DNA from: Variovorax sp. J22G73
GTDB taxonomy: Bacteria; Pseudomonadota; Gammaproteobacteria; Burkholderiales; Burkholderiaceae_C
NCBI RefSeq assembly: GCF_030317035.1
Contig: NZ_JASZYK010000004.1
Coordinates: 124,001-188,000 of the forward strand
Direction of reading: 5' to 3'
Length of the DNA: 64,000 bases
Both the position numbers and the translations under genes were made by a program. Under the pieces are notes generated by a model. That model saw only the letters and a list, made by a program, of their open reading frames with translations, ran no database searches and was not told where the DNA came from. Shown one piece after another: positions 1 through 64,000 of this stretch. Each line of letters starts with the position of its first letter. The first letter of the stretch is position 1.

Positions 1-180
1 GTCGTAGGCCTTGGCGGTGGGGGCGTCCAGCGACACCGCGCCAGCGGCGAAGGCGGGCAGCGCGGTGCCGGCCATGCCGACCGCACCGCCCAGGGCGAGC
101 GCCATCAAGGCATGGCGAAGGGCGGTGTTCAGGCGGCGCTCTGCGGGCGGGCGCAAGGCGGTCGGACGGGATGCGGACAT
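1..180 (-). CDS. TonB-dependent siderophore receptor, N-terminal part (cut by window edge)
   Basis: Only the first 60 codons lie in the window; the gene continues beyond base 1. The visible part starts MSASRPTALRPPAERR and has a long basic leader, a hydrophobic core (LMALALGGAVGMAG) and a probable signal peptidase site near AFAAGA. It then enters ...APTAKAYD, where the STN domain of FecA/FpvA-type receptors normally starts (compare PYNIAPGPLDEAL in the receptor at 2012-4495). It follows a sigma factor and a FecR gene on the same strand, as expected for an outer-membrane receptor under cell-surface signalling. The family call rests mainly on context and the leader. Confidence 0.7.
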   Translation of the reverse strand, partial: MSASRPTALRPPAERRLNTALRHALMALALGGAVGMAGTALPAFAAGAVSLDAPTAKAYD

Positions 181-250
181 GGAAACGGGCCTTTCGGTTG
201 GGCAAGGGTGAGGTCTTCACCTTCCTTGCCAGCCGAAACGAAAAAAAGTC

Positions 251-1393
251 TCACCCGTTGGTCGAAATATTTTTGGCGGTGCGTGATGCGCTACGTGATG
301 CGGCGCCCGTTGCAGCGCCCGTGACCGCATCGGTCTCCACCCGCGGCACCAGCGTGACCCAGTAGCCGCGCAGCCGCGTCACCGCATCCACCGGGTAGGT
401 CGACACCAGCATCTGCAGCACGCGGTCGGTGTCGTCGATGGGGAAGGCGCCCGAGATGCGCAGGTTGGCCACGGCCGCGTCGCACTGCAGCGCACCGGAC
501 CGGTAGCGCGACAGCTCGGCCGCGAAGTCGGCCAACCGCATGCCGTCGGCCAGCAGCATGCCTTGCGCCCAGGCCACGCCGGCTTCGTCGGCGGGGGTGG
601 CGGCGTCGATGGCGTCGGCCCTGAAGCGCGCCTGCTGGCCCGCGGGAACCACGCGCGACGCGGCCCCGCGCGGCGCGATGCGCACCGCGCCTTCGAACAC
701 CGCGATGTGCGTGGCGCCGTCTTCCTTGCGCACGCTGAAGCGCGTGCCCAGCGCCTGTGCCGTGCCGCTGCCCGTCGCCACGCGGAACGGGCGATGCACG
801 GCGGCGGTGTCGGGCGCGGTGGTGATCAGGATTTCGCCCGCGTGCAGCACCACAAGGCGCTGCGCCGCGTCGAAGCGCACATCGACCGCGCTCGCGGTGT
901 TCAGCACCAGGCGGGTGCCGTCGGCCAGGCGCAGTTCGCGGCGCTCGCCGGTGGCGGTGCGGTGCTCGGCCGTCCAGCCGCGCTCGCTCGCCAGTTGCCA
1001 ACCCAGCCAGCCGGCGGGAACGGCCGCGAGCAAGGCGGCGAGCCGGCCGATGGCTGCGCGGCGCCCACCAGCACCAGCACCAATGCCAGTGCCCGTGCCA
1101 GAGGGCCGCGCGAGCGACGGCATGGCCAGCGCGGACGGCAGGCCGCCGAACTTGTTCATCAGCAACTCGGCGCGCGCCCAGGCACGCGCGTGGTCGGGGT
1201 GGCTCTGGCGCCAGCGCTCGCAGGCGCGGCGGTCGGCGTCGGTGGCGGCGCTGTCGTGCAGGCGCATGAGCCACTCGGCGGCCTCGTCGAGAACGTGCGG
1301 AGCAATCGGTGCAAGCGGCGCAAGCGACTGGGGCGCTGGCGGGGCGTGGGGATGCACGGGCGCGTCGAAGGCCGCGGACTTGCCCGCGCTCAT
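251..1393 (-). CDS. FecR-family anti-sigma regulator (set 1)
   Basis: A 380-residue inner-membrane regulator that passes the signal from a TonB-dependent receptor to its ECF sigma factor. The N-terminal cytoplasmic part (about residues 35-80, EAAEWLMRLHDSA... then RWRQSHPDHARAWARAE) matches the DUF4880 segment that binds sigma factor. A membrane segment lies near 108-128 (IGRLAALLAAVPAGWLGW), and a periplasmic FecR domain follows with the usual TATGERRELRLADGTRLVLN signature. The start overlaps the stop of the upstream sigma gene (ATGA), so the two are translationally coupled. A 70-bp gap separates it from the receptor at 1-180. It is clearly paralogous to the FecR at 4633-5631. Confidence 0.93.
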   Translation of the reverse strand: MSAGKSAAFDAPVHPHAPPAPQSLAPLAPIAPHVLDEAAEWLMRLHDSAATDADRRACERWRQSHPDHARAWARAELLMNKFGGLPSALAMPSLARPSGTGTGIGAGAGGRRAAIGRLAALLAAVPAGWLGWQLASERGWTAEHRTATGERRELRLADGTRLVLNTASAVDVRFDAAQRLVVLHAGEILITTAPDTAAVHRPFRVATGSGTAQALGTRFSVRKEDGATHIAVFEGAVRIAPRGAASRVVPAGQQARFRADAIDAATPADEAGVAWAQGMLLADGMRLADFAAELSRYRSGALQCDAAVANLRISGAFPIDDTDRVLQMLVSTYPVDAVTRLRGYWVTLVPRVETDAVTGAATGAASRSASRTAKNISTNG

Positions 1394-1890
1394 TCCATCA
1401 CCGCCAGGCAGCCGCGAAAGCCCTGCTGCATGTAGCGCTTGACGCTCGCCAGGGACACGCCGAGCTCGCGCGCGATGTCCTCGTATTTCATGCCCTCGAT
1501 CTGCGACAGCAGGAAGGCGCGGCGCGCCAGCGGCTTCAGCGCGTCGAGCATGGCGTCGATCTCGTGCAGCGTCTGCAGGATGAGCAGGCGCTGCTCGGGC
1601 GAGGGCGCCTCGGGCTCGGGCATGACGGCCAGCGCCTCGAGGTAGGCGCGCTCCAGCGCCTGGCGCTGGTACCAGTTCACCAGGATGTTCTTCGCCACGC
1701 TCGTGAGGTAGGCGCGCGGCTGCGCGATGACCTCGGGGTTGCGCGCGGTGAGCAGGCGCGCGAAGGTGTCTTGCGCGAGGTCGGCCGCGTCGAACGAGTT
1801 GCCGAGCTTCTTGCGCAGCCACGACTGGAGCCAGCCGTGGTGGTCGCTATAGAGGGTGTGGACTTGCTGGAAGGCGGCTTCGGCAGACAT
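1390..1890 (-). CDS. ECF sigma factor, FecI type (set 1)
   Basis: A 166-residue ECF sigma factor expected to direct RNA polymerase to the receptor gene downstream. Region 2 is visible as LYSDHHGWLQSWLRKKLG and DAADLAQDTFARLL. Region 4 is visible as LARRAFLLSQIEGMKYEDIA and LGVSLASVKRYMQQGFRGCL. I chose the ATG at 1890 (MSAEAAFQQVHTLY). An in-frame start 15 codons upstream is possible, but it would put the Fur box almost on top of the start. Transcription is probably iron-repressed through the Fur box at 1937-1955. It is very similar to the sigma factor at 5628-6155, which suggests tandem duplication of the whole set. Confidence 0.95.
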   Translation of the reverse strand: MSAEAAFQQVHTLYSDHHGWLQSWLRKKLGNSFDAADLAQDTFARLLTARNPEVIAQPRAYLTSVAKNILVNWYQRQALERAYLEALAVMPEPEAPSPEQRLLILQTLHEIDAMLDALKPLARRAFLLSQIEGMKYEDIARELGVSLASVKRYMQQGFRGCLAVME

Positions 1891-1936
1891 CGTTCGGCAA
1901 GGGGCGAGCGGCGCGGCGGCCGGGCTGCCCCTCACA

Positions 1937-1955
1937 AATAAGAATTATTCTCATT
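1937..1955 (-). promoter_or_regulatory. Fur box upstream of sigma factor set 1
   Basis: On the minus strand the 19-mer reads AATGAGAATAATTCTTATT, close to the classical Fur consensus GATAATGATAATCATTATC. It lies about 47 bp upstream of the sigma-factor start and is an AT-rich island in very GC-rich DNA. The same ATGAGA-N4-TTCTTAT pattern occurs at 6218-6236 and 20827-20845. Iron repression is inferred from the match. Confidence 0.82.
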
Positions 1956-2011
1956 GTAGACAAAAGTTGTCCGCCCTCCCCTGCCCTTCCACCGTCCGAC
2001 GCCTCGCCCGC

Positions 2012-4495
2012 TCAGAGCTTCGGCGTGTACTTCACCGTGAACATCACGTTGCGCGGATCGCCGTAGTTGTTGTTGCCGTTGGTCTCGTTGAACGCCGGGA
2101 TGTAGTAGCGCTTGTCGAAGACGTTGTTGATGTTCACCGCCAGGCTCACCTCCGGCGTGGCCTGGTACGCCAGCCGCGCGCTCCACACCGTGAAGCCCGG
2201 CACCTTGAACGAGCGGTCGTAGCCCAGCGTGCCGGTCTGCACCGTGAAGCCGCCGCCCACGCTGAGCTTGCTCCACGCGCCCGGCAGCTGGTAGCTGCTC
2301 CACACGCGCAGCATGTGCTTGGGCGTCCACTGGCTGAACACCTGGCCCTGGTTGTCCGGGTCTTCCAGGAACTTGGTGGTGTTGTAGGTGTAGCCGGCCG
2401 TGAGCTGCAGGCGCGGCGCGATCTCCCCGCTCACCTCGGCCTCGAAGCCTTCGCTGCGCACCTTGCCCGACGACTTGTAGCAATACCAGTCGTCGCAGGC
2501 GTAGCCGCTGTCGTAGTCGGTCACGGCGCGGTTGCGGTGGTCGTAGCGGAACAGGGCCAGCGAGGTGTTCAGCCGCCCGTCCATCAGCTCGCCCTTCAGG
2601 CCCAGCTCGTAGTTGCGCCCGGTGATGGGCTTGAGCGGCTCTCCGCCCTTGGCCAGTTCGGTTTGCGTCTCGAACACCTCGGTGACGCTGCCGTAGGCCG
2701 ACCACTGCTTGTTCAGCGCATACACCAGGCCCACGTACGGCGTGATCTTGCCGTTGGTGGTGACGGTGCTGCGGGTGTTGCGCGTGTTGTCCGCGTACAG
2801 GTAGTCGTACCAACTCGCGCGCGCCCCGACGATGGCCGTGAGCGGCTCCGCCAGCCTGGCGCGCCAGGTGCCGTACACGCCCGACTGGCTGATGTCGTAG
2901 TAGGTGAAGCTCTTGGTGCCGCCGGCCGCGATGATGGTCTGGTAGCTCTGCGCCGGGCGGTCGTGGTCGATGGCGAAGATGTTGCCGCCGTTGCTGAAGC
3001 GGCGCCCGAAGCGGTCGCTCGAGGTGAACTTGGCGTAGTTCGCGCCCACGGTCACGTCGTGCTCCATCGACAACGCATTGAAGCGCCCGCGCAGGTACAC
3101 GTCGAGGCCCGACTTCTTCGAGTCGAAGAGGTTGTCCCAGTCGGCGAAGCTCAGGCCGCTGCCGTCGGGCTGCACGTCGCCGTGCATGCGCTGGTGCTGC
3201 GAGGTGTTCTTCTCGTTCATGCCCAGCACCGAGGCCTTGAGCTTCCAGTTGTCGTTGAAGCGGTGCTCCAGGTCGGCGTACACCGTGGTCTGGTCGAGCG
3301 AGTGGCTGTTCCACAAGGCGCCGGTGTACACCGAGCGCGGCAGGCCGATGTCGGTGCCGTCCGGAAAGCGCGGAAAGCCGCGCAGCATCGGCCGGCCGCG
3401 GCCCTGCTGGTCGCTGATGCCGAAGCCGACCGTGGTGTCGGGCGACACGTCGTAGTCGATGGCCGCGTACAGCGAGCGCGTGTTGCCCCACACGAAGTCG
3501 GTGAACGAGTGGCTGCGGTCTTCGTCGATCACCACGCGCCCGCGCAGCGTGCCCTCGGCGTTGAGCGGGCCGCCCGCGTCGAGCTGCGCGCCGTAGTGGT
3601 CCCACGAGCCGACCTTGCCGGTGAGCGTGAGCGTCTTCTCGGCCTGGCCGCGCTTGCGCACCAGGTTCACCGCCCCGCCCGGGCTGCCGGTGCCCTGCAG
3701 CAGGCCGGCGGCGCCGCGCAGCACCTCGACCCGGTCGTAGAAGGCCAGGCCTTCGGTGGCCCAGTTGCCCAGCGAATACCAGTTGCGCGGCACCGGCACG
3801 CCGTCGTACTGCCAGGCGTCGATCTGGAAGCCGCGCGACGACAGCACCGTGCCCGGCCCCACGCCCTTCACGCCCACCAGCCCGGTGACGGCGTTGGCCG
3901 TGTCGCGCAGGTCGATCAGGCCCTGGTCGTCCAGGCGCTGGCGTGTGACCACGCTGACCGACTGCGGAATGTCCTTCAACGCCTGCTCGCCCTTGCCCAG
4001 CGTGACGGCGCGCGCGGTGTACGAGCGCGTGCCTTCGGTGGTGGCGCTGCGCTCGGCCTCGGCCACCACGGTGACGGGCGCCAGCGTGGTGTTGCTGGCG
4101 CCGCCATCGCCACCACCACCGCCCACGGTGGAAGGGCGCAGTGCATACGAGCCGCCCGCGCCGCCCGCCGCCTCCAGGCCCGAGCCCGCCAGCAGGCGCG
4201 CGAAGCCTTCGCGCACCGCATGGCTGCCCTGCAGGCCGGGCGACCTGCGGTTCTGCACCAGGGCCGACGGCATGGTGATGCTCACGCCCGCCGCGGCGGC
4301 GAAGCTGGAGAGCGCTTCGTCCAGCGGGCCGGGCGCGATGTTGTATGGCTTGCGTGCATCGGCTTGCGCGGCCGATGCATCCGCCGGCGCGGCCTGTGCA
4401 GCTGCGTTGCCCGCGGCGCACGCCATGGCCAGCAGCGCGCCGTGCACCGCGCGCGAGAGGTGGGAAGGAAAGGGAAGCGGTCGGCGACGGGCCAT
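2012..4495 (-). CDS. TonB-dependent siderophore receptor with STN signalling domain (set 2)
   Basis: An 827-residue outer-membrane receptor for a ferric siderophore (ligand unknown). A signal peptide ends near AAAQ (residue 34). An STN signalling domain starts around residue 51 (YNIAPGPLDEALSSFAAAAG) and is the part expected to contact the periplasmic FecR. A plug domain follows (GEQALKDIPQSVSVVTRQRL ... RGFQIDAWQYDGVPV; EVLRGAAGLLQGTGSPGG), then a C-terminal beta-barrel ending FTVKYTPKL, typical of FpvA/FoxA-like receptors. The start MARRRPLPFPSHL is chosen because the longer frame runs through the preceding FecR gene. It is third in the set-2 operon, 137 bp after fecR. Confidence 0.95.
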   Translation of the reverse strand: MARRRPLPFPSHLSRAVHGALLAMACAAGNAAAQAAPADASAAQADARKPYNIAPGPLDEALSSFAAAAGVSITMPSALVQNRRSPGLQGSHAVREGFARLLAGSGLEAAGGAGGSYALRPSTVGGGGGDGGASNTTLAPVTVVAEAERSATTEGTRSYTARAVTLGKGEQALKDIPQSVSVVTRQRLDDQGLIDLRDTANAVTGLVGVKGVGPGTVLSSRGFQIDAWQYDGVPVPRNWYSLGNWATEGLAFYDRVEVLRGAAGLLQGTGSPGGAVNLVRKRGQAEKTLTLTGKVGSWDHYGAQLDAGGPLNAEGTLRGRVVIDEDRSHSFTDFVWGNTRSLYAAIDYDVSPDTTVGFGISDQQGRGRPMLRGFPRFPDGTDIGLPRSVYTGALWNSHSLDQTTVYADLEHRFNDNWKLKASVLGMNEKNTSQHQRMHGDVQPDGSGLSFADWDNLFDSKKSGLDVYLRGRFNALSMEHDVTVGANYAKFTSSDRFGRRFSNGGNIFAIDHDRPAQSYQTIIAAGGTKSFTYYDISQSGVYGTWRARLAEPLTAIVGARASWYDYLYADNTRNTRSTVTTNGKITPYVGLVYALNKQWSAYGSVTEVFETQTELAKGGEPLKPITGRNYELGLKGELMDGRLNTSLALFRYDHRNRAVTDYDSGYACDDWYCYKSSGKVRSEGFEAEVSGEIAPRLQLTAGYTYNTTKFLEDPDNQGQVFSQWTPKHMLRVWSSYQLPGAWSKLSVGGGFTVQTGTLGYDRSFKVPGFTVWSARLAYQATPEVSLAVNINNVFDKRYYIPAFNETNGNNNYGDPRNVMFTVKYTPKL

Positions 4496-4632
4496 GAAAT
4501 GTTCTCTCGCAAAGAAGGTGAAGTTGCTGTTCCTCAAGGCTTCACACGCGAGAAAACGAAAAGGGACACTGCAGCGCAAAAAAATTTCGACGCCCGCCTG
4601 CAACGCAGCGCAGCGCAGCGCGGCGCGACGCT

Positions 4633-5631
4633 TCAGCCGCCGGGCGCCACCACCGTCACCCAGTAGCGGGTCCTGAAGAGCACGTCCACCGGCAGGGCCT
4701 GCGGCAGGCTGTCGAGCACGGGGCCGGTGTCGTCGAGCTGGAACACGCCCGACACGCGCAGCCCGGCCACCGCCGGGTCGCAGCGCAACACGCCCGGGCG
4801 ATAGCGGCCCAGTTCGGCAAGAAAGTCGTGCAGCCGCATGTTCTTCGCGCGCAGCACGCCGCGCGACCAGTCGTCGGCCTCGGGCCCGACCGGCTCGACC
4901 ACGCCGACCGCGCTGGCGGAGAAGCCCGCCTGCTCGCCGGCGCGCAGCACCACGGCCACGCCGCGCGCGTCGCCGGGCCGCACCTCGACCGCGCCTTCGA
5001 GCACCGCGACATGGCTGCGCTTGTCGTCGTGCTGGCGCACCACGAAGCGCGTGCCCAGGGCGCGCAGCCGGCCCTGCGCGGTCTCGACCACGAACGGGCG
5101 GTAGGCCGGGTCGCCGGAGGCCACGCTGTCGGGCGCGGTGTCGACCAGGATCTCGCCCGCGCGCAGGCGCACCAGGCGCAGCGCGTTGTCGTAGGCCACG
5201 TCGATGGCCGTCGCGGTGTTCAGCCGGATGCGCGTGCCGTCCGGCAGGCGCACCTCGCGGCGCTCGCCGGTGGCGGTGCGGTGGTCGGCCAGCCACTCGC
5301 GCGCGGGCGAGGCACGCCACGCGAGCCAGCCCGCGGGCGCCGCGGTGAGCAGCACGGCCAGCGCCTTGACGGCGGTGCGGCGGTCAGCGCGCGTGGTGCG
5401 GCTGTCAGCGCGGGCTGTTCGCCCCAGTGCCGGCATCGCGAGCCCGCCCGGCAGCATGCCGAACTTGCGGCTCACCTGCTCGGCGCGCTGCCACGCGGCC
5501 TCGTGCGACGGGTCGGCCTCGCGCCACCGCGTCCAGCGCGTGTGCTCGGCCGGCGTGGTTTCGCCCGACTGCATCAGGAAGAACCACTGCGCCGCCTGCA
5601 GGGCGACGTCCTTGTCCACCGCGGCGCTCAT
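4633..5631 (-). CDS. FecR-family anti-sigma regulator (set 2)
   Basis: A 332-residue membrane regulator. The N-terminal DUF4880-like part (AAQWFFLMQSGETTPAEHTR ... WREADPSHEAAWQRAE) is followed by a membrane segment (VKALAVLLTAAPAGWLAW) and a periplasmic FecR domain (TATGERREVRLPDGTRIRLN ... LRALGTRFVVRQHDD). The start MSAAVDKDVALQ overlaps the upstream sigma-factor stop as ATGA, showing coupling. The layout and several blocks match the FecR at 251-1393, so they are paralogues. It should hold or activate the sigma factor at 5628-6155 according to the state of the receptor at 2012-4495. Confidence 0.94.
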   Translation of the reverse strand: MSAAVDKDVALQAAQWFFLMQSGETTPAEHTRWTRWREADPSHEAAWQRAEQVSRKFGMLPGGLAMPALGRTARADSRTTRADRRTAVKALAVLLTAAPAGWLAWRASPAREWLADHRTATGERREVRLPDGTRIRLNTATAIDVAYDNALRLVRLRAGEILVDTAPDSVASGDPAYRPFVVETAQGRLRALGTRFVVRQHDDKRSHVAVLEGAVEVRPGDARGVAVVLRAGEQAGFSASAVGVVEPVGPEADDWSRGVLRAKNMRLHDFLAELGRYRPGVLRCDPAVAGLRVSGVFQLDDTGPVLDSLPQALPVDVLFRTRYWVTVVAPGG

Positions 5632-6155
5632 TCCACCAGCAGGATGCAGCGCGCCATCGCCTCGGCCATGTAGCGTTTCACCGTGCGTTCGCTGACCGAC
5701 AGCTTCAGCGCGATCTCGGCATAGCCCAGCCCTTCGAGCTGCGCCATCAGGAAGGCCTGGCGCACCGGCGGCGCCAGGCCGTCGAGCATGGCGTCGATTT
5801 CCTGCAGCGTCTCGAGGATGAGCGCCTGCTGCTCCGGCGACGGTGCCAGCGGCTCGGGCATGGCGCCCAGCGCGTCGAGGTAGGCCTGCTCCAGCGAGCG
5901 CCGGCGGTACAGGTTGGCCAGCAGCCGCTTGGCGACCACCGTGAGGTAGGCGCGCGGCTCGCTCAGCTGCCAGTCGCCCTGCTTCTCGGGCGTGTGGTCG
6001 GGCGCGGCCAGGATGCGCACGAAGGTGTCCTGCGCCAGGTCGGCCGCGTCGAAGGCGTTGCCGAGCTTCTTGCGCAGCCAGCCCTGCAGCCAGCCGTGGT
6101 GGTCGCTGTAAAGCGCGTGGATATGCGGATGGTGAAGGGCGGAATCGGCGGCCAT
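5628..6155 (-). CDS. ECF sigma factor, FecI type (set 2)
   Basis: A 175-residue ECF sigma factor. Region 2 shows LYSDHHGWLQGWLRKKLG and DAADLAQDTFVRIL; region 4 shows PVRQAFLMAQLEGLGYAEIA and LSVSERTVKRYMAEAMARC. Start ATG 6155 (MAADSALHHPH) is preferred to the in-frame ATG at 6218, which lies inside the Fur box. First gene of a sigma-fecR-receptor operon. Regions 2 and 4 are nearly the same as in the sigma factor at 1390-1890. Confidence 0.95.
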   Translation of the reverse strand: MAADSALHHPHIHALYSDHHGWLQGWLRKKLGNAFDAADLAQDTFVRILAAPDHTPEKQGDWQLSEPRAYLTVVAKRLLANLYRRRSLEQAYLDALGAMPEPLAPSPEQQALILETLQEIDAMLDGLAPPVRQAFLMAQLEGLGYAEIALKLSVSERTVKRYMAEAMARCILLVE

Positions 6156-6217
6156 TGGCAAACAGGTCGGGCGGATCGAACGGGTCGGCGGGGTCGGCCG
6201 GATCGCCGGCCACTCCA

Positions 6218-6236
6218 AATAAGAACTGTTCTCATT
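6218..6236 (-). promoter_or_regulatory. Fur box upstream of sigma factor set 2
   Basis: Minus-strand 19-mer AATGAGAACAGTTCTTATT, a near-perfect palindrome and a close match to the Fur boxes at 1937-1955 and 20827-20845. It lies 63 bp upstream of the sigma start. The next plus-strand gene begins at 6324, so it could in principle affect that gene too. Confidence 0.82.
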
Positions 6237-6323
6237 TTAGAGGCATGAAACGATCGGACCCGGGCACGCGCTTCGCTAGCATTCGACGACCCTCCCGGAC
6301 TCCTTCGACGAAAGACTTCTTCC

Positions 6324-7178
6324 ATGCCAGACACATCGGCCCCGTCCCTTCCACCCACCCGCACCCTGGCCCTCGGCAACCTGCGCATCGCCGTGCGCGA
6401 AAGCGCGGGCCAGGGCCCCGCCGTCTTGCTGGTGCACGGCAACTCGTCGTCCTCGCGCGTCTGGCAGCGCACGCTCGATGGCGCGCTCGGCCGCAAGTAC
6501 CGCATCGTCGCCATCGACCTGCCCGGCCACGGCCAGTCGAGCGACGCGCCCGAGGCCGAGCGCGCCACCACCTACAGCATCCCCGGCTACGCCGAGGTGA
6601 TCCGCCAGGTGGTCGAGCAGCTGTCGCTGCAGCGCGCGGTGGTCGTCGGCTGGAGCCTCGGCGGCCACGCCGCGCTCGAGGCCAGCCCCGAGCTGCCGCA
6701 GGCCGCGGGCTTCATGATCTTCGGCACGCCGCCGCTGCCCTATCCGCTGCCGGCCGACCTGCAGGGCGCTTTCCTCAAGCTCGGCCTCGGCTTCGAGAAA
6801 GACTGGAGCGAGGCGCAGGCCCGCGAGTACGTCGCCGACTTCCTGGTGCCCGGCGGCAGCGGCCCCGGCTTTCTGCTGGAAGACGCCGTGCGCACCGACG
6901 GCCACGCGCGCGCCGCGCTGGGCGCGAGCATCGGCACGCTCGGCTACCGCGACGAGCCCGGCATCGCCGCGACGATGACGCGCCCGCTGGCCGTGCTGCA
7001 CGGCGCGCAGGAACAGATCGTCGGCCTGCCCTACCTGCAGGCGATGGCGCCGTCGATGCCCACGCTGTGGCGCCACGAGGTGCAGGTGGTGGGCGATGCC
7101 GGCCACGCGCTGCAATGGGAGCAGCAGGCGCGCTTCGAGCAGCTGCTCGACGCCTTCGTCACATACTGCCAGCCGTGA
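6324..7178 (+). CDS. Alpha/beta hydrolase
   Basis: A 284-residue soluble alpha/beta-hydrolase fold enzyme of unknown substrate. The oxyanion region is VLLVHGNSSSSRVWQ (HGN turn), followed by IVAIDLPGHGQSS. The nucleophile elbow is GWSLGGHAALE (serine near residue 112). An acid lies in the late AVLHGAQEQIVGL strand, and the catalytic histidine is in VVGDAGHALQWEQ. No signal peptide. Its TGA overlaps a GTG that probably starts the CsaA-like gene, so the two are likely co-transcribed. An esterase, lactonase or C-C hydrolase role is possible; the sequence does not settle it. Confidence 0.9.
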   Translation: MPDTSAPSLPPTRTLALGNLRIAVRESAGQGPAVLLVHGNSSSSRVWQRTLDGALGRKYRIVAIDLPGHGQSSDAPEAERATTYSIPGYAEVIRQVVEQLSLQRAVVVGWSLGGHAALEASPELPQAAGFMIFGTPPLPYPLPADLQGAFLKLGLGFEKDWSEAQAREYVADFLVPGGSGPGFLLEDAVRTDGHARAALGASIGTLGYRDEPGIAATMTRPLAVLHGAQEQIVGLPYLQAMAPSMPTLWRHEVQVVGDAGHALQWEQQARFEQLLDAFVTYCQP

Positions 7179-7546
7179 GCGAAGACGCGAACGACGCCGC
7201 ACCCGCGGCGATGCCGCTCATCGAATGGGGCGACTTCGCCAAGGTCGAGCTGCGCGTCGGCCGCGTGCTCTCGGCCGAGCCGCTGCCCAAGGCGCGCAAG
7301 CCCGCCTACGTGCTGCAGGTCGACTTCGGCGCGCTCGGCGTGAAGAAGTCGAGCGCGCAGATCACCGACCTGTACCAGCCCGCGGAGCTGGTCGGCAAGC
7401 TGGTGGTGGCGGTGGTGAACTTTCCGAAGAAGCAGATCGGCTCGCTGATGTCCGAATGCCTGGTCACGGGCTTTCACGACGCGGACGGGCATGTGGCGCT
7501 GTGCGTGCCGGAGCGCGAGGTGCCGTTGGGCACGCGGCTGTTCTGA
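7175..7546 (+). CDS. csaA: CsaA-like tRNA-binding domain protein
   Basis: A small single-domain protein of the EMAP/tRNA-binding OB-fold family. The core runs VELRVGRVLSAEPLPKARKP ... LQVDFGALGVKKSSAQITDLY ... VVAVVNFPKKQIGSLMSECLV, the CsaA pattern; Bacillus CsaA is about 110 residues. In Bacillus it is described as a secretion-related chaperone with tRNA-binding activity. I chose GTG 7175 because it overlaps the upstream hydrolase stop (GTGA), giving 123 residues. ATG 7211 (MPLIEWGDF) would give 111, the usual family length, and is a real alternative. Confidence 0.88.
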   Translation: MSEDANDAAPAAMPLIEWGDFAKVELRVGRVLSAEPLPKARKPAYVLQVDFGALGVKKSSAQITDLYQPAELVGKLVVAVVNFPKKQIGSLMSECLVTGFHDADGHVALCVPEREVPLGTRLF

Positions 7547-7571
7547 GCCTCCAGCGCAGAAGCTCAATCGC

Positions 7572-8216
7572 TCAGTCGTTCTTCGTTCGCACGACGTGGC
7601 CCGGCTCGGGTCCCGTCTCCGGCGCGTTGCCCGTCATCATCGCGCCCAGCAGGTTCGACAGCACATCGCGCTGCGTGGTGTCGAACATGCGCAGCAGGTG
7701 CAGCTCCGCCGCCGCGTGCCGCGGCATCGCTTCGTCGGCCAGGCGGATGCCCTTGGCCGTGAGCTTGACCAGCACGCCGCGCCCGTCGTTCGGATCGATG
7801 GAGCGCTTGACCCAGCCCTCTTTCTCCAGCCGCTTGAGCAGGTTCGACAACCCGCCCGAGGTGAACAGCAGCGTGCTCTGCAAGCGCGACGGCGACAGCC
7901 TGTAGGGCGCGCCCGCCACGCGCAAGGTGGCGAGCACCGCGTACTCCTGGTACTTCATGCCGAAGGGCTCCAGCACCTGGTTCAGCGTGCGCAGCACCAC
8001 CTCTTCGAGCCGCAGCAGCCGCCCCACCACCGACTTGCCGCTGCTGTCGATGTCGGGCCGCTCGCGCCGCCATTGCCGGATGCCGCGCTCGACCAGGTCG
8101 GCGCCCTTTTCCACCGGCGCTTCATCGAAGGGGACGACGACCTCCGCGGCAGCGTCGCCGCGCTTCGCATCGCCTTGGGGCGGACGTCGATTCGATGCTT
8201 CTTTCTTGTGCGGCAT
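7572..8216 (-). CDS. MarR-family transcriptional regulator
   Basis: A 214-residue winged-helix regulator. The MarR domain covers about residues 60-200: LRLEEVVLRTLNQVLEPFGM, a helix-turn-helix in SPSRLQSTLLFTSGGLSNLL, then the wing KRSIDPNDGRGVLVKLTAKG. The N-terminal 55 residues are charged and not part of the fold. It diverges from the ten-gene operon beginning at 8398. Two palindromes at 8295-8326 lie between the genes and are the likely operators. The inducer is probably a substrate of the operon (inference). Confidence 0.92.
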   Translation of the reverse strand: MPHKKEASNRRPPQGDAKRGDAAAEVVVPFDEAPVEKGADLVERGIRQWRRERPDIDSSGKSVVGRLLRLEEVVLRTLNQVLEPFGMKYQEYAVLATLRVAGAPYRLSPSRLQSTLLFTSGGLSNLLKRLEKEGWVKRSIDPNDGRGVLVKLTAKGIRLADEAMPRHAAAELHLLRMFDTTQRDVLSNLLGAMMTGNAPETGPEPGHVVRTKND

Positions 8217-8294
8217 GACGTGATTTCCATCCAGGTTGATGCCCTTGCGCCGCCGTTGTGGTGCAGCGCGGCGGCGCGGGTTGGTCCCTATCTT

Positions 8295-8326
8295 AAATGC
8301 CTTGCATTTATCTTTTGCGAAAGATA
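8295..8326. promoter_or_regulatory. Two adjacent palindromes, candidate MarR operators
   Basis: Two perfect inverted repeats lie side by side: AAATGC-CTT-GCATTT at 8295-8309 and TATCTTT-TGCG-AAAGATA at 8309-8326. They sit in an AT-rich gap between the MarR gene (start 8216) and the transport operon (start 8398), where such a regulator would control both. The first may be the operator and the second part of the promoter. I cannot tell which is bound. Confidence 0.6.
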
Positions 8327-8397
8327 AAGTGAATTGCAACGCAGCTGACCAGCCCTTTGTCCCGGATCTTTTTGGGTTTTCCCCACAGGAGCTCTTC

Positions 8398-9423
8398 ATG
8401 AAAACCATGTTCTCGCGCTGTCTCGTTTCCGGCTTCGCGGCCCTGCTTTTCTCGGGCGCCGCGCAGGCCGAAGAGCTGGTGGTCGGCATCTTCGGCGGAT
8501 CTTTCGCCGAAGACTCCAAGACCTGCCACATCGCGTCGTTCGAGAAGAAGACCGGGGCCAAGGTCGCGCTCAAGCTGGGCAGCTCCTCGCAGTTCGCGGC
8601 GTCCATTCGCGCGACCGGCGGCAAGTCGGACTTCGACGTGGTCTACATCGACAACTCGCTCGCCGCGCAACTGAAGAATGAGAAGCTGCTCGAAACCATC
8701 GACAAGGGCAAGCTCACGCACGCCGCCGAAGTCTCGCCCCGCGCGCTCGACAAGGACGGCCAGTACGTGGTGTTCATGACCGGTGCCACCGTCATCGTTT
8801 ACGACACCAAGCAGATCAAGACACCGCCCACCTCCTGGGCCGACCTGGCCAAGCCCGAGTACGACGGCAAGCTCGCCATCGGCGACATCAGCGGCACCTC
8901 GGGCTCGCAGTTCCTCATGGCGCTCAACCGCATGAAGGGCGGCACGCTCGCGAACATGGACGCGGGCTTCGCGGCCATCAAGCCGATCGCCAAGTCGTCG
9001 GTCACGCTCTACACGCAGGCCGACCAGATCGTGTCGCTGTTCGAGCGCCAGGAAATCGCCGCGGCCGTGTGGTACCCCGACCGCGCCGGCTCGGCCATCG
9101 ACAAGGGCCTGCCGCTGGCCATCGTGTACCCGAAGGAAGGCGCGGTCGGCATCCTGCCCGCGCTGGTGATACCCAAGGGCGCGAAGTCGCCGGCGCTCGC
9201 GCTGAAGTACATCGACGAGGTGCTGTCCAAGGAAGGCCAGACCTGCTTCGCCGAGCGCAAGTACGCGGGCCCGGTCAACACGCAGGTCACGCTGAGCGAC
9301 AAGGCCGCGAAGATCGTTCCGTACAAGGCCACCTTCGACAATCTGTGGCTGCCAGAGCCCGAGGCGGTGGCGAAGTCGCTGCCCGACTGGACCAAGCGCT
9401 GGCAGCGCGAAGTGGCGCGCTGA
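8398..9423 (+). CDS. ABC transporter substrate-binding protein, PotD/AfuA type
   Basis: A 341-residue periplasmic binding protein. A signal peptide (residues 1-23) is cleaved after AQA in SGAAQAEELVVGIFGGSF. The body follows the extracellular solute-binding family 1/8 layout (DVVYIDNSLAAQLKNEKLLE; YVVFMTGATVIVYDTKQIKT; PTSWADLAKPEYDGKLAIGD), seen in binding proteins for polyamines, ferric iron, thiamine and opine-like compounds. First gene of an operon with an ATPase and two permeases directly after it. The two cysteines (C41-type DSKTCHIA and GQTCFAER) could form a disulfide. The ligand is unknown. Confidence 0.93.
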   Translation: MKTMFSRCLVSGFAALLFSGAAQAEELVVGIFGGSFAEDSKTCHIASFEKKTGAKVALKLGSSSQFAASIRATGGKSDFDVVYIDNSLAAQLKNEKLLETIDKGKLTHAAEVSPRALDKDGQYVVFMTGATVIVYDTKQIKTPPTSWADLAKPEYDGKLAIGDISGTSGSQFLMALNRMKGGTLANMDAGFAAIKPIAKSSVTLYTQADQIVSLFERQEIAAAVWYPDRAGSAIDKGLPLAIVYPKEGAVGILPALVIPKGAKSPALALKYIDEVLSKEGQTCFAERKYAGPVNTQVTLSDKAAKIVPYKATFDNLWLPEPEAVAKSLPDWTKRWQREVAR

Positions 9424-9491
9424 GTCGCCACGGCACCTTCTTCCATCGCCCTCCACCGCCTTCCACCGCCACCGCTGCAGGACCGACCCAC

Positions 9492-10594
<1,103 letters not shown>

Positions 10595-10598
<4 letters not shown>

Positions 10599-11446
10599 CA
10601 CCGCGCAACATCACCGGCACGCTGCTGGCCTCGCCGCTGCTGCTCGTGCTGCTGCTCGCCTTCGTGGCGCCGGTGCTGCTGATGGTGCCGCTGAGCCTGC
10701 ACCCCTACGAGCCGGGCACCGGCATCTCCGCCGGCTGGACGCTGGCCAACTACACCAGCATCGTCACCGACGAGTACTACCGCGAGGTGGTGGTGCGCAC
10801 GCTGGTGCTGGGCTTCGGCGTGACGGCCATCTGCCTGCTGCTGGGCTACCCGCTGGCGTACTACATCGCCAACGCGGGCCCACGGATGCGGCTCACGCTC
10901 ACGATGCTGGTCATCTTTCCGATGCTGCTGAACCTGGTGGTGCGCTCCTTCGGCTGGATCGCGCTGCTGGCCAACCGCGGGCTGCTGAACAACCTGCTGA
11001 TGGACATCGGGCTGATCGAGCGGCCCATCAAGATGATGTTCAACCTGTTCGGCCTGCTGGTAGGCATGTCGCACATCTTCCTGCCGTTCATGGTGCTCAT
11101 GCTGGTGCCGGCGATCCAGGCGATCTCCAAGGACGTGCAGGCCGCCGCGTACACGCTGGCCGCGAGCCGGTTGCGCGTGTTCTGGTCGATCACGCTGCCC
11201 ATGAGCGCGCCAGGCATCCTGTCAGGCTCCATCCTGGTGTTCGTGCTGACCATCAGCGCGCTGGTCACGCCGCGCATGCTGGGCGGGCCCACCTACAAAG
11301 TGATGGCCACGCTGATCTACGACGACTTCCTGCAGACGCTCGACTGGCCCGCGGGCGCGGCCATGTCCTTCGCGCTCACCGCGCTCACGCTGGTGGTCAT
11401 CGGCGTGTCGGGCCGCGTGCTCAAGCGCTGGGGAGGCCACGCATGA
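10595..11446 (+). CDS. ABC transporter permease, PotB type
   Basis: A 283-residue inner-membrane permease with about six membrane segments, the first at residues 9-30 (LLASPLLLVLLLAFVAPVLL). The EAA loop that docks on the ATPase is AAAYTLAASRLRVFWSITLP, followed by MSAPGILSGSILVFVLTISA. Overlaps the ATPase gene before it and the second permease after it by 4 bp each, so translation is coupled. Confidence 0.94.
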
Positions 11447-12234
11447 GCCTCGAGAACAGAAAGCAGCCGCTGCTCGCGGCCACCGCCATCGCGGTGGTGG
11501 TGTTCCTGCAGGTGCCGGTGCTGGTGGTGGTGCTGGCGGCCTTCAGCAAGACGGCCTACCTCACGATTCCGCCCAAGGGCCTGACCTGGCACTGGTTCGA
11601 TGTGGTGCTGCGCGACCCCGAGTACCTCGGCGCCGCCTGGACCAGCCTGTGGCTTGCCGCCGCCTCCACCGCCGCCGCGCTGGTGCTGGGGCTCGTCGCG
11701 GCCTACGCCATCCACCGGCGCATGGTGCCCGGCGCGGGAGCGCTCACCGCGCTGTTCATGGCGCCGCTGATCCTGCCTTCGGTGGTGCTCGGCGTGGCGC
11801 TGCTGCAGTACTACACGATGACCGGGCTGCGCGGCAACTCACTGGGCCTGTGGCTGGCGCATGTGGTCATCACCGTGCCCTACGTGGTGCGCGCCAGCCT
11901 GGGCAGCCTGTCGGCCGTCGACGAGTCGCTGGAAGACGCGGCGCGCGTGCTGGGCGCCAGCGGCTTCACCAGCTTTCGGCTGGTCACGCTGCCGCTGGTC
12001 AAGCCCGGGCTCGTCGCGGGCGGGCTCTTCGCCTTCATCACCTCGCTGGACAACGTGCCGGTTTCGGTGTTCCTGCTGTCCGCCAGCCAGACCACGCTGC
12101 CCGTGAAGATATTCACGTCGGTCGAGCAGGGCGTGGACCCCAGCGTGGCCGCCGTGTCCACCCTGCTGATCGTGACCACCGGCGTGGTTCTGGTGCTTGC
12201 CGAGCGATGGACGGGTTTTCACAAGCACGTCTGA
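11443..12234 (+). CDS. ABC transporter permease, PotC type
   Basis: A 263-residue inner-membrane permease. The first membrane segment is at residues 10-32 (LAATAIAVVVFLQVPVLVVV). The EAA loop is DAARVLGASGFTSFRLVTLP, followed by LVKPGLVAGGLFAFITSLDN, typical of the PotC half. Start ATG overlaps the preceding permease stop. It completes a standard two-permease import complex. Confidence 0.94.
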   Translation: MSLENRKQPLLAATAIAVVVFLQVPVLVVVLAAFSKTAYLTIPPKGLTWHWFDVVLRDPEYLGAAWTSLWLAAASTAAALVLGLVAAYAIHRRMVPGAGALTALFMAPLILPSVVLGVALLQYYTMTGLRGNSLGLWLAHVVITVPYVVRASLGSLSAVDESLEDAARVLGASGFTSFRLVTLPLVKPGLVAGGLFAFITSLDNVPVSVFLLSASQTTLPVKIFTSVEQGVDPSVAAVSTLLIVTTGVVLVLAERWTGFHKHV

Positions 12235-12276
12235 GCACCCTCCTCTTTCCCACCTCATTCGCCAAGGAGTTTTTCG

Positions 12277-13101
12277 ATGCCGACCACGAGCAAAGGCTTT
12301 CCGCTCATGCTGACCTTCGACCTCGACGCGGAGACCATGTGGACCGGCCGCGACCCCGCCAACGCGCAGCGCCCCATCCTCATGTCGCAGGGCGCCTACG
12401 GCTGGAAGGTGGGCATGCCGCGCATCCTCGCGTTGCTGGCGCGCTACGGCATCAGCGCGACCTTCTTCATTCCCGGCGAAGTGGCCGACAAGCATCCCGA
12501 CCTCGTGCGCGAGGTGGTCGACAAGGGCCACGAGGTGGCGCACCACAGCTACAGCCACCGCTGGATCGTCAACCTCAGCCCCGCCGAAGAGCGCGACGAA
12601 ATGGACCGCGGCATGGAAGCGCTCACGCGCCTGGCCGGCACCCGACCGCGCGGCTGGCGCTCGCCGGCGGCGGAGTTCAGCAGCATCACGCTCGACCTGA
12701 TCAAGGAGTACGGCTTCGACTACTCCTCGAACTTCTTCGACGACGACTCGCCCTACCTGCTGCAGATCGGCGGCGAGCGCACCGACATCGTGGAGCTGCC
12801 CTTTCGCTGGGTGCTCGACGACGCGCCCTTCTTCCAGTACTCGATCACGCTGCCGGGCCGCACGCTGCAGGCACCTTCCACCGTGCTGGAGGCCTGGACC
12901 AGCGAGTTCGACATGCTCTACGCCGAAGACCGGATGATGATGGTCGGCATGCACCCGCAGATCATCGGCCAGCCCTCGCGGCTGAAGGTGCTCGAAGGGC
13001 TCATCGAGCATGCGCTGGCGCACTCGGGCGTGTGGATCGACCGCTGCGACCGCATCTCCGACGACATGCGCCCGCGGCTGAAGGCGGCGGTCGCGGCATG
13101 A
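12277..13101 (+). CDS. Polysaccharide deacetylase family protein (CE4, HpPgdA-like)
   Basis: A 274-residue cytoplasmic enzyme with the NodB-type fold. Metal-site motifs are TFDLDAETMW (Asp/Asp-Glu) and the histidine pair in VAHHSYSHRW. Further motifs are RGWRSPAAEFS and VGMHPQIIGQPSR. The PILMSQGAYGWKVGMPRILA stretch is the SxGxxG...R-L layout of the Helicobacter PgdA-like subgroup, many of which are not peptidoglycan enzymes. There is no signal peptide. In an operon with an importer and two amidases, it more likely hydrolyses an imported C-N bond than a polysaccharide. That is inference. Confidence 0.88.
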   Translation: MPTTSKGFPLMLTFDLDAETMWTGRDPANAQRPILMSQGAYGWKVGMPRILALLARYGISATFFIPGEVADKHPDLVREVVDKGHEVAHHSYSHRWIVNLSPAEERDEMDRGMEALTRLAGTRPRGWRSPAAEFSSITLDLIKEYGFDYSSNFFDDDSPYLLQIGGERTDIVELPFRWVLDDAPFFQYSITLPGRTLQAPSTVLEAWTSEFDMLYAEDRMMMVGMHPQIIGQPSRLKVLEGLIEHALAHSGVWIDRCDRISDDMRPRLKAAVAA

Positions 13102-13868
13102 CCACCGCCTTGCCCACGGCCATGCGCCTGCTGGTGAGCGGCGGCGCCAGCGGCATCGGCTTCGCGGTGGCACGGCTCGCGGTGGAACGCGGCGCTCGCG
13201 TGGTGCTGCTCGACCGTGACGCGCCGCGCCTGCAGGCCTGCATCGCCGAGCTGGGCGAACTCCGCGCGGCCGCCCTGCCGCTGGTGTGCGACGTGACCGA
13301 TTCGCCCGCCGTGAAAGCAGCGGTGAACCACGCCGCCCAGTGGCTGGGCGGCCTCGACGCGCTCGTCAACTCCGCCGGCGTCGATTCGCTCAAGCCGCTG
13401 GAGCAGACCGACGACGACGAATGGGCCCGCACGCTGGCCGTCAACCTCACGGGCCCCATGCTGATGTGCCGCGCCGCCATGCCGCACCTGCGCGCGGCCG
13501 GCGGCGGCAGCATCGTCAACATCGCCTCGGGCGCCGGCCTGCGGCCGTTGCCGAACCGCACCGCCTACTGCGCCACCAAGGCCGCGGTCATCATGTTCGG
13601 CAAGGCGCTGTCCATCGAGGCCGCGGCGGACGGCATCCGCGTGAACGCGGTGTGCCCCGGCGCCATCGACACGCCGCTGTTTCGCACCAGCTACGAGAAC
13701 GACAGCGACCCCGCGGGCACGCTCGACCGGATCCGCCAACGTTACGCCCTGGGCCGCATCGCCGCGCCCGAGGAAGTGGCCGAGGCCGTGCTCTACCTGA
13801 GCGGCCCCGGCGCCAGCTACATCACCGGCACCGCGCTGGCGGTGGACGGCGGGCGCACCTTCCACTGA
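13098..13868 (+). CDS. SDR family oxidoreductase
   Basis: A 256-residue short-chain dehydrogenase. The cofactor motif is VSGGASGIGFAV (residues 12-23), followed by VVLLDRD, so NAD(H) is likely because of the acidic residue after beta-2. NSAG is present as LVNSAGVD. The catalytic Ser-Tyr-Lys is in NIASGAG and YCATKAAV. The C-terminal YITGTALAVDGG is typical. Starts by ATGA overlap with the deacetylase-like gene. Confidence 0.93.
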   Translation: MTTALPTAMRLLVSGGASGIGFAVARLAVERGARVVLLDRDAPRLQACIAELGELRAAALPLVCDVTDSPAVKAAVNHAAQWLGGLDALVNSAGVDSLKPLEQTDDDEWARTLAVNLTGPMLMCRAAMPHLRAAGGGSIVNIASGAGLRPLPNRTAYCATKAAVIMFGKALSIEAAADGIRVNAVCPGAIDTPLFRTSYENDSDPAGTLDRIRQRYALGRIAAPEEVAEAVLYLSGPGASYITGTALAVDGGRTFH

Positions 13869-13882
13869 AAGGCGGCACAGCC

Positions 13883-14635
13883 ATGGGCTTCGACCAACGC
13901 ATCGCCGTCGTCACCGGCGGCGGCCAGGGCATCGGTGCCGCCACGGCGCTCGACCTGCTCGGCCAAGGGGCGCGCGTGGCCGTGCTCGACCTGGACTGCA
14001 CCCCGCTCGCGCAGCAACTCGCCGCGCGGCCCGACGCCGCCGCGCGCTGCCTGTGCGTGGCGGGCGACTGCACCGATGCCACCGTGGTCGCGGCCTTTTT
14101 CGACCGCGTGGAAGGCAAGCTGGGCCCGGTCGACATCCTGTTCAACAACGTGGGCCAGAGCGCGCGCGAGCGCGGCGGCCTGTTCACCGAATCGAGCGAG
14201 GCCGTGTGGCGCTTCGTCATCGAGGTGTCGTTGATGACCACGCTGCGCGCGTCGCGCCGCATCGCGCCCGGCATGAAGGCACGCGGCTTCGGCCGCATCG
14301 TGAACATGAGCACCGACGCGGCCTTTGCCGGCGACGTCGGGCTGGCCGACTACGCCGCCGCCAAGATGGGCGTGGTGGGCTTCACGCGCTCGCTGGCGCG
14401 CGAGCTGGCGCCGCACGGCGTCACGGTGAACGCCGTGTGCCCCGGCGCCATCCGCACCCGCGCGCACGACGGGCTGCGCCCCGAGGTGCTCGCGAAGATC
14501 GTCGCCGACACGCCCGCCGGCTTCGTCGGCACGCCCGAAGACGTGGCCGCCGCCGTGCGCTTCCTGGCGAGCGACGAGGCGCGCTTCATCACCGGCCAGA
14601 CGCTGCTGATCGACGGCGGGCGCTGGATGCTCTGA
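13883..14635 (+). CDS. SDR family oxidoreductase
   Basis: A 250-residue short-chain dehydrogenase. The cofactor motif is VTGGGQGIGAAT (residues 9-20) with VAVLDLD after beta-2, suggesting NAD. FNNVGQ replaces the usual NNAG. The catalytic serine is in NMSTDAAF and the tyrosine/lysine in YAAAKMGV. It ends FITGQTLLIDGGRWML. It follows the other SDR by 14 bp. Two different SDRs in one operon suggest two oxidation steps or two isomers of a substrate. Confidence 0.93.
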   Translation: MGFDQRIAVVTGGGQGIGAATALDLLGQGARVAVLDLDCTPLAQQLAARPDAAARCLCVAGDCTDATVVAAFFDRVEGKLGPVDILFNNVGQSARERGGLFTESSEAVWRFVIEVSLMTTLRASRRIAPGMKARGFGRIVNMSTDAAFAGDVGLADYAAAKMGVVGFTRSLARELAPHGVTVNAVCPGAIRTRAHDGLRPEVLAKIVADTPAGFVGTPEDVAAAVRFLASDEARFITGQTLLIDGGRWML

Positions 14636-14669
14636 GCCTCGCGGCTCCCCTCTTTCGAAGGACACGACC

Positions 14670-16058
14670 ATGGACCTGATGGACCACAGCGCGCGCGACC
14701 TCGCCGCGCTGATCCGCACCCGGCAAGCCTCGCCCGTGGAGGCGGTGCGCGCGGCGCTCGCGCGCATCGAGGCGCGCCGTGAACTCAACGCCTTCATCAC
14801 CGTGACGGGCGAGCAGGCGCTGGCCGATGCGCGCCGCGCCGAAGCCGCGGTGGTGGCCGGCGAGGCGCTGGGCCCTCTGCATGGCGTGCCCTATTCGGTG
14901 AAAGACCTCACGCTCACATCCGGCGTGCGCACCACCATGGGCTCGGCCATCTACCAGGACTTCGTGCCGAAGGAAGACGCCGTGGCGGTGGCGCGCGCCA
15001 AGGCCGCGGGCGCCATCCTCATCGGCAAGACGACCACGCCCGAGTTCGGCCACAAGCAGGTGCCGACAGCGCCGCTGTTCGGGCGCACGCTGAACCCGAT
15101 CGATGCGCGCTACACGCCCGGCGCGTCCAGCAGCGGCGCGGCCGTGGCGGTGGCGGCCGGCCTGGGCTCGCTCGCGCTGGGCACCGACGGCGGCGGGTCC
15201 ATCCGCATTCCGGCCTCGTGCTGCGGCATCGTCGGGCTCAAGGCCACGCTGGGCGTGGTGCCCAACCTGCAGGCGCCCGACCTGTACTCGGCCAACTCCT
15301 TCACCGGCCCGATGGCACGCGACGTGGCGGACACGCAGCTGCTGTTCGACACGATCAAGGGCTTCGACGCGCGCGACCCTTACGGGCAGGTCGCCTCGCT
15401 GCCGCAGCGTGCGTTGCCTCCGTCACTGCCCACATCGCTGCGCGGCCTGCGCGTGGCGTGGCTGCCCACGGCGGGCAACCCCGTCGACCCCGAGGTCGAG
15501 GCCGTGACCACCGCCGCCGTGCGCGCGATGGAACGCGAAGGCGCGGTCGTGGAAACCGTGCTGCTGAACTTCGTCGCGCTGGAGCGCCACTTTCTGGTGG
15601 TGCTGCAGTCGATGCTCGCCGCGCGCGTGGGCGCGAACCTGGAACGCTTCGGCGACCGGCTCGACGCCACGCTGGTCGACGCCGTGCACAAGGGGCGCCG
15701 CCACAGCGCGGTCGACCTGCACGAGGCCACCTTCGCCAAGACGCGCTGCTTCGCCGAACTGCAGGCGCTGTTCGAGCGCTTCGACGTGCTGGTGTCGCCC
15801 ACCGTGTCGGCACCGCCGCTGCCCATCGACATGGACGTGAGCGGCGAAATCGAAATCGGCGGCAAGCCGGCCGGCACCATCCGCGGCGCCTGGTACCCGT
15901 ACACCTACCCGATGAACCTCACGGGCCACCCGGCGCTCTCGATGCCCTGCGGCAAGAGCACGGCGGGCCTGCCCATCGGGCTGCAACTCGCGGGGCGCTG
16001 GTACGACGACGATTGCCTGCTGGCCATTGCAGCGCTGGTCGAGCAGGCGCTCGGCTGA
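14670..16058 (+). CDS. Amidase signature family enzyme
   Basis: A 462-residue amidohydrolase of the amidase-signature family. The Ser-cisSer-Lys triad is visible: the lysine in [20 protein letters not shown], the cis-serine in [18 protein letters not shown], and the nucleophile in [20 protein letters not shown]. No signal peptide. It lies between an SDR and a Bug-type binding protein. Substrate unknown; cleavage of an aryl- or alkyl-amide is expected. A second amidase (17133-18563) in the same operon has a variant cis-serine region. Confidence 0.93.
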
Positions 16059-16095
16059 GCGCGTCTTTTCTTTTCCTTCATCTCGAGGTCTTTCC

Positions 16096-17091
16096 ATGCG
16101 CCCGCTCCTGCCTCTTCTTCGCACCCTTGGCGTTGCCGCCGTTGCCGCAGCCGCTCTTCACACCGCGCACGCCGAACTGCCGCCGGGCCTCGCGGGCGGC
16201 AACCTGAAGATCGTCGTGGGCTACGCCGCCGGCGGCGCGGCCGACACGGTCGCGCGCCTGTATGCCGAACAGCTGAAAGACGCGGGCTTCGGCAGCGTGC
16301 TGGTCGACAACAAGCCCGGCGCCTCCGCGCGGCTCGCGTGGGACGTGGTGAAGAAGTCGAAGCCCGACGGGCTCACCGTGTACCTCGCACCTTCGCCGCT
16401 GCTCACCATCCTGCCGCTGACCTACAAGAGGCCCGGCTACGACGCCGAGAAAGACCTGGCCCCGGTCGCGCTGCTGGTGGAGATTCCCACCGCGGTGGTC
16501 ACCGGCGCCTCGCAGCCCTACAGCTCGATGAAGCAGTACGTCGAGTGGGCCAGGCAGAACCCGAAGAAGGCCTCGCTGGGCCTGGCGACCATCGGCAGCT
16601 CCGGCCACCTGGGCGCCTTCGCGCTGGGCAAGGCGCAGGGCTTCGAGGTGACGCCCGTGGCCTACCGCGGCGCCTCGCCGATGCTGGTCGACGTGGTCGG
16701 CGGCGAACTCTCGATGGGCTGGGACGCGGCAGCCAGCATGATGCCGCTCTACAAGGGCGGCAAGATCAAATTCCTCGGCCTGAGCGGCGACAAGCGCCTG
16801 CCCGCGCTGCCCGATGTGCCGACGGCCAAGGAGCAGGGCTTTCCTGAATTCGTCGCTGCGACGAGCTGGTACGCCGTGTACGCACCGACCGCCACGCCGC
16901 CCGCGGCACTGGCCGCGCTGGAGCGCAGCTTTCTCGCCGCGGCCGCCCGGCCCGAACTCGCGCGCAGCCTGGAGGCCGCGGGCCTGGTCGCCCATGCCGA
17001 AGGCCGCGCCGAGCTGGCCCAGCGCGCGCAGCGCGAGCGCAAGAGCTGGGAGCCCATCGTCAAGGCGGCGGGCATCGTGGTGGACGAGTGA
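16096..17091 (+). CDS. Bug-type (TctC-like) periplasmic binding protein
   Basis: A 331-residue extracytoplasmic solute receptor. The signal peptide is at residues 1-25 (LLRTLGVAAVAAAALHTAHA). The family fingerprints are IVVGYAAGGAADTVARL, VLVDNKPGASARLAW, and a central KASLGLATIGSSGHLGAFAL. No TctA/TctB membrane partners are nearby, as is usual for the large Bug sets of Burkholderiales. It lies between two amidases, so it probably binds an amide or its acid product. It may donate to a remote TctAB, or sense (inference). Confidence 0.93.
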   Translation: MRPLLPLLRTLGVAAVAAAALHTAHAELPPGLAGGNLKIVVGYAAGGAADTVARLYAEQLKDAGFGSVLVDNKPGASARLAWDVVKKSKPDGLTVYLAPSPLLTILPLTYKRPGYDAEKDLAPVALLVEIPTAVVTGASQPYSSMKQYVEWARQNPKKASLGLATIGSSGHLGAFALGKAQGFEVTPVAYRGASPMLVDVVGGELSMGWDAAASMMPLYKGGKIKFLGLSGDKRLPALPDVPTAKEQGFPEFVAATSWYAVYAPTATPPAALAALERSFLAAAARPELARSLEAAGLVAHAEGRAELAQRAQRERKSWEPIVKAAGIVVDE

Positions 17092-17132
17092 ATGAATGAA
17101 CAAGTGAACGCGCGACGCACCGGACAACGACC

Positions 17133-18563
17133 ATGACCGACGACACCCTCTGCTTCACCCCCGCCACCGAACTCGCGGGCCTGCTCCGTGCCCGCCAGCT
17201 CTCCCCCGTCGAGCTGGTCACTGCCGTGCTCGCGCGCGCCGAGCGCCTGCAGCCGGTGCTGAACTGCTTCGTCACCCTCGTGCCCGAACGCGCGCTGGCC
17301 GAGGCGCGCCGCGCGGAAGAAGACATCGTCTCGGGCAGGCCGCTGGGCAGCCTGCACGGCATTCCCTTCACCGTGAAGGACCTGGTCAACACCGAAGGCG
17401 TGCGCACCACCTTCGGCGCGGTGATCCACCGCGACAACGTGCCCACCGAAGACGCGGTGAGCGTGGCGCGGTTGCGCGCCGAAGGCGCCATCCTCATCGG
17501 CAAGACGACCACGCCCGAGTTCGGCTCGGGGCCGATGACCAACTCGCCGCTGTTCGGCAGCACCTGCAACCCCTGGGACCTGTCGCGCACCAGCGGCGGT
17601 TCCAGCGGTGGTGCCGCGGCAGCCACGGCGGCGGGCATCGCGCCGCTGGCGGTCGCGACCGACGGTGGCGGCTCCACGCGCATTCCCGCCGCGTGCAACG
17701 GCGTGGTGGGACTGAAGCAATCGAACGGCGTCATTCCGCACAGCCAGGCACAGGACCTGTTCGGCAACCAGACCTACGTGACGCCGATGACGCGCACCGT
17801 GGCCGACACCGCGCTGATGCTGCAGGCGATGGCCGGTGCGTCCGCGGTGGACCCGTGGTCCATCGGCCTGCGCGCGCACGACTACGTGGAAGCCGCGCGC
17901 CGCCAGGGCGACCTGCGCGGCCAGCGCGTGCTGTACTGCCTGTCGCCGCCGGGCCGGCCGGTGTCGCGCGACGTGACGGAGGCTTTTTCAGCGGCGCTGC
18001 AAACGCTCGCGTCCCTGGGCGCGACGCTGGAGCCCTTCGACGGCGACGGCTTCGACGTGGAACCCATCTGGCGCGCCATCAACCACACGGTATGGCGCGC
18101 GCGCTTCGCGCCGCTGGTCGACAAGCACCCCGACAGCTTCAGCGAGACCTTCAGGCGGCAGATTGCCTCAGCCGCCAGCGTGAGCGGCGTCGAGTACCAG
18201 GAGGCCATGTTCGCGCGCTCCGCGTTGTTCAAGCGCGTGCAGGGCCTGTTCGACACGGCCGACCTGCTGGCCATGCCCACGCTGACGCGCTCGGCGCTGC
18301 CGCTGGCGCAAGACCTGTTCGCCGACATCGACATCGACGGCCAGCGCTTCGGCAACGTGCGCGCGCACTGGTACCCGTGGACCATGCTGTTCAACATGAC
18401 CGGCCACCCCGCGGTGAGCCTGCCCTGCGGCTTCGGCCGTGACGCGATGCCGCTCGGGCTGCAGCTGGTCGGGCGCTTCCAGGGCGATACCGAGCTGCTG
18501 CAGGCGGCCAGCCAGTTCGAGGCGGCGTCGGACTTCAGCGCGCGCCGACCGCCAGGGCTTTGA
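17133..18563 (+). CDS. Amidase signature family enzyme
   Basis: A 476-residue amidohydrolase. The catalytic lysine is in GIPFTVKDLVNTEGVRTTFG, the cis-serine in SRTSGGSSGGAAAATAAG, and the nucleophile serine in VATDGGGSTRIPAACNGVVG. It ends directly against the stop of the convergent LysR gene with no gap. Last gene of the ten-gene plus-strand operon. About 35-45% alike by eye to the amidase at 14670-16058, so the two probably have different substrates rather than being a recent duplication. Confidence 0.93.
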   Translation: MTDDTLCFTPATELAGLLRARQLSPVELVTAVLARAERLQPVLNCFVTLVPERALAEARRAEEDIVSGRPLGSLHGIPFTVKDLVNTEGVRTTFGAVIHRDNVPTEDAVSVARLRAEGAILIGKTTTPEFGSGPMTNSPLFGSTCNPWDLSRTSGGSSGGAAAATAAGIAPLAVATDGGGSTRIPAACNGVVGLKQSNGVIPHSQAQDLFGNQTYVTPMTRTVADTALMLQAMAGASAVDPWSIGLRAHDYVEAARRQGDLRGQRVLYCLSPPGRPVSRDVTEAFSAALQTLASLGATLEPFDGDGFDVEPIWRAINHTVWRARFAPLVDKHPDSFSETFRRQIASAASVSGVEYQEAMFARSALFKRVQGLFDTADLLAMPTLTRSALPLAQDLFADIDIDGQRFGNVRAHWYPWTMLFNMTGHPAVSLPCGFGRDAMPLGLQLVGRFQGDTELLQAASQFEAASDFSARRPPGL

Positions 18564-19496
18564 TCAGGCCCGGCGCTTCTTGTTGATTCCCCGCGCCGGC
18601 CTTGCCGACCTTGCCGCTTCCGCCGCGATCAGGTCGTACAGCGCCTGCGCCGCCGGCGACAGCCGCGCCGTGCGCCGCGTCATGAGCACCAGCGTGCGCG
18701 ACACGCGCGGCTCTACCAGCTCGATGGTCTTCAGCCCCGGGTATGCGCCCTTCTGCAGCGCCAGCCGCGGCACCACCGCCGCGGCCACGCGCTCGGCCAC
18801 CAGGCCCACCGCCGTCGAGCTGCGCTGCACCTCGTAGAAGGCCTGCAGGCTCGCGCCGGCGGCGCCCAGCGCCACGTCGAGCAGCGGGCGGTTCTCGCTC
18901 GCCTGGCCCGCGAAGATCAGCGGGTGCGCCTGCAACTGCCGCCAGGCCACGCGCCGGCGCCCGGCCAGCGGGTGCGACGCATGGCAGACGAGCACGTACT
19001 CGTCTTCGATGAGCGGCACGCTCGTGAGTTCGGGCGAATGCGCGCCCGCCATGCCGATGCCGAACTCCACCTCGCGGTGCAGCACCGCATGCGCCACGGC
19101 CGACGACGAGTGGTCGAGGATCTTGATGCGGTTGTGCGGATGGCGCGCCGAGTAGGCCTGCATGATGCGCGGCAGAAACTGCACGCCCGCCGTGGGCACG
19201 CAGGCCATCGACACGTCGCCGCGCTCGGCCTTGCCGGTCTCGCGGATTTCCAGCAGCGAATCCGACAGCTCCACCAGCAGCCGCCGCGCGCGCGGCACGA
19301 AGTCGCGCCCGATGGTGGTGAGCGACACCGAGCGCGTGGTGCGCTCCACCAGCGCCACGCCCAGGAAGTCTTCCAGCTTGCGCAGCCGCTGCGTGATGGC
19401 CGTCTGCGTGACGTTGAGCGCATCGGCCGCCGCCTGGAAGCCGCCTTCGTCGGCGATGGCCACGAAAGCCTGGATTCCGAGGATGTCGATCTTCAT
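18564..19496 (-). CDS. LysR-family transcriptional regulator
   Basis: A 310-residue LysR regulator. The N-terminal helix-turn-helix is IQAFVAIADEGGFQAAADAL then NVTQTAITQRLRKLEDFLG. The effector domain begins after residue 90. The C-terminus is basic. It converges on the amidase/importer operon and diverges from the Tam-like methyltransferase. An inverted repeat at 19504-19530 immediately upstream is a likely autoregulatory site. Whether it controls the amidase operon or the methyltransferase cannot be told from position alone. Confidence 0.93.
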   Translation of the reverse strand: MKIDILGIQAFVAIADEGGFQAAADALNVTQTAITQRLRKLEDFLGVALVERTTRSVSLTTIGRDFVPRARRLLVELSDSLLEIRETGKAERGDVSMACVPTAGVQFLPRIMQAYSARHPHNRIKILDHSSSAVAHAVLHREVEFGIGMAGAHSPELTSVPLIEDEYVLVCHASHPLAGRRRVAWRQLQAHPLIFAGQASENRPLLDVALGAAGASLQAFYEVQRSSTAVGLVAERVAAAVVPRLALQKGAYPGLKTIELVEPRVSRTLVLMTRRTARLSPAAQALYDLIAAEAARSARPARGINKKRRA

Positions 19497-19503
19497 CAGA
19501 TTT

Positions 19504-19530
19504 ATGAATCAATGGCCAGAATAAATTCAT
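19504..19530. promoter_or_regulatory. Inverted repeat, candidate LysR binding site
   Basis: ATGAAT (19504-19509) and ATTCAT (19525-19530) form a perfect inverted repeat with a 15-bp spacer. It starts 7 bp before the LysR gene and lies 70 bp before the divergent methyltransferase. The AT-rich composition stands out. The spacing is longer than the typical T-N11-A, so the assignment is tentative. Confidence 0.45.
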
Positions 19531-19600
19531 TTTACGAACGGCGGGTGCCTCGGCACACTGCGGCCACCACAGCAGGAAGCTGCCCACAAAGGAACCCCCG

Positions 19601-20368
19601 ATGACCTGGTCCGCCAAGCAATACAGCGCCTTCGAAGAAGAACGCACACGACCGGTCCGCGACCTGGTCGCGGCCATTTCGCACAGCGAACGCCCGGTGC
19701 GTGTCGCCATCGACCTGGGCTGCGGCCCGGGCAACTCCACCGAGGTGCTGGCGCAGCGCTTTCCCGATGCGGCCGTGAGCGGCATCGACAGCTCCGACGA
19801 CATGATCGACGCCGCCACAAGGCGCATGCCCCACGTGCCCTTCGCCGTGGCCGACATCGCCACCTGGCGCGCCGCGCAGCCGATGGACGTGATCCTGGCG
19901 AACGCCTCTCTGCAATGGCTGCCCGACCACGCCACGCTGTACCCGCGGCTGGCGGCACAGCTCGTGCCCGGCGGGCAGTTGGCCATCCAGACGCCCGACA
20001 ACCTCGAGGAGCCCGCGCACCGGCTGGCGCGCGAGGTGGCCGCGGACAAGGCCTTTGCCGAGCGCATCGGCGCGGTGCGGCATCCGCCGCGCCACGGCGC
20101 CATCGACTACTACGCGATGCTGCGCCCGCACTGCAGCCGCGTGGACGTGTGGCGCACGACCTACTACCACCCGCTGGCCGATGCCGCCGCGGTGGTCGAG
20201 TGGTTCAAGGGCTCGGCGCTGCGGCCTTACCTGGCGCTGCTCGACGCGGGGCAGCAGGCCGCGTTCCTCGCGCGCTACCAGGAGGCGATTGCGCAGGCGT
20301 ACCCGGCGCTGGCGGACGGCAGCGTGCTGTTGCCGTTCCCGAGGTTGTTCATCGTCGCCACGCGCTGA
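19601..20368 (+). CDS. tam: Trans-aconitate 2-methyltransferase-like SAM methyltransferase
   Basis: A 255-residue class I methyltransferase. The start MTWSAKQYSAFEEERTRPVR and the SAM-binding motif AIDLGCGPGNSTEVL match E. coli Tam (252 residues). SGIDSSDDMIDAA and VILANASLQWLPDH follow the same order. Tam methylates trans-aconitate, which forms spontaneously from cis-aconitate and inhibits the TCA cycle. Diverges from the LysR gene, 104 bp apart. Confidence 0.88.
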   Translation: MTWSAKQYSAFEEERTRPVRDLVAAISHSERPVRVAIDLGCGPGNSTEVLAQRFPDAAVSGIDSSDDMIDAATRRMPHVPFAVADIATWRAAQPMDVILANASLQWLPDHATLYPRLAAQLVPGGQLAIQTPDNLEEPAHRLAREVAADKAFAERIGAVRHPPRHGAIDYYAMLRPHCSRVDVWRTTYYHPLADAAAVVEWFKGSALRPYLALLDAGQQAAFLARYQEAIAQAYPALADGSVLLPFPRLFIVATR

Positions 20369-20473
20369 ACGGGCGCCGAACAGAGGGCCGTGCAGGCGGC
20401 CTTTCAGGCGGGCGCTCTTTTTTTCTCCCAGATCGCTGCGGATCATCGGGCCTTCCCTATCTACGGTCCCACC

Positions 20474-20746
20474 ATGTCCCAGCCTTCCAAAGCCACCTAC
20501 GTCGACGACCTGCATGCCCCGCAGGTGTTCGCGGACGATGTCTCGGGCTACTGGGTCAACGCGGGCTGCGTCCACATCACCCTGGATGCCAGCCGCGTCG
20601 ACCACAGTTCCGACCGCTGCAGCGTCACCCGCGTCGCGGCGCTGCGCCTCACCCTGCCGATTCCGATCGCGCAGGTGCTGGCCGTCAACCTGTACGACTT
20701 CCTGAAGCAGCGCGGCCTGGCGCCCGCGCCCGGCAACGGGCACTGA
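20474..20746 (+). CDS. Small conserved hypothetical protein
   Basis: A 90-residue protein with no signal peptide or membrane segment. It starts MSQPSKATYVDDLHAPQVFA. The order YWVNAGCVHITLDASRVD ... VAALRLTLPIPIAQVLAVNL ... DFLKQRG looks like a small beta-rich domain ending in a helix, loosely recalling DUF3467-type proteins. I do not recognise a function. It lies alone between tam and the Fur-controlled receptor. Confidence 0.65.
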   Translation: MSQPSKATYVDDLHAPQVFADDVSGYWVNAGCVHITLDASRVDHSSDRCSVTRVAALRLTLPIPIAQVLAVNLYDFLKQRGLAPAPGNGH

Positions 20747-20826
20747 CAGGTAAAGCCCCGGCAAACGCGGCCGGGCCGGGCGGCGGAAGGGCCGGCTTCC
20801 CAAATTTCTACGAGATGCGCCACCAA

Positions 20827-20845
20827 GATGAGAGCCATTCTTATC
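20827..20845 (+). promoter_or_regulatory. Fur box upstream of TonB receptor
   Basis: GATGAGAGCCATTCTTATC matches the two other Fur boxes in the window (shared ATGAGA-N4-TTCTTAT). It lies 18 bp upstream of a TTG start at 20863. An in-frame ATG at 20815 would place the box inside the coding region, so the box argues for the later start. Confidence 0.75.
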
Positions 20846-20862
20846 TACAGAGTGAGCCACCG

Positions 20863-23067
20863 TTGAACCCCAGACGCCCCGACACCCTTGCCTCCGCGGC
20901 GAGCCTTTCCCTCTCCTCCCTCTCCTCCCTCTCCTCCCTCTCCTTCGCGCGCGCTACCGTGCTGGTGCTGTGGGCCGCCACGCACGGCGGCCGGGCCCTG
21001 GCGCAAGACGCGCAAGACGCTCCGGTGGCCCAGGCCAGGGACGCCAGCGCGCTGCCGACCGTGACCGTCACCGCCGACACGCCCGAAGATTCGCAGCAGC
21101 ACCTGAACGCGAAGGTGAGCAGCGGCGCGCTGGGCGCCCGCTCGCAGCTCGACACGCCCTTCTCCACCACCGTGGTGCGCAGCGACGACATCGCCGAGCG
21201 GCAGGTGTCCAAGCTGGGCGACGTGTTCGCGCTGGACGCCTCGGTGTCCGACAACAGCGGCGCCTACAACAGCTGGGCCAGCTACATCACCGTGCGCGGC
21301 CTGCCGCTGGACTGGCAGAACGGCTACCGCATCGACGGCCAGCCCTTTCTCAGCTACGCCATCACGCTGCCCTACGAGCACTTCGAGCAGATCGAGCTGC
21401 TCAAGGGTTCGTCGGGCTTCATGTACGGCTTCGGCACGCCGGGCGGCATCGTGAACTACGTGACGAAGAAGCCGACCGACACGCCGGTGCGCAGCATCGA
21501 GGTCGGCTACAAGACCGCCGGCATCTGGAGCGAGCACATCGACCTGGGCGGGCGCTTCGGCGCGGACGACCGCTTCGGCTACCGGCTGAACGCCACGCAC
21601 GAGGAAGGCAAGACCTACAACGACGGCAACGTGCGCCGCGACTCGGTATCGCTCGGGCTGGACGCCAGGCTGACCGACAAGCTCACCTGGAACTTCGATT
21701 CGCTCTACCAGAAGCGCAACGCCACCGGCCAGACACCGTCGATCTACACGGGCAGCTACACCGGCACCAGCCTGCCGGCCACCATTGCCGCGAACAACGC
21801 CGGCCTGGTGGGCCCGGGCCAGCACCTGGCCACCGACTTCACGATGTTCTCCACCGGGCTGCAGTACCAGCTTTCGCCCGACTGGACACTGGCCACCAGC
21901 TACAGCCACAGCAGCGCCGCGCGCAGCCGCAACGAAAGCATCGCCTACCTGCAGGACGCCAGCGGCAGCTACGACGACTACCGCTACGACGGCGCCGAGA
22001 GCCACCGCTTCAACCAGTGGCAGGCCATGGCCACGGGCAAGGTACGCACCGGCAGCTACGAGCACCAGCTGACGCTGGGCGCCTCGTGGCAGAAGCAGGT
22101 GAACGACTACAGCGCCAACAGCGTCTACCAGTTCATCGGCACCGGCAGCATCTTCGGGCAGAACACCAACGGCTACGAGAGCACGACCGCCTTCGCGCGC
22201 TACCGCCCCAGCGACATCACGCAGCGCGCGGTGTTCGCCAGCGACACGCTGAAGCTGTCTGAGCAGTGGTCCGTGCTGGGCGGCCTGCGCAGCACCGACT
22301 ACACGCAGAACGGCTACGACACCACCGGCGCGCAGAACGCCAGCTACCGCAAGAACGGCGTGCTCACGCCCACGCTGGCGCTGATGTTCAAGCCCGCACC
22401 CGACACCACGCTGTACACCAGCTACGTCGAGTCGCTGGAGGCGGGCAGCACGGTGAGCAACCTGTACGCCAACGACGGCGAGCTGCTCAAGCCGCTGAAG
22501 AGCCGCCAGTACGAGCTGGGCCTGAAGACCGAGCGCGACCGCTGGAGCGCCACGGCGGCGCTGTTCCGCATCGAGCGCGGCGCGGAATACGCCAACAGCG
22601 CCAACGTGCTGGTGCAGGACGGCCAGTCGATCTACCAGGGCGCGGAGCTCGGCGCCTCCACGCGGCTGGGTTCGCAGTGGCAGGTCGGCGGCAACCTGAT
22701 GCTGCTCGACAGCGCGTACCGGCGCGGCAGCAGCTACATCGGCAACCGCGTGGCAGGCGCGCCGAAGCTGGTCGCAACGGCGCAGGTGTCCTACGACGTG
22801 GCCCAGGTGCCGGGGCTGAAGCTGTCGGCCGACATGAAGTACACCGGCGCCACCATGCTCGACGCGGCCAATCGCCTGAGCGTGCCCGGCTACACGGTGG
22901 CGAACATCGGCGCGAGCTACGTCACGCGCCTGGGCGGGCACCCCACCACCTTTCGCGCGGCCATCAACAACGTGGCGAACCGGCGCTACTGGGAGTACCA
23001 GTACGACAGCTACATCAAGCCCGGCGACCCGCGCACCTTCAGCCTGAGCGCCAAGCTCGACTTCTAG
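20863..23067 (+). CDS. TonB-dependent siderophore receptor
   Basis: A 734-residue outer-membrane receptor if translation begins at TTG 20863, chosen because the Fur box at 20827-20845 lies just before it; an ATG at 20815 is also in frame. The leader contains four 9-bp repeats coding SLS units, then a hydrophobic core and a cleavage site near GRALAQ. There is no STN domain: the protein goes straight to the TonB-box/plug region (LPTVTVTADTPED ... SYITVRGLPLDWQNGYRIDG; ELLKGSSGFMYGFGTPGG), so it does not signal through a FecR. The barrel ends DPRTFSLSAKLDF. A small exported protein follows 5 bp later. Confidence 0.92.
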   Translation: MNPRRPDTLASAASLSLSSLSSLSSLSFARATVLVLWAATHGGRALAQDAQDAPVAQARDASALPTVTVTADTPEDSQQHLNAKVSSGALGARSQLDTPFSTTVVRSDDIAERQVSKLGDVFALDASVSDNSGAYNSWASYITVRGLPLDWQNGYRIDGQPFLSYAITLPYEHFEQIELLKGSSGFMYGFGTPGGIVNYVTKKPTDTPVRSIEVGYKTAGIWSEHIDLGGRFGADDRFGYRLNATHEEGKTYNDGNVRRDSVSLGLDARLTDKLTWNFDSLYQKRNATGQTPSIYTGSYTGTSLPATIAANNAGLVGPGQHLATDFTMFSTGLQYQLSPDWTLATSYSHSSAARSRNESIAYLQDASGSYDDYRYDGAESHRFNQWQAMATGKVRTGSYEHQLTLGASWQKQVNDYSANSVYQFIGTGSIFGQNTNGYESTTAFARYRPSDITQRAVFASDTLKLSEQWSVLGGLRSTDYTQNGYDTTGAQNASYRKNGVLTPTLALMFKPAPDTTLYTSYVESLEAGSTVSNLYANDGELLKPLKSRQYELGLKTERDRWSATAALFRIERGAEYANSANVLVQDGQSIYQGAELGASTRLGSQWQVGGNLMLLDSAYRRGSSYIGNRVAGAPKLVATAQVSYDVAQVPGLKLSADMKYTGATMLDAANRLSVPGYTVANIGASYVTRLGGHPTTFRAAINNVANRRYWEYQYDSYIKPGDPRTFSLSAKLDF
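20908..20943 (+). repeat. 9-bp tandem repeat in receptor signal peptide
   Basis: Four perfect copies of TCCCTCTCC, in frame, coding SLS-SLS-SLS-SLS in the leader of the TonB receptor. Copy-number change would keep the frame and only lengthen or shorten the leader. Confidence 0.9.
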
Positions 23068-23072
23068 GCGCG

Positions 23073-23582
23073 ATGAACCCGCTGTTCCACCGCGTCGCGC
23101 GGCTCGCCTGCGCGGCGCTGTGCACGTGCACGTGCACGTGCACGTGCACGTGCATGTGCATGTGCATGTGCATGTGCATGTGCATGTGCATGTGCATGTG
23201 CATGTGCATGTGCATGACTTTCGGCGCGGCGAGCGCCGCGGCGCAGGGCCGCATGGTGTCCAGCACCTGGCTGCCCGGCGGCAAGTTCGCGCTGGTCTGC
23301 GACTACGACGGCGTCGAGTACCTGACGCTGGGCGCCGACCCACCGGATGCATGCGCCGATGTGGCGCCTGCATCGCAGGCGATCGGCGCAGCGCCTCGAC
23401 CGATGCCTCAGACAGCGCCGCTGCCCGCGGTCGTGGTGTCGCGCGCGGAGGCGTTTCCGGAGTCGCACAGCTACGTCGGCGGCTTCTTCATCGACCCGCT
23501 GTCGGCGGCGTTGCGCGCCACCGGGCTGGGCCTGCTGCTGGGTGGCGAGTGGTCGCGCGGGCCGCGCCACTACAACCGCTGA
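23073..23582 (+). CDS. Small exported protein with Cys-Thr/Cys-Met repeat in its signal peptide
   Basis: A 169-residue protein starting MNPLFHRVARLACAAL. A run of 5 Cys-Thr then 11 Cys-Met pairs (residues 17-48) follows, then MTFGAASAAAQG, a plausible signal-peptidase site. The mature part (about 110 residues) has SSTWLPGGKFALVCDYDGVE and later RAEAFPESHSYVGGFFIDPL; I recognise no domain. It begins 5 bp after the TonB receptor, so it is probably co-transcribed under Fur. The repeat is made of hexanucleotides, so the reading frame survives slippage. Removing it leaves an ordinary signal peptide, which suggests that the repeat expanded inside a real gene. Confidence 0.7.
   Translation: MNPLFHRVARLACAALCTCTCTCTCTCMCMCMCMCMCMCMCMCMCMCMTFGAASAAAQGRMVSSTWLPGGKFALVCDYDGVEYLTLGADPPDACADVAPASQAIGAAPRPMPQTAPLPAVVVSRAEAFPESHSYVGGFFIDPLSAALRATGLGLLLGGEWSRGPRHYNR
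23121..23216 (+). repeat. Hexanucleotide microsatellite, 16 units
   Basis: Five TGCACG units (23121-23150) then eleven TGCATG units (23151-23216). Every step alternates pyrimidine-purine for 96 bp, the pattern that favours Z-DNA. The block change from ACG to ATG looks like a single base change spread by repeat expansion. It lies within the leader of the gene at 23073. Confidence 0.97.
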
Positions 23583-23658
23583 TGCCGCGCCATGCGGCGC
23601 CATGCCGTGTCATGCCTGCAGCCCGGCGTCCATTTTTTCTCCCGTTTTGAAAGCCACC

Positions 23659-24114
23659 ATGGCGGTCATGAAAAGCCCATGGCATCGCAACACGCCTGCG
23701 CCTTCGCAGGCACTTCACTTCCATGGCCTGCAGGCCGCGTCGCCTGCGCAGCGCCACCCCATGGGGCACGCCATGCAGGCCCGATGGAACCACGCACAGC
23801 TCACGCACGCACCCTCGCACACGCCGGTGCACACGTTGGCGCACATGGCGCCACAAAGGCTGCGCAAGGCCTCGTGGCTGCCGCGCCTGGCCGGCCTGCT
23901 GGCCTTCTGCGCACTCGCCCTCGGCGTGATGCTGGCGGGCAGCGAAACCTGCACCGCGCAGGAAGCGCCCGGCACCTTCGCAGGCAGTTACAGCCGCTCG
24001 ACGCTCGCGCTCATCACCGATTCGCGCGCCGACGCGGCCGCCCACCCGCATGGCGCCGGCTGCCGGCATCCGCGCAAGGCGAGCCGCGTCGCGCACCCGA
24101 AGCCGGCGCCCTGA
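23659..24114 (+). CDS. Hypothetical protein with one membrane segment
   Basis: A 151-residue frame. The N-terminal half is His/Ala/Pro-rich. A basic stretch RLRKASW then leads to a hydrophobic segment LPRLAGLLAFCALALGVMLA, and the C-terminal part is short (SETCTAQEAPGTFAGSYSRS...). If real, translation might instead start at ATG 23845 (MAPQRLRKASW), which would put the hydrophobic segment in a normal signal-peptide position. No family recognised. Another frame of this GC-rich stretch is also open, so the call is weak. Confidence 0.35.
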   Translation: MAVMKSPWHRNTPAPSQALHFHGLQAASPAQRHPMGHAMQARWNHAQLTHAPSHTPVHTLAHMAPQRLRKASWLPRLAGLLAFCALALGVMLAGSETCTAQEAPGTFAGSYSRSTLALITDSRADAAAHPHGAGCRHPRKASRVAHPKPAP

Positions 24115-24128
24115 GCGCCGCCGTGCAC

Positions 24129-24815
24129 ATGCTGCGGCCCGTTCCTTTTTTCAGTGCCCTGCTGGTGCAGGCCGACCCCGCGGTCGCGCTGCGCCTGCGG
24201 CACATCCTCTGCGCGCTGGCGCCGGGGCAGCAGGTGCTGCAGGCGTTCACGCGCGCGGAAGCCGAAGGCCTGCTGGCCACCTTCCTGTTCGACCTGGTGC
24301 TGGTCGACATGCAGCTGCGCCCGGCCGGCGACGGCGCCGCGCTGGTCGAGCGCATACGCGCCGCGCAGCCGCGCGCGCAGGTGGTGGCGGTGTCGGACAT
24401 GGACCACCACGCGCTGGTGGTCGCCGCGTTCAGCGCGGGCGCCGCGGGCTACCTGCTGAGCCAGGCGGACGACGCCGAGATCGCGCACGCGCTGCGTGCC
24501 CTGAACAACGGCGGCGTGGCGCTGGACGCGCGCGTGGCGCGGCACGTGCTGGGCATGTTGTCTGTGCTGCTGCAGCGCGAAGAAGGCGCATCACCGCAGC
24601 CCAAGGCGGCACCGGCCCCCTTCGACTTGCGCCCGCGCGAGCTGCAGCTGCTGCGGCTGATTGCCGACGGCCTGAGCAACCAGCAGATCGCGCATGCGCT
24701 CGCGGTGTCGGTCCACACCGTCGAGTTCCACGCGAAGAACGCCTACCGCAAGCTGGAGGTCAGCTCCCGGACCCAGGCCATCCTCGAGGCAACGCGCCAC
24801 GGCCTGCTGGGCTGA
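24129..24815 (+). CDS. LuxR/NarL-family response regulator
   Basis: A 228-residue two-domain regulator. The receiver domain (residues 8-130) has the phospho-acceptor D60 in DLVLVDMQL. The early acidic pair is reduced to QAD, and the lysine expected after the GAAGYLL turn is replaced (YLLSQADD), so phosphorylation may be altered. The C-terminal LuxR helix-turn-helix is LRPRELQLLRLIADGLSNQQ then VSVHTVEFHAKNAYRKLEV. No partner kinase is adjacent. GTG 24123, two codons upstream, is an alternative start. Confidence 0.88.
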   Translation: MLRPVPFFSALLVQADPAVALRLRHILCALAPGQQVLQAFTRAEAEGLLATFLFDLVLVDMQLRPAGDGAALVERIRAAQPRAQVVAVSDMDHHALVVAAFSAGAAGYLLSQADDAEIAHALRALNNGGVALDARVARHVLGMLSVLLQREEGASPQPKAAPAPFDLRPRELQLLRLIADGLSNQQIAHALAVSVHTVEFHAKNAYRKLEVSSRTQAILEATRHGLLG

Positions 24816-24957
24816 TGCGCGGCGGCTGCCGCGTGAGCAGCGTGAGGAAGGCCAGGTGCTTCGCGTCCCAGGCGAAGAACATCGCCAGCAGCACGGCGTC
24901 GCCCACGGCCAGCGCGATCAGGGTGCGCCAGTCCCACAGCCAGTCGAAGAAGGTCAT
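24760..24957 (-). CDS. Possible small membrane protein
   Basis: A 65-residue frame starting MTFFDWLWDWRTLIALAVGD with one clear hydrophobic segment (ALAVGDAVLLAMFFAW) and a basic tail. It overlaps the 3' end of the response regulator on the other strand by 56 bp. No ribosome-binding site is evident. The sensible amphipathic N-terminus makes it better than a random shadow, but there is no family support. Confidence 0.35.
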   Translation of the reverse strand: MTFFDWLWDWRTLIALAVGDAVLLAMFFAWDAKHLAFLTLLTRQPPRISPAGRGALPRGWPGSGS

Positions 24958-25069
24958 GGATCGAAACCAGGGAGTGATGAATGCAAGGCCTGCAGCTTGC
25001 GGCCCGCACGTTGCCCGCGGATTTCAGCGTGTTGCAGCCTCGGGGCCGCGCAGAGCAAAGGTGGCCCGC

Positions 25070-25897
25070 TCAGGCCTCTGGCGCGGGGTTGCGCGTGACA
25101 GCGGGCACGAACATGTAGCCCTCGTTGCGCACGGTGCGAATCAGGTCGGCGCGCACCTCCCCAGAGGCCAGCTTGCGGCGCAGGCGGCTGACCTGCACGT
25201 CGATGGCGCGGTCGTACGAATCGCTCTCTGCGCCCAGCGCGTACTGCACCAGCTGGTCGCGCGTGAGCACGCGGCGCGGGTGCTGCACCAGCGCGCGCAG
25301 CAGTCGGAACTCGCCGTCGGAGAGGTCCACGGGCTGGCCCTGCGGGTCGTGCAGCAGGCGGGTCTCGAGGTCGATGCACCAGCCCGCGAAGTACAGCACC
25401 GTGGCGGGGGCGTCCGCCGCGGGCTGCGAGGGCGCGACGGGCTGCGCGGCAGAACGTGCCCCGGTGCTGGCTGCATTCATCGGATTCACGGCATTGGAAT
25501 TGGCCGTGCGCCGCAGCACCGTGCGAATCCGCGCGAGCAGCTCGCGCGGGTTGCAGGGCTTGGCCAGGTAGTCTTCCGCGCCGATCTCCAGGCCCACGAT
25601 GCGGTCGATGTCGGTGCCCACCGCCGACAGCATGATCACGGGCGGGCCGCCCACGCGCTGCAGCTCGCGCAGCGCGCTCAGGCCGTCTTCGCCGGGCATC
25701 ATCACGTCGAGCACGATGAGCGCGTAGTCGGCCTGCGCGAGCCGCTCGCGCATTTCCGCGGGATGGCCGGCCGCGTCGACCTGGAAGCCGTGCTTTTCCA
25801 GGAAGGACGCCACCAGGCTGCGAATGCCGGCGTCGTCGTCGACGATGAGGATGCGGGTGGACAGGTTCACGTTGCGGCGGATCGGAAGCTGGATCAT
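25070..25897 (-). CDS. OmpR-family response regulator
   Basis: A 275-residue regulator. The receiver has the acidic pair in ILIVDDDAG, phospho-acceptor D64 in ALIVLDVMMPG, and K113 in GAEDYLAKPC. An unusually long Asn/Ala/Pro-rich linker (TANSNAVNPMNAASTGARSA...) leads to the winged helix (LSDGEFRLLRALVQHPRRVL; IDVQVSRLRRKL; IRTVRNEGYMFVPAV). Start MIQLPIRRN is chosen over a longer frame of low-complexity sequence. It diverges from the histidine kinase at 26101, its obvious partner, 203 bp away. Confidence 0.93.
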   Translation of the reverse strand: MIQLPIRRNVNLSTRILIVDDDAGIRSLVASFLEKHGFQVDAAGHPAEMRERLAQADYALIVLDVMMPGEDGLSALRELQRVGGPPVIMLSAVGTDIDRIVGLEIGAEDYLAKPCNPRELLARIRTVLRRTANSNAVNPMNAASTGARSAAQPVAPSQPAADAPATVLYFAGWCIDLETRLLHDPQGQPVDLSDGEFRLLRALVQHPRRVLTRDQLVQYALGAESDSYDRAIDVQVSRLRRKLASGEVRADLIRTVRNEGYMFVPAVTRNPAPEA

Positions 25898-26100
25898 AGG
25901 CCGGGCACCGCCGCGGGCCGAAGCCCCGCGCGCGGCACGGGCGATTCGCGCGCTGCAACGAACTGCAATGCGCTGAAATGCGGCGGCAACAGCCCGGCCG
26001 CACACTGCGGCGCTCCCACAGCCGCAAGAAAAGGAATGGCTACGCACGCGGGGCGCCGCACCGGCGTGACATCGCCCGGCGTCCGTGCCAGCATCGCCCC

Positions 26101-28380
26101 ATGAACCCCCAAGGTACCGCGCGCCGCTGGCCGGGCCCGCCCCTGGCGCTGCAGATCATGGGCCTGCTGCTCGGCGGGCTGGTGGTGGCGCAGGGCGTGA
26201 CGCTGGCGCTGACCATGCTGCTGCCGCCCGAGCCGCAGCGCCAGTGGGAGCTGGGCGACATCGCGCGCGTGCTCTCGGGCCACGCCGCCGAAGGCCGCAA
26301 CGCGAACCTGCTGCAGCGCAGCTTGCAGGCACGCGCCCCCGAACCCAAAGGCCAGGGCTGGCTCACGTCGGAGCGCTCGCGCCGCGACCTGGCGCAGCTG
26401 ATGACGCGCGACGAGGCCGACGTGCGGCTGTACTTCTACACGCCGCTGCCGTTCGCGGGGACCACCGGGCCGGTGGCGGATGCGGGGACTGCCGGCGCCA
26501 TCGCCGATGCCGGTGAAACAGCGCAGGCCCGCCCGCGCCGGATTGCCGCCACCTTCGCGGGCGGCGGCTTCGTGCGGGTGCAGGCCGGCGGCGCGCCGGC
26601 GATGCCCGCCATGCCGGGCGGGCCTGGAGGCACGGGTGGCTTCGGCGGCTTTGGTGGCGCGGGTGGAACAGGTGGCGGCTTTGGCATCGGGCGGGGTACG
26701 GGCGGCAGCATCGGCGGCTTCCAGCAACCGTCGCAGGCAGCGCAACAGCCGCAGCAGTCCCCGATGACGCAGCCTTCGCAGACTGGCGGCGTGACAGGTG
26801 CGGTCGCTGCGCCGGCGACGTCATCGGCGCCTACGACAGCCACCGGGAACGCACCCGGCAATGGAGCCGGCAACGCACCCGGCATCATGACCAGCAATGC
26901 ACCCGGCCTTGCAAGCGCGCCCACGCTGTCCGCGCCCAGCACGGGCGCGTCGCCCGGCATCACCGCCGCGCCATCCCTGCAGGCCGCACCGGCGCAGGCC
27001 GGGCCCTCCATCGGCAACGCCCCCGGCGGGCTCGGCCGCACGGGCCCCGCAACGCTCGCGCCGCCCGCGATGGGGTCGGGCCTGCCGATGGGCCCCGCAA
27101 TGCAGCCGGCACCGTCCATCCAGGCGCCGCCGCCGATCATCGACACACTGCCGCCACGCAAGGCCGCCAGCACGACGGAAGCGCCCGTGAAGCGCACGGC
27201 TCCCGCACCCGACCCACCGGCGCCGCACGCCCCCACCGCCAGCACCCCTGCAGAGCCCACGCCCCGCGCCAGCACCGAGGCCACGCGCCCCCCACGCAGC
27301 ACCGAGGCCCCGCGCACGCCACCCACCACCGACACCACCACCGAGGTCGCCCGCCCCGCCGCGCGCGGCCTCTTCGGCCTCGCGCCCGCGCCCTTCGTCG
27401 AAGGCGACTTCATCGCCGCCGTCTACACGCGCGAAGGCAGCTGGGTGGTGGTGCAGCCGGTGCCCGAGTCTTTCCCCAACGCGTGGCAGCGCCGCGTGCT
27501 GCTGTGGTTCCTGATGGCCGCGGTCATCGTGGCGCCGGCGGGCTGGCTGTTCTCGCGCCGGCTGGTGCGCCCGCTGAGCGGCTTCGCGCGCGCGGCCGAC
27601 CAGCTGGGCCGCGACCCTTCGGCCCCTGTGCTCGCGCTCGAAGGCCCCGCCGAAATAGGCCGCGCCGCGCAGGCCTTCAACCGCATGCAGGCGCGGCTGC
27701 GCAGCTTCGTGGACGACCGCACCGTGATGATCGGCGCCATCAGCCACGACCTGCGCACGCCCCTCACGCGGCTGCGCTTTCGCATCGAGGACGTGCCCGA
27801 CGACGTGCGCGCCGGCATGCTGGACGACGTGGAAGAAATGGAGCGGATGATCGGCTCGGTGCTCAGCTTCATCCGCGACGCCTCGGTGGTCAGCGCGCGC
27901 GAGCGCATGGACCTGGCGAGCCTGGTGGAAGACGTGGTCGAGCAGGCCGTGTTCGTCGGCAAGGACGTGCTGCTGCAGCGCACCGAGCACGCCCAGGTAG
28001 AGGTCGACGCCATGGGCATGCGCCGCGTGCTCGACAACCTGGTGGAGAACGCCGTCAAGTACGGCCACCAGGCACGCGTGCGCCTGTTCACCGACGGCGC
28101 CGACGCCGTGGTCGAGATCAGCGACCGCGGCCCGGGGCTGCCCGCCGACGAGCTGGAGCGCGTGTTCAAGCCCTTCTACCGCTCCCCGCAGGCCCGCGCC
28201 TCGCGCGCCTCGGGCAGCGGGCTCGGGCTGGCGGTGTGCCGCTCGATTGCGCGCGCACACGGCGGCGACGTGGTGCTCAGGTCGGGCCCGCACGGGCTGC
28301 TGGCGCAGGTGCGGGTGCCGCTGGCGCTGCAGCCGCAGCGAGGCGAAAGCCGGCTGCCCGAGCGCGGCACGCCCGCCTGA
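26101..28380 (+). CDS. Sensor histidine kinase with very large low-complexity periplasmic insert
   Basis: A 759-residue membrane kinase. Membrane segments are at about residues 15-41 and 463-483, followed by HAMP (RRLVRPLSGFARAADQLGRD). The phospho-acceptor is H549 in GAISHDLRTPLTRLRFRIE, the N-box is NLVENAVKYG (near 650), and the G-boxes are SDRGPGLP and GSGLGLAVCRS. Between the membrane segments lie about 420 residues instead of the usual 100-150. About 270 of these (near 155-425) are Gly-, then Ala/Pro/Thr-rich, with GGFGGFGGAGGTGGGFG and repeated NAPG. The frame is intact and flanking sensor sequence is present on both sides. The partner is the divergent regulator at 25070. Confidence 0.92.
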   Translation: MNPQGTARRWPGPPLALQIMGLLLGGLVVAQGVTLALTMLLPPEPQRQWELGDIARVLSGHAAEGRNANLLQRSLQARAPEPKGQGWLTSERSRRDLAQLMTRDEADVRLYFYTPLPFAGTTGPVADAGTAGAIADAGETAQARPRRIAATFAGGGFVRVQAGGAPAMPAMPGGPGGTGGFGGFGGAGGTGGGFGIGRGTGGSIGGFQQPSQAAQQPQQSPMTQPSQTGGVTGAVAAPATSSAPTTATGNAPGNGAGNAPGIMTSNAPGLASAPTLSAPSTGASPGITAAPSLQAAPAQAGPSIGNAPGGLGRTGPATLAPPAMGSGLPMGPAMQPAPSIQAPPPIIDTLPPRKAASTTEAPVKRTAPAPDPPAPHAPTASTPAEPTPRASTEATRPPRSTEAPRTPPTTDTTTEVARPAARGLFGLAPAPFVEGDFIAAVYTREGSWVVVQPVPESFPNAWQRRVLLWFLMAAVIVAPAGWLFSRRLVRPLSGFARAADQLGRDPSAPVLALEGPAEIGRAAQAFNRMQARLRSFVDDRTVMIGAISHDLRTPLTRLRFRIEDVPDDVRAGMLDDVEEMERMIGSVLSFIRDASVVSARERMDLASLVEDVVEQAVFVGKDVLLQRTEHAQVEVDAMGMRRVLDNLVENAVKYGHQARVRLFTDGADAVVEISDRGPGLPADELERVFKPFYRSPQARASRASGSGLGLAVCRSIARAHGGDVVLRSGPHGLLAQVRVPLALQPQRGESRLPERGTPA

Positions 28381-28413
28381 ACGCGCTGGCGCCTGAACAG
28401 TTCAGCGCTTCAA

Positions 28414-28437
28414 CACTTCAGCACTTCAGCACTTCAG
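28414..28437. repeat. 8-bp tandem repeat between convergent genes
   Basis: Three perfect copies of CACTTCAG, flanked by degenerate copies on both sides (CAGTTCAG, CGCTTCAA, CACCTCAA). They fill the 60-bp gap between the kinase stop and the convergent pilQ stop. No clear T-run is present, so this is not a standard terminator. Confidence 0.85.
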
Positions 28438-28441
28438 CACC

Positions 28442-30553
28442 TCAACGCATCGCGTTGCGGTCCGTGATCATCTTCGGGCTGATGAAGATCATCATCTCCG
28501 TCTTGTTGTTCACCCGGCTGCGCGTGCGAAACAGCGCGCCCACCACCGGCATTTCCCCCAGCACCGGCACGCGCGACTCCGACGTGGTGTCCGTCAGCTC
28601 GAACACGCCGCCGATGACCACGGTGCCGCCGTTCTCCACCAGCACCTCGGTCTGGATGTGCTTGGTGTTGATGGCGTAGCCCGCCGTGGTCGACTGGCCC
28701 ACCGTGTCCTTGTTGACCTCCAGCGACAGGATGATGTTGCCCTCGGGCGTGATCTGCGGCGTGACCTCGAGCTTCAGGTTCGCCTTGCGAAAGGAGATGG
28801 ACGTGGCGCCGCTCGATGTCGCCACCTGGTAGGGCAGCTCGGTGCCCTGCTCGATCAGCGCCTTGGTCTGGTCGGCCGTGACCACGCGCGGGCTGGACAC
28901 CACCTTGCCCTTGCCGTCGGCCTCCAGCGCGGAGATCTCGAGGTTGAGCATCTTCGTGAGGCTGGAGTTGAACAGCGACAGCGCAAAGGTGCCCACCGCG
29001 TCGCCCGTGGTGCTGGTCGCGGGCAGGTTGACGAAGCTGGTGGTCGAAGAGACGCTGGTGGTGCTGGAGCTCGACGTGGGCGTGGCGCCCACCGACGAAT
29101 TCGCGTTGACCGCGCCGCCGCCCAGCTTGGCGCCCAGGCTCTTGCTGAAGGTGTCCGTGGCCTCCACGAAGCGCGCCTCGATCAGCACCTGGCGCACCGG
29201 CACGTCGAGCTTCTGCAGCAGCTCGCCCACCTGCGCGAGCCGCGAGGGAATGTCGGTGACGAAGAGCTGGTTGGTGCGCGCCTCGGCCAGCACGCTGCCG
29301 CGCGCGCTGAGCAGGCGCGTGGCCGTGCCGCCACTGGCGCCACCCCCACCCCCACCGCCTCCGCCGGCGCTGGTGCCGCTGCCCGTGAGCCCCTGCGCCA
29401 CCGTCGCCGCCTTCGCGTAGTTGAGCTGGAACGACTGCGTGCGCAACTGCTCCAGCCCCTGCAGCGTGGCCTGCGCCTCGAACTTGATCTTCTCCTTGGC
29501 GTTGAGTTCGTCTTCGGGCGCAATGCGCAACACGCTGCCGTTCTTGCGCATGCCCAGGTTCTTCGCCTCCAGGATGATGTCCAGCGCCTGGTCCCAGGGC
29601 ACGTCTTTCAGCCGCAGCGTGAGCGCGCCGCTGACGGTGTCGGAGGTCACGATGTTGAAGTTGGTGAAGTCGGCAATCACCTGCAGCAGCGAGCGGACCT
29701 CGATGTTCTGGAAATTGAGCGACAGCTTCTCGCCGTTGTAGCCGGCGCCCTGCGTGAGCTTGCCGGGGTTGTCCTTGCGCGGGCGCACCTCCACTACGAA
29801 CTGGCTGTTGCTCTGGTAGGCGCTGTGCTCCCATTCGCCGCGCGGCTCGATCACCATGCGCACGCGGTCGCCGGCCTGCTGCAGCGCCACCGTCTGCACC
29901 GGCGTGCCGAAGTCGGCCACGTCGAGCCGGCGGTTCAGGCCCTCGGGCAGCGAAGAGCGGGTGAACTCCACCACCAGCCCCTTGCCCTGCTGGCGAATGT
30001 CCACGCCGACCTGGTCGTTGGGCAGCGTGACGATCACGCGGCCGGCACCGTCGCTGCCCAGCCGAAAGTCGACATCGCGCAGCGGCAGCATGTCGCGGTT
30101 GCGGTTCTCCGCGAACTCGAAGGGCATGGCCGCGCGCAGCGCCGCGCCCGCGGCAGGCTGCAGCGACACCAGCAGCGACTTGCCTTGCAGCTCGGTGCGG
30201 TACGCCGCCGCCTGCTTCAGGTTGAGCACGAGGCGTGTGCGATCGCCAGCCTGCACCACATTCACCGAGCGCAGGTTGCCCTGGCTGATGTCGATGGGCG
30301 CGCGGCCCAGGTTGCTGTCCATGCCGGCGAAGTCGAGCGCGATGCGCGCGGGCGACTGCACGGCGAAGCCGGCCGGCGCACCGGCCAGCGGCTCTGAAAA
30401 ATCGATGCGCAGCACCTCGGTGCCGGCTTGCACGGAACCCGTGACGGATTCGATGCGGTTCTGCGCGCAGGCGGCGGCCATCGGCACCGCGCAGGCAAGC
30501 AGGAAGACGGCCGCGCGCAACCAGCGCGGGACCGCGAATGTCTGTGTGTTCAT
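28442..30553 (-). CDS. pilQ: Type IV pilus secretin PilQ
   Basis: A 703-residue outer-membrane secretin through which type IV pili are extruded. A signal peptide ends near ACAQ (residue 31). Two AMIN domains (about 36-120 and 160-250: DRTRLVLNLKQAAAYRTELQ; VGVDIRQQGKGLVVEFTRS) bind peptidoglycan. An STN/N0 domain follows (LSLNFQNIEVRSLLQVIADF), then N1 and the secretin core (GAFRLE-type: VPVLGEMPVVGALFRTRSRV, NKTEMMIFISPKMI). A nine-glycine tract lies in the N1-secretin linker. No pilM, pilN, pilO or pilP is adjacent, whereas these normally precede pilQ. It is therefore a solitary or second copy. Confidence 0.92.
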   Translation of the reverse strand: MNTQTFAVPRWLRAAVFLLACAVPMAAACAQNRIESVTGSVQAGTEVLRIDFSEPLAGAPAGFAVQSPARIALDFAGMDSNLGRAPIDISQGNLRSVNVVQAGDRTRLVLNLKQAAAYRTELQGKSLLVSLQPAAGAALRAAMPFEFAENRNRDMLPLRDVDFRLGSDGAGRVIVTLPNDQVGVDIRQQGKGLVVEFTRSSLPEGLNRRLDVADFGTPVQTVALQQAGDRVRMVIEPRGEWEHSAYQSNSQFVVEVRPRKDNPGKLTQGAGYNGEKLSLNFQNIEVRSLLQVIADFTNFNIVTSDTVSGALTLRLKDVPWDQALDIILEAKNLGMRKNGSVLRIAPEDELNAKEKIKFEAQATLQGLEQLRTQSFQLNYAKAATVAQGLTGSGTSAGGGGGGGGGASGGTATRLLSARGSVLAEARTNQLFVTDIPSRLAQVGELLQKLDVPVRQVLIEARFVEATDTFSKSLGAKLGGGAVNANSSVGATPTSSSSTTSVSSTTSFVNLPATSTTGDAVGTFALSLFNSSLTKMLNLEISALEADGKGKVVSSPRVVTADQTKALIEQGTELPYQVATSSGATSISFRKANLKLEVTPQITPEGNIILSLEVNKDTVGQSTTAGYAINTKHIQTEVLVENGGTVVIGGVFELTDTTSESRVPVLGEMPVVGALFRTRSRVNNKTEMMIFISPKMITDRNAMR

Positions 30554-30725
30554 TTCACCTGCCTTGGAAACTGCGGCCTCATCTCCTCGCTGCTTCGAGC
30601 TCCCTCATGAGCGCAGCGCCCGCCCCGCCGCCGCTGTGCACCCGCGCGTGCAGTGCACGTGCGATGCAGGCGCCAGGGCCGCATGCGGCGGCGCGGCCCC
30701 TCAGCCGCGCCGCCGCAAGGCGTCG

Positions 30726-31883
30726 TCAGAACGCGTGGCGAATGCCGAAGTCGTAGCCGGTCGACGAACGCGGCACGCCGCTGAAGCCCACGCCCGCGCT
30801 GCCGTAGCCGGTGGTGCTGGCCGAGATCAGGCTGCCGGTGTAGTTGGCGTCGTTGCGGTTGTTCACGCGCGCCACCGTGGCGTACAGCGCGGTGCGCTTC
30901 GACAGGTTGTGCACGTAGCCGATGGCCAGCTTCTGGCCGCGCGGGTCTTCGCCCGTGATGCCGGCCGCGCCTTCGTTGTAGCGAACCACCGAGTACGACG
31001 CGCGGATCAGGCCCGCGCCCACCGGCACGGTCGCGCCGATGAGGTAGCCGTTGTAGCTGTCGTGCGTGTTGCCCAGCGCGGTGTCGAACTTGTTCTGCAC
31101 GTTCGACAGTTCGCCGAACAGCTTCACAGGGCCGAAGTCGTACGACGCGCCGAGGTTGATGGTCTGCACCTTGCGGCCCAGCGTGGTGGTGTCCACGACC
31201 GTGCTCTGGCCCACGCCCAGCGCCACGTCCAGCGGGCCGTTGGCATAGCCGAAGCGGCCACCGACGTAGCGGCCGGCGCTGCTGCTCGTGGCGGCAGTGG
31301 TCGCCGTCGCGTCGGTGCTGGTGTTCTCGGCGAAGCTGTATTGCAGCTGGCCGTAGAAGCCGCCCAGGTTCGGCGGCAGGAAGTAGCCGACCGAGTTGCT
31401 GGCGCGGACGTAGTTCGTGTTGTTCAGCGTGCTGTTGCCGCTCACGGTGCTGATCAGGTTGGTGCCCGAGCCGTTGGTGCCGAACGGATCGAACACGGTG
31501 TCGTTCCAGAAGGTGGGCGTGTAGTCGCGGCCCAGGCGCAGTTCGCCGAAGCCACCCGACAGGCTCACGGTGGAGCGGCGTGCGAAGGTGCTGATGCCGG
31601 TGGCGCCGTCGTCGTTGGTGATGGGCGCTTCGAGCCAGAAGCTCGCTGCCAGGCCACCGCCGAGGTCTTCCGTGCCACGGAAGCCGAGGCGGCTGGAGTT
31701 GTAGGCGGAGTTGCCCAGGCTGGTCTTGCTTTGCTTGACCGACGCACCCGTGACCGGGTCGCGCGCGGTGGCCGACTGATAGGTCACGCCGGCGTCGACG
31801 ACACCGAACAGCGTGACGGACGATTGGGCAGAAGCCAGGCCACAGACGGCCAGGGCAGCGAATGCCGTGAGGGTTTTCTTCAT
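30726..31883 (-). CDS. Gram-negative general porin
   Basis: A 385-residue outer-membrane porin of the 16-strand type common in Burkholderiales. Signal peptide MKKTLTAFAALAVCGLASAQ; the mature start SSVTLFGVVDAGVTY is diagnostic. Further porin motifs are SRLGFRGTEDLGGGLAASFW and GGFGELRLGRDYTP. It ends with Phe (YDFGIRHAF), as required for Bam-assisted insertion. The gene stands alone; a 231-bp gap separates it from the divergent gene at 32115. Confidence 0.97.
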   Translation of the reverse strand: MKKTLTAFAALAVCGLASAQSSVTLFGVVDAGVTYQSATARDPVTGASVKQSKTSLGNSAYNSSRLGFRGTEDLGGGLAASFWLEAPITNDDGATGISTFARRSTVSLSGGFGELRLGRDYTPTFWNDTVFDPFGTNGSGTNLISTVSGNSTLNNTNYVRASNSVGYFLPPNLGGFYGQLQYSFAENTSTDATATTAATSSSAGRYVGGRFGYANGPLDVALGVGQSTVVDTTTLGRKVQTINLGASYDFGPVKLFGELSNVQNKFDTALGNTHDSYNGYLIGATVPVGAGLIRASYSVVRYNEGAAGITGEDPRGQKLAIGYVHNLSKRTALYATVARVNNRNDANYTGSLISASTTGYGSAGVGFSGVPRSSTGYDFGIRHAF

Positions 31884-32114
31884 TCAGGTTTCTCCAGTTT
31901 CAGGTCTGATGCGGCCGCTCGGTATCGACCGGCTGTACGCATGGTTTCGCCCAAATCTGGAGGAATTTGGTAGATCCGTTTTCTGTGCCATCGAGTGTTG
32001 CGCGGACACATCAAGGTGATGCGCGCCGCAAAGACCTCGCGCGTGGCGCGGCCCTTCAAATTTCTCCCAATTCGCCTGAAAAGATCCACGCATGACGAAG
32101 CTGGAAACACACAG

Positions 32115-33248
32115 GTGAAGCGCGCGAGAACCTTCATGGCCGCGGCGTTCGGTGCACTGGCCATCGCATGCGCGAGCACCAGCATCGCGATGGTTCATTC
32201 GACCTCGGTGCTCGCGGCGGGCATGTTCGCGGAGCACGGCGCGCGCGCTGCAACACGTGCAACACGTGCAACACGCAATCAGGCACAGGCGCAGGCACGA
32301 ACGCAACCGTGGTGGGCCGGCTTCGAGGACGCATCGATGGGCCGGCTGATGGCCGCCGCGCGCGGCGCCGACGAACCGGGCGTGGCCGCCGCGTACATCG
32401 CGCTCAAGGTGAAGACGCTGGAACTCGTGTACCTGGAGAACACGCGCGCGGCCGTCACGAGGCAGGCCGCGCTCGTTGGCAGCGGCACGCCACGGCACGA
32501 CGACTTCGAAAAACAACTCGCGCAGCGGCAGCTCGCCGCGGACGACAACATCGGCAAGCTGAAGGCGCAACGCACGAGCTATCTTGCCTACCTGGCGGCG
32601 CGCTGCGGCATGCCGCAAGCCGCGCTCGAAGCCTTGCTGGCCGACGCGCTGCAAGACAGGTCGCTGCCACGCTTCGCGGCCGAGGTGCCGAGCGAACTGC
32701 CGATGGCCGTGCTGGCCAACCGCAACGACGTGCAGCTGGCCGCCGCGCTGTACGGCGCGGACACCGATGCGCTGCCCGGCGGCGTGATCGACACAAGCGG
32801 CGAAGCGCCCGACATCGATGCGCCCGGCATCGAGGCTTCCGGCCAGCCCCTGTACGCCCACGCGGTGATGCAGGCGCGCGACCAGGTCGCCGGCGCCTTG
32901 CAGCACCTGCAGATGCAGAGCGACATCGCGAACACCGCCTACGCGCGCGTGGTCGATGCACGCGCCGACTTCGAAGCATCGAAGCAGCGCCGCGACCGCG
33001 GCGACATTTCCGAAGTGCAGCTGATGGAAGACTTCCAGGGCCTGCTGCTCGACCTGCACGTGCTGGCCGCGGCCAACGGCGAGCTGGCGATGGCGTGGGT
33101 GCTCTTCATGGGCAACGTGGGTGGCGCGAGCGGCATGGGCAACGACACCGCCATCGACGCCATGGCCACCCCGCAGGCAACGCAGGCCACACAGGCAAGG
33201 GAATTGCCGTTTCTGCACAAAGTCTCCCGAAAGTTGCGCAATCCTTGA
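32115..33248 (+). CDS. Outer-membrane efflux-channel (TolC/NodT)-like protein, reduced
   Basis: A 377-residue exported protein from GTG 32115; ATG 32136 (MAAAFGALAIACAS) is an alternative. The mature N-terminus PWWAGFEDASMGRLMAAARG matches the start of NodT/OprM-type channel proteins. AAAYIALKVKTLELVYLENT and LPMAVLANRNDVQLAAALYG match their helical parts, and LHVLAAANGELAMAWVLFMG their C-terminal helix. It is about 80-100 residues shorter than the family. The strands that form the outer-membrane barrel are not evident. No RND or membrane-fusion partner is nearby. It may be a periplasmic relic of the family. A 9-bp repeat codes ATRATRATR near residue 46. Confidence 0.7.
   Translation: MKRARTFMAAAFGALAIACASTSIAMVHSTSVLAAGMFAEHGARAATRATRATRNQAQAQARTQPWWAGFEDASMGRLMAAARGADEPGVAAAYIALKVKTLELVYLENTRAAVTRQAALVGSGTPRHDDFEKQLAQRQLAADDNIGKLKAQRTSYLAYLAARCGMPQAALEALLADALQDRSLPRFAAEVPSELPMAVLANRNDVQLAAALYGADTDALPGGVIDTSGEAPDIDAPGIEASGQPLYAHAVMQARDQVAGALQHLQMQSDIANTAYARVVDARADFEASKQRRDRGDISEVQLMEDFQGLLLDLHVLAAANGELAMAWVLFMGNVGGASGMGNDTAIDAMATPQATQATQARELPFLHKVSRKLRNP
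32250..32276 (+). repeat. 9-bp tandem repeat in channel-like gene
   Basis: Three copies of GCAACACGT (last one ending C), in frame, coding ATR-ATR-ATR directly after the signal region of the gene at 32115. Confidence 0.9.
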
Positions 33249-33266
33249 AGCTCGAAGGAGCACTCC

Positions 33267-34109
33267 ATGACCACTGCCTTGCACAAAGCCCCCGCCCGCA
33301 CCGTGCTCACGTTGCCCGGCCACTCGCGCGCCCCAACGCACACGCACACGCACACGCACACGCACACGCACACGCTCGCGCACGCACCGACGCAGCACCC
33401 GCGCCATTCGCTCGCCATCGACGGCGAGCAAGACGGCACCACCGCCACCGCGCTGGGCGTGCAGCAGCTGGTGAACGCCTTCAAGCCCGCCTTCGGCCGG
33501 CTGCACGTGCTGCAGGACCTGGTCATTCCCATGTACGAAGGCAGCGCCGTGCCCACGGCCCGTTTCGACGTGGCGCTGGTGTGCGAGGCCGGCGTGTACC
33601 TGTTCGAGGTGAAGGGCTGGCGCAACGCCGTGGTGTACCGCAAGACCTCCGCGCACACGGTGCCGCGCTGGTTCCTGCGCCAGCGCGACCATTCGCTGGC
33701 GCGCGAGGTGAAGGACCCCGCCTGGCAGTGCGGCCGCAAGACCACGCACCTGCGCAGCCTGCTGCCGCCCGACCTGCGCGTGCAGTACTTCGTGCTGCTG
33801 CCTTTCGACGGCGTCGAGCTCGAGGGCGTGATGCCCACCGTGGTGATCACGCCGCAAGACCTGCCCTACATCGCGCGCGTGGCGCGCAACAACGGACGCA
33901 ACGAGCAGGGCTATCCGCTGCTGGACGGCGCGGCCATCGACCGCACCCTGCAGCTGCTGGCCGACGTGCAGGGCGAGCTCACGGTGGACGACCACCTGCG
34001 CAACAGCCGCGAGAAGCCGGGTCGCCCGCACGCCTCACTCCCCGCACACACTGCCCACGCTGCCCGCCCCGCACATCCCGCACACCCCGGCGTGCTGAAG
34101 CTGCAATGA
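33267..34109 (+). CDS. NERD-domain protein with Thr-His repeat
   Basis: A 280-residue protein. Residues 24-37 are a Thr-His repeat from a microsatellite. The central NERD (nuclease-related) domain covers about residues 65-190. Its core is FDVALVCEAGVYLFEVKGWR, where the Asp and the E-V-K correspond to the Mg-binding residues of the restriction-enzyme-like fold, followed by the helical part. The tail is His/Ala/Pro-rich (AHTAHAARPAHPAHPG). No signal peptide. Starts 18 bp after the channel-like gene and ends 4 bp before the response regulator, so an operon is likely. The function of NERD proteins is mostly unknown; nucleic-acid processing is the usual guess. Confidence 0.8.
   Translation: MTTALHKAPARTVLTLPGHSRAPTHTHTHTHTHTHTLAHAPTQHPRHSLAIDGEQDGTTATALGVQQLVNAFKPAFGRLHVLQDLVIPMYEGSAVPTARFDVALVCEAGVYLFEVKGWRNAVVYRKTSAHTVPRWFLRQRDHSLAREVKDPAWQCGRKTTHLRSLLPPDLRVQYFVLLPFDGVELEGVMPTVVITPQDLPYIARVARNNGRNEQGYPLLDGAAIDRTLQLLADVQGELTVDDHLRNSREKPGRPHASLPAHTAHAARPAHPAHPGVLKLQ
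33337..33372 (+). repeat. Hexanucleotide microsatellite in NERD gene
   Basis: Six copies of CGCACA, alternating pyrimidine-purine throughout, coding (Thr-His)6 near the N-terminus of the NERD-domain protein. Like the repeat at 23121, its unit is a multiple of three. Confidence 0.95.
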
Positions 34110-34113
34110 CCCG

Positions 34114-34803
34114 ATGAGCCGGATCCTGCTGGTGGAGCAAGGCCACGACGCCGCCTCGGTGCTGCACCACGAACTGCACCAGGCCGGCCACGAGATCGAG
34201 CACATCGAGGACGGGGCGGTGGCGCTGCACCGCATGCTCACCGCGCCGCCCGCGCTCACGCTGCTCGACGTGGCGCTGCCGCATGTGAGCGGCCTGCAGA
34301 TCCTGGAGAAGGTGCGCGCGCGCAGCGACCACCCGGTCATCATGCTGACCGCGCGCGGCGACGAGGCCGACCGGCTGCGCGGCTTCGAGCTGGGGGCGGA
34401 CGACTACGTGTGCAAGCCCTTCTCGCCGCGCGAGGTGGCGGTGCGCATCCACGTGGTGCTGCGCCGCTATGCGCAGCGCTACCGCGTGGCGCGCCCGCAG
34501 GCGCCCATCACCTTCGGCGCGGGCCGCGGCTGCGCCATGCTCGACGGCCACCCGCTGCCGCTGACGCGGCGCGAGTCGCTGCTGCTGCGCGCGCTGTCGC
34601 AGGAGCCGGGGCGCGTGCTCACGCGCTCCAAGCTGCTGGAGGTGGCGTTTCCCGAGGCGCTGGACGTGAACGAGCGCGTGGTCGACACGCACATCAAGAA
34701 CCTGCGCAAGAAGCTGGCCACGGTGTCGGCGGCGCACGACTGGATTCGCTCGGTCTACGGCGTGGGCTTCGCATGGGAATCGCGCGTGCGGCACGACGCC
34801 TGA
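34114..34803 (+). CDS. OmpR-family response regulator
   Basis: A 229-residue regulator. In the receiver the usual acidic pair is reduced (LLVEQGHD), but D52 (LTLLDVALP) and K101 (GADDYVCKPF) are present. The winged helix is LTRRESLLLRALSQEPGRVL then VVDTHIKNLRKKL and IRSVYGVGFAWE, as in BaeR/PmrA-type proteins. No kinase gene is adjacent. It lies 4 bp after the NERD gene and 50 bp before the lptD paralogue, so it may regulate or be regulated with an envelope function. Confidence 0.93.
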   Translation: MSRILLVEQGHDAASVLHHELHQAGHEIEHIEDGAVALHRMLTAPPALTLLDVALPHVSGLQILEKVRARSDHPVIMLTARGDEADRLRGFELGADDYVCKPFSPREVAVRIHVVLRRYAQRYRVARPQAPITFGAGRGCAMLDGHPLPLTRRESLLLRALSQEPGRVLTRSKLLEVAFPEALDVNERVVDTHIKNLRKKLATVSAAHDWIRSVYGVGFAWESRVRHDA

Positions 34804-34853
34804 ACGACGCCAGACCCGCGCGGTTCGTCCGACCTTTTTCCTTGTTGTTCGCC

Positions 34854-37241
34854 ATGAAACTACGCTGGCGCGGTTCGCCGGGGATGCTGTCGCCGCTGCT
34901 GTTGCTGGTACTCCTGCTGCACGCGCGGCCGGTGCCGGCGCAGGAAGCCTGGAGCGACGCCCCGCTGGTGCTGCGGCGCACGCCCCAACTGCCCGAGACC
35001 ATCGCGCCGGCCGAGCGCGGCGCGCGGCCCAGCCTGGTCGACGGCGACCGGCTCTCGGGCCGGCCCGACCTCGAGGTGGTGGTCGAGGGCGATGCGTCGC
35101 TGCGGCGCGGCGACACCCACATCACCGCCGACCGGCTCGAATACCAGCCGCCCGGCGACCTGGCCACGGCCACAGGCAACGTGCGCCTCAACCAGGGCGG
35201 CAACGTGTACGAAGGGCCGGCGCTGCAACTGAAGCTCGAAAGCTACGAGGGCTTCTTCGAGCATGTGCGCTACACGCTGCTGGAAACGGGCGCGCATGGC
35301 GAGGCCGATCGCATCGACTTCGTCGACCCCAAGGTGTCGGTGGCGCGGCACGTGACCTACACCACCTGCCTGCGCGAGAACTACGCGGGCTGGGTGCCGG
35401 CGTGGATGCTCACCGCCGTGACCATGACCACCGACAGCGACACCAACCTGGCCACCGCCACCGACGCGCAGGTCAGCTTTCTGGGGCTGACCACGCCGTC
35501 GATTCCGTCGGTGAGCTTTCCGCTGAACAACGCGCGCCAGAGCGGGCTGCTGCCGCCGGTGATCGGCTTCGACAGCACCAACGGCTTCGAGTACCTGCAG
35601 CCGTACTACTGGAACATCGCGCCCAACCGCGACGCGACCTTCTACCCCGAGATCATGAGCAACCGCGGCGTGAACCTGGGCAGCGAGTTCCGCTACCTCG
35701 AGAAGACCTACAGCGGCCAGGTGCGGGTGGACGAGATGCCCAGCGACAGCCTGCGCGAGCGCAACCGCTGGGGCCTGTGGGCGCAACACCACCAGCAGCT
35801 CGACGCCAAGCCCTTCGGGCTCGATTCGCTGAGCACCTCGTTCAACATCAACCGCGTGAGCGACGACGACTACTGGCGCGACTTTGCCCACACGCCCACG
35901 CTCACCTCGCGCCAGCTCACGAACGAGGCCGACCTGAACTGGACCAAGGGCGACTGGAGCGGCCAGGCGCGCACGCTGTCGTACCAGACGCTGCAGTACG
36001 CGGCCGCGCCCATCACGCCGTCGTACAACCGCGTGCCGCAGCTCACGGCCAACTACAACACCTACGACTGGCACGGCCTGGACGTGTCGGGCACGCTGGA
36101 CTACACGCGCTTCGAGGTGGACCCGGCCTACGCGCCCACGCTCAACGGCATCGCGCAGCCCAACGGCGAGCGCGTGGTGGGCAACCTGCAGGTGAGCCGG
36201 CCATGGGTGGTGCCGGGCGGCTTCGTCATTCCGAAGCTGCTGCTGCACACGGCCTCCTACCAGCTCGCCTCGCCGCTGGCGAGCGGGGCCAGCGCCATCA
36301 CCAGCGTGGTGCCGACCATGAGCCTGGACAGCGGCCTGGTGTTCGAGCGCGACGCCACGCTCTTCGGCCACGCCTGGCGCCAGACGCTGGAGCCGCGCGC
36401 CTTCTACGTGCGCACGCCCTACCGCGACCAGAGCCAGCTGCCGGTGTACGACACGGCCGCCAACGACGTGAGCTTTGCCACGCTCTACACGGAGAACGCG
36501 TTCTCGGGCAACGACCGCGTGTCGGACACAAACACGCTGACGACGGGCGTCACCACGCGCCTGCTCGACCCGGTGACGGGCGCGGAGTCGGCGCGCTTCG
36601 GCATTGCGCAGCGCTTTCGCTTCAGCGACCAGAACGTGACGCTGCCGGGCGGCACCGCGGTGACCGACCGCTCGGGCGACTTCATCCTGGGCGGCCAGGT
36701 GCACTGGAACCCGAAGTGGAGCGTGGACGGCCTGGCGCAATACAACATGGACACCGGCAAGTCCACGCGCGACACGCTCACGCTGCGCTACACGCCGGCG
36801 CAGTACCACACGCTGACGGCGGCCTTCCGCTTCCAGGCCGACAGCAGCACCACCGCCAACGACGGCACGAAGACGGTGGACTTCAACTGGCAATGGCCGC
36901 TGAGCGAGCTGACGCGCGGCCTGCTGGGCACCAGGGCGGCGAACGACCCGGGGCGCTGGTATGCGGTGGGGCGGCTGAGCTACAGCCTGCACGACCGCGC
37001 GCTGTCGGACAGCCTGGTGGGCGCCGAGTACAACGCCTGCTGCTGGGTGGGCCGCATCGTGCTCGAGCGGCTGGTGTCGGGGCGCGCCACGCCCGACACG
37101 CGGCTGATGTTCCAGATCCAGTTCAACGGCTTCGGCAACATCGGCTCGAACCCGACGAGCACGCTGCTGCAGAACATCCAGGGCTACCAGCCGCTGAACC
37201 AGCCGGCCCAGGCGCCGAGCCGGTTCACCAACTACGACTGA
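34854..37241 (+). CDS. lptD: LPS assembly protein LptD (probable second copy)
   Basis: A 795-residue outer-membrane protein that inserts LPS into the outer leaflet together with LptE. The signal peptide is cleaved after PVPAQ (residue 30). The periplasmic OstA/LptD-N jellyroll (about 72-170) has LEVVVEGDASLRRGDTHITA and ATATGNVRLNQGGNVYEG. The barrel covers 200-780. Cysteines are C172 (YTTCLREN) and the adjacent pair C729-C730 (YNACCWVG). The early cysteine matching E. coli C31 is missing, so only one long-range disulfide can form. The usual neighbours (surA, pdxA, ksgA) are absent; here it follows a response regulator. This suggests a paralogue. Confidence 0.88.
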   Translation: MKLRWRGSPGMLSPLLLLVLLLHARPVPAQEAWSDAPLVLRRTPQLPETIAPAERGARPSLVDGDRLSGRPDLEVVVEGDASLRRGDTHITADRLEYQPPGDLATATGNVRLNQGGNVYEGPALQLKLESYEGFFEHVRYTLLETGAHGEADRIDFVDPKVSVARHVTYTTCLRENYAGWVPAWMLTAVTMTTDSDTNLATATDAQVSFLGLTTPSIPSVSFPLNNARQSGLLPPVIGFDSTNGFEYLQPYYWNIAPNRDATFYPEIMSNRGVNLGSEFRYLEKTYSGQVRVDEMPSDSLRERNRWGLWAQHHQQLDAKPFGLDSLSTSFNINRVSDDDYWRDFAHTPTLTSRQLTNEADLNWTKGDWSGQARTLSYQTLQYAAAPITPSYNRVPQLTANYNTYDWHGLDVSGTLDYTRFEVDPAYAPTLNGIAQPNGERVVGNLQVSRPWVVPGGFVIPKLLLHTASYQLASPLASGASAITSVVPTMSLDSGLVFERDATLFGHAWRQTLEPRAFYVRTPYRDQSQLPVYDTAANDVSFATLYTENAFSGNDRVSDTNTLTTGVTTRLLDPVTGAESARFGIAQRFRFSDQNVTLPGGTAVTDRSGDFILGGQVHWNPKWSVDGLAQYNMDTGKSTRDTLTLRYTPAQYHTLTAAFRFQADSSTTANDGTKTVDFNWQWPLSELTRGLLGTRAANDPGRWYAVGRLSYSLHDRALSDSLVGAEYNACCWVGRIVLERLVSGRATPDTRLMFQIQFNGFGNIGSNPTSTLLQNIQGYQPLNQPAQAPSRFTNYD

Positions 37242-37286
37242 GGCTTGCGGTTCGGGTCTTCTCGTGGTTCGCCCCCGCCGAACACG

Positions 37287-38129
37287 TCAAGGCAGCAGTT
37301 CGAACTTCAGCTCGGCCAACGGCGTGACCTTCTCTTCGCGCACCATCTTGTATTCGGTGTTCGGGCCGAGCCACTTGGCCCAGATGCGGTCGAGCTCGCC
37401 CGACTTCTCCAGCGCATAGAGCGCGCCGTTCACCTTGGCCAGCAGCGCGGGCTCGTCCTTCTTCATGCCGATGCCCACGGGCTGCAGCACCATGGGGTCG
37501 GCGATCATCTTCAGCGCCACGCCGCCGGTCTTCGACTGGTTCACGAGCTTGGTGATGGTCATGGTGTTGGCCACCATGCCGACCGACTTGTTCTGCTGCA
37601 CCGCCATGAAGGCGGAGCCGGTGTCCTGGAAGGTGACGGGCTCGGAGCCGTTCATCTTGATGGACATCTCCGAGGTGGAGCCCTTGGTCGAGCTCAGGCG
37701 CTTGCCCTTGAAGTCGGCCTTGGCGGTGCCGGGGTCGGAGGCCTTCACCGCCAGCATTTCCTTGGCCACGTAGTACGGGTCGCTGAACTGGATCTGCTCG
37801 CCGCGGCTCTTGGTGTAGGCCAGGTTGGCGATGGTGACGTCCACGCGGCCCAGCTTCACCTCGGGCACGCGCGCCTCCACCGACAGCGGCGTGACCTTGG
37901 CGCTGAGCCCCAGTTCCTTGGCGATGGCGTTGCACAGGTCGACGTCGTGGCCGACCATTTCGCGCGTCTTGGGGTCGGGCGCGGCGAACGGAGGCACGTC
38001 GGCGAAGGTGCCGCACTTGAGCTCCTTGCGCTGGGCAATGTCGCTCCACTGGTCGGCGTGCGCGAGCAGGGAAGCCGCGCACAGGCAGGTGCCGAGGGTG
38101 GCGAGGCGGAAGACGGACTTGTTCGACAT
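37287..38129 (-). CDS. Amino-acid ABC transporter substrate-binding protein (GltI/family 3)
   Basis: A 280-residue periplasmic protein. Signal peptide at residues 1-25 (LATLGTCLCAASLLAHA). The family-3 fold begins IAQRKELKCGTFADVPPFAA ... GHDVDLCNAIAKELGLSAKV, followed by VDVTIANLAYTKSRGEQIQF with the conserved R-x-E-Q-x-x-F-S-D-P/Y region that binds the amino-acid alpha groups. Last gene of an SDR-permease-permease-ATPase-binding-protein operon. Likely ligand is an acidic or polar amino acid (inference from family). Confidence 0.92.
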   Translation of the reverse strand: MSNKSVFRLATLGTCLCAASLLAHADQWSDIAQRKELKCGTFADVPPFAAPDPKTREMVGHDVDLCNAIAKELGLSAKVTPLSVEARVPEVKLGRVDVTIANLAYTKSRGEQIQFSDPYYVAKEMLAVKASDPGTAKADFKGKRLSSTKGSTSEMSIKMNGSEPVTFQDTGSAFMAVQQNKSVGMVANTMTITKLVNQSKTGGVALKMIADPMVLQPVGIGMKKDEPALLAKVNGALYALEKSGELDRIWAKWLGPNTEYKMVREEKVTPLAELKFELLP

Positions 38130-38172
38130 GGAAGGCTCCTGGGGAGATTGCGAAGAAGAGAACGGCGGGAAC

Positions 38173-38924
<752 letters not shown>

Positions 38925-38928
<4 letters not shown>

Positions 38929-39713
38929 GGCAAGGTCGCCACGGGGGGAACGGGAGGAACAGCGGGAACAGCCGGAGCAGGAAAAGTGGCGCTACCCGCC
39001 CCGCCGGGCGCCGCCACGGCGCCCAGGCGCTTGTGCGCGATGCGCCGCTCCAGCCATTGCGCGAGCTGCGTGAGGCTGAAGCACACCACGTAGTAGGTCA
39101 GCGCCAGGATGAAGAACACCTGGAACGGCTTGGTCAGCAGCTGGTTGTTGATCTGGTTGGCCGCGAAGGTGAGCTCCTGCACATTGATCACGTAGCCCAG
39201 CGTGGTCTCCTTGATGGTGGAGATGAACTGGCTCAGCATGCTGGGCAGCATGTTGTAGAGCGCCTGCGGCAAGATGACGAACCACATGGTGCCCAGGTGG
39301 CTGTGGCCCAGCGCACGCGCCGCCTCGGCCTGCCCCTTGGGCAGCGACAGGATGCCGGCGCGCACCACCTCCGACAGGTAGGCGCCCTCGTAGATCACCA
39401 GCGTGCACAGCATGGTGGTGAAGCCCGACACCTCGCGCCCGATGAGGATGGGCACCAGAAAGTACACCCACAGGATCACCATGAGCAGCGGCACGCCGCG
39501 CACCACGTACACCAGCACCGTGGCCGGCCAGCGCAGCAGCCGCCAGGGCGACAGCCGCGCCAGCGCCAGCAGCACCGACAGCGGAAACGCCAGCACGATG
39601 CCGAGCACCGACAGAATCAAGGTGGCGACGATGCCGCCGAGCGGGCCGCTCGGGTACTGGCCGACCAGCAGCAGCAGCCAGTTGTCGCGAAGGATTTCGT
39701 AGACGCTGTACAT
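38925..39713 (-). CDS. Amino-acid ABC transporter permease
   Basis: A 262-residue HisM/GltK-type inner-membrane permease. It starts [20 protein letters not shown] with [20 protein letters not shown] as the first membrane segment. The docking motif is [20 protein letters not shown] then [20 protein letters not shown]. An Ala/Pro/Val-rich C-terminal tail of about 30 residues ([20 protein letters not shown]...) is not typical. Couples to the ATPase gene by overlap. Confidence 0.93.
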
Positions 39714-39740
39714 CGTGTGTTCCGGCTGCGTTGCTTTTTT

Positions 39741-40442
39741 CTACCTGGCGCCGGCGATGCGGTAGCGCCGCGCCAGCCAGCCGCCCACGGCCATGATGAG
39801 CAGCGAGCACACCAGGTACAGCACGGTGGCCACGCTGTAGGCCTCGAAGGTGCGAAAGCTCTGGCTCTCTATTTCCTTCACCGCGTGCGTGAGCTCGGCC
39901 ACGCCGATGGCCATGGCCAGGCTGCTGTTCTTGAACAGCGACACGCTGTGGTTCACCAGCGCCGGCACCGCGTTGCGGATGGCCTGCGGCAGCATCACGT
40001 GGCGCATCGAGCCGATGTAGCCGTGGCCCAGCGCGCGCGCGGCCTCGGCCTGGCCCGACGGGATGGCGCGCAGCCCGGAGCGCATGTCCTCGCTGAAATA
40101 CGCGGCCTGGCACAGGCCGAGCGCGACGATCGACAGCAGGGTCTCGGCGTTGTGCACCGACAGCCAGCCCTGCAGCGCGTCGGGCAGCAGGCTGAAGATG
40201 CCGAAGTACCAGAACATGAGCTGCACCAGCGTGGGCACGTTGCGGTGGTAGGACACGTAGGCGGCCACCACGCGCTCGGCGATGCGGTGGGTGGTAAGGC
40301 GCACCACCAGCAGCACCACGGCCATGGCCATGGCGAGCAGCCAGGAGCCGGCCGCGATCTTCAGCGTCTGCAGCAGGCCGTGCAGCAGCATGGCGCCGAA
40401 CTCGGGCTTCAGCAGGATCGCGAGCAGGTCGAAGTCCTTCAT
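39741..40442 (-). CDS. Amino-acid ABC transporter permease
   Basis: A 233-residue HisQ/GltJ-type permease. The first membrane segment is GLLQTLKIAAGSWLLAMAMA. The docking motif is [20 protein letters not shown] followed by GHGYIGSMRHVMLPQAIRNA. Pairs with the permease at 38925-39713 to form the membrane channel. Lies 64 bp after the SDR gene on the same strand. Confidence 0.93.
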   Translation of the reverse strand: MKDFDLLAILLKPEFGAMLLHGLLQTLKIAAGSWLLAMAMAVVLLVVRLTTHRIAERVVAAYVSYHRNVPTLVQLMFWYFGIFSLLPDALQGWLSVHNAETLLSIVALGLCQAAYFSEDMRSGLRAIPSGQAEAARALGHGYIGSMRHVMLPQAIRNAVPALVNHSVSLFKNSSLAMAIGVAELTHAVKEIESQSFRTFEAYSVATVLYLVCSLLIMAVGGWLARRYRIAGAR

Positions 40443-40506
40443 GCGCGGTTCCTTGGCGTGGCGTGCTCGGCTTGCATGGCGTGAATGACGTGAATGGCGC
40501 GGGACG

Positions 40507-41259
40507 TCAGGCCTGCGGCGCCTCGGGCCGCGTGGTCTGCAGCCCGCCCGGCACCTGCAGCGTGGGCGTGATTTCCATGTGGCCCACGTTCACCGCGATG
40601 GGCGCGGCGATGCAGAAGGCGATGGCATTGGCGATGTCTTCGGCCTGCGGCAGCTCGAAGCCTTCGACGAAGCGCTTGCGCGTGCCTTCGGAGTCGCCGT
40701 GCACGTGCGCGAAGATGTCGGTGGCCACGCGGCCGGGGCAGATCTCGGTGACGCGCACGCGCTTGCCGAACACGTCGATGCGCAGCTGCCGCGACAGCAT
40801 GCTCACGGCCGCCTTGGTGGCGTGGTAGGTGCTGTTGCCGCCGAAGTTGTAGGCCGCGGCAATGGAGCTGATGTTGACCACGTGGCCGCGGTCGCGCGCC
40901 ACCATGCCGGGCACCACGAGCCGGCACAGGTGCAGCACGGCGCGCAGGTTCACGTCCACCAGCAGGTCGATGCCTTCGGCGTCGGCCTTGAGGATGGAGC
41001 CGGGGCGGTCCACGCCGGCGTTGTTGACCAGCACGTCGAACTCGACCTCCTGCGCGAGCCGCGTCACGGCGGCGAGGTCGCTCACGTCGATGGCATGCAC
41101 GGTGCAGCCGGTGCGCTGCGCCAGTTCGGCCAGCTTGTCGGCGCTGCGCGCGAGCGCGTGCACCTTCAGGCCTTCTTTGCTGAGGCGCTCGACAACGGCG
41201 GCGCCGATGCCCGAGGAAGCACCTGTCACCAGCGCGGTCTTGTAGTCGGAAAAAGGCAT
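40507..41259 (-). CDS. SDR family oxidoreductase
   Basis: A 250-residue short-chain dehydrogenase. The cofactor motif is ALVTGASSGIGAAV, followed by KVHALARSADKLAEL, a basic region that favours NADP. NNAGVDRPGS is present, and the catalytic serine and YHATKAAV follow. First gene of the amino-acid importer operon. The start MPFSDYKTALVTG is preferred because the predicted transcription start at about 41295 excludes longer forms. Hydroxy-amino-acid dehydrogenases such as YdfG belong to this subfamily, which would suit the operon (inference). Confidence 0.92.
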   Translation of the reverse strand: MPFSDYKTALVTGASSGIGAAVVERLSKEGLKVHALARSADKLAELAQRTGCTVHAIDVSDLAAVTRLAQEVEFDVLVNNAGVDRPGSILKADAEGIDLLVDVNLRAVLHLCRLVVPGMVARDRGHVVNISSIAAAYNFGGNSTYHATKAAVSMLSRQLRIDVFGKRVRVTEICPGRVATDIFAHVHGDSEGTRKRFVEGFELPQAEDIANAIAFCIAAPIAVNVGHMEITPTLQVPGGLQTTRPEAPQA

Positions 41260-41294
41260 CTTTCGTTCTTTCTTGAAGGGGCGTTCGAGCGCCT

Positions 41295-41366
41295 GGAATT
41301 CACTGTATCGACCGCCCGCGCACGGCGCCAAGACGGTTTGTCTGTGGAGCGATAAGCCGCCCTTAT
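41295..41366 (-). promoter_or_regulatory. NAC-type promoter for the SDR/amino-acid importer operon
   Basis: Read toward the SDR gene, the elements are: NAC consensus ATA-N9-TAT at 41352-41366 (ATAAGGGCGGCTTAT), -35 TTGGCG (41326-41331), an 18-bp spacer, and -10 TACAGT (41302-41307). The predicted +1 is at about 41295, 36 nt before the start codon. The NAC site centres at -64. Same geometry as the promoters at 46236-46307 and 47334-47405. The consensus and -64 position are established for Klebsiella NAC; their use here is inferred. Confidence 0.8.
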
Positions 41367-41445
41367 GTCGCCCGGCATCTGTGCATATGACCAAGGGTAA
41401 GCACCATGTTCGTGCCCGTTCGCGGTGCTTGCTTTTTGTCGCGGC

Positions 41446-42210
41446 TCACGCCGATTGCCTGGAGATGGGCACGATGCGCCCGGCCTGCTCGACCACCCCA
41501 CGCACGGCGCGCGCCAGCTCCACCGCGCCGGGCGTGTCGCCGTGCAGCAGGATGGAGTGCGCGCGCATCGGCAGCTTGTTGCCGGTGTAGCTGGTGACGG
41601 TGCCGTCTTCGAGCAACTGGCGCACGCGCGCGAGCACGGCGTCTTGCGCGTGGATGACGGCGCCGGGCAGCTTGCGCGGCACGAGCAGGCCGTCGTCGCC
41701 GCAGGCCCGGTCGGCCAGGAACACGGTGCGCACGCGCAGCCCGCAGCGCTCGGCCGCGCCTTCGATGGCGGCGCTGGCGGAGGTGCTGACGGTGAGCGAC
41801 GGATCGAAGTCGGCCACGGCGCGCACCAGCGGCTCGGCCAGTGCGGCATCGGCGGCGGCCATGTTGCCGAGCGCGCCATGGAAGCTCATGTGCGTCATGC
41901 GGTGCCCTGCCGTGCGCGCCATGCCGTCGAGCGCGCTCAACTGGTAGAGCACGTAGCTCACGAGCTCCTTTGTCTCGATCTGCATGGGCCGGCGCCCGAA
42001 GCCCACGAGGTCCGGAAAGCCCACGTGCGCGCCGACGTCGACGCCGCGCTGCCGCGCCATGCGCACGGTGCGGTCCATGATGACCGGGTCGCCCGCGTGA
42101 AAGCCGCAGGCGACGTTGGCGGAAGAAACGATGTCCAGCAGCGCCTCGTCCTCGCCCATGCGCCAGCGTCCGAAGCCTTCGCCGAGGTCTGCGTTGAGGT
42201 CGATGTCCAT
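41446..42210 (-). CDS. pxpA: PxpA/LamB-YcsF family protein, divergent branch
   Basis: A 254-residue protein of the LamB/YcsF family, whose characterised member PxpA is one subunit of prokaryotic 5-oxoprolinase. Family motifs are present: DLNADLGEGFGRW, SSANVACGFHAGDP, GFGRRPM and ADRACGDDGLLVPR. The usual VKPHGALYN motif is MSFHGALGN here, losing the Lys-Pro and Tyr. The usual AHPxxPD motif reads AHVGFPD. Last gene of the acc-pxp operon. These changes and the biotin genes upstream suggest a different substrate from 5-oxoproline. The symbol is given by family only. Confidence 0.85.
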   Translation of the reverse strand: MDIDLNADLGEGFGRWRMGEDEALLDIVSSANVACGFHAGDPVIMDRTVRMARQRGVDVGAHVGFPDLVGFGRRPMQIETKELVSYVLYQLSALDGMARTAGHRMTHMSFHGALGNMAAADAALAEPLVRAVADFDPSLTVSTSASAAIEGAAERCGLRVRTVFLADRACGDDGLLVPRKLPGAVIHAQDAVLARVRQLLEDGTVTSYTGNKLPMRAHSILLHGDTPGAVELARAVRGVVEQAGRIVPISRQSA

Positions 42211-42238
42211 GGGGAGTCCTTGTCTCTTCGGTTCGGGG

Positions 42239-42652
42239 TCAGAGAGGATGCAGGTCGACGAGGGCGGCGCCGTAGCCGACCGCGACGCCGCCCTGCACAT
42301 GCAGGGCGTCGACGATGCCGGCCTGGGGCGCGGCCACGGGCAGCAGCAGCGGGCCGATGTTCAGCAGGCCGATGAGCTGGCCTGCCTGCACATGCTGGCC
42401 GATGCTTGCAAGAGGTTGCGTGGCAAGTGGATGGCTGCGCAGGAACACGCCGACCGACGAAGCCTTGACCGCGACGGTTTCTGTTTCGGCTGTTTCGCCT
42501 GCTCTTTCCTCTTGTCCTGGCAGCTCGACGATGTCGTCCCCTTGCCTGCCGAGTCGCAACGTGCCGTGCGGGGTTCGCAGCTCCAGCAGGTCGATGTCCG
42601 TGCCTGCCAGCCACGCCGCCAGTTCCGCCGCACGCTGCGACGTGTCCTGCAT
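42239..42652 (-). CDS. Biotinyl/lipoyl-carrier-like protein lacking the modified lysine
   Basis: A 137-residue protein from ATG 42652; GTG 42712, overlapping the pxpC stop, is an alternative giving 157. The first half (AAELAAWLAGTDIDLLELRT) parallels the N-terminus of AccB at 45746. The second half (ASIGQHVQAGQLIGLLNIGP ... APQAGIVDALHVQGGVAVGY) has the glycine spacing of a biotin carrier fold. At the position of the AMKM biotinylation motif the sequence is LNIGPLL, with no lysine. It cannot carry biotin, so a structural or scaffold role is likely. It lies between pxpC and pxpA. Confidence 0.8.
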   Translation of the reverse strand: MQDTSQRAAELAAWLAGTDIDLLELRTPHGTLRLGRQGDDIVELPGQEERAGETAETETVAVKASSVGVFLRSHPLATQPLASIGQHVQAGQLIGLLNIGPLLLPVAAPQAGIVDALHVQGGVAVGYGAALVDLHPL

Positions 42653-42704
42653 GTCGGGCTTTCCTGCCACATCGTTCGGGGCGTGTGACCAACGATCACG
42701 GCGC

Positions 42705-43715
42705 TCAGACACGAGGCGCTCCCCGATGAAGCGCCACCACGCGCGCCACCTTGTCGAGCCACGCACGCACTTCGTCCAGCGCATCGAGCGCCTCGTCCCA
42801 CGTGGCTTCGATGAAACGCACGCGGCTCCCGATCGGGGCCTGCCCAAGGCGCCACATGTCGGCCTCGATCACGGTGCCGAACTTGGGGTAGCCGCCCGAC
42901 GGCTGGGCATCGCGCATCTGGATGATGGGCTGGCCGCTGTGCGGCACCTGGATGACGCCGGGCACGATGCCGTGCGAGCGCAGTTCCATGGGCGCGATGG
43001 GGCGCAGGGCCTCGCCCTCGAGGCGGTAGCCGTAGCGGTCGCTCTGGGGGGTGATCTTCCAGTCGGCGGACCAGAAGGCGTCGCGCGACCGTGGCTCGAA
43101 CGACAGGTATTCGGCCGCGGGGAGCACGCGCACCGCGGGCACGCCGTCGCGCTGCAGCGGCAACGCGAGCGCGGGGGGAACCAGGCCGAAGCCCGTGCGG
43201 CCGGGTTGCGTGGCACCTAATGCACCTGCCGCACCCGCTCCACCCACGGCACGCAAGACATCACCGCGGCGCAGCGCACGGCCTTCATGGCCACCGAAGG
43301 CGCCGCGCAACTGGGTGCTGCGCGAGCCCAGCACCTCGGGCACGTCGATGCCGCCGGCCACGCACAGCATGGCGCGGCTGCCGCGCTGGGCGCCGCCCTG
43401 CGGCAGGCCCAGCACGAGCACCTGTCCGGCGCGCGCCTGGTGCACCCACCAGGGCATGAGCGGCTGGTCGTCGAGGCGGGCCGCGCAGTCGGCGCCGGTG
43501 AGCGCGAAGGCGCAGTCTTCGTCGAAGCGCACCTTGAACGGGAACACCGGCACTTCGATGGCGGCCAGGTCCAACGCGTTGCCCAGCAGCAGGTTGCCCG
43601 CGGCCAGGGCCAGGTTGTCCATGGCGCCCGAGGTGCCCACGCCCCAGCGCAGGCTGCCGGTGCGGCCCAGGTCCTGCACGGTGGCGAGCGCCGCCGACGA
43701 GAGTACTTCGATCAT
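42705..43715 (-). CDS. pxpC: PxpC-like, biotin-dependent carboxyltransferase family protein
   Basis: A 336-residue protein of the KipA/allophanate-hydrolase subunit 2 family. Starts [20 protein letters not shown] and GVGTSGAMDNLALAAGNLLL, matching the family N-terminus; CVAGGIDVPEVLGSRST and PHSGQPIIQMRDAQPSGGYP are conserved. In the 5-oxoprolinase complex PxpC acts with PxpB. The fold is shared with urea carboxylase. The start overlaps the pxpB stop. Confidence 0.9.
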   Translation of the reverse strand: MIEVLSSAALATVQDLGRTGSLRWGVGTSGAMDNLALAAGNLLLGNALDLAAIEVPVFPFKVRFDEDCAFALTGADCAARLDDQPLMPWWVHQARAGQVLVLGLPQGGAQRGSRAMLCVAGGIDVPEVLGSRSTQLRGAFGGHEGRALRRGDVLRAVGGAGAAGALGATQPGRTGFGLVPPALALPLQRDGVPAVRVLPAAEYLSFEPRSRDAFWSADWKITPQSDRYGYRLEGEALRPIAPMELRSHGIVPGVIQVPHSGQPIIQMRDAQPSGGYPKFGTVIEADMWRLGQAPIGSRVRFIEATWDEALDALDEVRAWLDKVARVVALHRGAPRV

Positions 43716-44379
43716 CGGACGATGCCCTCCACGCGAAATCGGATCATGTCGCCCGGCTGCAGCATCGCGGGCGGGTCTTGCGCGGGGTCGAAGAACACCA
43801 TCGACGTGCTGCCGATGGTGTTCCAGCCGCTGGGGCCGGCCGAGGCCGACACGCCGGTCTGCGCGCCGCCGATGGACACGGCGCCGCCCGGGATGCTGAG
43901 CACCGGCACCTTGCGCCGCGGGGTGGCGATGCGCGCGTCCATGCCGCCCAGGTAGCAGTAGCCGGGGTGGCTGCCCAGCGCGTACACCGGGTACAGCGGC
44001 GCGCTGTGCAACTCGACGATGGCCTCCACGCTCAGGCCGGTGTGGGCCACCACGTCGGCCATGTGCGGGCCGCCCTCGCCGCCGTAGACCACGGGCAACT
44101 CGACCACGCGGCCTTCGCGCTGCAAGGCGGTGGCGGCGGCCCAGGCCTCGCACAGGCGCGTGCGCAGCGCGTCGAGCTGGCGCGGCGGGCGGGTGAAGGT
44201 GAGCATCAGGTTGTTCATGCCAGGCACGGCCTCGCGCACCTCGGGCCAGCGCTCGGCCTCGTGCGCCAGCGCCCAGATGCGCTGCTGCGAAGGCAGGTCC
44301 ATGTCGCCGGGCGCCTCGAACAGCAGCGCGGTGGTGCCCAGCAGGCTGGTCGACGGTGACGTCGTGGATGTCTTTGCGC

Positions 44380-44383
<4 letters not shown>
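43712..44383 (-). CDS. pxpB: PxpB-like, allophanate hydrolase subunit 1 family protein
   Basis: A 223-residue protein of the KipI/AHS1 family. Motifs: [60 protein letters not shown] and [20 protein letters not shown]. In typical members the GFxPGFxYLGGL motif has a phenylalanine where this one has [12 protein letters not shown]. This, like the altered PxpA, marks a separate branch. Start GTG 44383 overlaps the accC stop (GTGA), so translation is coupled. Confidence 0.9.
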
Positions 44384-45732
<1,349 letters not shown>

Positions 45733-45745
45733 GGCGCGTGCCTCC

Positions 45746-46189
45746 TCAGGCGAAGCGGAACAGGGGCTGGCCCGCTTCCACTTCCTGGCCCGACTGCGCG
45801 AGCACCTGTTGCACGGTGGCGGCGCGCTCGGCGCGCACCTCGTTGAACATCTTCATGGCCTCGATCACGCACAGCAACTCGCCAGCCTCGACCGCCCGGC
45901 CCGGCTGCACGAACGGCGGTTCGCCGGGTGCGGGCTGCAGGTGCACCACGCCGTGCAGCGGGGCCAGGCATTGCGTGTTCGAGGCCGCGGGGGCTGCCAC
46001 ATCTTCCGGCGCCCTTCGCGGCGCCTTGCGTGCGTCGGGTCGTGAAGCAGCTGCCGCTGCACGGGGCAGCGCGCCCGACGCCGCGCGCTTCACCAGCCGC
46101 AGCGTGCTGCCGTTTTCACTGAACTCCAGTTCCGCCAGGTCCGATGCGGCCAAAGCGTCGATGAGCGTCTTGATCTGTTCCTGCTTCAT
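45746..46189 (-). CDS. accB: Biotin carboxyl carrier protein (AccB-like)
   Basis: A 147-residue biotin carrier. The N-terminal helix is [20 protein letters not shown], followed by a charged Ala/Pro linker and a C-terminal biotinyl domain with [11 protein letters not shown]; the biotinylated lysine is K113. Start ATG 46189 is chosen because the predicted transcription start (about 46236) lies downstream of the longer in-frame ATG at 46240. First gene of the acc-pxp operon, 13 bp before accC. Confidence 0.93.
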
Positions 46190-46235
46190 GCCCGGGGCTG
46201 TGGTGGCCGACGCGTTCCGCGAACGCGTGACGGCA

Positions 46236-46307
46236 TGCATGAAAGGTAACGGGCCGGGGCCGCAAAGCCCAAGACGGAATGGCTGTGCCGGGATAAGGGC
46301 GGCTTAT
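46236..46307 (-). promoter_or_regulatory. NAC-type promoter for the acc-pxp operon
   Basis: Read toward accB, the elements are: ATA-N9-TAT at 46293-46307 (ATAAGCCGCCCTTAT, a perfect inverted repeat), -35 TTGGGC (46267-46272), an 18-bp spacer, and -10 TACCTT (46243-46248). The predicted +1 is near 46236, 47 nt before accB. The NAC site centres at -64. The 15-bp site is the exact reverse complement of that at 41352-41366; since each is an inverted repeat, both read almost the same in either direction. Confidence 0.82.
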
Positions 46308-46323
46308 GACAGCGACGACACAG

Positions 46324-47262
46324 CTATGACAGCGCCGACAGTTCCGGTTCGGGCGTCGAGGCCACGGTGCCCGCCAGGTCGACCACCAGTTCGAGCAGGA
46401 TGTCCTTCACCGCCTGCGCGGGCTCCGACAGCGGCAGGTGGTCGGACTGGCACAGCGCCAGCGGCGCCTCGATGACGGGGTCGACGATGGGAAACTGCCA
46501 GGCCCCGCAGCTCGCGACCACCTCGCGCGCCATCGACGCCGGCAGGATGGTGGCGCCCAGCCCGTCGGCAATGGCCGCGGTGAGCGTGAAGGCCGACTCG
46601 ATCTCCGCCACCACGCGCGGCACCATGCCGGCGCGCACGAAAGCCGCGTCCACCAGCTTGCGCACCACGTTGTACGGGCGCGGCAGAAAGAGCTCGATGT
46701 CGCGCAGGTCGGCCAGCTTCACCGGCTGCGAAGGCGCCGGCATGGCGGCCGGGCCGACCAGGAACAGCGGCTCCTTCAGCAGCGGCACGAAGGTGAGGCC
46801 GTGGATGGCCTTGTCCCCGTACAGCACGGCCAGGTCCATGCGGCCGTTCATGATGAGTTCGCTGAGCGTGGTGCCGTAGTTCTCGTTCAGGTACAGCAGG
46901 ATGCCCGGGTGCCGCGCGCGCACGGTGCGCAGCAGCGGCAACGACAGTGCCGAGGCGGCCGTGCCGGGCGCGAGCCCCACCGACACCTGGCCCGAGAGCC
47001 CCTCGCCCGCGGCCTCCATGTCGACACGCGCCTGCTCGCACTGGCGCAGGATGATCTGCGCATGGCGGTACAGCACCTTGCCGGCTTCGGTGGGCGTCAC
47101 GCCGCGCTTGGTGCGCACGAGCAGCTGCTGGCGCACCTCGCCTTCCAGCGTGGCCAGTTGCTGGCTCAGCGCGGGCTGGGCGATGAAAAGGACTTCGGCC
47201 GCCTGCGTGAGGCTGCCGATGTCCACGATCTTCACGAAATATTTGAGGCGTCGCAGGTTCAC
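46324..47262 (-). CDS. nac: Nitrogen assimilation control protein NAC (LysR family)
   Basis: A 312-residue LysR regulator closely matching enterobacterial NAC. NLRRLKYFVKIVDIGSLTQA, then AEVLFIAQPALSQQLATLEG, RTKRGVTPTEAGKVLYRHAQ and VSVGLAPGTAASALSLPLLR follow the Klebsiella protein almost residue for residue. NAC couples RpoN/NtrC-controlled nitrogen limitation to sigma-70 promoters and needs no coinducer. Start GTG 47262 (VNLRRLKYF) matches the family start. It lies between two promoters carrying NAC sites (46236-46307 and 47334-47405). I found no obvious sigma-54 promoter in its 170-bp upstream gap, so its own control may differ. Confidence 0.92.
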   Translation of the reverse strand: MNLRRLKYFVKIVDIGSLTQAAEVLFIAQPALSQQLATLEGEVRQQLLVRTKRGVTPTEAGKVLYRHAQIILRQCEQARVDMEAAGEGLSGQVSVGLAPGTAASALSLPLLRTVRARHPGILLYLNENYGTTLSELIMNGRMDLAVLYGDKAIHGLTFVPLLKEPLFLVGPAAMPAPSQPVKLADLRDIELFLPRPYNVVRKLVDAAFVRAGMVPRVVAEIESAFTLTAAIADGLGATILPASMAREVVASCGAWQFPIVDPVIEAPLALCQSDHLPLSEPAQAVKDILLELVVDLAGTVASTPEPELSALS

Positions 47263-47333
47263 GCCTTGTCCCCAAGCAAAACCCAAGCCTAGCACCGCAC
47301 CTTCGCGGCGGGTATCGGGGCGCACCATGAGTC

Positions 47334-47405
47334 ATAAGCTGCGCCTATACGACCAGTGCAATCTCGTCTTGGCCTCGGGTGATCGATGTGCGTACCGTTC
47401 GGCTC
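47334..47405 (+). promoter_or_regulatory. NAC-type promoter for the aminotransferase-RraA operon
   Basis: ATA-N9-TAT at 47334-47348 (ATAAGCTGCGCCTAT), -35 TTGGCC (47369-47374), an 18-bp spacer, and -10 TACCGT (47393-47398). Predicted +1 is at about 47405, 27 nt before the GTG start with AGGAAG between them. The NAC site centres at -64 and also lies 72 bp upstream of nac, so it could serve autoregulation. Confidence 0.8.
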
Positions 47406-47431
47406 ATGCCATCCCCAACCCAGGAAGCCGC

Positions 47432-48640
47432 GTGACCACCTCCCGCATTGCCGCCCGCGTGCGGCGCATCAAGCCCTCGCCCAGCACCTCGGCCGCCGAC
47501 CGCGCCAACGAACTGCGCAGGCAGGGCAAGTCGATCGTGAACCTCGTGGTCGGCGAGCCCGACTTCGACACCCCGCCCCACATCCGCCAGGCCGCGGCCG
47601 CCGCCATCGAGCGCGGCGCCACGCGCTACACGCTGATGGCCGGCACGGTGGAACTGCGCGAGGCCATCGTGGCGAAGCTGGAGCGCGAGAACGGCCTGCG
47701 CTACGCGATGAACGAGATCATCGCCACCAGCGGCGCGAAGAGCGCGATCTACAACGCCTTCGCGATCACGCTGGAGCCGGGCGACGAGGTGATCGTTCCG
47801 GCGCCGTACTGGGTGTCGTATCCCGACATGGTGCTGGCCTGCGAGGGCACGCCCGTGACCGTGGCCTGCCCCGAGGCCAACGGCTTCAAGCTGACGCCCG
47901 CGCAACTCGAGGCCGCCATCACCCCGCGCACGCGCTGGCTGCTGGTGAACTCGCCGAGCAACCCGACCGGCGCGAGCTACACCGCCGCCGAGTACCGCGC
48001 GCTGGCCGAGGTGCTGGCGCGCCACCCGCACGTCATGGTGATGACCGACGACATCTACGAGCACATCCGCTTCGACGGCGAGGCCACGCCGCACATCCTG
48101 GCGGTGGCGCCCGCGCTGCGCGAGCGCACGCTGGTGGTGAACGGCGTGTCCAAGACCTACGCGATGACGGGCTGGCGCATCGGCTACGCGGCCGGTCCGG
48201 CGGACCTGGTCAAGGCGCTGGACACGCTGCTGTCTCAGTCCACCGGCAACTGCTGCTCGGTGAGCCAGGCCGCGGCGGCCGCGGCGCTGAACGGCGACCA
48301 GGGCTTCGTGGCCGAGAGCGTGGCGGTCTACAAGCAGCGGCGCGACCGCACGCTGGCGCTCGTCAACGAGGTGCCCGGACTGAGCTGCGCCACGCCGCCG
48401 GGGGCCTTCTACCTGTACATCAACTGCGGCGGCCTCATCGGCAAGACCACGCCCGGGGGCAAGCGCCTGGAGACCGACGGCGACGTGGTGATGTACCTGC
48501 TGGAAAGCGAAGGCGTGGCCGTGGTCGCGGGCACCGCCTACGGGCTGTCGCCCTACTTCCGGCTGTCGATCGCCACGTCGATCGAGACGCTGGAAGAAGG
48601 CTGCAAGCGCATCGCGCGCGCCGTGGCCGCGCTGCGCTGA
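47432..48640 (+). CDS. Pyridoxal-phosphate aminotransferase, class I (AspB-like)
   Basis: A 402-residue aminotransferase. Motifs in order: VVGEPDFDTPPHI; YTLMAGTVELREAI; APYWVSYPDMV; VNSPSNPTGASYTAAEY; MTDDIYEHIRFDG; and K241, the PLP-binding lysine, in VNGVSKTYAMTGWRIGY. Aspartate aminotransferase Ib is the closest subgroup. Start GTG 47432 has AGGAAG 5-10 bp before it and fits the predicted +1 at 47405; longer frames would begin upstream of the promoter. Under NAC control it would recover amino groups or use amino acids as nitrogen source. Confidence 0.93.
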   Translation: MTTSRIAARVRRIKPSPSTSAADRANELRRQGKSIVNLVVGEPDFDTPPHIRQAAAAAIERGATRYTLMAGTVELREAIVAKLERENGLRYAMNEIIATSGAKSAIYNAFAITLEPGDEVIVPAPYWVSYPDMVLACEGTPVTVACPEANGFKLTPAQLEAAITPRTRWLLVNSPSNPTGASYTAAEYRALAEVLARHPHVMVMTDDIYEHIRFDGEATPHILAVAPALRERTLVVNGVSKTYAMTGWRIGYAAGPADLVKALDTLLSQSTGNCCSVSQAAAAAALNGDQGFVAESVAVYKQRRDRTLALVNEVPGLSCATPPGAFYLYINCGGLIGKTTPGGKRLETDGDVVMYLLESEGVAVVAGTAYGLSPYFRLSIATSIETLEEGCKRIARAVAALR

Positions 48641-48694
48641 GACGCGCACCCTTCGCCAGACCCCAGAGATTCACGAGAACACAAGGACAACGCC

Positions 48695-49366
48695 ATGCCC
48701 TACAAGGCCATCTTGAAGAACCCTTCGGCCCCGCAAGCGGCGCCCGAACTCATCGCGGCGCTGCACGACATTCCGGTGGCCGCGCTCAGCGACAACATGC
48801 ACCGCAACATCGGCAGCGTGGGCCTGCAGCCCTACCACCGGCCCGGCACCCGGACGATGGCGGGCACGGCCGTGACGGTGAAGACGCGCGGCGGCGACAA
48901 CTTCACGATGATGCGGGCCTTCGAGTTCTGTCGGCCGGGCGACGTGCTGGTGATCGACGCGGGCGGCGACGTGACCAACGCGGTCATCGGCGGCATCCTG
49001 TCGTTCTATGCCGCCACCATCGGCACCGTGGGCGTGGTGCTCGACGGCGCCATCCGCGACGTGGCGGAGATCCGCGAGCGCGACTACCCGGTGTACGCGC
49101 GTGGCGTGAACCACCGTGGCCCGTACAAGGACGGCCCCGGCGAGATCAACGTGCCGGTGTCGGTCGGCGGCATGGTGGTGAACCCGGGCGACATCGTGGT
49201 GGGCGACCAGGACGGTCTGATGGCTTTCGCGGCCGGCGACGCCGGCTGGCTGATAGAGAAGGCGCGCGCGCACCTGGAGACCGAAGCACGCACGATCCAG
49301 GCGATGAAGGAAGGCCGCTGGGACCGTTCGTTCCTGGATGCGCTGGAGGCGCGCTGCGCGAACTGA
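48695..49366 (+). CDS. RraA-like / 4-hydroxy-4-methyl-2-oxoglutarate aldolase family protein
   Basis: A 223-residue protein of the RraA/HMG-aldolase fold. VAALSDNMHRNIGS, TAVTVKTRGGDNFTMMRAFE, GDVLVIDAGGDVTNAVIGGI and VVLDGAIRDVAEIRERDYPV are the metal- and pyruvate-binding segments (G-x-x-D and DG-x-x-RD). Members cleave C4-substituted 2-oxoglutarates or act as oxaloacetate decarboxylases. It follows the aminotransferase by 54 bp on the same strand. A transaminase producing an oxo-acid followed by an aldolase or decarboxylase makes sense, but the substrate is unknown. Confidence 0.88.
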   Translation: MPYKAILKNPSAPQAAPELIAALHDIPVAALSDNMHRNIGSVGLQPYHRPGTRTMAGTAVTVKTRGGDNFTMMRAFEFCRPGDVLVIDAGGDVTNAVIGGILSFYAATIGTVGVVLDGAIRDVAEIRERDYPVYARGVNHRGPYKDGPGEINVPVSVGGMVVNPGDIVVGDQDGLMAFAAGDAGWLIEKARAHLETEARTIQAMKEGRWDRSFLDALEARCAN

Positions 49367-49388
49367 CGCACCGAAGCCCGCGAGGACG

Positions 49389-50381
49389 TCAGCCTTTCGC
49401 GGGACCCGCGCCGCCGTCGTCGAGCAGCGCCCACAGCGCCTCGGCCACGGGCGCCATCTGCGCCTGCTGGCGGTACAGGCGGATGTCGATGGGCACGCGC
49501 CAGCCGCCCTCTGCGCCCTTTGCCTCTGCGCCCTTTCCCACTACGCCCTTTCCATCCTTGCCGGCATCCACCAGCGCACCGCTGCGCAGGTCGTCCGCCA
49601 CCAGGCTCATCGGCAGCCACGCCAGCCCGCGGCCTTCGAGCGCCATGGTGCGCAGCAGCGCCGCATGGTGGGCGGTGAAGACCACCGGCAGCGAGGCGGC
49701 GAAGTGCTTGCCGAACTGGCCGTCCTGCATCGCCCGCATGATCCGGCCCAGGCCCGAGGCCTCGCTGTAGGCCAGCACGGCGGGCGGCTTCTGCGTGCCC
49801 AGCGCATGCAGCGGCCCACCGCTGGCGTCGGCCGAAGACACCGGCACCAGCACGTCTTCGCTCAGGCGCCGCACCGGGTATTGCGCCTCGTCGAGCCGCC
49901 CGGGCGCGCCCGCGTGGCCGTGGCACAGCACGAACTGCACGCGGCGCTGCAGCATGAGGTCTTCGCAGGCGTACGAGCTGTCTGAAATGGTCTGGATCGG
50001 GCCCATGCTCAGGCGCGCTTCCACGCCCGCGAGCCAGCGCGGAAAGAAGGTCAGGGACAGCACGTGCGTGGCCGCGAAGCTCAGGCTGGCCGCGTCCAGG
50101 TCGTGCGCGGCGCGGGCCTGGGTGCGGGCGTGCTGCAGGCCCGCGAGCACGTCTTCCAGCAGCGGCCTAAAGCGCTGGCCCGCGGCGGTGAGCGTGGTCG
50201 GGTGCGCGCTGCGGTCGAACAGGTCGACGCCCACCCACTCTTCCAGCGAACGGATGTGGCGGCTGAACGCGGGCTGCGCAATGGCGCGGGCCTTGGCGGC
50301 GCGCGAGAAGTTGCCGGCCTCGGCCAGCGCGAGAAAGTCTTCCAGCCAGTCGAGGTCGAGGGGTCGGTTGCCGGGGCCCAT
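49389..50381 (-). CDS. LysR-family regulator of the D-tartrate module
   Basis: A 330-residue LysR protein. Helix-turn-helix: DWLEDFLALAEAGNFSRAAK then AIAQPAFSRHIRSLEEWVGV. The effector domain covers about residues 95-315. Near the C-terminus a 15-bp DNA repeat codes GKDGKGVVGKGAEAKGAEGG, a Gly/Lys insertion not normal for the family. Diverges from the D-tartrate dehydratase; a GAAT-N11-ATTC box lies between them (50400-50418). It probably responds to tartrate (inference). Confidence 0.92.
   Translation of the reverse strand: MGPGNRPLDLDWLEDFLALAEAGNFSRAAKARAIAQPAFSRHIRSLEEWVGVDLFDRSAHPTTLTAAGQRFRPLLEDVLAGLQHARTQARAAHDLDAASLSFAATHVLSLTFFPRWLAGVEARLSMGPIQTISDSSYACEDLMLQRRVQFVLCHGHAGAPGRLDEAQYPVRRLSEDVLVPVSSADASGGPLHALGTQKPPAVLAYSEASGLGRIMRAMQDGQFGKHFAASLPVVFTAHHAALLRTMALEGRGLAWLPMSLVADDLRSGALVDAGKDGKGVVGKGAEAKGAEGGWRVPIDIRLYRQQAQMAPVAEALWALLDDGGAGPAKG
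49510..49554 (-). repeat. 15-bp degenerate tandem repeat in LysR gene
   Basis: Three units on the plus strand: TCTGCGCCCTTTGCC, TCTGCGCCCTTTCCC and ACTACGCCCTTTCCA. On the minus strand they code the Gly/Lys/Ala/Glu-rich loop in the effector domain of the LysR regulator. In frame (multiple of three). Confidence 0.85.
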
Positions 50382-50399
50382 GCGCAGCGCCTTTGCTTT

Positions 50400-50418
50400 G
50401 AATAGTTGTATGCGATTC
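50400..50418. promoter_or_regulatory. LysR box between regulator and tarD
   Basis: GAAT-N11-ATTC, a perfect dyad with the T-N11-A core of LysR recognition sites. It lies 19 bp from the LysR start and 93 bp upstream of tarD, the usual place for an activator that also represses itself. Confidence 0.65.
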
Positions 50419-50510
50419 GAGTATTGGACCGCGGCGGCCCCGCCGTCCGAAGATGCGGCACGCCTCGGAATTATGGCGAGCGCCCCTGCCACCCACCCAT
50501 CGCAAAGACC

Positions 50511-51677
50511 ATGAAGATCGTCAACATCCTCGAATCGACCCGCCCCATCAAGTCGGACATCCGCAACGCCTACATCGACTTCTCGAAGATGACGCTGAGC
50601 CTGGTGGCCGTGGTCACCGACGTGGTGCGCGACGGCAAGCCCGTGATCGGCTACGGCTTCAACTCCAACGGGCGCTACGGCCAGGGCGGGCTGATTCGCG
50701 AGCGCTTCCTGCCGCGCCTGCTCGAGGCCGAGCCCGCGTCGCTGCTCGACGAGACCGGCGACAACCTCGACCCGCACAAGATCTGGGCCCGCATGATGAT
50801 CAACGAGAAGCCCGGCGGCCACGGCGAGCGCTCGGTGGCCGTGGGCACCATCGACATGGCCGTGTGGGACGCCACGGCCAAGATCGCGGGCAAGCCCCTG
50901 TACCAGCTGCTGGCCGAGCGCTACGGCAACGGCACGCCGAACCCGCGCGTGTTCGTGTACGCGGCCGGTGGCTACTACTACCCCGGCAAGGGCGTGGAAG
51001 GCCTGCAGCGCGAGATGACCAGCTACCTGGAGCGCGGCTATTCGGTGGTGAAGATGAAGATCGGCGGCGCCACGCTGGCCGAAGACTGCGCGCGCATCGA
51101 GTCGGTGCTGAAGATCCTCGGCCCCGGCCAGCAGCTGGCGGTGGACGCCAACGGCCGCTTCGACCTGCAGACGGCCGTCGACTACGGCCGCGCGCTGTCG
51201 CAGTACCCGCTGTTCTGGTACGAAGAGGCCGGCGACCCGCTCGACTACGCGTTGCAGGCCAAGCTCGGCGAGGTGTATGCCGGCCCGATGGCCACGGGCG
51301 AGAACCTGTTCTCGATGCAGGACGCGCGCAACCTCATTCGCCACGGCGGCATGCGGCCCGACCGCGACTGGCTGCAGTTCGACTGCGCGCTGAGCTACGG
51401 CCTGGTGGAGTACCTGCGCACGCTGGAGATGTTGAAGGAACACGGCTGGTCGCCCTCGCGCTGCATTCCGCACGGCGGCCACCAGATGTCGCTGGCCATC
51501 GCGGCCGGCCTCGGGCTCGGCGGCAACGAGAGCTACCCCGACCTGTTCCAGCCCTACGGCGGCTTCCCCGACGGCGTGAAGGTGGACAACGGCTACGTCA
51601 CGCTGCCGCCGCTGCCGGGCATCGGCTTCGAGGGCAAGGCCGACCTCATCGCCGAGATGCGGGCGCTGGCCGCCTGA
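50511..51677 (+). CDS. tarD: D(-)-tartrate dehydratase
   Basis: A 388-residue enolase-superfamily enzyme that dehydrates D-tartrate to oxaloacetate. It closely follows the characterised Bradyrhizobium TarD: IRNAYIDFSKMTLSLVAVVT, VGYGFNSNGRYGQGGLIRER-like, NEKPGGHGERSVAVGTIDMA and FVYAAGGYYYPGKG. Catalytic K183 is in VVKMKIGG and H321 in RCIPHGGHQMSL, one residue offset from the reference numbering as I recall it. Metal ligands lie in VDANGRFDL, WYEEAGDP and ATGENLF. Divergent from a LysR gene; a Bug binding protein gene converges on it. Confidence 0.95.
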   Translation: MKIVNILESTRPIKSDIRNAYIDFSKMTLSLVAVVTDVVRDGKPVIGYGFNSNGRYGQGGLIRERFLPRLLEAEPASLLDETGDNLDPHKIWARMMINEKPGGHGERSVAVGTIDMAVWDATAKIAGKPLYQLLAERYGNGTPNPRVFVYAAGGYYYPGKGVEGLQREMTSYLERGYSVVKMKIGGATLAEDCARIESVLKILGPGQQLAVDANGRFDLQTAVDYGRALSQYPLFWYEEAGDPLDYALQAKLGEVYAGPMATGENLFSMQDARNLIRHGGMRPDRDWLQFDCALSYGLVEYLRTLEMLKEHGWSPSRCIPHGGHQMSLAIAAGLGLGGNESYPDLFQPYGGFPDGVKVDNGYVTLPPLPGIGFEGKADLIAEMRALAA

Positions 51678-51717
51678 AGTCGCCTGAAGTGGCGCGGCCC
51701 GTTCGCGTGGAGCAGCG

Positions 51718-52719
51718 TCAGGGCTGGAAGCCCGAGCGGCGCACCACCGGCTCCCACTGCTGGCGGTAGGCCTTGAGCATCTGCGCGGTCTCGGCCGCGG
51801 TGCTGACCACGGGCGTGATGTAGAGCGCGTCGGCCGCCTTCTGCAGGCTCGGGTCCTTCATCACGTCGTGGATGGCGCCGGCCAGCAGCTGCACCTTGGC
51901 AGGCGCCATGGTGCTGGGCGCGAAGAAGGTGTTCCAGCCGTCGGCGTCGATCTTCATGCCGGCTTCGCGGAAGGTCGGGATGTGGGGCGCGAAGCCCGCG
52001 CGCTTCTTGCCCGACACGGCCAGGATGCGCACCTTGCCAGCCACGTGCTGCGCGTAGAGCGAGTCGAGCGTGTCGATGGCAATCGGCAGGTTGCCGCCGA
52101 TGAGGTCGGCCGACAGCGGCGCCGAGCCGCCGTAGCCCTTGATCTGCGGCTGCACGCTCAGCGCGTCGCCCACCATCAGCCCGAAGAAGTGAGGCAGGCT
52201 GCCGGTGGCCGGCACGCCGAACACGGCCTCTTCCGGGTGCGCCCAGAGCCGCCCGACCAGGAACATCGCGCGGTCGAGCTGCAGCTTGTTGCCCACGGCC
52301 AGCGCGAAGTCGTAGCTGCTGACCTGCGAGACGGGCACGAAGTCTTTGTCGGGGTCGTAGCCCGCGTCCTTGAACACCAGCGGCGCGACCACCATCACGG
52401 CGGGGTTGCCGAGCATCAGCACGTTCTGCCCCGCGGGCGTGCGCTTCACTTCCTTGGCGGCGAGCCGGCCGCCTTCGCCGGGGCGGTTTTCCACCGACAC
52501 CTTCACGCCCAGCTTCGGCGTGAGCCGCTCGGCGATCAGCCGCGCGATGCGGTCGGTGCTGCCGCCGGGCGCGTAGCCGACGACCAGCGACACGGGGCCG
52601 TCCAGCGCGGGAGCTTGCGCGGTGGATTGCGCATGGGCCATGGTGTGCATCGCGGGGATGCAAGCGGCCAGGGCGGCGGCCCCTGCCATGAGCTGGCGCC
52701 TGGAAAAGAATGCGGGCAT
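51718..52719 (-). CDS. Bug-type (TctC-like) periplasmic binding protein
   Basis: A 333-residue solute receptor. The leader (FFSRRQLMAGAAALAACIPA) has an SRRQLM twin-arginine-like motif and is cleaved near AHAQ. The fingerprints are SLVVGYAPGGSTDRIARLIA, SVENRPGEGGRLAAKEV and AVFGVPATGSLPHFFGLM. It converges on tarD and diverges from a MarR gene. Tartrate or a related hydroxy-dicarboxylate is the likely ligand, by neighbourhood only. The longer frame starting upstream (MKVVRTRPG) lacks a better leader. Confidence 0.92.
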   Translation of the reverse strand: MPAFFSRRQLMAGAAALAACIPAMHTMAHAQSTAQAPALDGPVSLVVGYAPGGSTDRIARLIAERLTPKLGVKVSVENRPGEGGRLAAKEVKRTPAGQNVLMLGNPAVMVVAPLVFKDAGYDPDKDFVPVSQVSSYDFALAVGNKLQLDRAMFLVGRLWAHPEEAVFGVPATGSLPHFFGLMVGDALSVQPQIKGYGGSAPLSADLIGGNLPIAIDTLDSLYAQHVAGKVRILAVSGKKRAGFAPHIPTFREAGMKIDADGWNTFFAPSTMAPAKVQLLAGAIHDVMKDPSLQKAADALYITPVVSTAAETAQMLKAYRQQWEPVVRRSGFQP

Positions 52720-52826
52720 GGGGAGTCTCCTGCGAAGGGTGGCTTGTGGTCCGGGACGGGTGCGCACGACCTTCACGGCGAGAATCGAACGCCACGACCT
52801 GTTGCTGTTCGTGCAAATTTGTTACG

Positions 52827-52846
52827 GTTTATACGTACGCGCAAAC
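52827..52846. promoter_or_regulatory. Palindrome between Bug and MarR genes
   Basis: GTTT-N3-CGTACG-N3-AAAC, an interrupted palindrome around a perfect CGTACG centre, in an AT-rich stretch between the divergent Bug (52719) and MarR (52919) genes. Candidate MarR operator; one match only, so tentative. Confidence 0.45.
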
Positions 52847-52918
52847 AGTTGATCTAATCCATCACCTGCCCGCCGAGGCGAGCGGACCACACTCCCGCCT
52901 TCCTCTTAATCCATCCGT

Positions 52919-53461
52919 ATGCAAGCCTTTCCCGACGCAGCCGCGCTGCGCGCGCCGCGCTCCCTGGACGACCTGCTGCTGTACCGGCTGTCGCGCGCCA
53001 TGCGCGCGGGCAGCGGCATGGCGACGCGACTGGTCGAGGGTGGTTTCGGCATCACGCGCCGCGAGTGGGGAATGATCGCCACGCTCGCGCAGGAAGGCGA
53101 GATGACGTCCTCCATGCTGGCCATTCACCTGCACCTGGACCGCGTGCGCACGTCGCGCGGGCTGCGCAGCCTGGTCGAGAAAAAGCTGGTGGAACGCCGC
53201 CAGGATTCGGAAGACCGGCGCGAAGTGCATGTGCGGCTGAGCGCGTCGGGCCAGCAGCTGTTCGGCCAGCTGTTCCCGCGCATCGCGGGCTTGAACACCG
53301 GCCTGCTCGAGGGCATTGCGCCTGCGCACCTCGACATCTTTCTGCAATGCCTGCAGCACCTGGAGCAGCGCGGCGGCGAACTGGTGGCGCAGGGCGCCAT
53401 CGCGGAAAAGGCCGACCGGCGCTCGGGCGGCACCCGGCACCGGTGGCCGGAGCGCAGCTGA
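52919..53461 (+). CDS. MarR-family transcriptional regulator
   Basis: A 180-residue winged-helix protein. DDLLLYRLSRAMRAGSGMAT starts the dimer helix; the recognition region is TSSMLAIHLHLDRVRTSRGL then RSLVEKKLVERRQDSEDRRE with the DxRR wing. An extra C-terminal Arg-rich tail (EKADRRSGGTRHRWPERS). Diverges from the Bug-type gene, which it probably controls. Confidence 0.92.
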   Translation: MQAFPDAAALRAPRSLDDLLLYRLSRAMRAGSGMATRLVEGGFGITRREWGMIATLAQEGEMTSSMLAIHLHLDRVRTSRGLRSLVEKKLVERRQDSEDRREVHVRLSASGQQLFGQLFPRIAGLNTGLLEGIAPAHLDIFLQCLQHLEQRGGELVAQGAIAEKADRRSGGTRHRWPERS

Positions 53462-53491
53462 AGCCGAGGCCGGCCGGTTCGTCTTTCCTTG

Positions 53492-53866
53492 TCAGGCTTC
53501 GACGTTGAGCGTGCCGCCGATGGGCACGCCGCCGGCGTTGGTGCGGAACGCGCTGCTGTGGTTGTTGTTGCTGCTCGCGCCCGCTTCGTTCTTCATGGCG
53601 TCGATCTGCTGCTCCGCGCTTTTCTGCATGGCCGCCGCCTGGATCGCCTTCAACTGCGCCTGCAGCATGGCGAGCTGGGTGTTGAGCGACTGCAGTTGCT
53701 GCTGCACGGCCTTGCGTGCATCGCCTTCGGGCGTTTCGATCAGGGTCTTCTGCGTGGCGGTGATCTGCTTTTGCGTGGCGACGATCTGGCGCTGGATCTT
53801 CGCGACTTCGGCGGCGGTGCCGCTGCCGGAAGCGGATGTGCTCGAAGCACCGATGGCGGTCAGCAT
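53492..53866 (-). CDS. FlxA-like family protein
   Basis: A 124-residue protein dominated by a coiled coil (VAKIQRQIVATQKQITATQK ... LQSLNTQLAMLQAQLKAIQA) with Ser/Gly-rich ends. Layout and heptad pattern match FlxA-like small proteins, first seen as flagellar-regulon genes in E. coli; function unknown. No signal peptide. Stands between the MarR gene and the regulator at 53975, convergent with the former. Confidence 0.8.
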   Translation of the reverse strand: MLTAIGASSTSASGSGTAAEVAKIQRQIVATQKQITATQKTLIETPEGDARKAVQQQLQSLNTQLAMLQAQLKAIQAAAMQKSAEQQIDAMKNEAGASSNNNHSSAFRTNAGGVPIGGTLNVEA

Positions 53867-53974
53867 GTGAGTCCTCTGTCGTTGTGTAGATAGAGAACTA
53901 TCGGCAGCGGCGCGGAAAAATGAAGGGCTGCGCTTGTCTTCAACAGCCTTGCAGCCCGACAGCGCCGCGGGCTC

Positions 53975-54919
53975 TCAGCTCATGCGTGCCTGCGAAGCCC
54001 ACGCTTCGGGCTCGCGCGAAGTGCTCAGCCGTCCGTCGCGCGAAGCGAAGGCAGGCACGGCGCTGTCGGCAACGTGCTGGAATTCGGTCGCGTCGTCGAC
54101 GAGCTTGCGAGAGGCCCGTTCAGCGCTCGACACCGGAATGAGCTGGTAGCCGAGCCCATACACCGCGCGTAGCACCAGCCCGTTTTCGGCGCTGAGCCCC
54201 AGCTTCTTGCGCACGTGCACCGCGCACACGTCGAGCGCCCGGGAGTTCTCCTTGGGCTGCACGCCGAAGAACTCCGACAGCTTGCCGCGCGTGACCACGT
54301 GGCCGATGTTGGAGAAAAGAAGAAGCGCAAATATGAATTGGCGCCGCTGCAGCTGGATTTCATGGCCGCGGACAAAAACGACGGTTCTCGCGCCATTCAC
54401 GAAGCGGTAGTCGCCCCACGAAAACTCGCCGGCCTCGAAATGGGTTTCGCGCGTGGCGCCGCGCAGCAGCTTCTTGATGCGCCAGATCAATTCCGGGCCA
54501 TTGATCGACGGGAGAAGCAGCACGTCGATGTGCGGCGGGTTGGCTTGAAGCGGCAGCAGCTTGGTCCAGTTGCCGCCCTCTATCAATAGCAGCGCGGGGG
54601 CGTTCGCCACTTCGATGAATTTCGATATCAGGTCGAAATCTTCGTCGTTGCTGGCCGCGATGACCAGCATCGAAAACTTTTTGTGCCGCCAGAAGCCGGT
54701 CATGAATTCGCCGGGGCTGCTGAACTTGACCACGTCGAACTTGGCATGGGCCAGTTCCGACAGCACCGAGGTCTGCTCGAGAAACCCGCAGTTGACCAGC
54801 GCCACCGAAACGACCTCGTGGGAGTTCCGGTAATCGAGCCCCGCGGCCGCTACCGCGAGACCTGAAACTTCGTTGGCCTCTTCCTGAATTGCAGCAACGT
54901 TGAAAAACCTTGTACGCAT
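53975..54919 (-). CDS. OmpR-like winged-helix regulator with pseudo-receiver domain
   Basis: A 314-residue protein. Residues about 36-150 have a receiver-like alternation (VVSVALVNCGFLEQTSVLSE; FSMLVIAASNDEDFDL; ALLLIEGGN), but the phospho-acceptor aspartate position is alanine (VIAAS). The C-terminal winged helix (about 165-275) is clear: EIQLQRRQFIFALLLFSNIG, VTRGKLSEFFG, ALDVCAVHVRKKLGLS and LRAVYGLGYQLIPVSS. DNA binding is therefore probably independent of phosphorylation. GC content is lower than in its neighbours. Diverges from the EAL gene, 315 bp away. Confidence 0.88.
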   Translation of the reverse strand: MRTRFFNVAAIQEEANEVSGLAVAAAGLDYRNSHEVVSVALVNCGFLEQTSVLSELAHAKFDVVKFSSPGEFMTGFWRHKKFSMLVIAASNDEDFDLISKFIEVANAPALLLIEGGNWTKLLPLQANPPHIDVLLLPSINGPELIWRIKKLLRGATRETHFEAGEFSWGDYRFVNGARTVVFVRGHEIQLQRRQFIFALLLFSNIGHVVTRGKLSEFFGVQPKENSRALDVCAVHVRKKLGLSAENGLVLRAVYGLGYQLIPVSSAERASRKLVDDATEFQHVADSAVPAFASRDGRLSTSREPEAWASQARMS

Positions 54920-55234
54920 TGCATGACCTTCATTTTTTTGAAATCAAAGGAAAATAATTCCACCGACAAATCGAACATGATTCGCATCGAATCGTTCGAT
55001 TCAGTGCGCCCGGTGAAAGTTAGCAACACTTGATGCACGGGAAAATAGGATTTGGACTAAATCTCCTTTCCGTATCTCTCGGCCAGTCCATGTCCTATGG
55101 ACAGGCAATGCGTGACCCATTGGGCGTTCTCGAGGGCCGCCGTTTATGCGCTGGCGCTTTTAGTCCTGTTCCGATTCCTGTCGTCCTAGAGCGCCGATAC
55201 AGTCCGCCGCGCACGTCCATCACCGAGAGAAAAA
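54920..55234. other. Divergent intergenic region upstream of EAL gene
   Basis: A 315-bp AT-richer gap with no convincing gene. It holds the palindrome TGTCC-TAT-GGACA (55091-55103) and two further GTCCTRK heptamers (GTCCTGT at 55163, GTCCTAG at 55183). These may be sites for the NarL/RcsB-type regulator at 56551. Promoters for both flanking genes must be here; I cannot place them with confidence. Confidence 0.5.
55091..55103. promoter_or_regulatory. TGTCCTATGGACA palindrome
   Basis: A perfect 13-bp palindrome (TGTCC-TAT-GGACA) 132 bp upstream of the EAL start. The half GTCCTAT recurs at 57314-57320 before the adhesin gene. Candidate site for a NarL-type response regulator, which often bind inverted heptamers. 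Confidence 0.45.
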
Positions 55235-56554
55235 TTGACGCCAAACAAGGTCAAAGCGACCCACCAATTCCAGAAGTTCCGAGTGGTCGTCCTGGCCCGT
55301 GAAGGGCACTTCGCACGCCGGACCGCCGCGGAGCTGGCGCGCCTGGGCGTGGCCCGGCAAGCGCATGCGGCGACCCTGGGCGCGGCCACCTCGGCGGTTC
55401 TCGAAGACGAAACGGACATGGTCGTCGCGGAGATTCACTCGGACTACAGCGACGGCCTCATGCTGCCGAGCGCGCTCAAGGCGCTGAACGCCAGCGGTCG
55501 CCTGAAGCTCGTGCCGCACGTTCTCTGGACCGGTGACGGCGCTCCGGCCGAGCCCGCGAACGGCGCTGCGCAAGAGTGGCGCGACATGCTGAACGGCGTG
55601 TCGATGACAGCCCTGGCCTCCCATGCGCGGCTTGCGCGAACGGCGGGCATCCAGGTGCAGATCGTTCGTGAAAGCGGCATCGGCGCCCTGCAGGCCGGCC
55701 TGGAGCGGCTGCTCGACGCCGTGCGGCCCCCTGCCCCCGTGCGGCGCAGCGAACCCGACCACTCGCCCGCGGAAGACGACGTCATCGCCGCGCTGACCTC
55801 GGGCGAAGGCCTGCGCGTGGTGTTCCAGCCCCAGTACGACCTGGCGAGCCGCGCGGTGGTGGGCGCCGAGGTGCTCATCCGCTGGCAGCACGCCCGCTAC
55901 GGCGAGGTACCGCCCGCGGTGCTCATCCCGATGGTCAATCGCCTCGGGCTCGACCTGCTGCTGTTCAGCTACATCGAAAAGCGCGCCATCGAGACCTTGC
56001 TCGCGCTCGACAAGGCCGGCATCGAGATTCCGCTGGCCGTGAACGCCTCCGCCAAGACCATCTGCACGCCCGGTCTCGCTGAACGGCTGGCCGGCAAGAT
56101 GAAGCGCGCCGGGCTGCCGGCCCAGCGCCTGAAGATCGAGCTGACCGAAGAGTTCACCTCGGTCGACGAGCTCACCCTCTCCGCATCGCTGACCGCACTG
56201 CGCGCCCGCGGCATCCAGGTCTCGCTCGACGACTTCGGGGCCGGCTCTGCCACGCTGGCGCTGCTGTCGCAGATGCCCTTCGACGAGATGAAGATCGACG
56301 GTACGTTGGTGCGTGCCGTGGCGCTGACGCCAGCGTCGCGCGAGATCATCGCGGGCACCGTCACCCTGGCGCGGCTGTTCAACCTGCGGCTGGTCATCGA
56401 AGGCATCGAGGACGAATCGACCATCGCGCTGCTGTGCGAGCTCGGCTGCCGCGTCGGCCAGGGTTATGCGCTGGCGCGGCCCATGGAGAGCAGCGATTTC
56501 CTGGGCAACGCGGCAGTGCTGCGCGGGCTCGACGTCAGCCGCGCGACCCTGTGA
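55235..56554 (+). CDS. EAL-domain protein with pseudo-receiver N-terminus
   Basis: A 439-residue cytoplasmic protein, probably a cyclic-di-GMP phosphodiesterase. Residues 15-165 resemble a degenerate receiver domain without a clear acceptor aspartate. The EAL domain (about 185-425) has E212-V-L in GAEVLIRW (instead of EAL), NAS in LAVNASAKT, IELTEE, DDFGAG, MKIDGTLV, IEGIED and GQGYALARP. All metal- and base-binding residues look present, so activity is plausible. Start is TTG 55235 with GAGAG 6-10 bp before. The stop overlaps the response-regulator start (GTGA). Confidence 0.88.
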   Translation: MTPNKVKATHQFQKFRVVVLAREGHFARRTAAELARLGVARQAHAATLGAATSAVLEDETDMVVAEIHSDYSDGLMLPSALKALNASGRLKLVPHVLWTGDGAPAEPANGAAQEWRDMLNGVSMTALASHARLARTAGIQVQIVRESGIGALQAGLERLLDAVRPPAPVRRSEPDHSPAEDDVIAALTSGEGLRVVFQPQYDLASRAVVGAEVLIRWQHARYGEVPPAVLIPMVNRLGLDLLLFSYIEKRAIETLLALDKAGIEIPLAVNASAKTICTPGLAERLAGKMKRAGLPAQRLKIELTEEFTSVDELTLSASLTALRARGIQVSLDDFGAGSATLALLSQMPFDEMKIDGTLVRAVALTPASREIIAGTVTLARLFNLRLVIEGIEDESTIALLCELGCRVGQGYALARPMESSDFLGNAAVLRGLDVSRATL

Positions 56555-57246
56555 GCAGCCCGTTGTCGGCCGCTGACGCCAAGGCGCCCCGTCGCGTGCG
56601 CATCGCATTGCTGGACGACCATGCGGTCGTGCGGCACGGACTGGTCAGTCACCTGGGCGCCGAACCCGCCATCGAGGTGGTGGGCGCCTACGGCAGCAGC
56701 CGCGAGCTGATTCGAGGCATGACCCAGGCGCCGGCGGACGTGCTGCTGCTCGACTTCTCCCTCGACCAGGACGAGATGGACGGCGTCTCGCTGATCCGGG
56801 CATTGCAGGCCCGGTTTCCGCACTGCCGCATCCTCGTGCTCTCCGCGCATCACGAAGCCGCCACGGTGTCGCTCGCACTGCGCGTCGGGGCGCGCGGCTT
56901 CATCGGCAAGGGCGAGGACATGGCCGACCTTGTGAAAGCCATCCTGGCCGTCGCGGCAGGCGCTGTTTACCTGAGCGCCGACATGGCCTACCAAGTGGTC
57001 GATGCGACCACATCGGGCGGAAACAACCATGGCGCGGCAGGCGCGGACGTGCTGCGGCAGGCATGGCTGTCCGTGCGCGAGCAAGAGGTCATTCGCTGCT
57101 ACCTGACGGGCATGAGCATCACGGAAATCGCCAGCAAGTTCAACCGCAGCGTCAAGACCATCAGCTCGCAAAAGGCCACGGCGTTTCGCAAGCTCGGCGT
57201 CACCTCGAACAACGGGCTTTTCAAGATCATGAGCAAGCTGGGGTGA
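56551..57246 (+). CDS. NarL/RcsB-type response regulator
   Basis: A 231-residue two-domain regulator. Receiver: LLDDHAVVRHG acidic pair, D68 in VLLLDFSLD, and K120 in ARGFIGKGED. The LuxR-type helix-turn-helix is LSVREQEVIRCYLTGMSITE then FNRSVKTISSQKATAFRKLG, the RcsB/BvgA signature. Start GTG 56551 overlaps the EAL stop. No kinase nearby. With the EAL protein upstream and the adhesin downstream it probably controls surface attachment. Confidence 0.92.
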   Translation: MSSPLSAADAKAPRRVRIALLDDHAVVRHGLVSHLGAEPAIEVVGAYGSSRELIRGMTQAPADVLLLDFSLDQDEMDGVSLIRALQARFPHCRILVLSAHHEAATVSLALRVGARGFIGKGEDMADLVKAILAVAAGAVYLSADMAYQVVDATTSGGNNHGAAGADVLRQAWLSVREQEVIRCYLTGMSITEIASKFNRSVKTISSQKATAFRKLGVTSNNGLFKIMSKLG

Positions 57247-57313
57247 TCGGCCGCCATGGTCGATGCAGCGGCCGTGGTGGCCCGCTGACGATCGGGAACA
57301 GTTATTGAGACTG

Positions 57314-57325
57314 GTCCTATAGGGA
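57314..57325. promoter_or_regulatory. GTCCTATAGGGA element upstream of the adhesin
   Basis: Contains a perfect CCTATAGG palindrome (57316-57323) and shares GTCCTAT with the EAL promoter palindrome. It lies 134 bp upstream of the adhesin start, in a 213-bp gap. Possible binding site for the NarL/RcsB-type regulator. Confidence 0.42.
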
Positions 57326-57459
57326 AGTGAAAGAGCGAAACCTAGAGTCCAAACCGGCCGTGGGGTTTGGCCAGTTTTCTTCGCGCATCCGGCGTCTCCA
57401 TCGCGCCTGCGTCTTTCACCCTTCCCCGCCTTTGCTTCAAGGCGCTGACCCGTCCACCA

Positions 57460-60400
57460 ATGAACAAGTCCTACAAAACCATCTGGAACGAATCGCTCGG
57501 CGCCTGGGTTGCCGCCTCTGAAACGACCAAGGGCCGCGGCAAGCGCAGCAAGCTCGGAAATTCGGCCACCGGTTCTTTGCCAGCGTCCTTCGAGCGAACG
57601 CGCGGCCATGGCGATCGACTCGCCGGCGCGATCTCCCTGGCCGTTCTTGGCATGGCCGGCGCATTGCCTTCTGCATTCGCTCAGTTCACTCCCGTGGGCA
57701 GCGGCGGCGTTGCCACCGGCGCGGCAAGCATCGCCATCGGCGGTGGCACGGGCGCCACGGCCCGCGGCACTATTGCAGCGGGTGCATCAGCCACCGCCGC
57801 CGATGCCATCGCCATCGGCGAACAATCGAACGCCGCGTCCACGGCCATTTCCGCTATTGCCATCGGCCGCGGGGCGACAGTCAGCGACAAGTTCGGCATC
57901 GCCCAGGGCGACGGGGCAACGGCCGCGTTCAGCAGCGTGGCCATCGGCATGACGGCCCTGGCCACGAACAATTTCGCCTCGGCCCTGGGCTGGACGGCCC
58001 AGGCGCTCGGCAACGCTTCCATCGCATTCGGCCCCGGCGCCATCGCTGGGGTCAACGCGAAAAACGCAGTGGCCATCGGCATGAGCGCCCAGGCGTTCGC
58101 CGGCTCTTCCGTTGCGCTCGGCCCCACCGCGGTCACGGGCGTCAATGCGTCGAACGGAATTGCCATCGGCTCATCGGCATCGTCCACCGGCGACCGGAGC
58201 GCGGCCATCGGCTCCGGCGCCCAGGCAGCGGGCGAGTTCGCCTTGGCCGTGGGCCGCACGACGCTGGCGGCAGGGGCCGGGGCGACGGCGCTTGGCAGCA
58301 ACACCTTGAGCGGTGCGTCCGCCGCCGGCGCCGATGCGATTGCCATCGGCGGCCAGTCCAACGTCGCGTCCACGGCCACCTCCGGCATCGCGCTCGGCCG
58401 GGGAGCCACCACCAGCGGCGCCTTCGGCATCGCCCAGGGCGACGGGGCCACGGCTTCCGCGTCGAATGCCATCGCTGTGGGCACGGGTGCCCAGGCATCC
58501 GGGGCCGGGGCCATTGCGCTGGGCAACAAGGCGATTGCGCTGTACCCCGACAGCGTGGCGCTGGGCTCGTCGAGCAAGACGTCGGGCACGCTGACGGCGT
58601 TGCAGTCGGGCGTGGCGCACACGCCGTTCAAGGGCGCGGTCATTGCGGGCTCGACGCCGGTCGGCGAGGTGTCGGTGGGGTCGGCCGGCAACGAGCGGCG
58701 CATCACCAACGTGGCCGCCGGCAGTGCCGCAACGGACGCGGTCAACGTCAGCCAACTGCAGGCGGCGTCCGCGGGCGGCGTGCAGTACGACAGGAACACG
58801 GACGGCACGCTGAACAAGGCCGGCGTGACGTTGGGCGGTGCAGGCGTCACCACGCCGGTGCGGCTGGGCAACGTGGCCGCGGGCAATGTGGCCGCGGGTT
58901 CGACCGATGCGGTCAACGGCGGGCAGCTCGATACGGTGCGCGCGGCCGCCAGCAAAGGCTGGAACCTGGGCGCGAACGGGGCGGCCGCGCTGAACATCGC
59001 GCCGGGCAGTGCGGTGGACTTCATCAACGGCAGCAATACCACCGCCTCGCGCACCGGCAACCAGATCAAGGTCGATATGTCGAAGGCGCCGACCTTCGAC
59101 TCCGTGACTGCAAGACCGGGCGCGCCCGGCAGCGGCAGCGCCACGCTGGGCGGCAACGGCCTGACGACCATCGGCGCGGACGGCAGGGCCGGACCCAGCG
59201 TTCTTGCCACCGGCATCGACGCGGCGAGCAAGCAGATCGCCAACGTGGGCGCGGCCACAAGGGACGACGACGCGATCAACAAGAGGCAGTTGGACGACGC
59301 GACCAAGTTCGTCAAGGTGAGATCCGGCGGCACGGAGCTGGCCGCCGTTGCGGCAACGCTGGGAGACGTCGCCATCGGCGTGCAGGCGAACGCGACCAGC
59401 GGCAGCAACCTCGACCATGCCGGCGTGGCCATCGGCTATGGCGCGACGATGAGGGGCAACCGGGGCGTCGCCGTGGGCATGCAGTCGTCGGCCACGGGCG
59501 ACGATGCGGTCGCTTACGGCTACGAGGCCAATGCCAGCGCAAAGGGCGCGTTGGCGCTCGGCAGCCGCGCCAATGCCACGCAGGCCGGCGCGGTCGCCTT
59601 GGGTCAGGGCAGCGTCGCGGACCGCGCCAACACGGTGTCGGTCGGCAGCGCCGGTGCGGAGCGCCAGATCGCCAACGTCGCTGCCGGCACGGCGTTGACC
59701 GACGCGATCAACAAGTCGCAGCTGGACACTGCGACGAAGTTCGTCAAGGCGCGATCCGGCGGCTCGGAAGTGGGGGCTGTGACGGGGTCCCCGGGAGACA
59801 TCGCCATCGGCGTGCAGTCCAACGCGACCAGCGGCAGCGGCGGTGACCATGCCGGCGTGGCGATCGGCTATGGCGCCACGATGAAAGGCAACCGGGGCGT
59901 GGCCGTGGGCATGCAGGCGTCGGCCACGGCCGATGACACGGTCGCCTATGGCTACGGCGCCAACGCCAGTGCAGCGGGTGCTTCGGCGCTGGGCAGCCGC
60001 GCCAGCGCCACGCAGGAAGGCGCCGTCGCGCTGGGCCAGGGCAGCATCGCGGACCGCGCCGACACGGTGTCGGTCGGCAGCGCCGACGCCGAGCGCCAGA
60101 TCGTCAACGTGGCCGCCGGCACGGCGCCCACCGATGCCGTCAACCTCAGCCAGCTGGACGCGGTGAACGCGACGGCGAGCAAGGGATGGAACCTGAGTGC
60201 GAACGGCGTGAATCCGATGAACATCGCGCCTGGCGGCGGAGTCGATTTCGTCGACGGCAACAACACCGCCGTCTCGCGCATCGGCAATCAGATCAGGGTG
60301 GATGTGTCGAAGACGCCGACCTTCGATGCGGTGACTGCAACCACGGGCACGCCGGGCACGGCCGGCTTCAGCAGCACCACGCTGGGCGCCAACGGCCTGA

Positions 60401-63400
60401 CGACCGCCTCCGGCACCGACAGCAAGGCGGGCCCGAGCGTGACCACCGCCGGAATCGACGCAGGCAGCAGGAAGATCACCCGTGTGGTCGCTGGCACGGA
60501 CGACACCGATGCGGCCAACGTAGGGCAGGTGAAGCTCGCGCAGGCCCAGGCCGGCAATTCGGTGCAATACGACGGCGCCGACCGGCGCGCCGCGACGCTC
60601 GGCGGCCCGGCCTCCACGGACGGCGGCAGAACCGGCGGCACCAGGCTGTCCAACGTCGCGCAGGGCGCGCTGAGCGCCAGCTCGACGGACGCCGTCAACG
60701 GCGCCCAGTTGAACACCACCAACCAGAACGTCACCACGCTGGGCGACAGCATTGCCGCGGGCACGACCGGCCTGGTGCAGGCTGTTCCGGGCAAGACCGA
60801 CCAGCTCACGCTGCTCGCGCCGGGTGCGACCACCGCTGCGCCCGGCACTGCGCAAACGCTGGGCAATGTCGCGGCCGGCAAGGCACCGACCGATGCCGCC
60901 AACGTGGGCCAGCTCGACGCACTCGCCGGCAGCGCGGTGCAGTACGACAGGAACGCGGACGGCACACAGGGCCGGATCGGCGTGACGCTGGGCGGCGCGG
61001 GCGCCACCACGCCGGTGAGGCTGGGCAATGTGGCCGACGGCAACGTGGCTGTCGGCTCGAGGGACGCGGTCAACGGCGGGCAGCTCGATGCAGTGCGAGC
61101 GACGGCCGGCAAAGGGTGGCGCCTGAGCGTCAACGGTGTAGACGCCCTGAACCTCACACCGGGCGGTGCGGTCGACTTCGTCGACGGCAGCAACACCACG
61201 GTGTCGCGTGCCGGCAGCCAGGTCAAGGTGGACGTGTCGAAGACGCCGACGTTCGAATCGGTGACTGCGAGCACCGGCACGCCAGGCACGCCCGGCTTCA
61301 GCAGCGCCACGCTGGGCAGCAACGGCTTGACCGTGCAAGGCGGCCCCAGCGTGACCACGGCCGGCATCGATGCCGGCGGCTCGACGATCACCCACGTCGG
61401 CAACGGCACCGCGCCCGACGACGCGGTCAACCGCGGTCAGCTCGACCAGCTTTCGGACGAGGCGGTGAAGTACGACAAGAGGGCCGATGGCACCCTCGAC
61501 AAGACCCGCGTCACGCTGGGTGGCAACAACGCAGACGGCAGACCTGCAACGGACGCTGTGCGGTTGGCGAACGTGGCCGACGGCAACGTGGTCGCGGGAT
61601 CGAAGGACGCGGTCAACGGCGGCCAGCTGAACGCACTGGGGACAGGCATCGGCAACGTGCTGGGCGGCACCTATGCCAATGGCGTGTACACCCCGCCGAC
61701 CTTCGTCACGGTCGGCGGCGGCACCGCCACGACGGTGCAGGGCGCGCTGGACAACCTCGGCCGCGCGGTTTCCAACGGTGCGGTCGGTCCGGTGCGGCAA
61801 ACGGGCAACGACGACCAGCTCGCATTGGTGGCGCCAGGTGGCACGGGCGCCGCGCCGGGCGCCGCGCAGCAACTGACCAACGTGAAGGCGGGCACCCTGT
61901 CGGCCACCTCGACCGATGCGGTCAACGGCAGCCAGCTGCATGCACTCAACGCAACCGTGGCCGCTGCAGGCACCAAGGCGGACAACGCGCTGCAGTACGA
62001 CAAGAACGCGGACGGCACGCAGGCAAAGACCCACATCACGCTGGGCGGAGCGAGCGCCGACGGCGCGGCGCCGCTGACCGCTCCGGTGAGGCTGGGCAAC
62101 GTCGCCGACAGCAACCTGGCCGATGGCTCCAGGGACGCGGTCAACGGCGGCCAGCTGCATGCAACCAACCAGAACGTCGCCAACCTCGGCAACGACCTCA
62201 GGAGCCTGAACGCGAGCATCAACGACGGCAAGTCCGGCCCGCTGCAGCGCACAGGCAACGCCGACGAGCTGGTGCTGGTGGGCAGGGACGGAAACGCCGC
62301 CAACCCTGGCGCGGCGCAGCGCGTGACCAACGTGGCCGCCGGCACGAGCGATGGCGATGCCGTCAATCTCGGCCAGTTGAGGCAGGTGTCGGCCGCGGCG
62401 GGCAACGCGCTCCAGTACGACGGTGCCGACAAGCGCGCGGCGACGCTGGGCGGGCCAGCCTCCACCGACGGCGGCAGGACGGGCGGCACCCGGCTCGGCA
62501 ACATGGCGCAGGGCGCTGTCAACGACAGGTCGGCCGACGCCATCAACGGCGCGCAGCTCGCCGCCGCGAACACAGCGGTGTCGCGCGCACTGGGCGGCGG
62601 CGCGAACCTGAACGAAGGCAAGGCACCGAGCTACAACGTGCAGGGCAACACCTATGACAACGTCGGCGGCGCACTGGGTTCGGTGAACGACAACCTGAGC
62701 ACGGTCAACCACGCGATCAACGGCGGGGGCGGCATCAAGTACTTCCGCGCCAACTCCGCCCTGCCCGATGCCAACGCGAGCGGCACCGACGCCGTGGCGG
62801 TGGGGCCGCAGGCGGTAGCCGGTGGCACTTCGTCCGTGGCCGTGGGTTCGGGCGCGCAGGCCGCATCGGCCAGCGGCACGGCCATCGGCTTCAAGGCGGT
62901 GGTGCAGCAGACGGGCGGGGTTGCACTGGGCTCGGGCTCTGTGGCGTCTGCCGCTGCGGGCGTGGCCGGTCACATCCCGGCCGGCGCGAGCGCGCAGCAA
63001 GCTGCAGCAGTGCGAGCGACCACCGGCACGCAAGGCGCGGTGTCGGTGGGCGATGCAGGCAACGGGCAGTTCCGCCAGATCACCGGCGTGGCCGCGGGCA
63101 CGGCCGACAGCGATGCGGCCAACGTGGCGCAACTGAAGGCTTCAGCCAACGCAGTCAAGGCAGGAGCCGTGCAGTACGACACCTCGCCCGACGGCACGAC
63201 CGACTACGGGCAGATCACGATGGGCAACGGCCAAGCACCAGATGGCACGCGCATTTCGAACGTGGCGCCGGGCGCGCAGGGCAACGACGCGGTCAACGTA
63301 AACCAGCTCAACAGCGCCACGGCGGCGTCGATGAATTACACCGACGCGCGCGCGAACCAGCTCGGCAACGCGTTGCGCGATGTGGCGAAAAAGTCCTATG

Positions 63401-63618
63401 CGGGCACTGCGGCGGCGATGGCGCTCGAGAGCGCACCTTACGTGGCCGGCAAGGTCACGTATGCGGCCGGCCTGGGCCACTACCAGGGCCAGACGGCGGT
63501 CGGTGCGTCGCTGCGCAAGACGGCGGAGAACGGCCGTTGGAGCGTGACGGGCGGCGTCACGGCGACGTCGGCCGGAACTGCTGGCGTGCGTGCAGGTATC
63601 TCGGGTGTGTGGGATTGA
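57460..63618 (+). CDS. Trimeric autotransporter adhesin (YadA/Hia-like)
   Basis: About 2052 residues. An extended signal peptide ([20 protein letters not shown], the ESPR motif) ends near SAFAQ. The head has many YadA-type 14-residue repeats ([32 protein letters not shown]). Neck/stalk connectors of the type TDAVNVSQL and DAVNGGQL recur through the whole length. KGWNLGANG...VDF modules occur three times. The last 75 residues are the membrane anchor ([20 protein letters not shown] ... [11 protein letters not shown]). The start lacks a strong ribosome-binding site but matches the ESPR exactly. Expected role: adhesion, autoaggregation and biofilm. It contains a 432-bp tandem duplication. Confidence 0.96.
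59305..60168 (+). repeat. 432-bp tandem duplication in the adhesin head
   Basis: Two in-frame copies, 59305-59736 and 59737-60168, each 144 codons, both starting KFVKxRSGG and ending xxQLDxx. They hold the same order of motifs ([29 protein letters not shown]). The copies differ at scattered positions, so the duplication is not brand new. Confidence 0.85.
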
Positions 63619-63679
63619 CGGGGCGCTCGGAGATCGACGCAGCCGGAGGACTGATGCGCGGCGGGTAACCGCCCAATGA

Positions 63680-63711
63680 AAAAGTCCCGACGCAGGTACT
63701 GCGCGGGACTT
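63680..63711 (-). terminator. Rho-independent terminator, minus strand
   Basis: AAGTCCCG / CGGGACTT with an inner CGCAG-GTA-CTGCG stem, giving a long near-perfect hairpin. On the minus strand it is followed by a T-run (CGGGACTTTTTC). On the plus strand there is no T-run, but it may still help to end adhesin transcription 62 bp after its stop. Confidence 0.7.
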
Positions 63712-63961
63712 CCAAAAACTGCCAAAGATCAAATCTGGCGGAGAGTGTAAGAGCAGAAAACGTTATTGCGACAACAACTTAGTCATCAGATACCACGACC
63801 GATGCCATAGAAGCATGATCGCTAGTCGCCAGTTGTTGGGCTGAACCTGATGATAAAGCAATCGTAAACGAGGCGTTACACCTGCCCATTTCATGCGGCG
63901 GGGTGGCCCCGCGTGTAGAGCCTTGGCCGTACTCTTCGTACCGAAGCGTCGAGCCACAAAC

Positions 63962-63983
63962 GAAAAAGCCGCCCGGAGGCGGC
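63962..63983 (-). terminator. Rho-independent terminator, minus strand
   Basis: GCCGCC-CGGA-GGCGGC hairpin followed on the minus strand by GGCTTTTTCG. It most likely ends a minus-strand gene beyond the right edge of the window. Confidence 0.75.
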
Positions 63984-64000
63984 CGCGTAAGGCAAGCGGG

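Follow-up and report, generated by a model that had tools for sequence, protein, structure and literature searches.

The siderophore receptor locus and the small exported-protein gene

The window, the whole 64,000-nt stretch of Variovorax sp. J22G73 DNA that was analysed and to which all positions refer unless another genome is named, contains a TonB-dependent siderophore receptor gene at 20863..23067 (+), which has a TTG start and encodes 734 aa (TIGR01783, PF00593, PF07715). The TIGR01783 score of 316.4 bits is above the curated cut-off of 223.5, and the receptor start TTGAA[CT]CC is common to the five loci compared. A candidate Fur-box-like 19-mer, GATGAGAGCCATTCTTATC, was detected upstream of the receptor at 20827..20845 (+); it has at most one change in the five loci and matches the E. 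coli consensus at only 11 of 19 positions. The description of the receptor as Fur-controlled in the sequence-only reading would depend on this candidate site. The receptor operon probably serves iron uptake. A plasmid search with the receptor region returned distant receptors only (8 records, all with 60-80% identity).

The gene for a small exported protein of 169 aa (23073..23582, +) starts 5 bp past the receptor stop (TAG-GCGCG-ATG), as an earlier sequence-only reading of this DNA had stated, and has orthologs in four other genomes of the same genus, one of them frameshifted. Searches with the product gave no match to a Pfam or NCBIfam family (to E 0.1), to a PDB entry (to E 1) or to a PADLOC family, and AlphaFold modelling of the small protein (two sequences) gave a mean pLDDT of 38.2. 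Alignment with the AHA/ANA motifs of the orthologs suggests a signal peptide of 55 aa (23073..23237, +) with cleavage after ASA (A55). The mature part (23238..23579, +) aligns as two conserved blocks, the N block VSSTWLPGGK and the C block YVGGFF.DPL.AALRATGLGLLL, with a variable linker between them. The next gene (23668..24114, +; alternative in-frame ATG at 23659) encodes a small conserved protein of 148 aa (MKSPWH...) with no Pfam family up to E 1; a similar MKSPWH or MNSPWH protein is the downstream neighbour in all four relatives.

The hexanucleotide array in the leader

We detected an uninterrupted array, (TGCACG)5(TGCATG)11, at 23121..23216 (+), which is in frame and encodes (CT)5(CM)11 in the hydrophobic core of the leader. 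The direct read and TRF (23119-23216, period 6, 16.3 copies, 97% matches) confirmed the five TGCACG and eleven TGCATG in-frame units that had been noticed earlier. The translated leader region is MNPLFHRVARLACAAL-(CT)5-(CM)11-TFGAASA-AAQGR, with the predicted cleavage between TFGAASA and AAQGR, in agreement with the earlier description of a core turned into Cys-Thr and Cys-Met pairs; the count of 16 extra cysteines is correct for the array, and C13 brings the leader to 17.

All six frames are free of stops across the array, so an open frame there is no evidence by itself. The frame of 23073-23582 is fixed by the presence of the gene at the same position in four relatives of the same genus and, judged from this comparison, the frame through the array is the genuine, conserved gene frame. 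An untranslated frame, named beforehand as an observation that would overturn the idea of a functional repeat, is thus opposed by the orthologs. Each of the two blocks is pure, and a single C-to-T difference separates their units. This purity suggests a young array that spread by slippage.

By inspection and by alignment with ordinary leaders, the leader has a basic n-region, a hydrophobic core and A-x-A ahead of the cleavage site, and the ordinary basic start and cleavage site described in the sequence-only reading therefore appear sound. The core of a Sec signal peptide is about 7-15 residues long; the core in the window, about 38 residues from L11 to M48, exceeds this range for leaders cleaved by signal peptidase I. 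The best 19-residue leader window reaches 2.2 on the Kyte-Doolittle scale versus 1.6-1.7 in the four relatives, and the unweighted sum on the biological insertion scale is -2.2 versus +2.45 to +3.0. When the number of CM units is raised from 0 to 10, the value of the best 19-residue leader window on the unweighted biological hydrophobicity scale falls from +1.99 to -2.2. By its composition, (CM)11 could span a membrane and (CT)n could not. Compared with the dozen or so residues estimated by eye for an ordinary core, the core has lengthened to about 38, and (CM)11 is by composition as hydrophobic as a membrane helix; the leader of this allele may therefore undergo slow cleavage or hold part of the protein in the membrane as an anchor. 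A yeast study that bears on the anchoring prediction varied n-length and hydrophobicity and not core length.

Orthologs and the leaders of relatives

Among 101 genomes of the genus that were searched, five contain the mature part: the own genome, G044, G049 and G089 with intact genes, and G035 as two pieces in two frames. The mature parts of the three intact relatives are 61-62% identical to that of the window. The G035 ortholog (L009 1423-1834) is frameshifted in the linker; its upstream receptor is intact. The distance between the receptor stop and the small gene is 9 bp in all four relatives and 5 bp in the window; in each of the five loci a start codon (ATG in four, GTG in G089) is found 5-9 bp past the stop.

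The relatives have ordinary leaders, of 26 aa with the core LCIGMAC in G049, 26 aa with LWIAAAC in G044, and 30 aa and 26 aa with LCLCLSC in G089 and G035, respectively. The window leader, if cleaved at the A-x-A that matches the orthologs, has 55 aa, about twice the ordinary 26-30 aa. The array is absent from the leaders of all four relatives, and we conclude that the hydrophobic core was lengthened in frame specifically in this lineage. A repeat count in related strains had been proposed in the sequence-only reading; the count is 0 units in these four relatives, so leader length has changed in evolution. The DNA of the LCLCLSC leader (TTGTGCCTGTGCCT) contains two TGTGC steps and is therefore a plausible seed of the array.

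Two further matches were rejected as orthologs. The G046 match (E 6.8e-4, 38% identity) lies in a locus with other genes and no receptor in the 3.2 kb covered. A family-wide search for the small protein gave matches in 7 of 399 genomes; the best one outside the genus, in G276 (E 8.2e-7), adjoins a gene that by eye is BamA-like, in place of a TonB receptor, and the remaining five are weak (E 5e-4 to 1e-3). The named-genome search gave no match with the single protein as query, and with the alignment as query only Variovorax sp. OK212.

Tandem arrays in this genome and in other genomes

To put the array in context, perfect arrays of at least 24 bp with units of 2-12 bp were counted in 1.886 Mb of this genome (22%), taken from 29 of its 35 contigs (all of C30 and all or part of 28 others). 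The census detected 31 arrays, in which the array of the leader appears in two parts, 23120-23154 and 23150-23216. Joined (97 bp), it is the longest of the 31 and has the highest copy number; its pure GTGCAT part alone, 67 bp, is slightly under an 11-bp-unit array of 70 bp. Three copies of 400 kb of the same contig, generated with an order-5 Markov model, contained arrays of at most 18 bp. The unit is a multiple of 3 in 22 of the 31 arrays (binomial P 2.4e-5 versus an assumed 1/3); for such arrays outside the 12.5-kb cluster described below, the open frames were listed only. As regards a possible mismatch-repair cause of the arrays, MutS is present in this genome as an 895-aa open frame. A long Asp-Ala repeat frame (DADADA) with hexamer arrays was observed at G000 C30 415856-416086, about 269 kb from the array of the window, and the window itself has two 432-bp repeats, 84% alike, at 59268-60126.

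Y-R hexamer arrays (TGCATG, TGCGTG, TGCGCG) of at least 4 units are present in 17 of the 101 genus genomes; a control with the pattern reversed, some of whose hits are these same arrays, gave matches in 10 of 101. Among 17 arrays from the 16 other genomes, read by eye with six further arrays of G093 left out, none lies in a recognisable signal-peptide core. Their unit type is the same as in the window, and by eye they are mostly outside recognisable genes. The longest of these other-genome arrays, (CACGCA)10 in G048 (C5 near 549766-549825, L017), is directly 5' of a leader-like core (RWLLPLLMAAGGSAHA) that belongs to a probable binding protein.

In an even sample of 399 genomes of the family, 6 genomes, the own one included, have at least 6 TGCAYG units, and the control pattern had no match among the matches listed. 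The other five genomes have 6-7 units, by eye never in a leader core, and the 16 units of the window are the most observed in the genomes surveyed. In another genus, a small protein rich in His and Cys has an array encoding HMHMHM shortly after its leader-like stretch (L159, G390 C161 near 6124).

A cluster of five arrays within 12.5 kb

Five of the 31 sampled arrays, with units of 9, 6, 8, 9 and 6 bp, are located in one 12.5-kb part of the window (20908-33383), a higher density than elsewhere in the sampled 1.886 Mb. At least five arrays per such span were obtained in 0.1% of 20,000 random placement trials; the span was picked post hoc, and the trials took the maximum over all spans. The first array, TCCCTCTCC x4.1 (9-bp unit; 20908..20944, +; TRF), is in the receptor leader (SLSSLSSLSSLS) and is absent from all four relatives, whose leaders differ there. 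The second is the array of the small gene. The third, with an 8-bp unit, is intergenic, with its perfect part at 28414-28440, between genes ending at 28380 and 28442. The fourth (9-bp unit) encodes ATRATRATR, residues 85-93 of the ORF 31995-33248; in G089 this segment has a dissimilar sequence and in G035 it is reduced in length, whilst G044 gave no more than a short match and G049 none. The fifth, a 6-bp ACGCAC array at 33336-33383, is located in the variable N-terminal region of a NERD-domain protein (33267-34109), where it encodes THTHTH. That protein has a full-length match in 12 other genomes, and the five of these that were read have a shorter, unrelated stretch in place of THTHTH.

The four coding arrays of the cluster, with units of 9, 6, 9 and 6 bp, thus all occupy segments in which the relatives are not alike. 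Frame-safe units in variable coding segments, together with a frame-breaking unit between genes, are what slippage filtered by frame and length tolerance predicts; this pattern requires no special function of the leader. The clustering itself is not explained by neutrality alone. In the 36-kb regions around the orthologs no such array was found in G044, G049 and G035, and three arrays were found in G089. One of the three in G089, an array with a 9-bp unit (L154 6386-6415, PVVPVVPVV), falls within the variable linker of the small gene itself and is a second, independent array in this gene family.

A predicted RNA hairpin of the array

The array transcript is predicted to fold into a 46-bp hairpin (23119..23216, +; RNA MFE), a feature absent from the sequence-only reading. 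This folding follows from the units themselves, since GTGCAC is palindromic and GUGCAU is self-complementary by way of G-U pairs. The calculated MFE of the array alone is -86.3 kcal/mol with 46 pairs, and the stability grows with each added unit. With its flanks, the array has a z of -7.55 as RNA versus 200 dinucleotide shuffles and of -2.70 as DNA. The first 210 nt of the gene fold with -153 kcal/mol, and the first 120 nt of the relatives with -44 to -58, values for unequal lengths.

Discussion

The repeat and its reading frame, the lack of an array in four relatives and the conservation of the gene context were observed directly, and we consider that they are probably best explained by a tolerated, nearly neutral slipped-strand expansion in the Sec leader of a small exported protein. 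We infer that the array grew recently via slipped-strand replication from a Cys-rich core with TGTGC-containing DNA, of the kind found in the LCLCLSC leaders of two relatives. It would have been retained mainly because a signal peptide tolerates changes of core length and 6-bp steps keep the frame. Given this tolerance and frame safety, copy number should drift, each step altering the leader by two residues, and give a length polymorphism that is close to neutral, and export would continue despite the array. Copy number is known from one genome per species.

The strongest competitor, although an unlikely one, is that the function of the gene is being lost in this lineage, with the array as one symptom, an over-long leader on a protein for which efficient export is no longer required. 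The mature-part dN/dS values between the window and the relatives (0.61, 0.48 and 0.43 by Nei-Gojobori) versus those among the intact relatives (0.17, 0.36 and 0.31) are consistent with this; the values are rough, since they come from about 115 codons, are pairwise and are assigned to no branch. At two positions the window has Cys in place of an aromatic residue that all three intact relatives share (Y to C and W to C), the G035 ortholog is frameshifted, and the search detected the gene in only 5 of the 101 genus genomes. However, the window gene has neither a stop nor a frameshift, its start codon and cleavage motif are intact and the C block YVGGFFIDPLSAALRATGLGLLL is fully retained. All dN/dS values are below 1, and the window pairs of the intact receptor are also rather high (0.27-0.34 versus 0.14-0.33).

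The sequence-only reading proposed that slippage, changing the leader by two residues per step, could tune or switch export. In the form considered here, the array would be a contingency locus in which export, cleavage or anchoring is adjusted in two-residue steps and the resulting variation is selected. We consider this improbable. What stood is the frame-keeping 6-bp unit and the location in the hydrophobic core; the length of the unit rules out opa-like on/off switching, so that only graded tuning or a transition between cleaved and anchored forms is possible. The largest copy number of the sample, the change of the best 19-residue window with CM units and the position in a receptor operon that probably serves iron uptake fit such a locus, and signal-peptide repeats have published precedents (PMC3960869, PMC2034530). 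But the array is missing from the four relatives, a like array is present in the NERD-domain protein outside any leader, and those of other genomes are mostly outside recognisable genes (by eye). The in-frame arrays of the neighbourhood occupy segments that are free to vary between relatives. Moreover, the protein has no known function in surface variation, its gene is frameshifted in one relative, and the window pairs are the highest in dN/dS.

There is a slight chance that the array acts as a frame-safe rheostat or threshold switch, in which each TGCATG unit would add one Cys-Met pair and, past about 7-9 pairs, the leader would turn into a membrane anchor. A clonal population would then contain periplasmic and anchored forms of an accessory protein of the siderophore receptor, with the stability of the mRNA hairpin changing alongside. 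Such a switch is not needed to account for the array.

An action at the RNA level, with the hairpin about 45 nt past the start codon slowing ribosomes or recruiting RNase III and thereby setting the expression of this gene and of the downstream genes relative to the receptor, and with copy number setting the stability, seems more doubtful still as the explanation of the array. The folding energy of the start region is well under that of the shuffles, the array alone gains stability with each unit, and the 5' ends of the relatives fold far more weakly over their unequal lengths, all of which would suit this action; however, self-complementary units in any array fold likewise, ribosomes open hairpins within translated ORFs, and we found no sign of selection for the hairpin. 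That so exceptionally stable a hairpin is wholly without effect is nevertheless unlikely, a point against the near-neutral reading.

An artefact, either a mis-assembled copy number in a draft of 35 contigs or initiation at one of the 11 in-frame ATG codons that the TGCATG units contain, is the least credible of the explanations, since mis-assembly hardly yields a compound 5+11 structure and 96 bp fits within an ordinary sequencing read, the start codon keeps its short distance to the receptor stop in all five loci, and by eye the array has no purine-rich ribosome-binding stretch inside.

If the array is a tolerated expansion, it is still informative: even when neutral, it marks the parts of exported proteins that are free in length. 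With a long in-frame array, leader length could be studied apart from any effect of frame, and the present one is a natural allele with which to ask how long and hydrophobic a cleavable leader can get before it anchors. There is also a warning for annotation, as leaders of at least 50 residues may be microsatellite products.

Comparison with known signal-peptide repeats

In the Neisseria opa genes, CTCTT repeats lie in the leader-coding region, and slipped-strand mispairing alters their copy number and switches expression by frameshift (PMC3960869, PMC3899988, PMC4534519). The locus described here resembles opa in having a microsatellite within the 5' leader-coding region of an envelope protein. 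It differs in the unit, which is 5 bp in opa, with frameshift on/off switching; in the window the unit is 6 bp, a multiple of 3, and length alone changes.

The signal peptide of primate PCSK9 has an in-frame leucine repeat, (CTG)n, which varies from L6 to L9 between species and is polymorphic (L9/L10) in people (PMC2034530). As in PCSK9, a signal-peptide repeat in frame, with a unit that is a multiple of 3, differs in copy number between species, here 16 units versus none with no intermediates observed. PCSK9 is an animal gene with a 3-bp unit, one residue per step and changes of 1-3 residues, whereas the array of the window is bacterial and encodes 32 residues of Cys-Thr and Cys-Met. Human APOB has a signal-peptide insertion/deletion of Leu-Ala-Leu, with a 24-aa deletion allele and reported lipid associations (PMC4201729). 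It shares with our case a hydrophobic leader changed in length in frame, as a polymorphism in APOB, and differs in being human and in having two alleles rather than an array.

Our literature search, with subscription journals mostly outside its scope and sources available in part, found no bacterial in-frame or hexanucleotide repeat in a signal peptide. Taken together, the case of the window is a bacterial, in-frame and much longer version of the known signal-peptide repeats.
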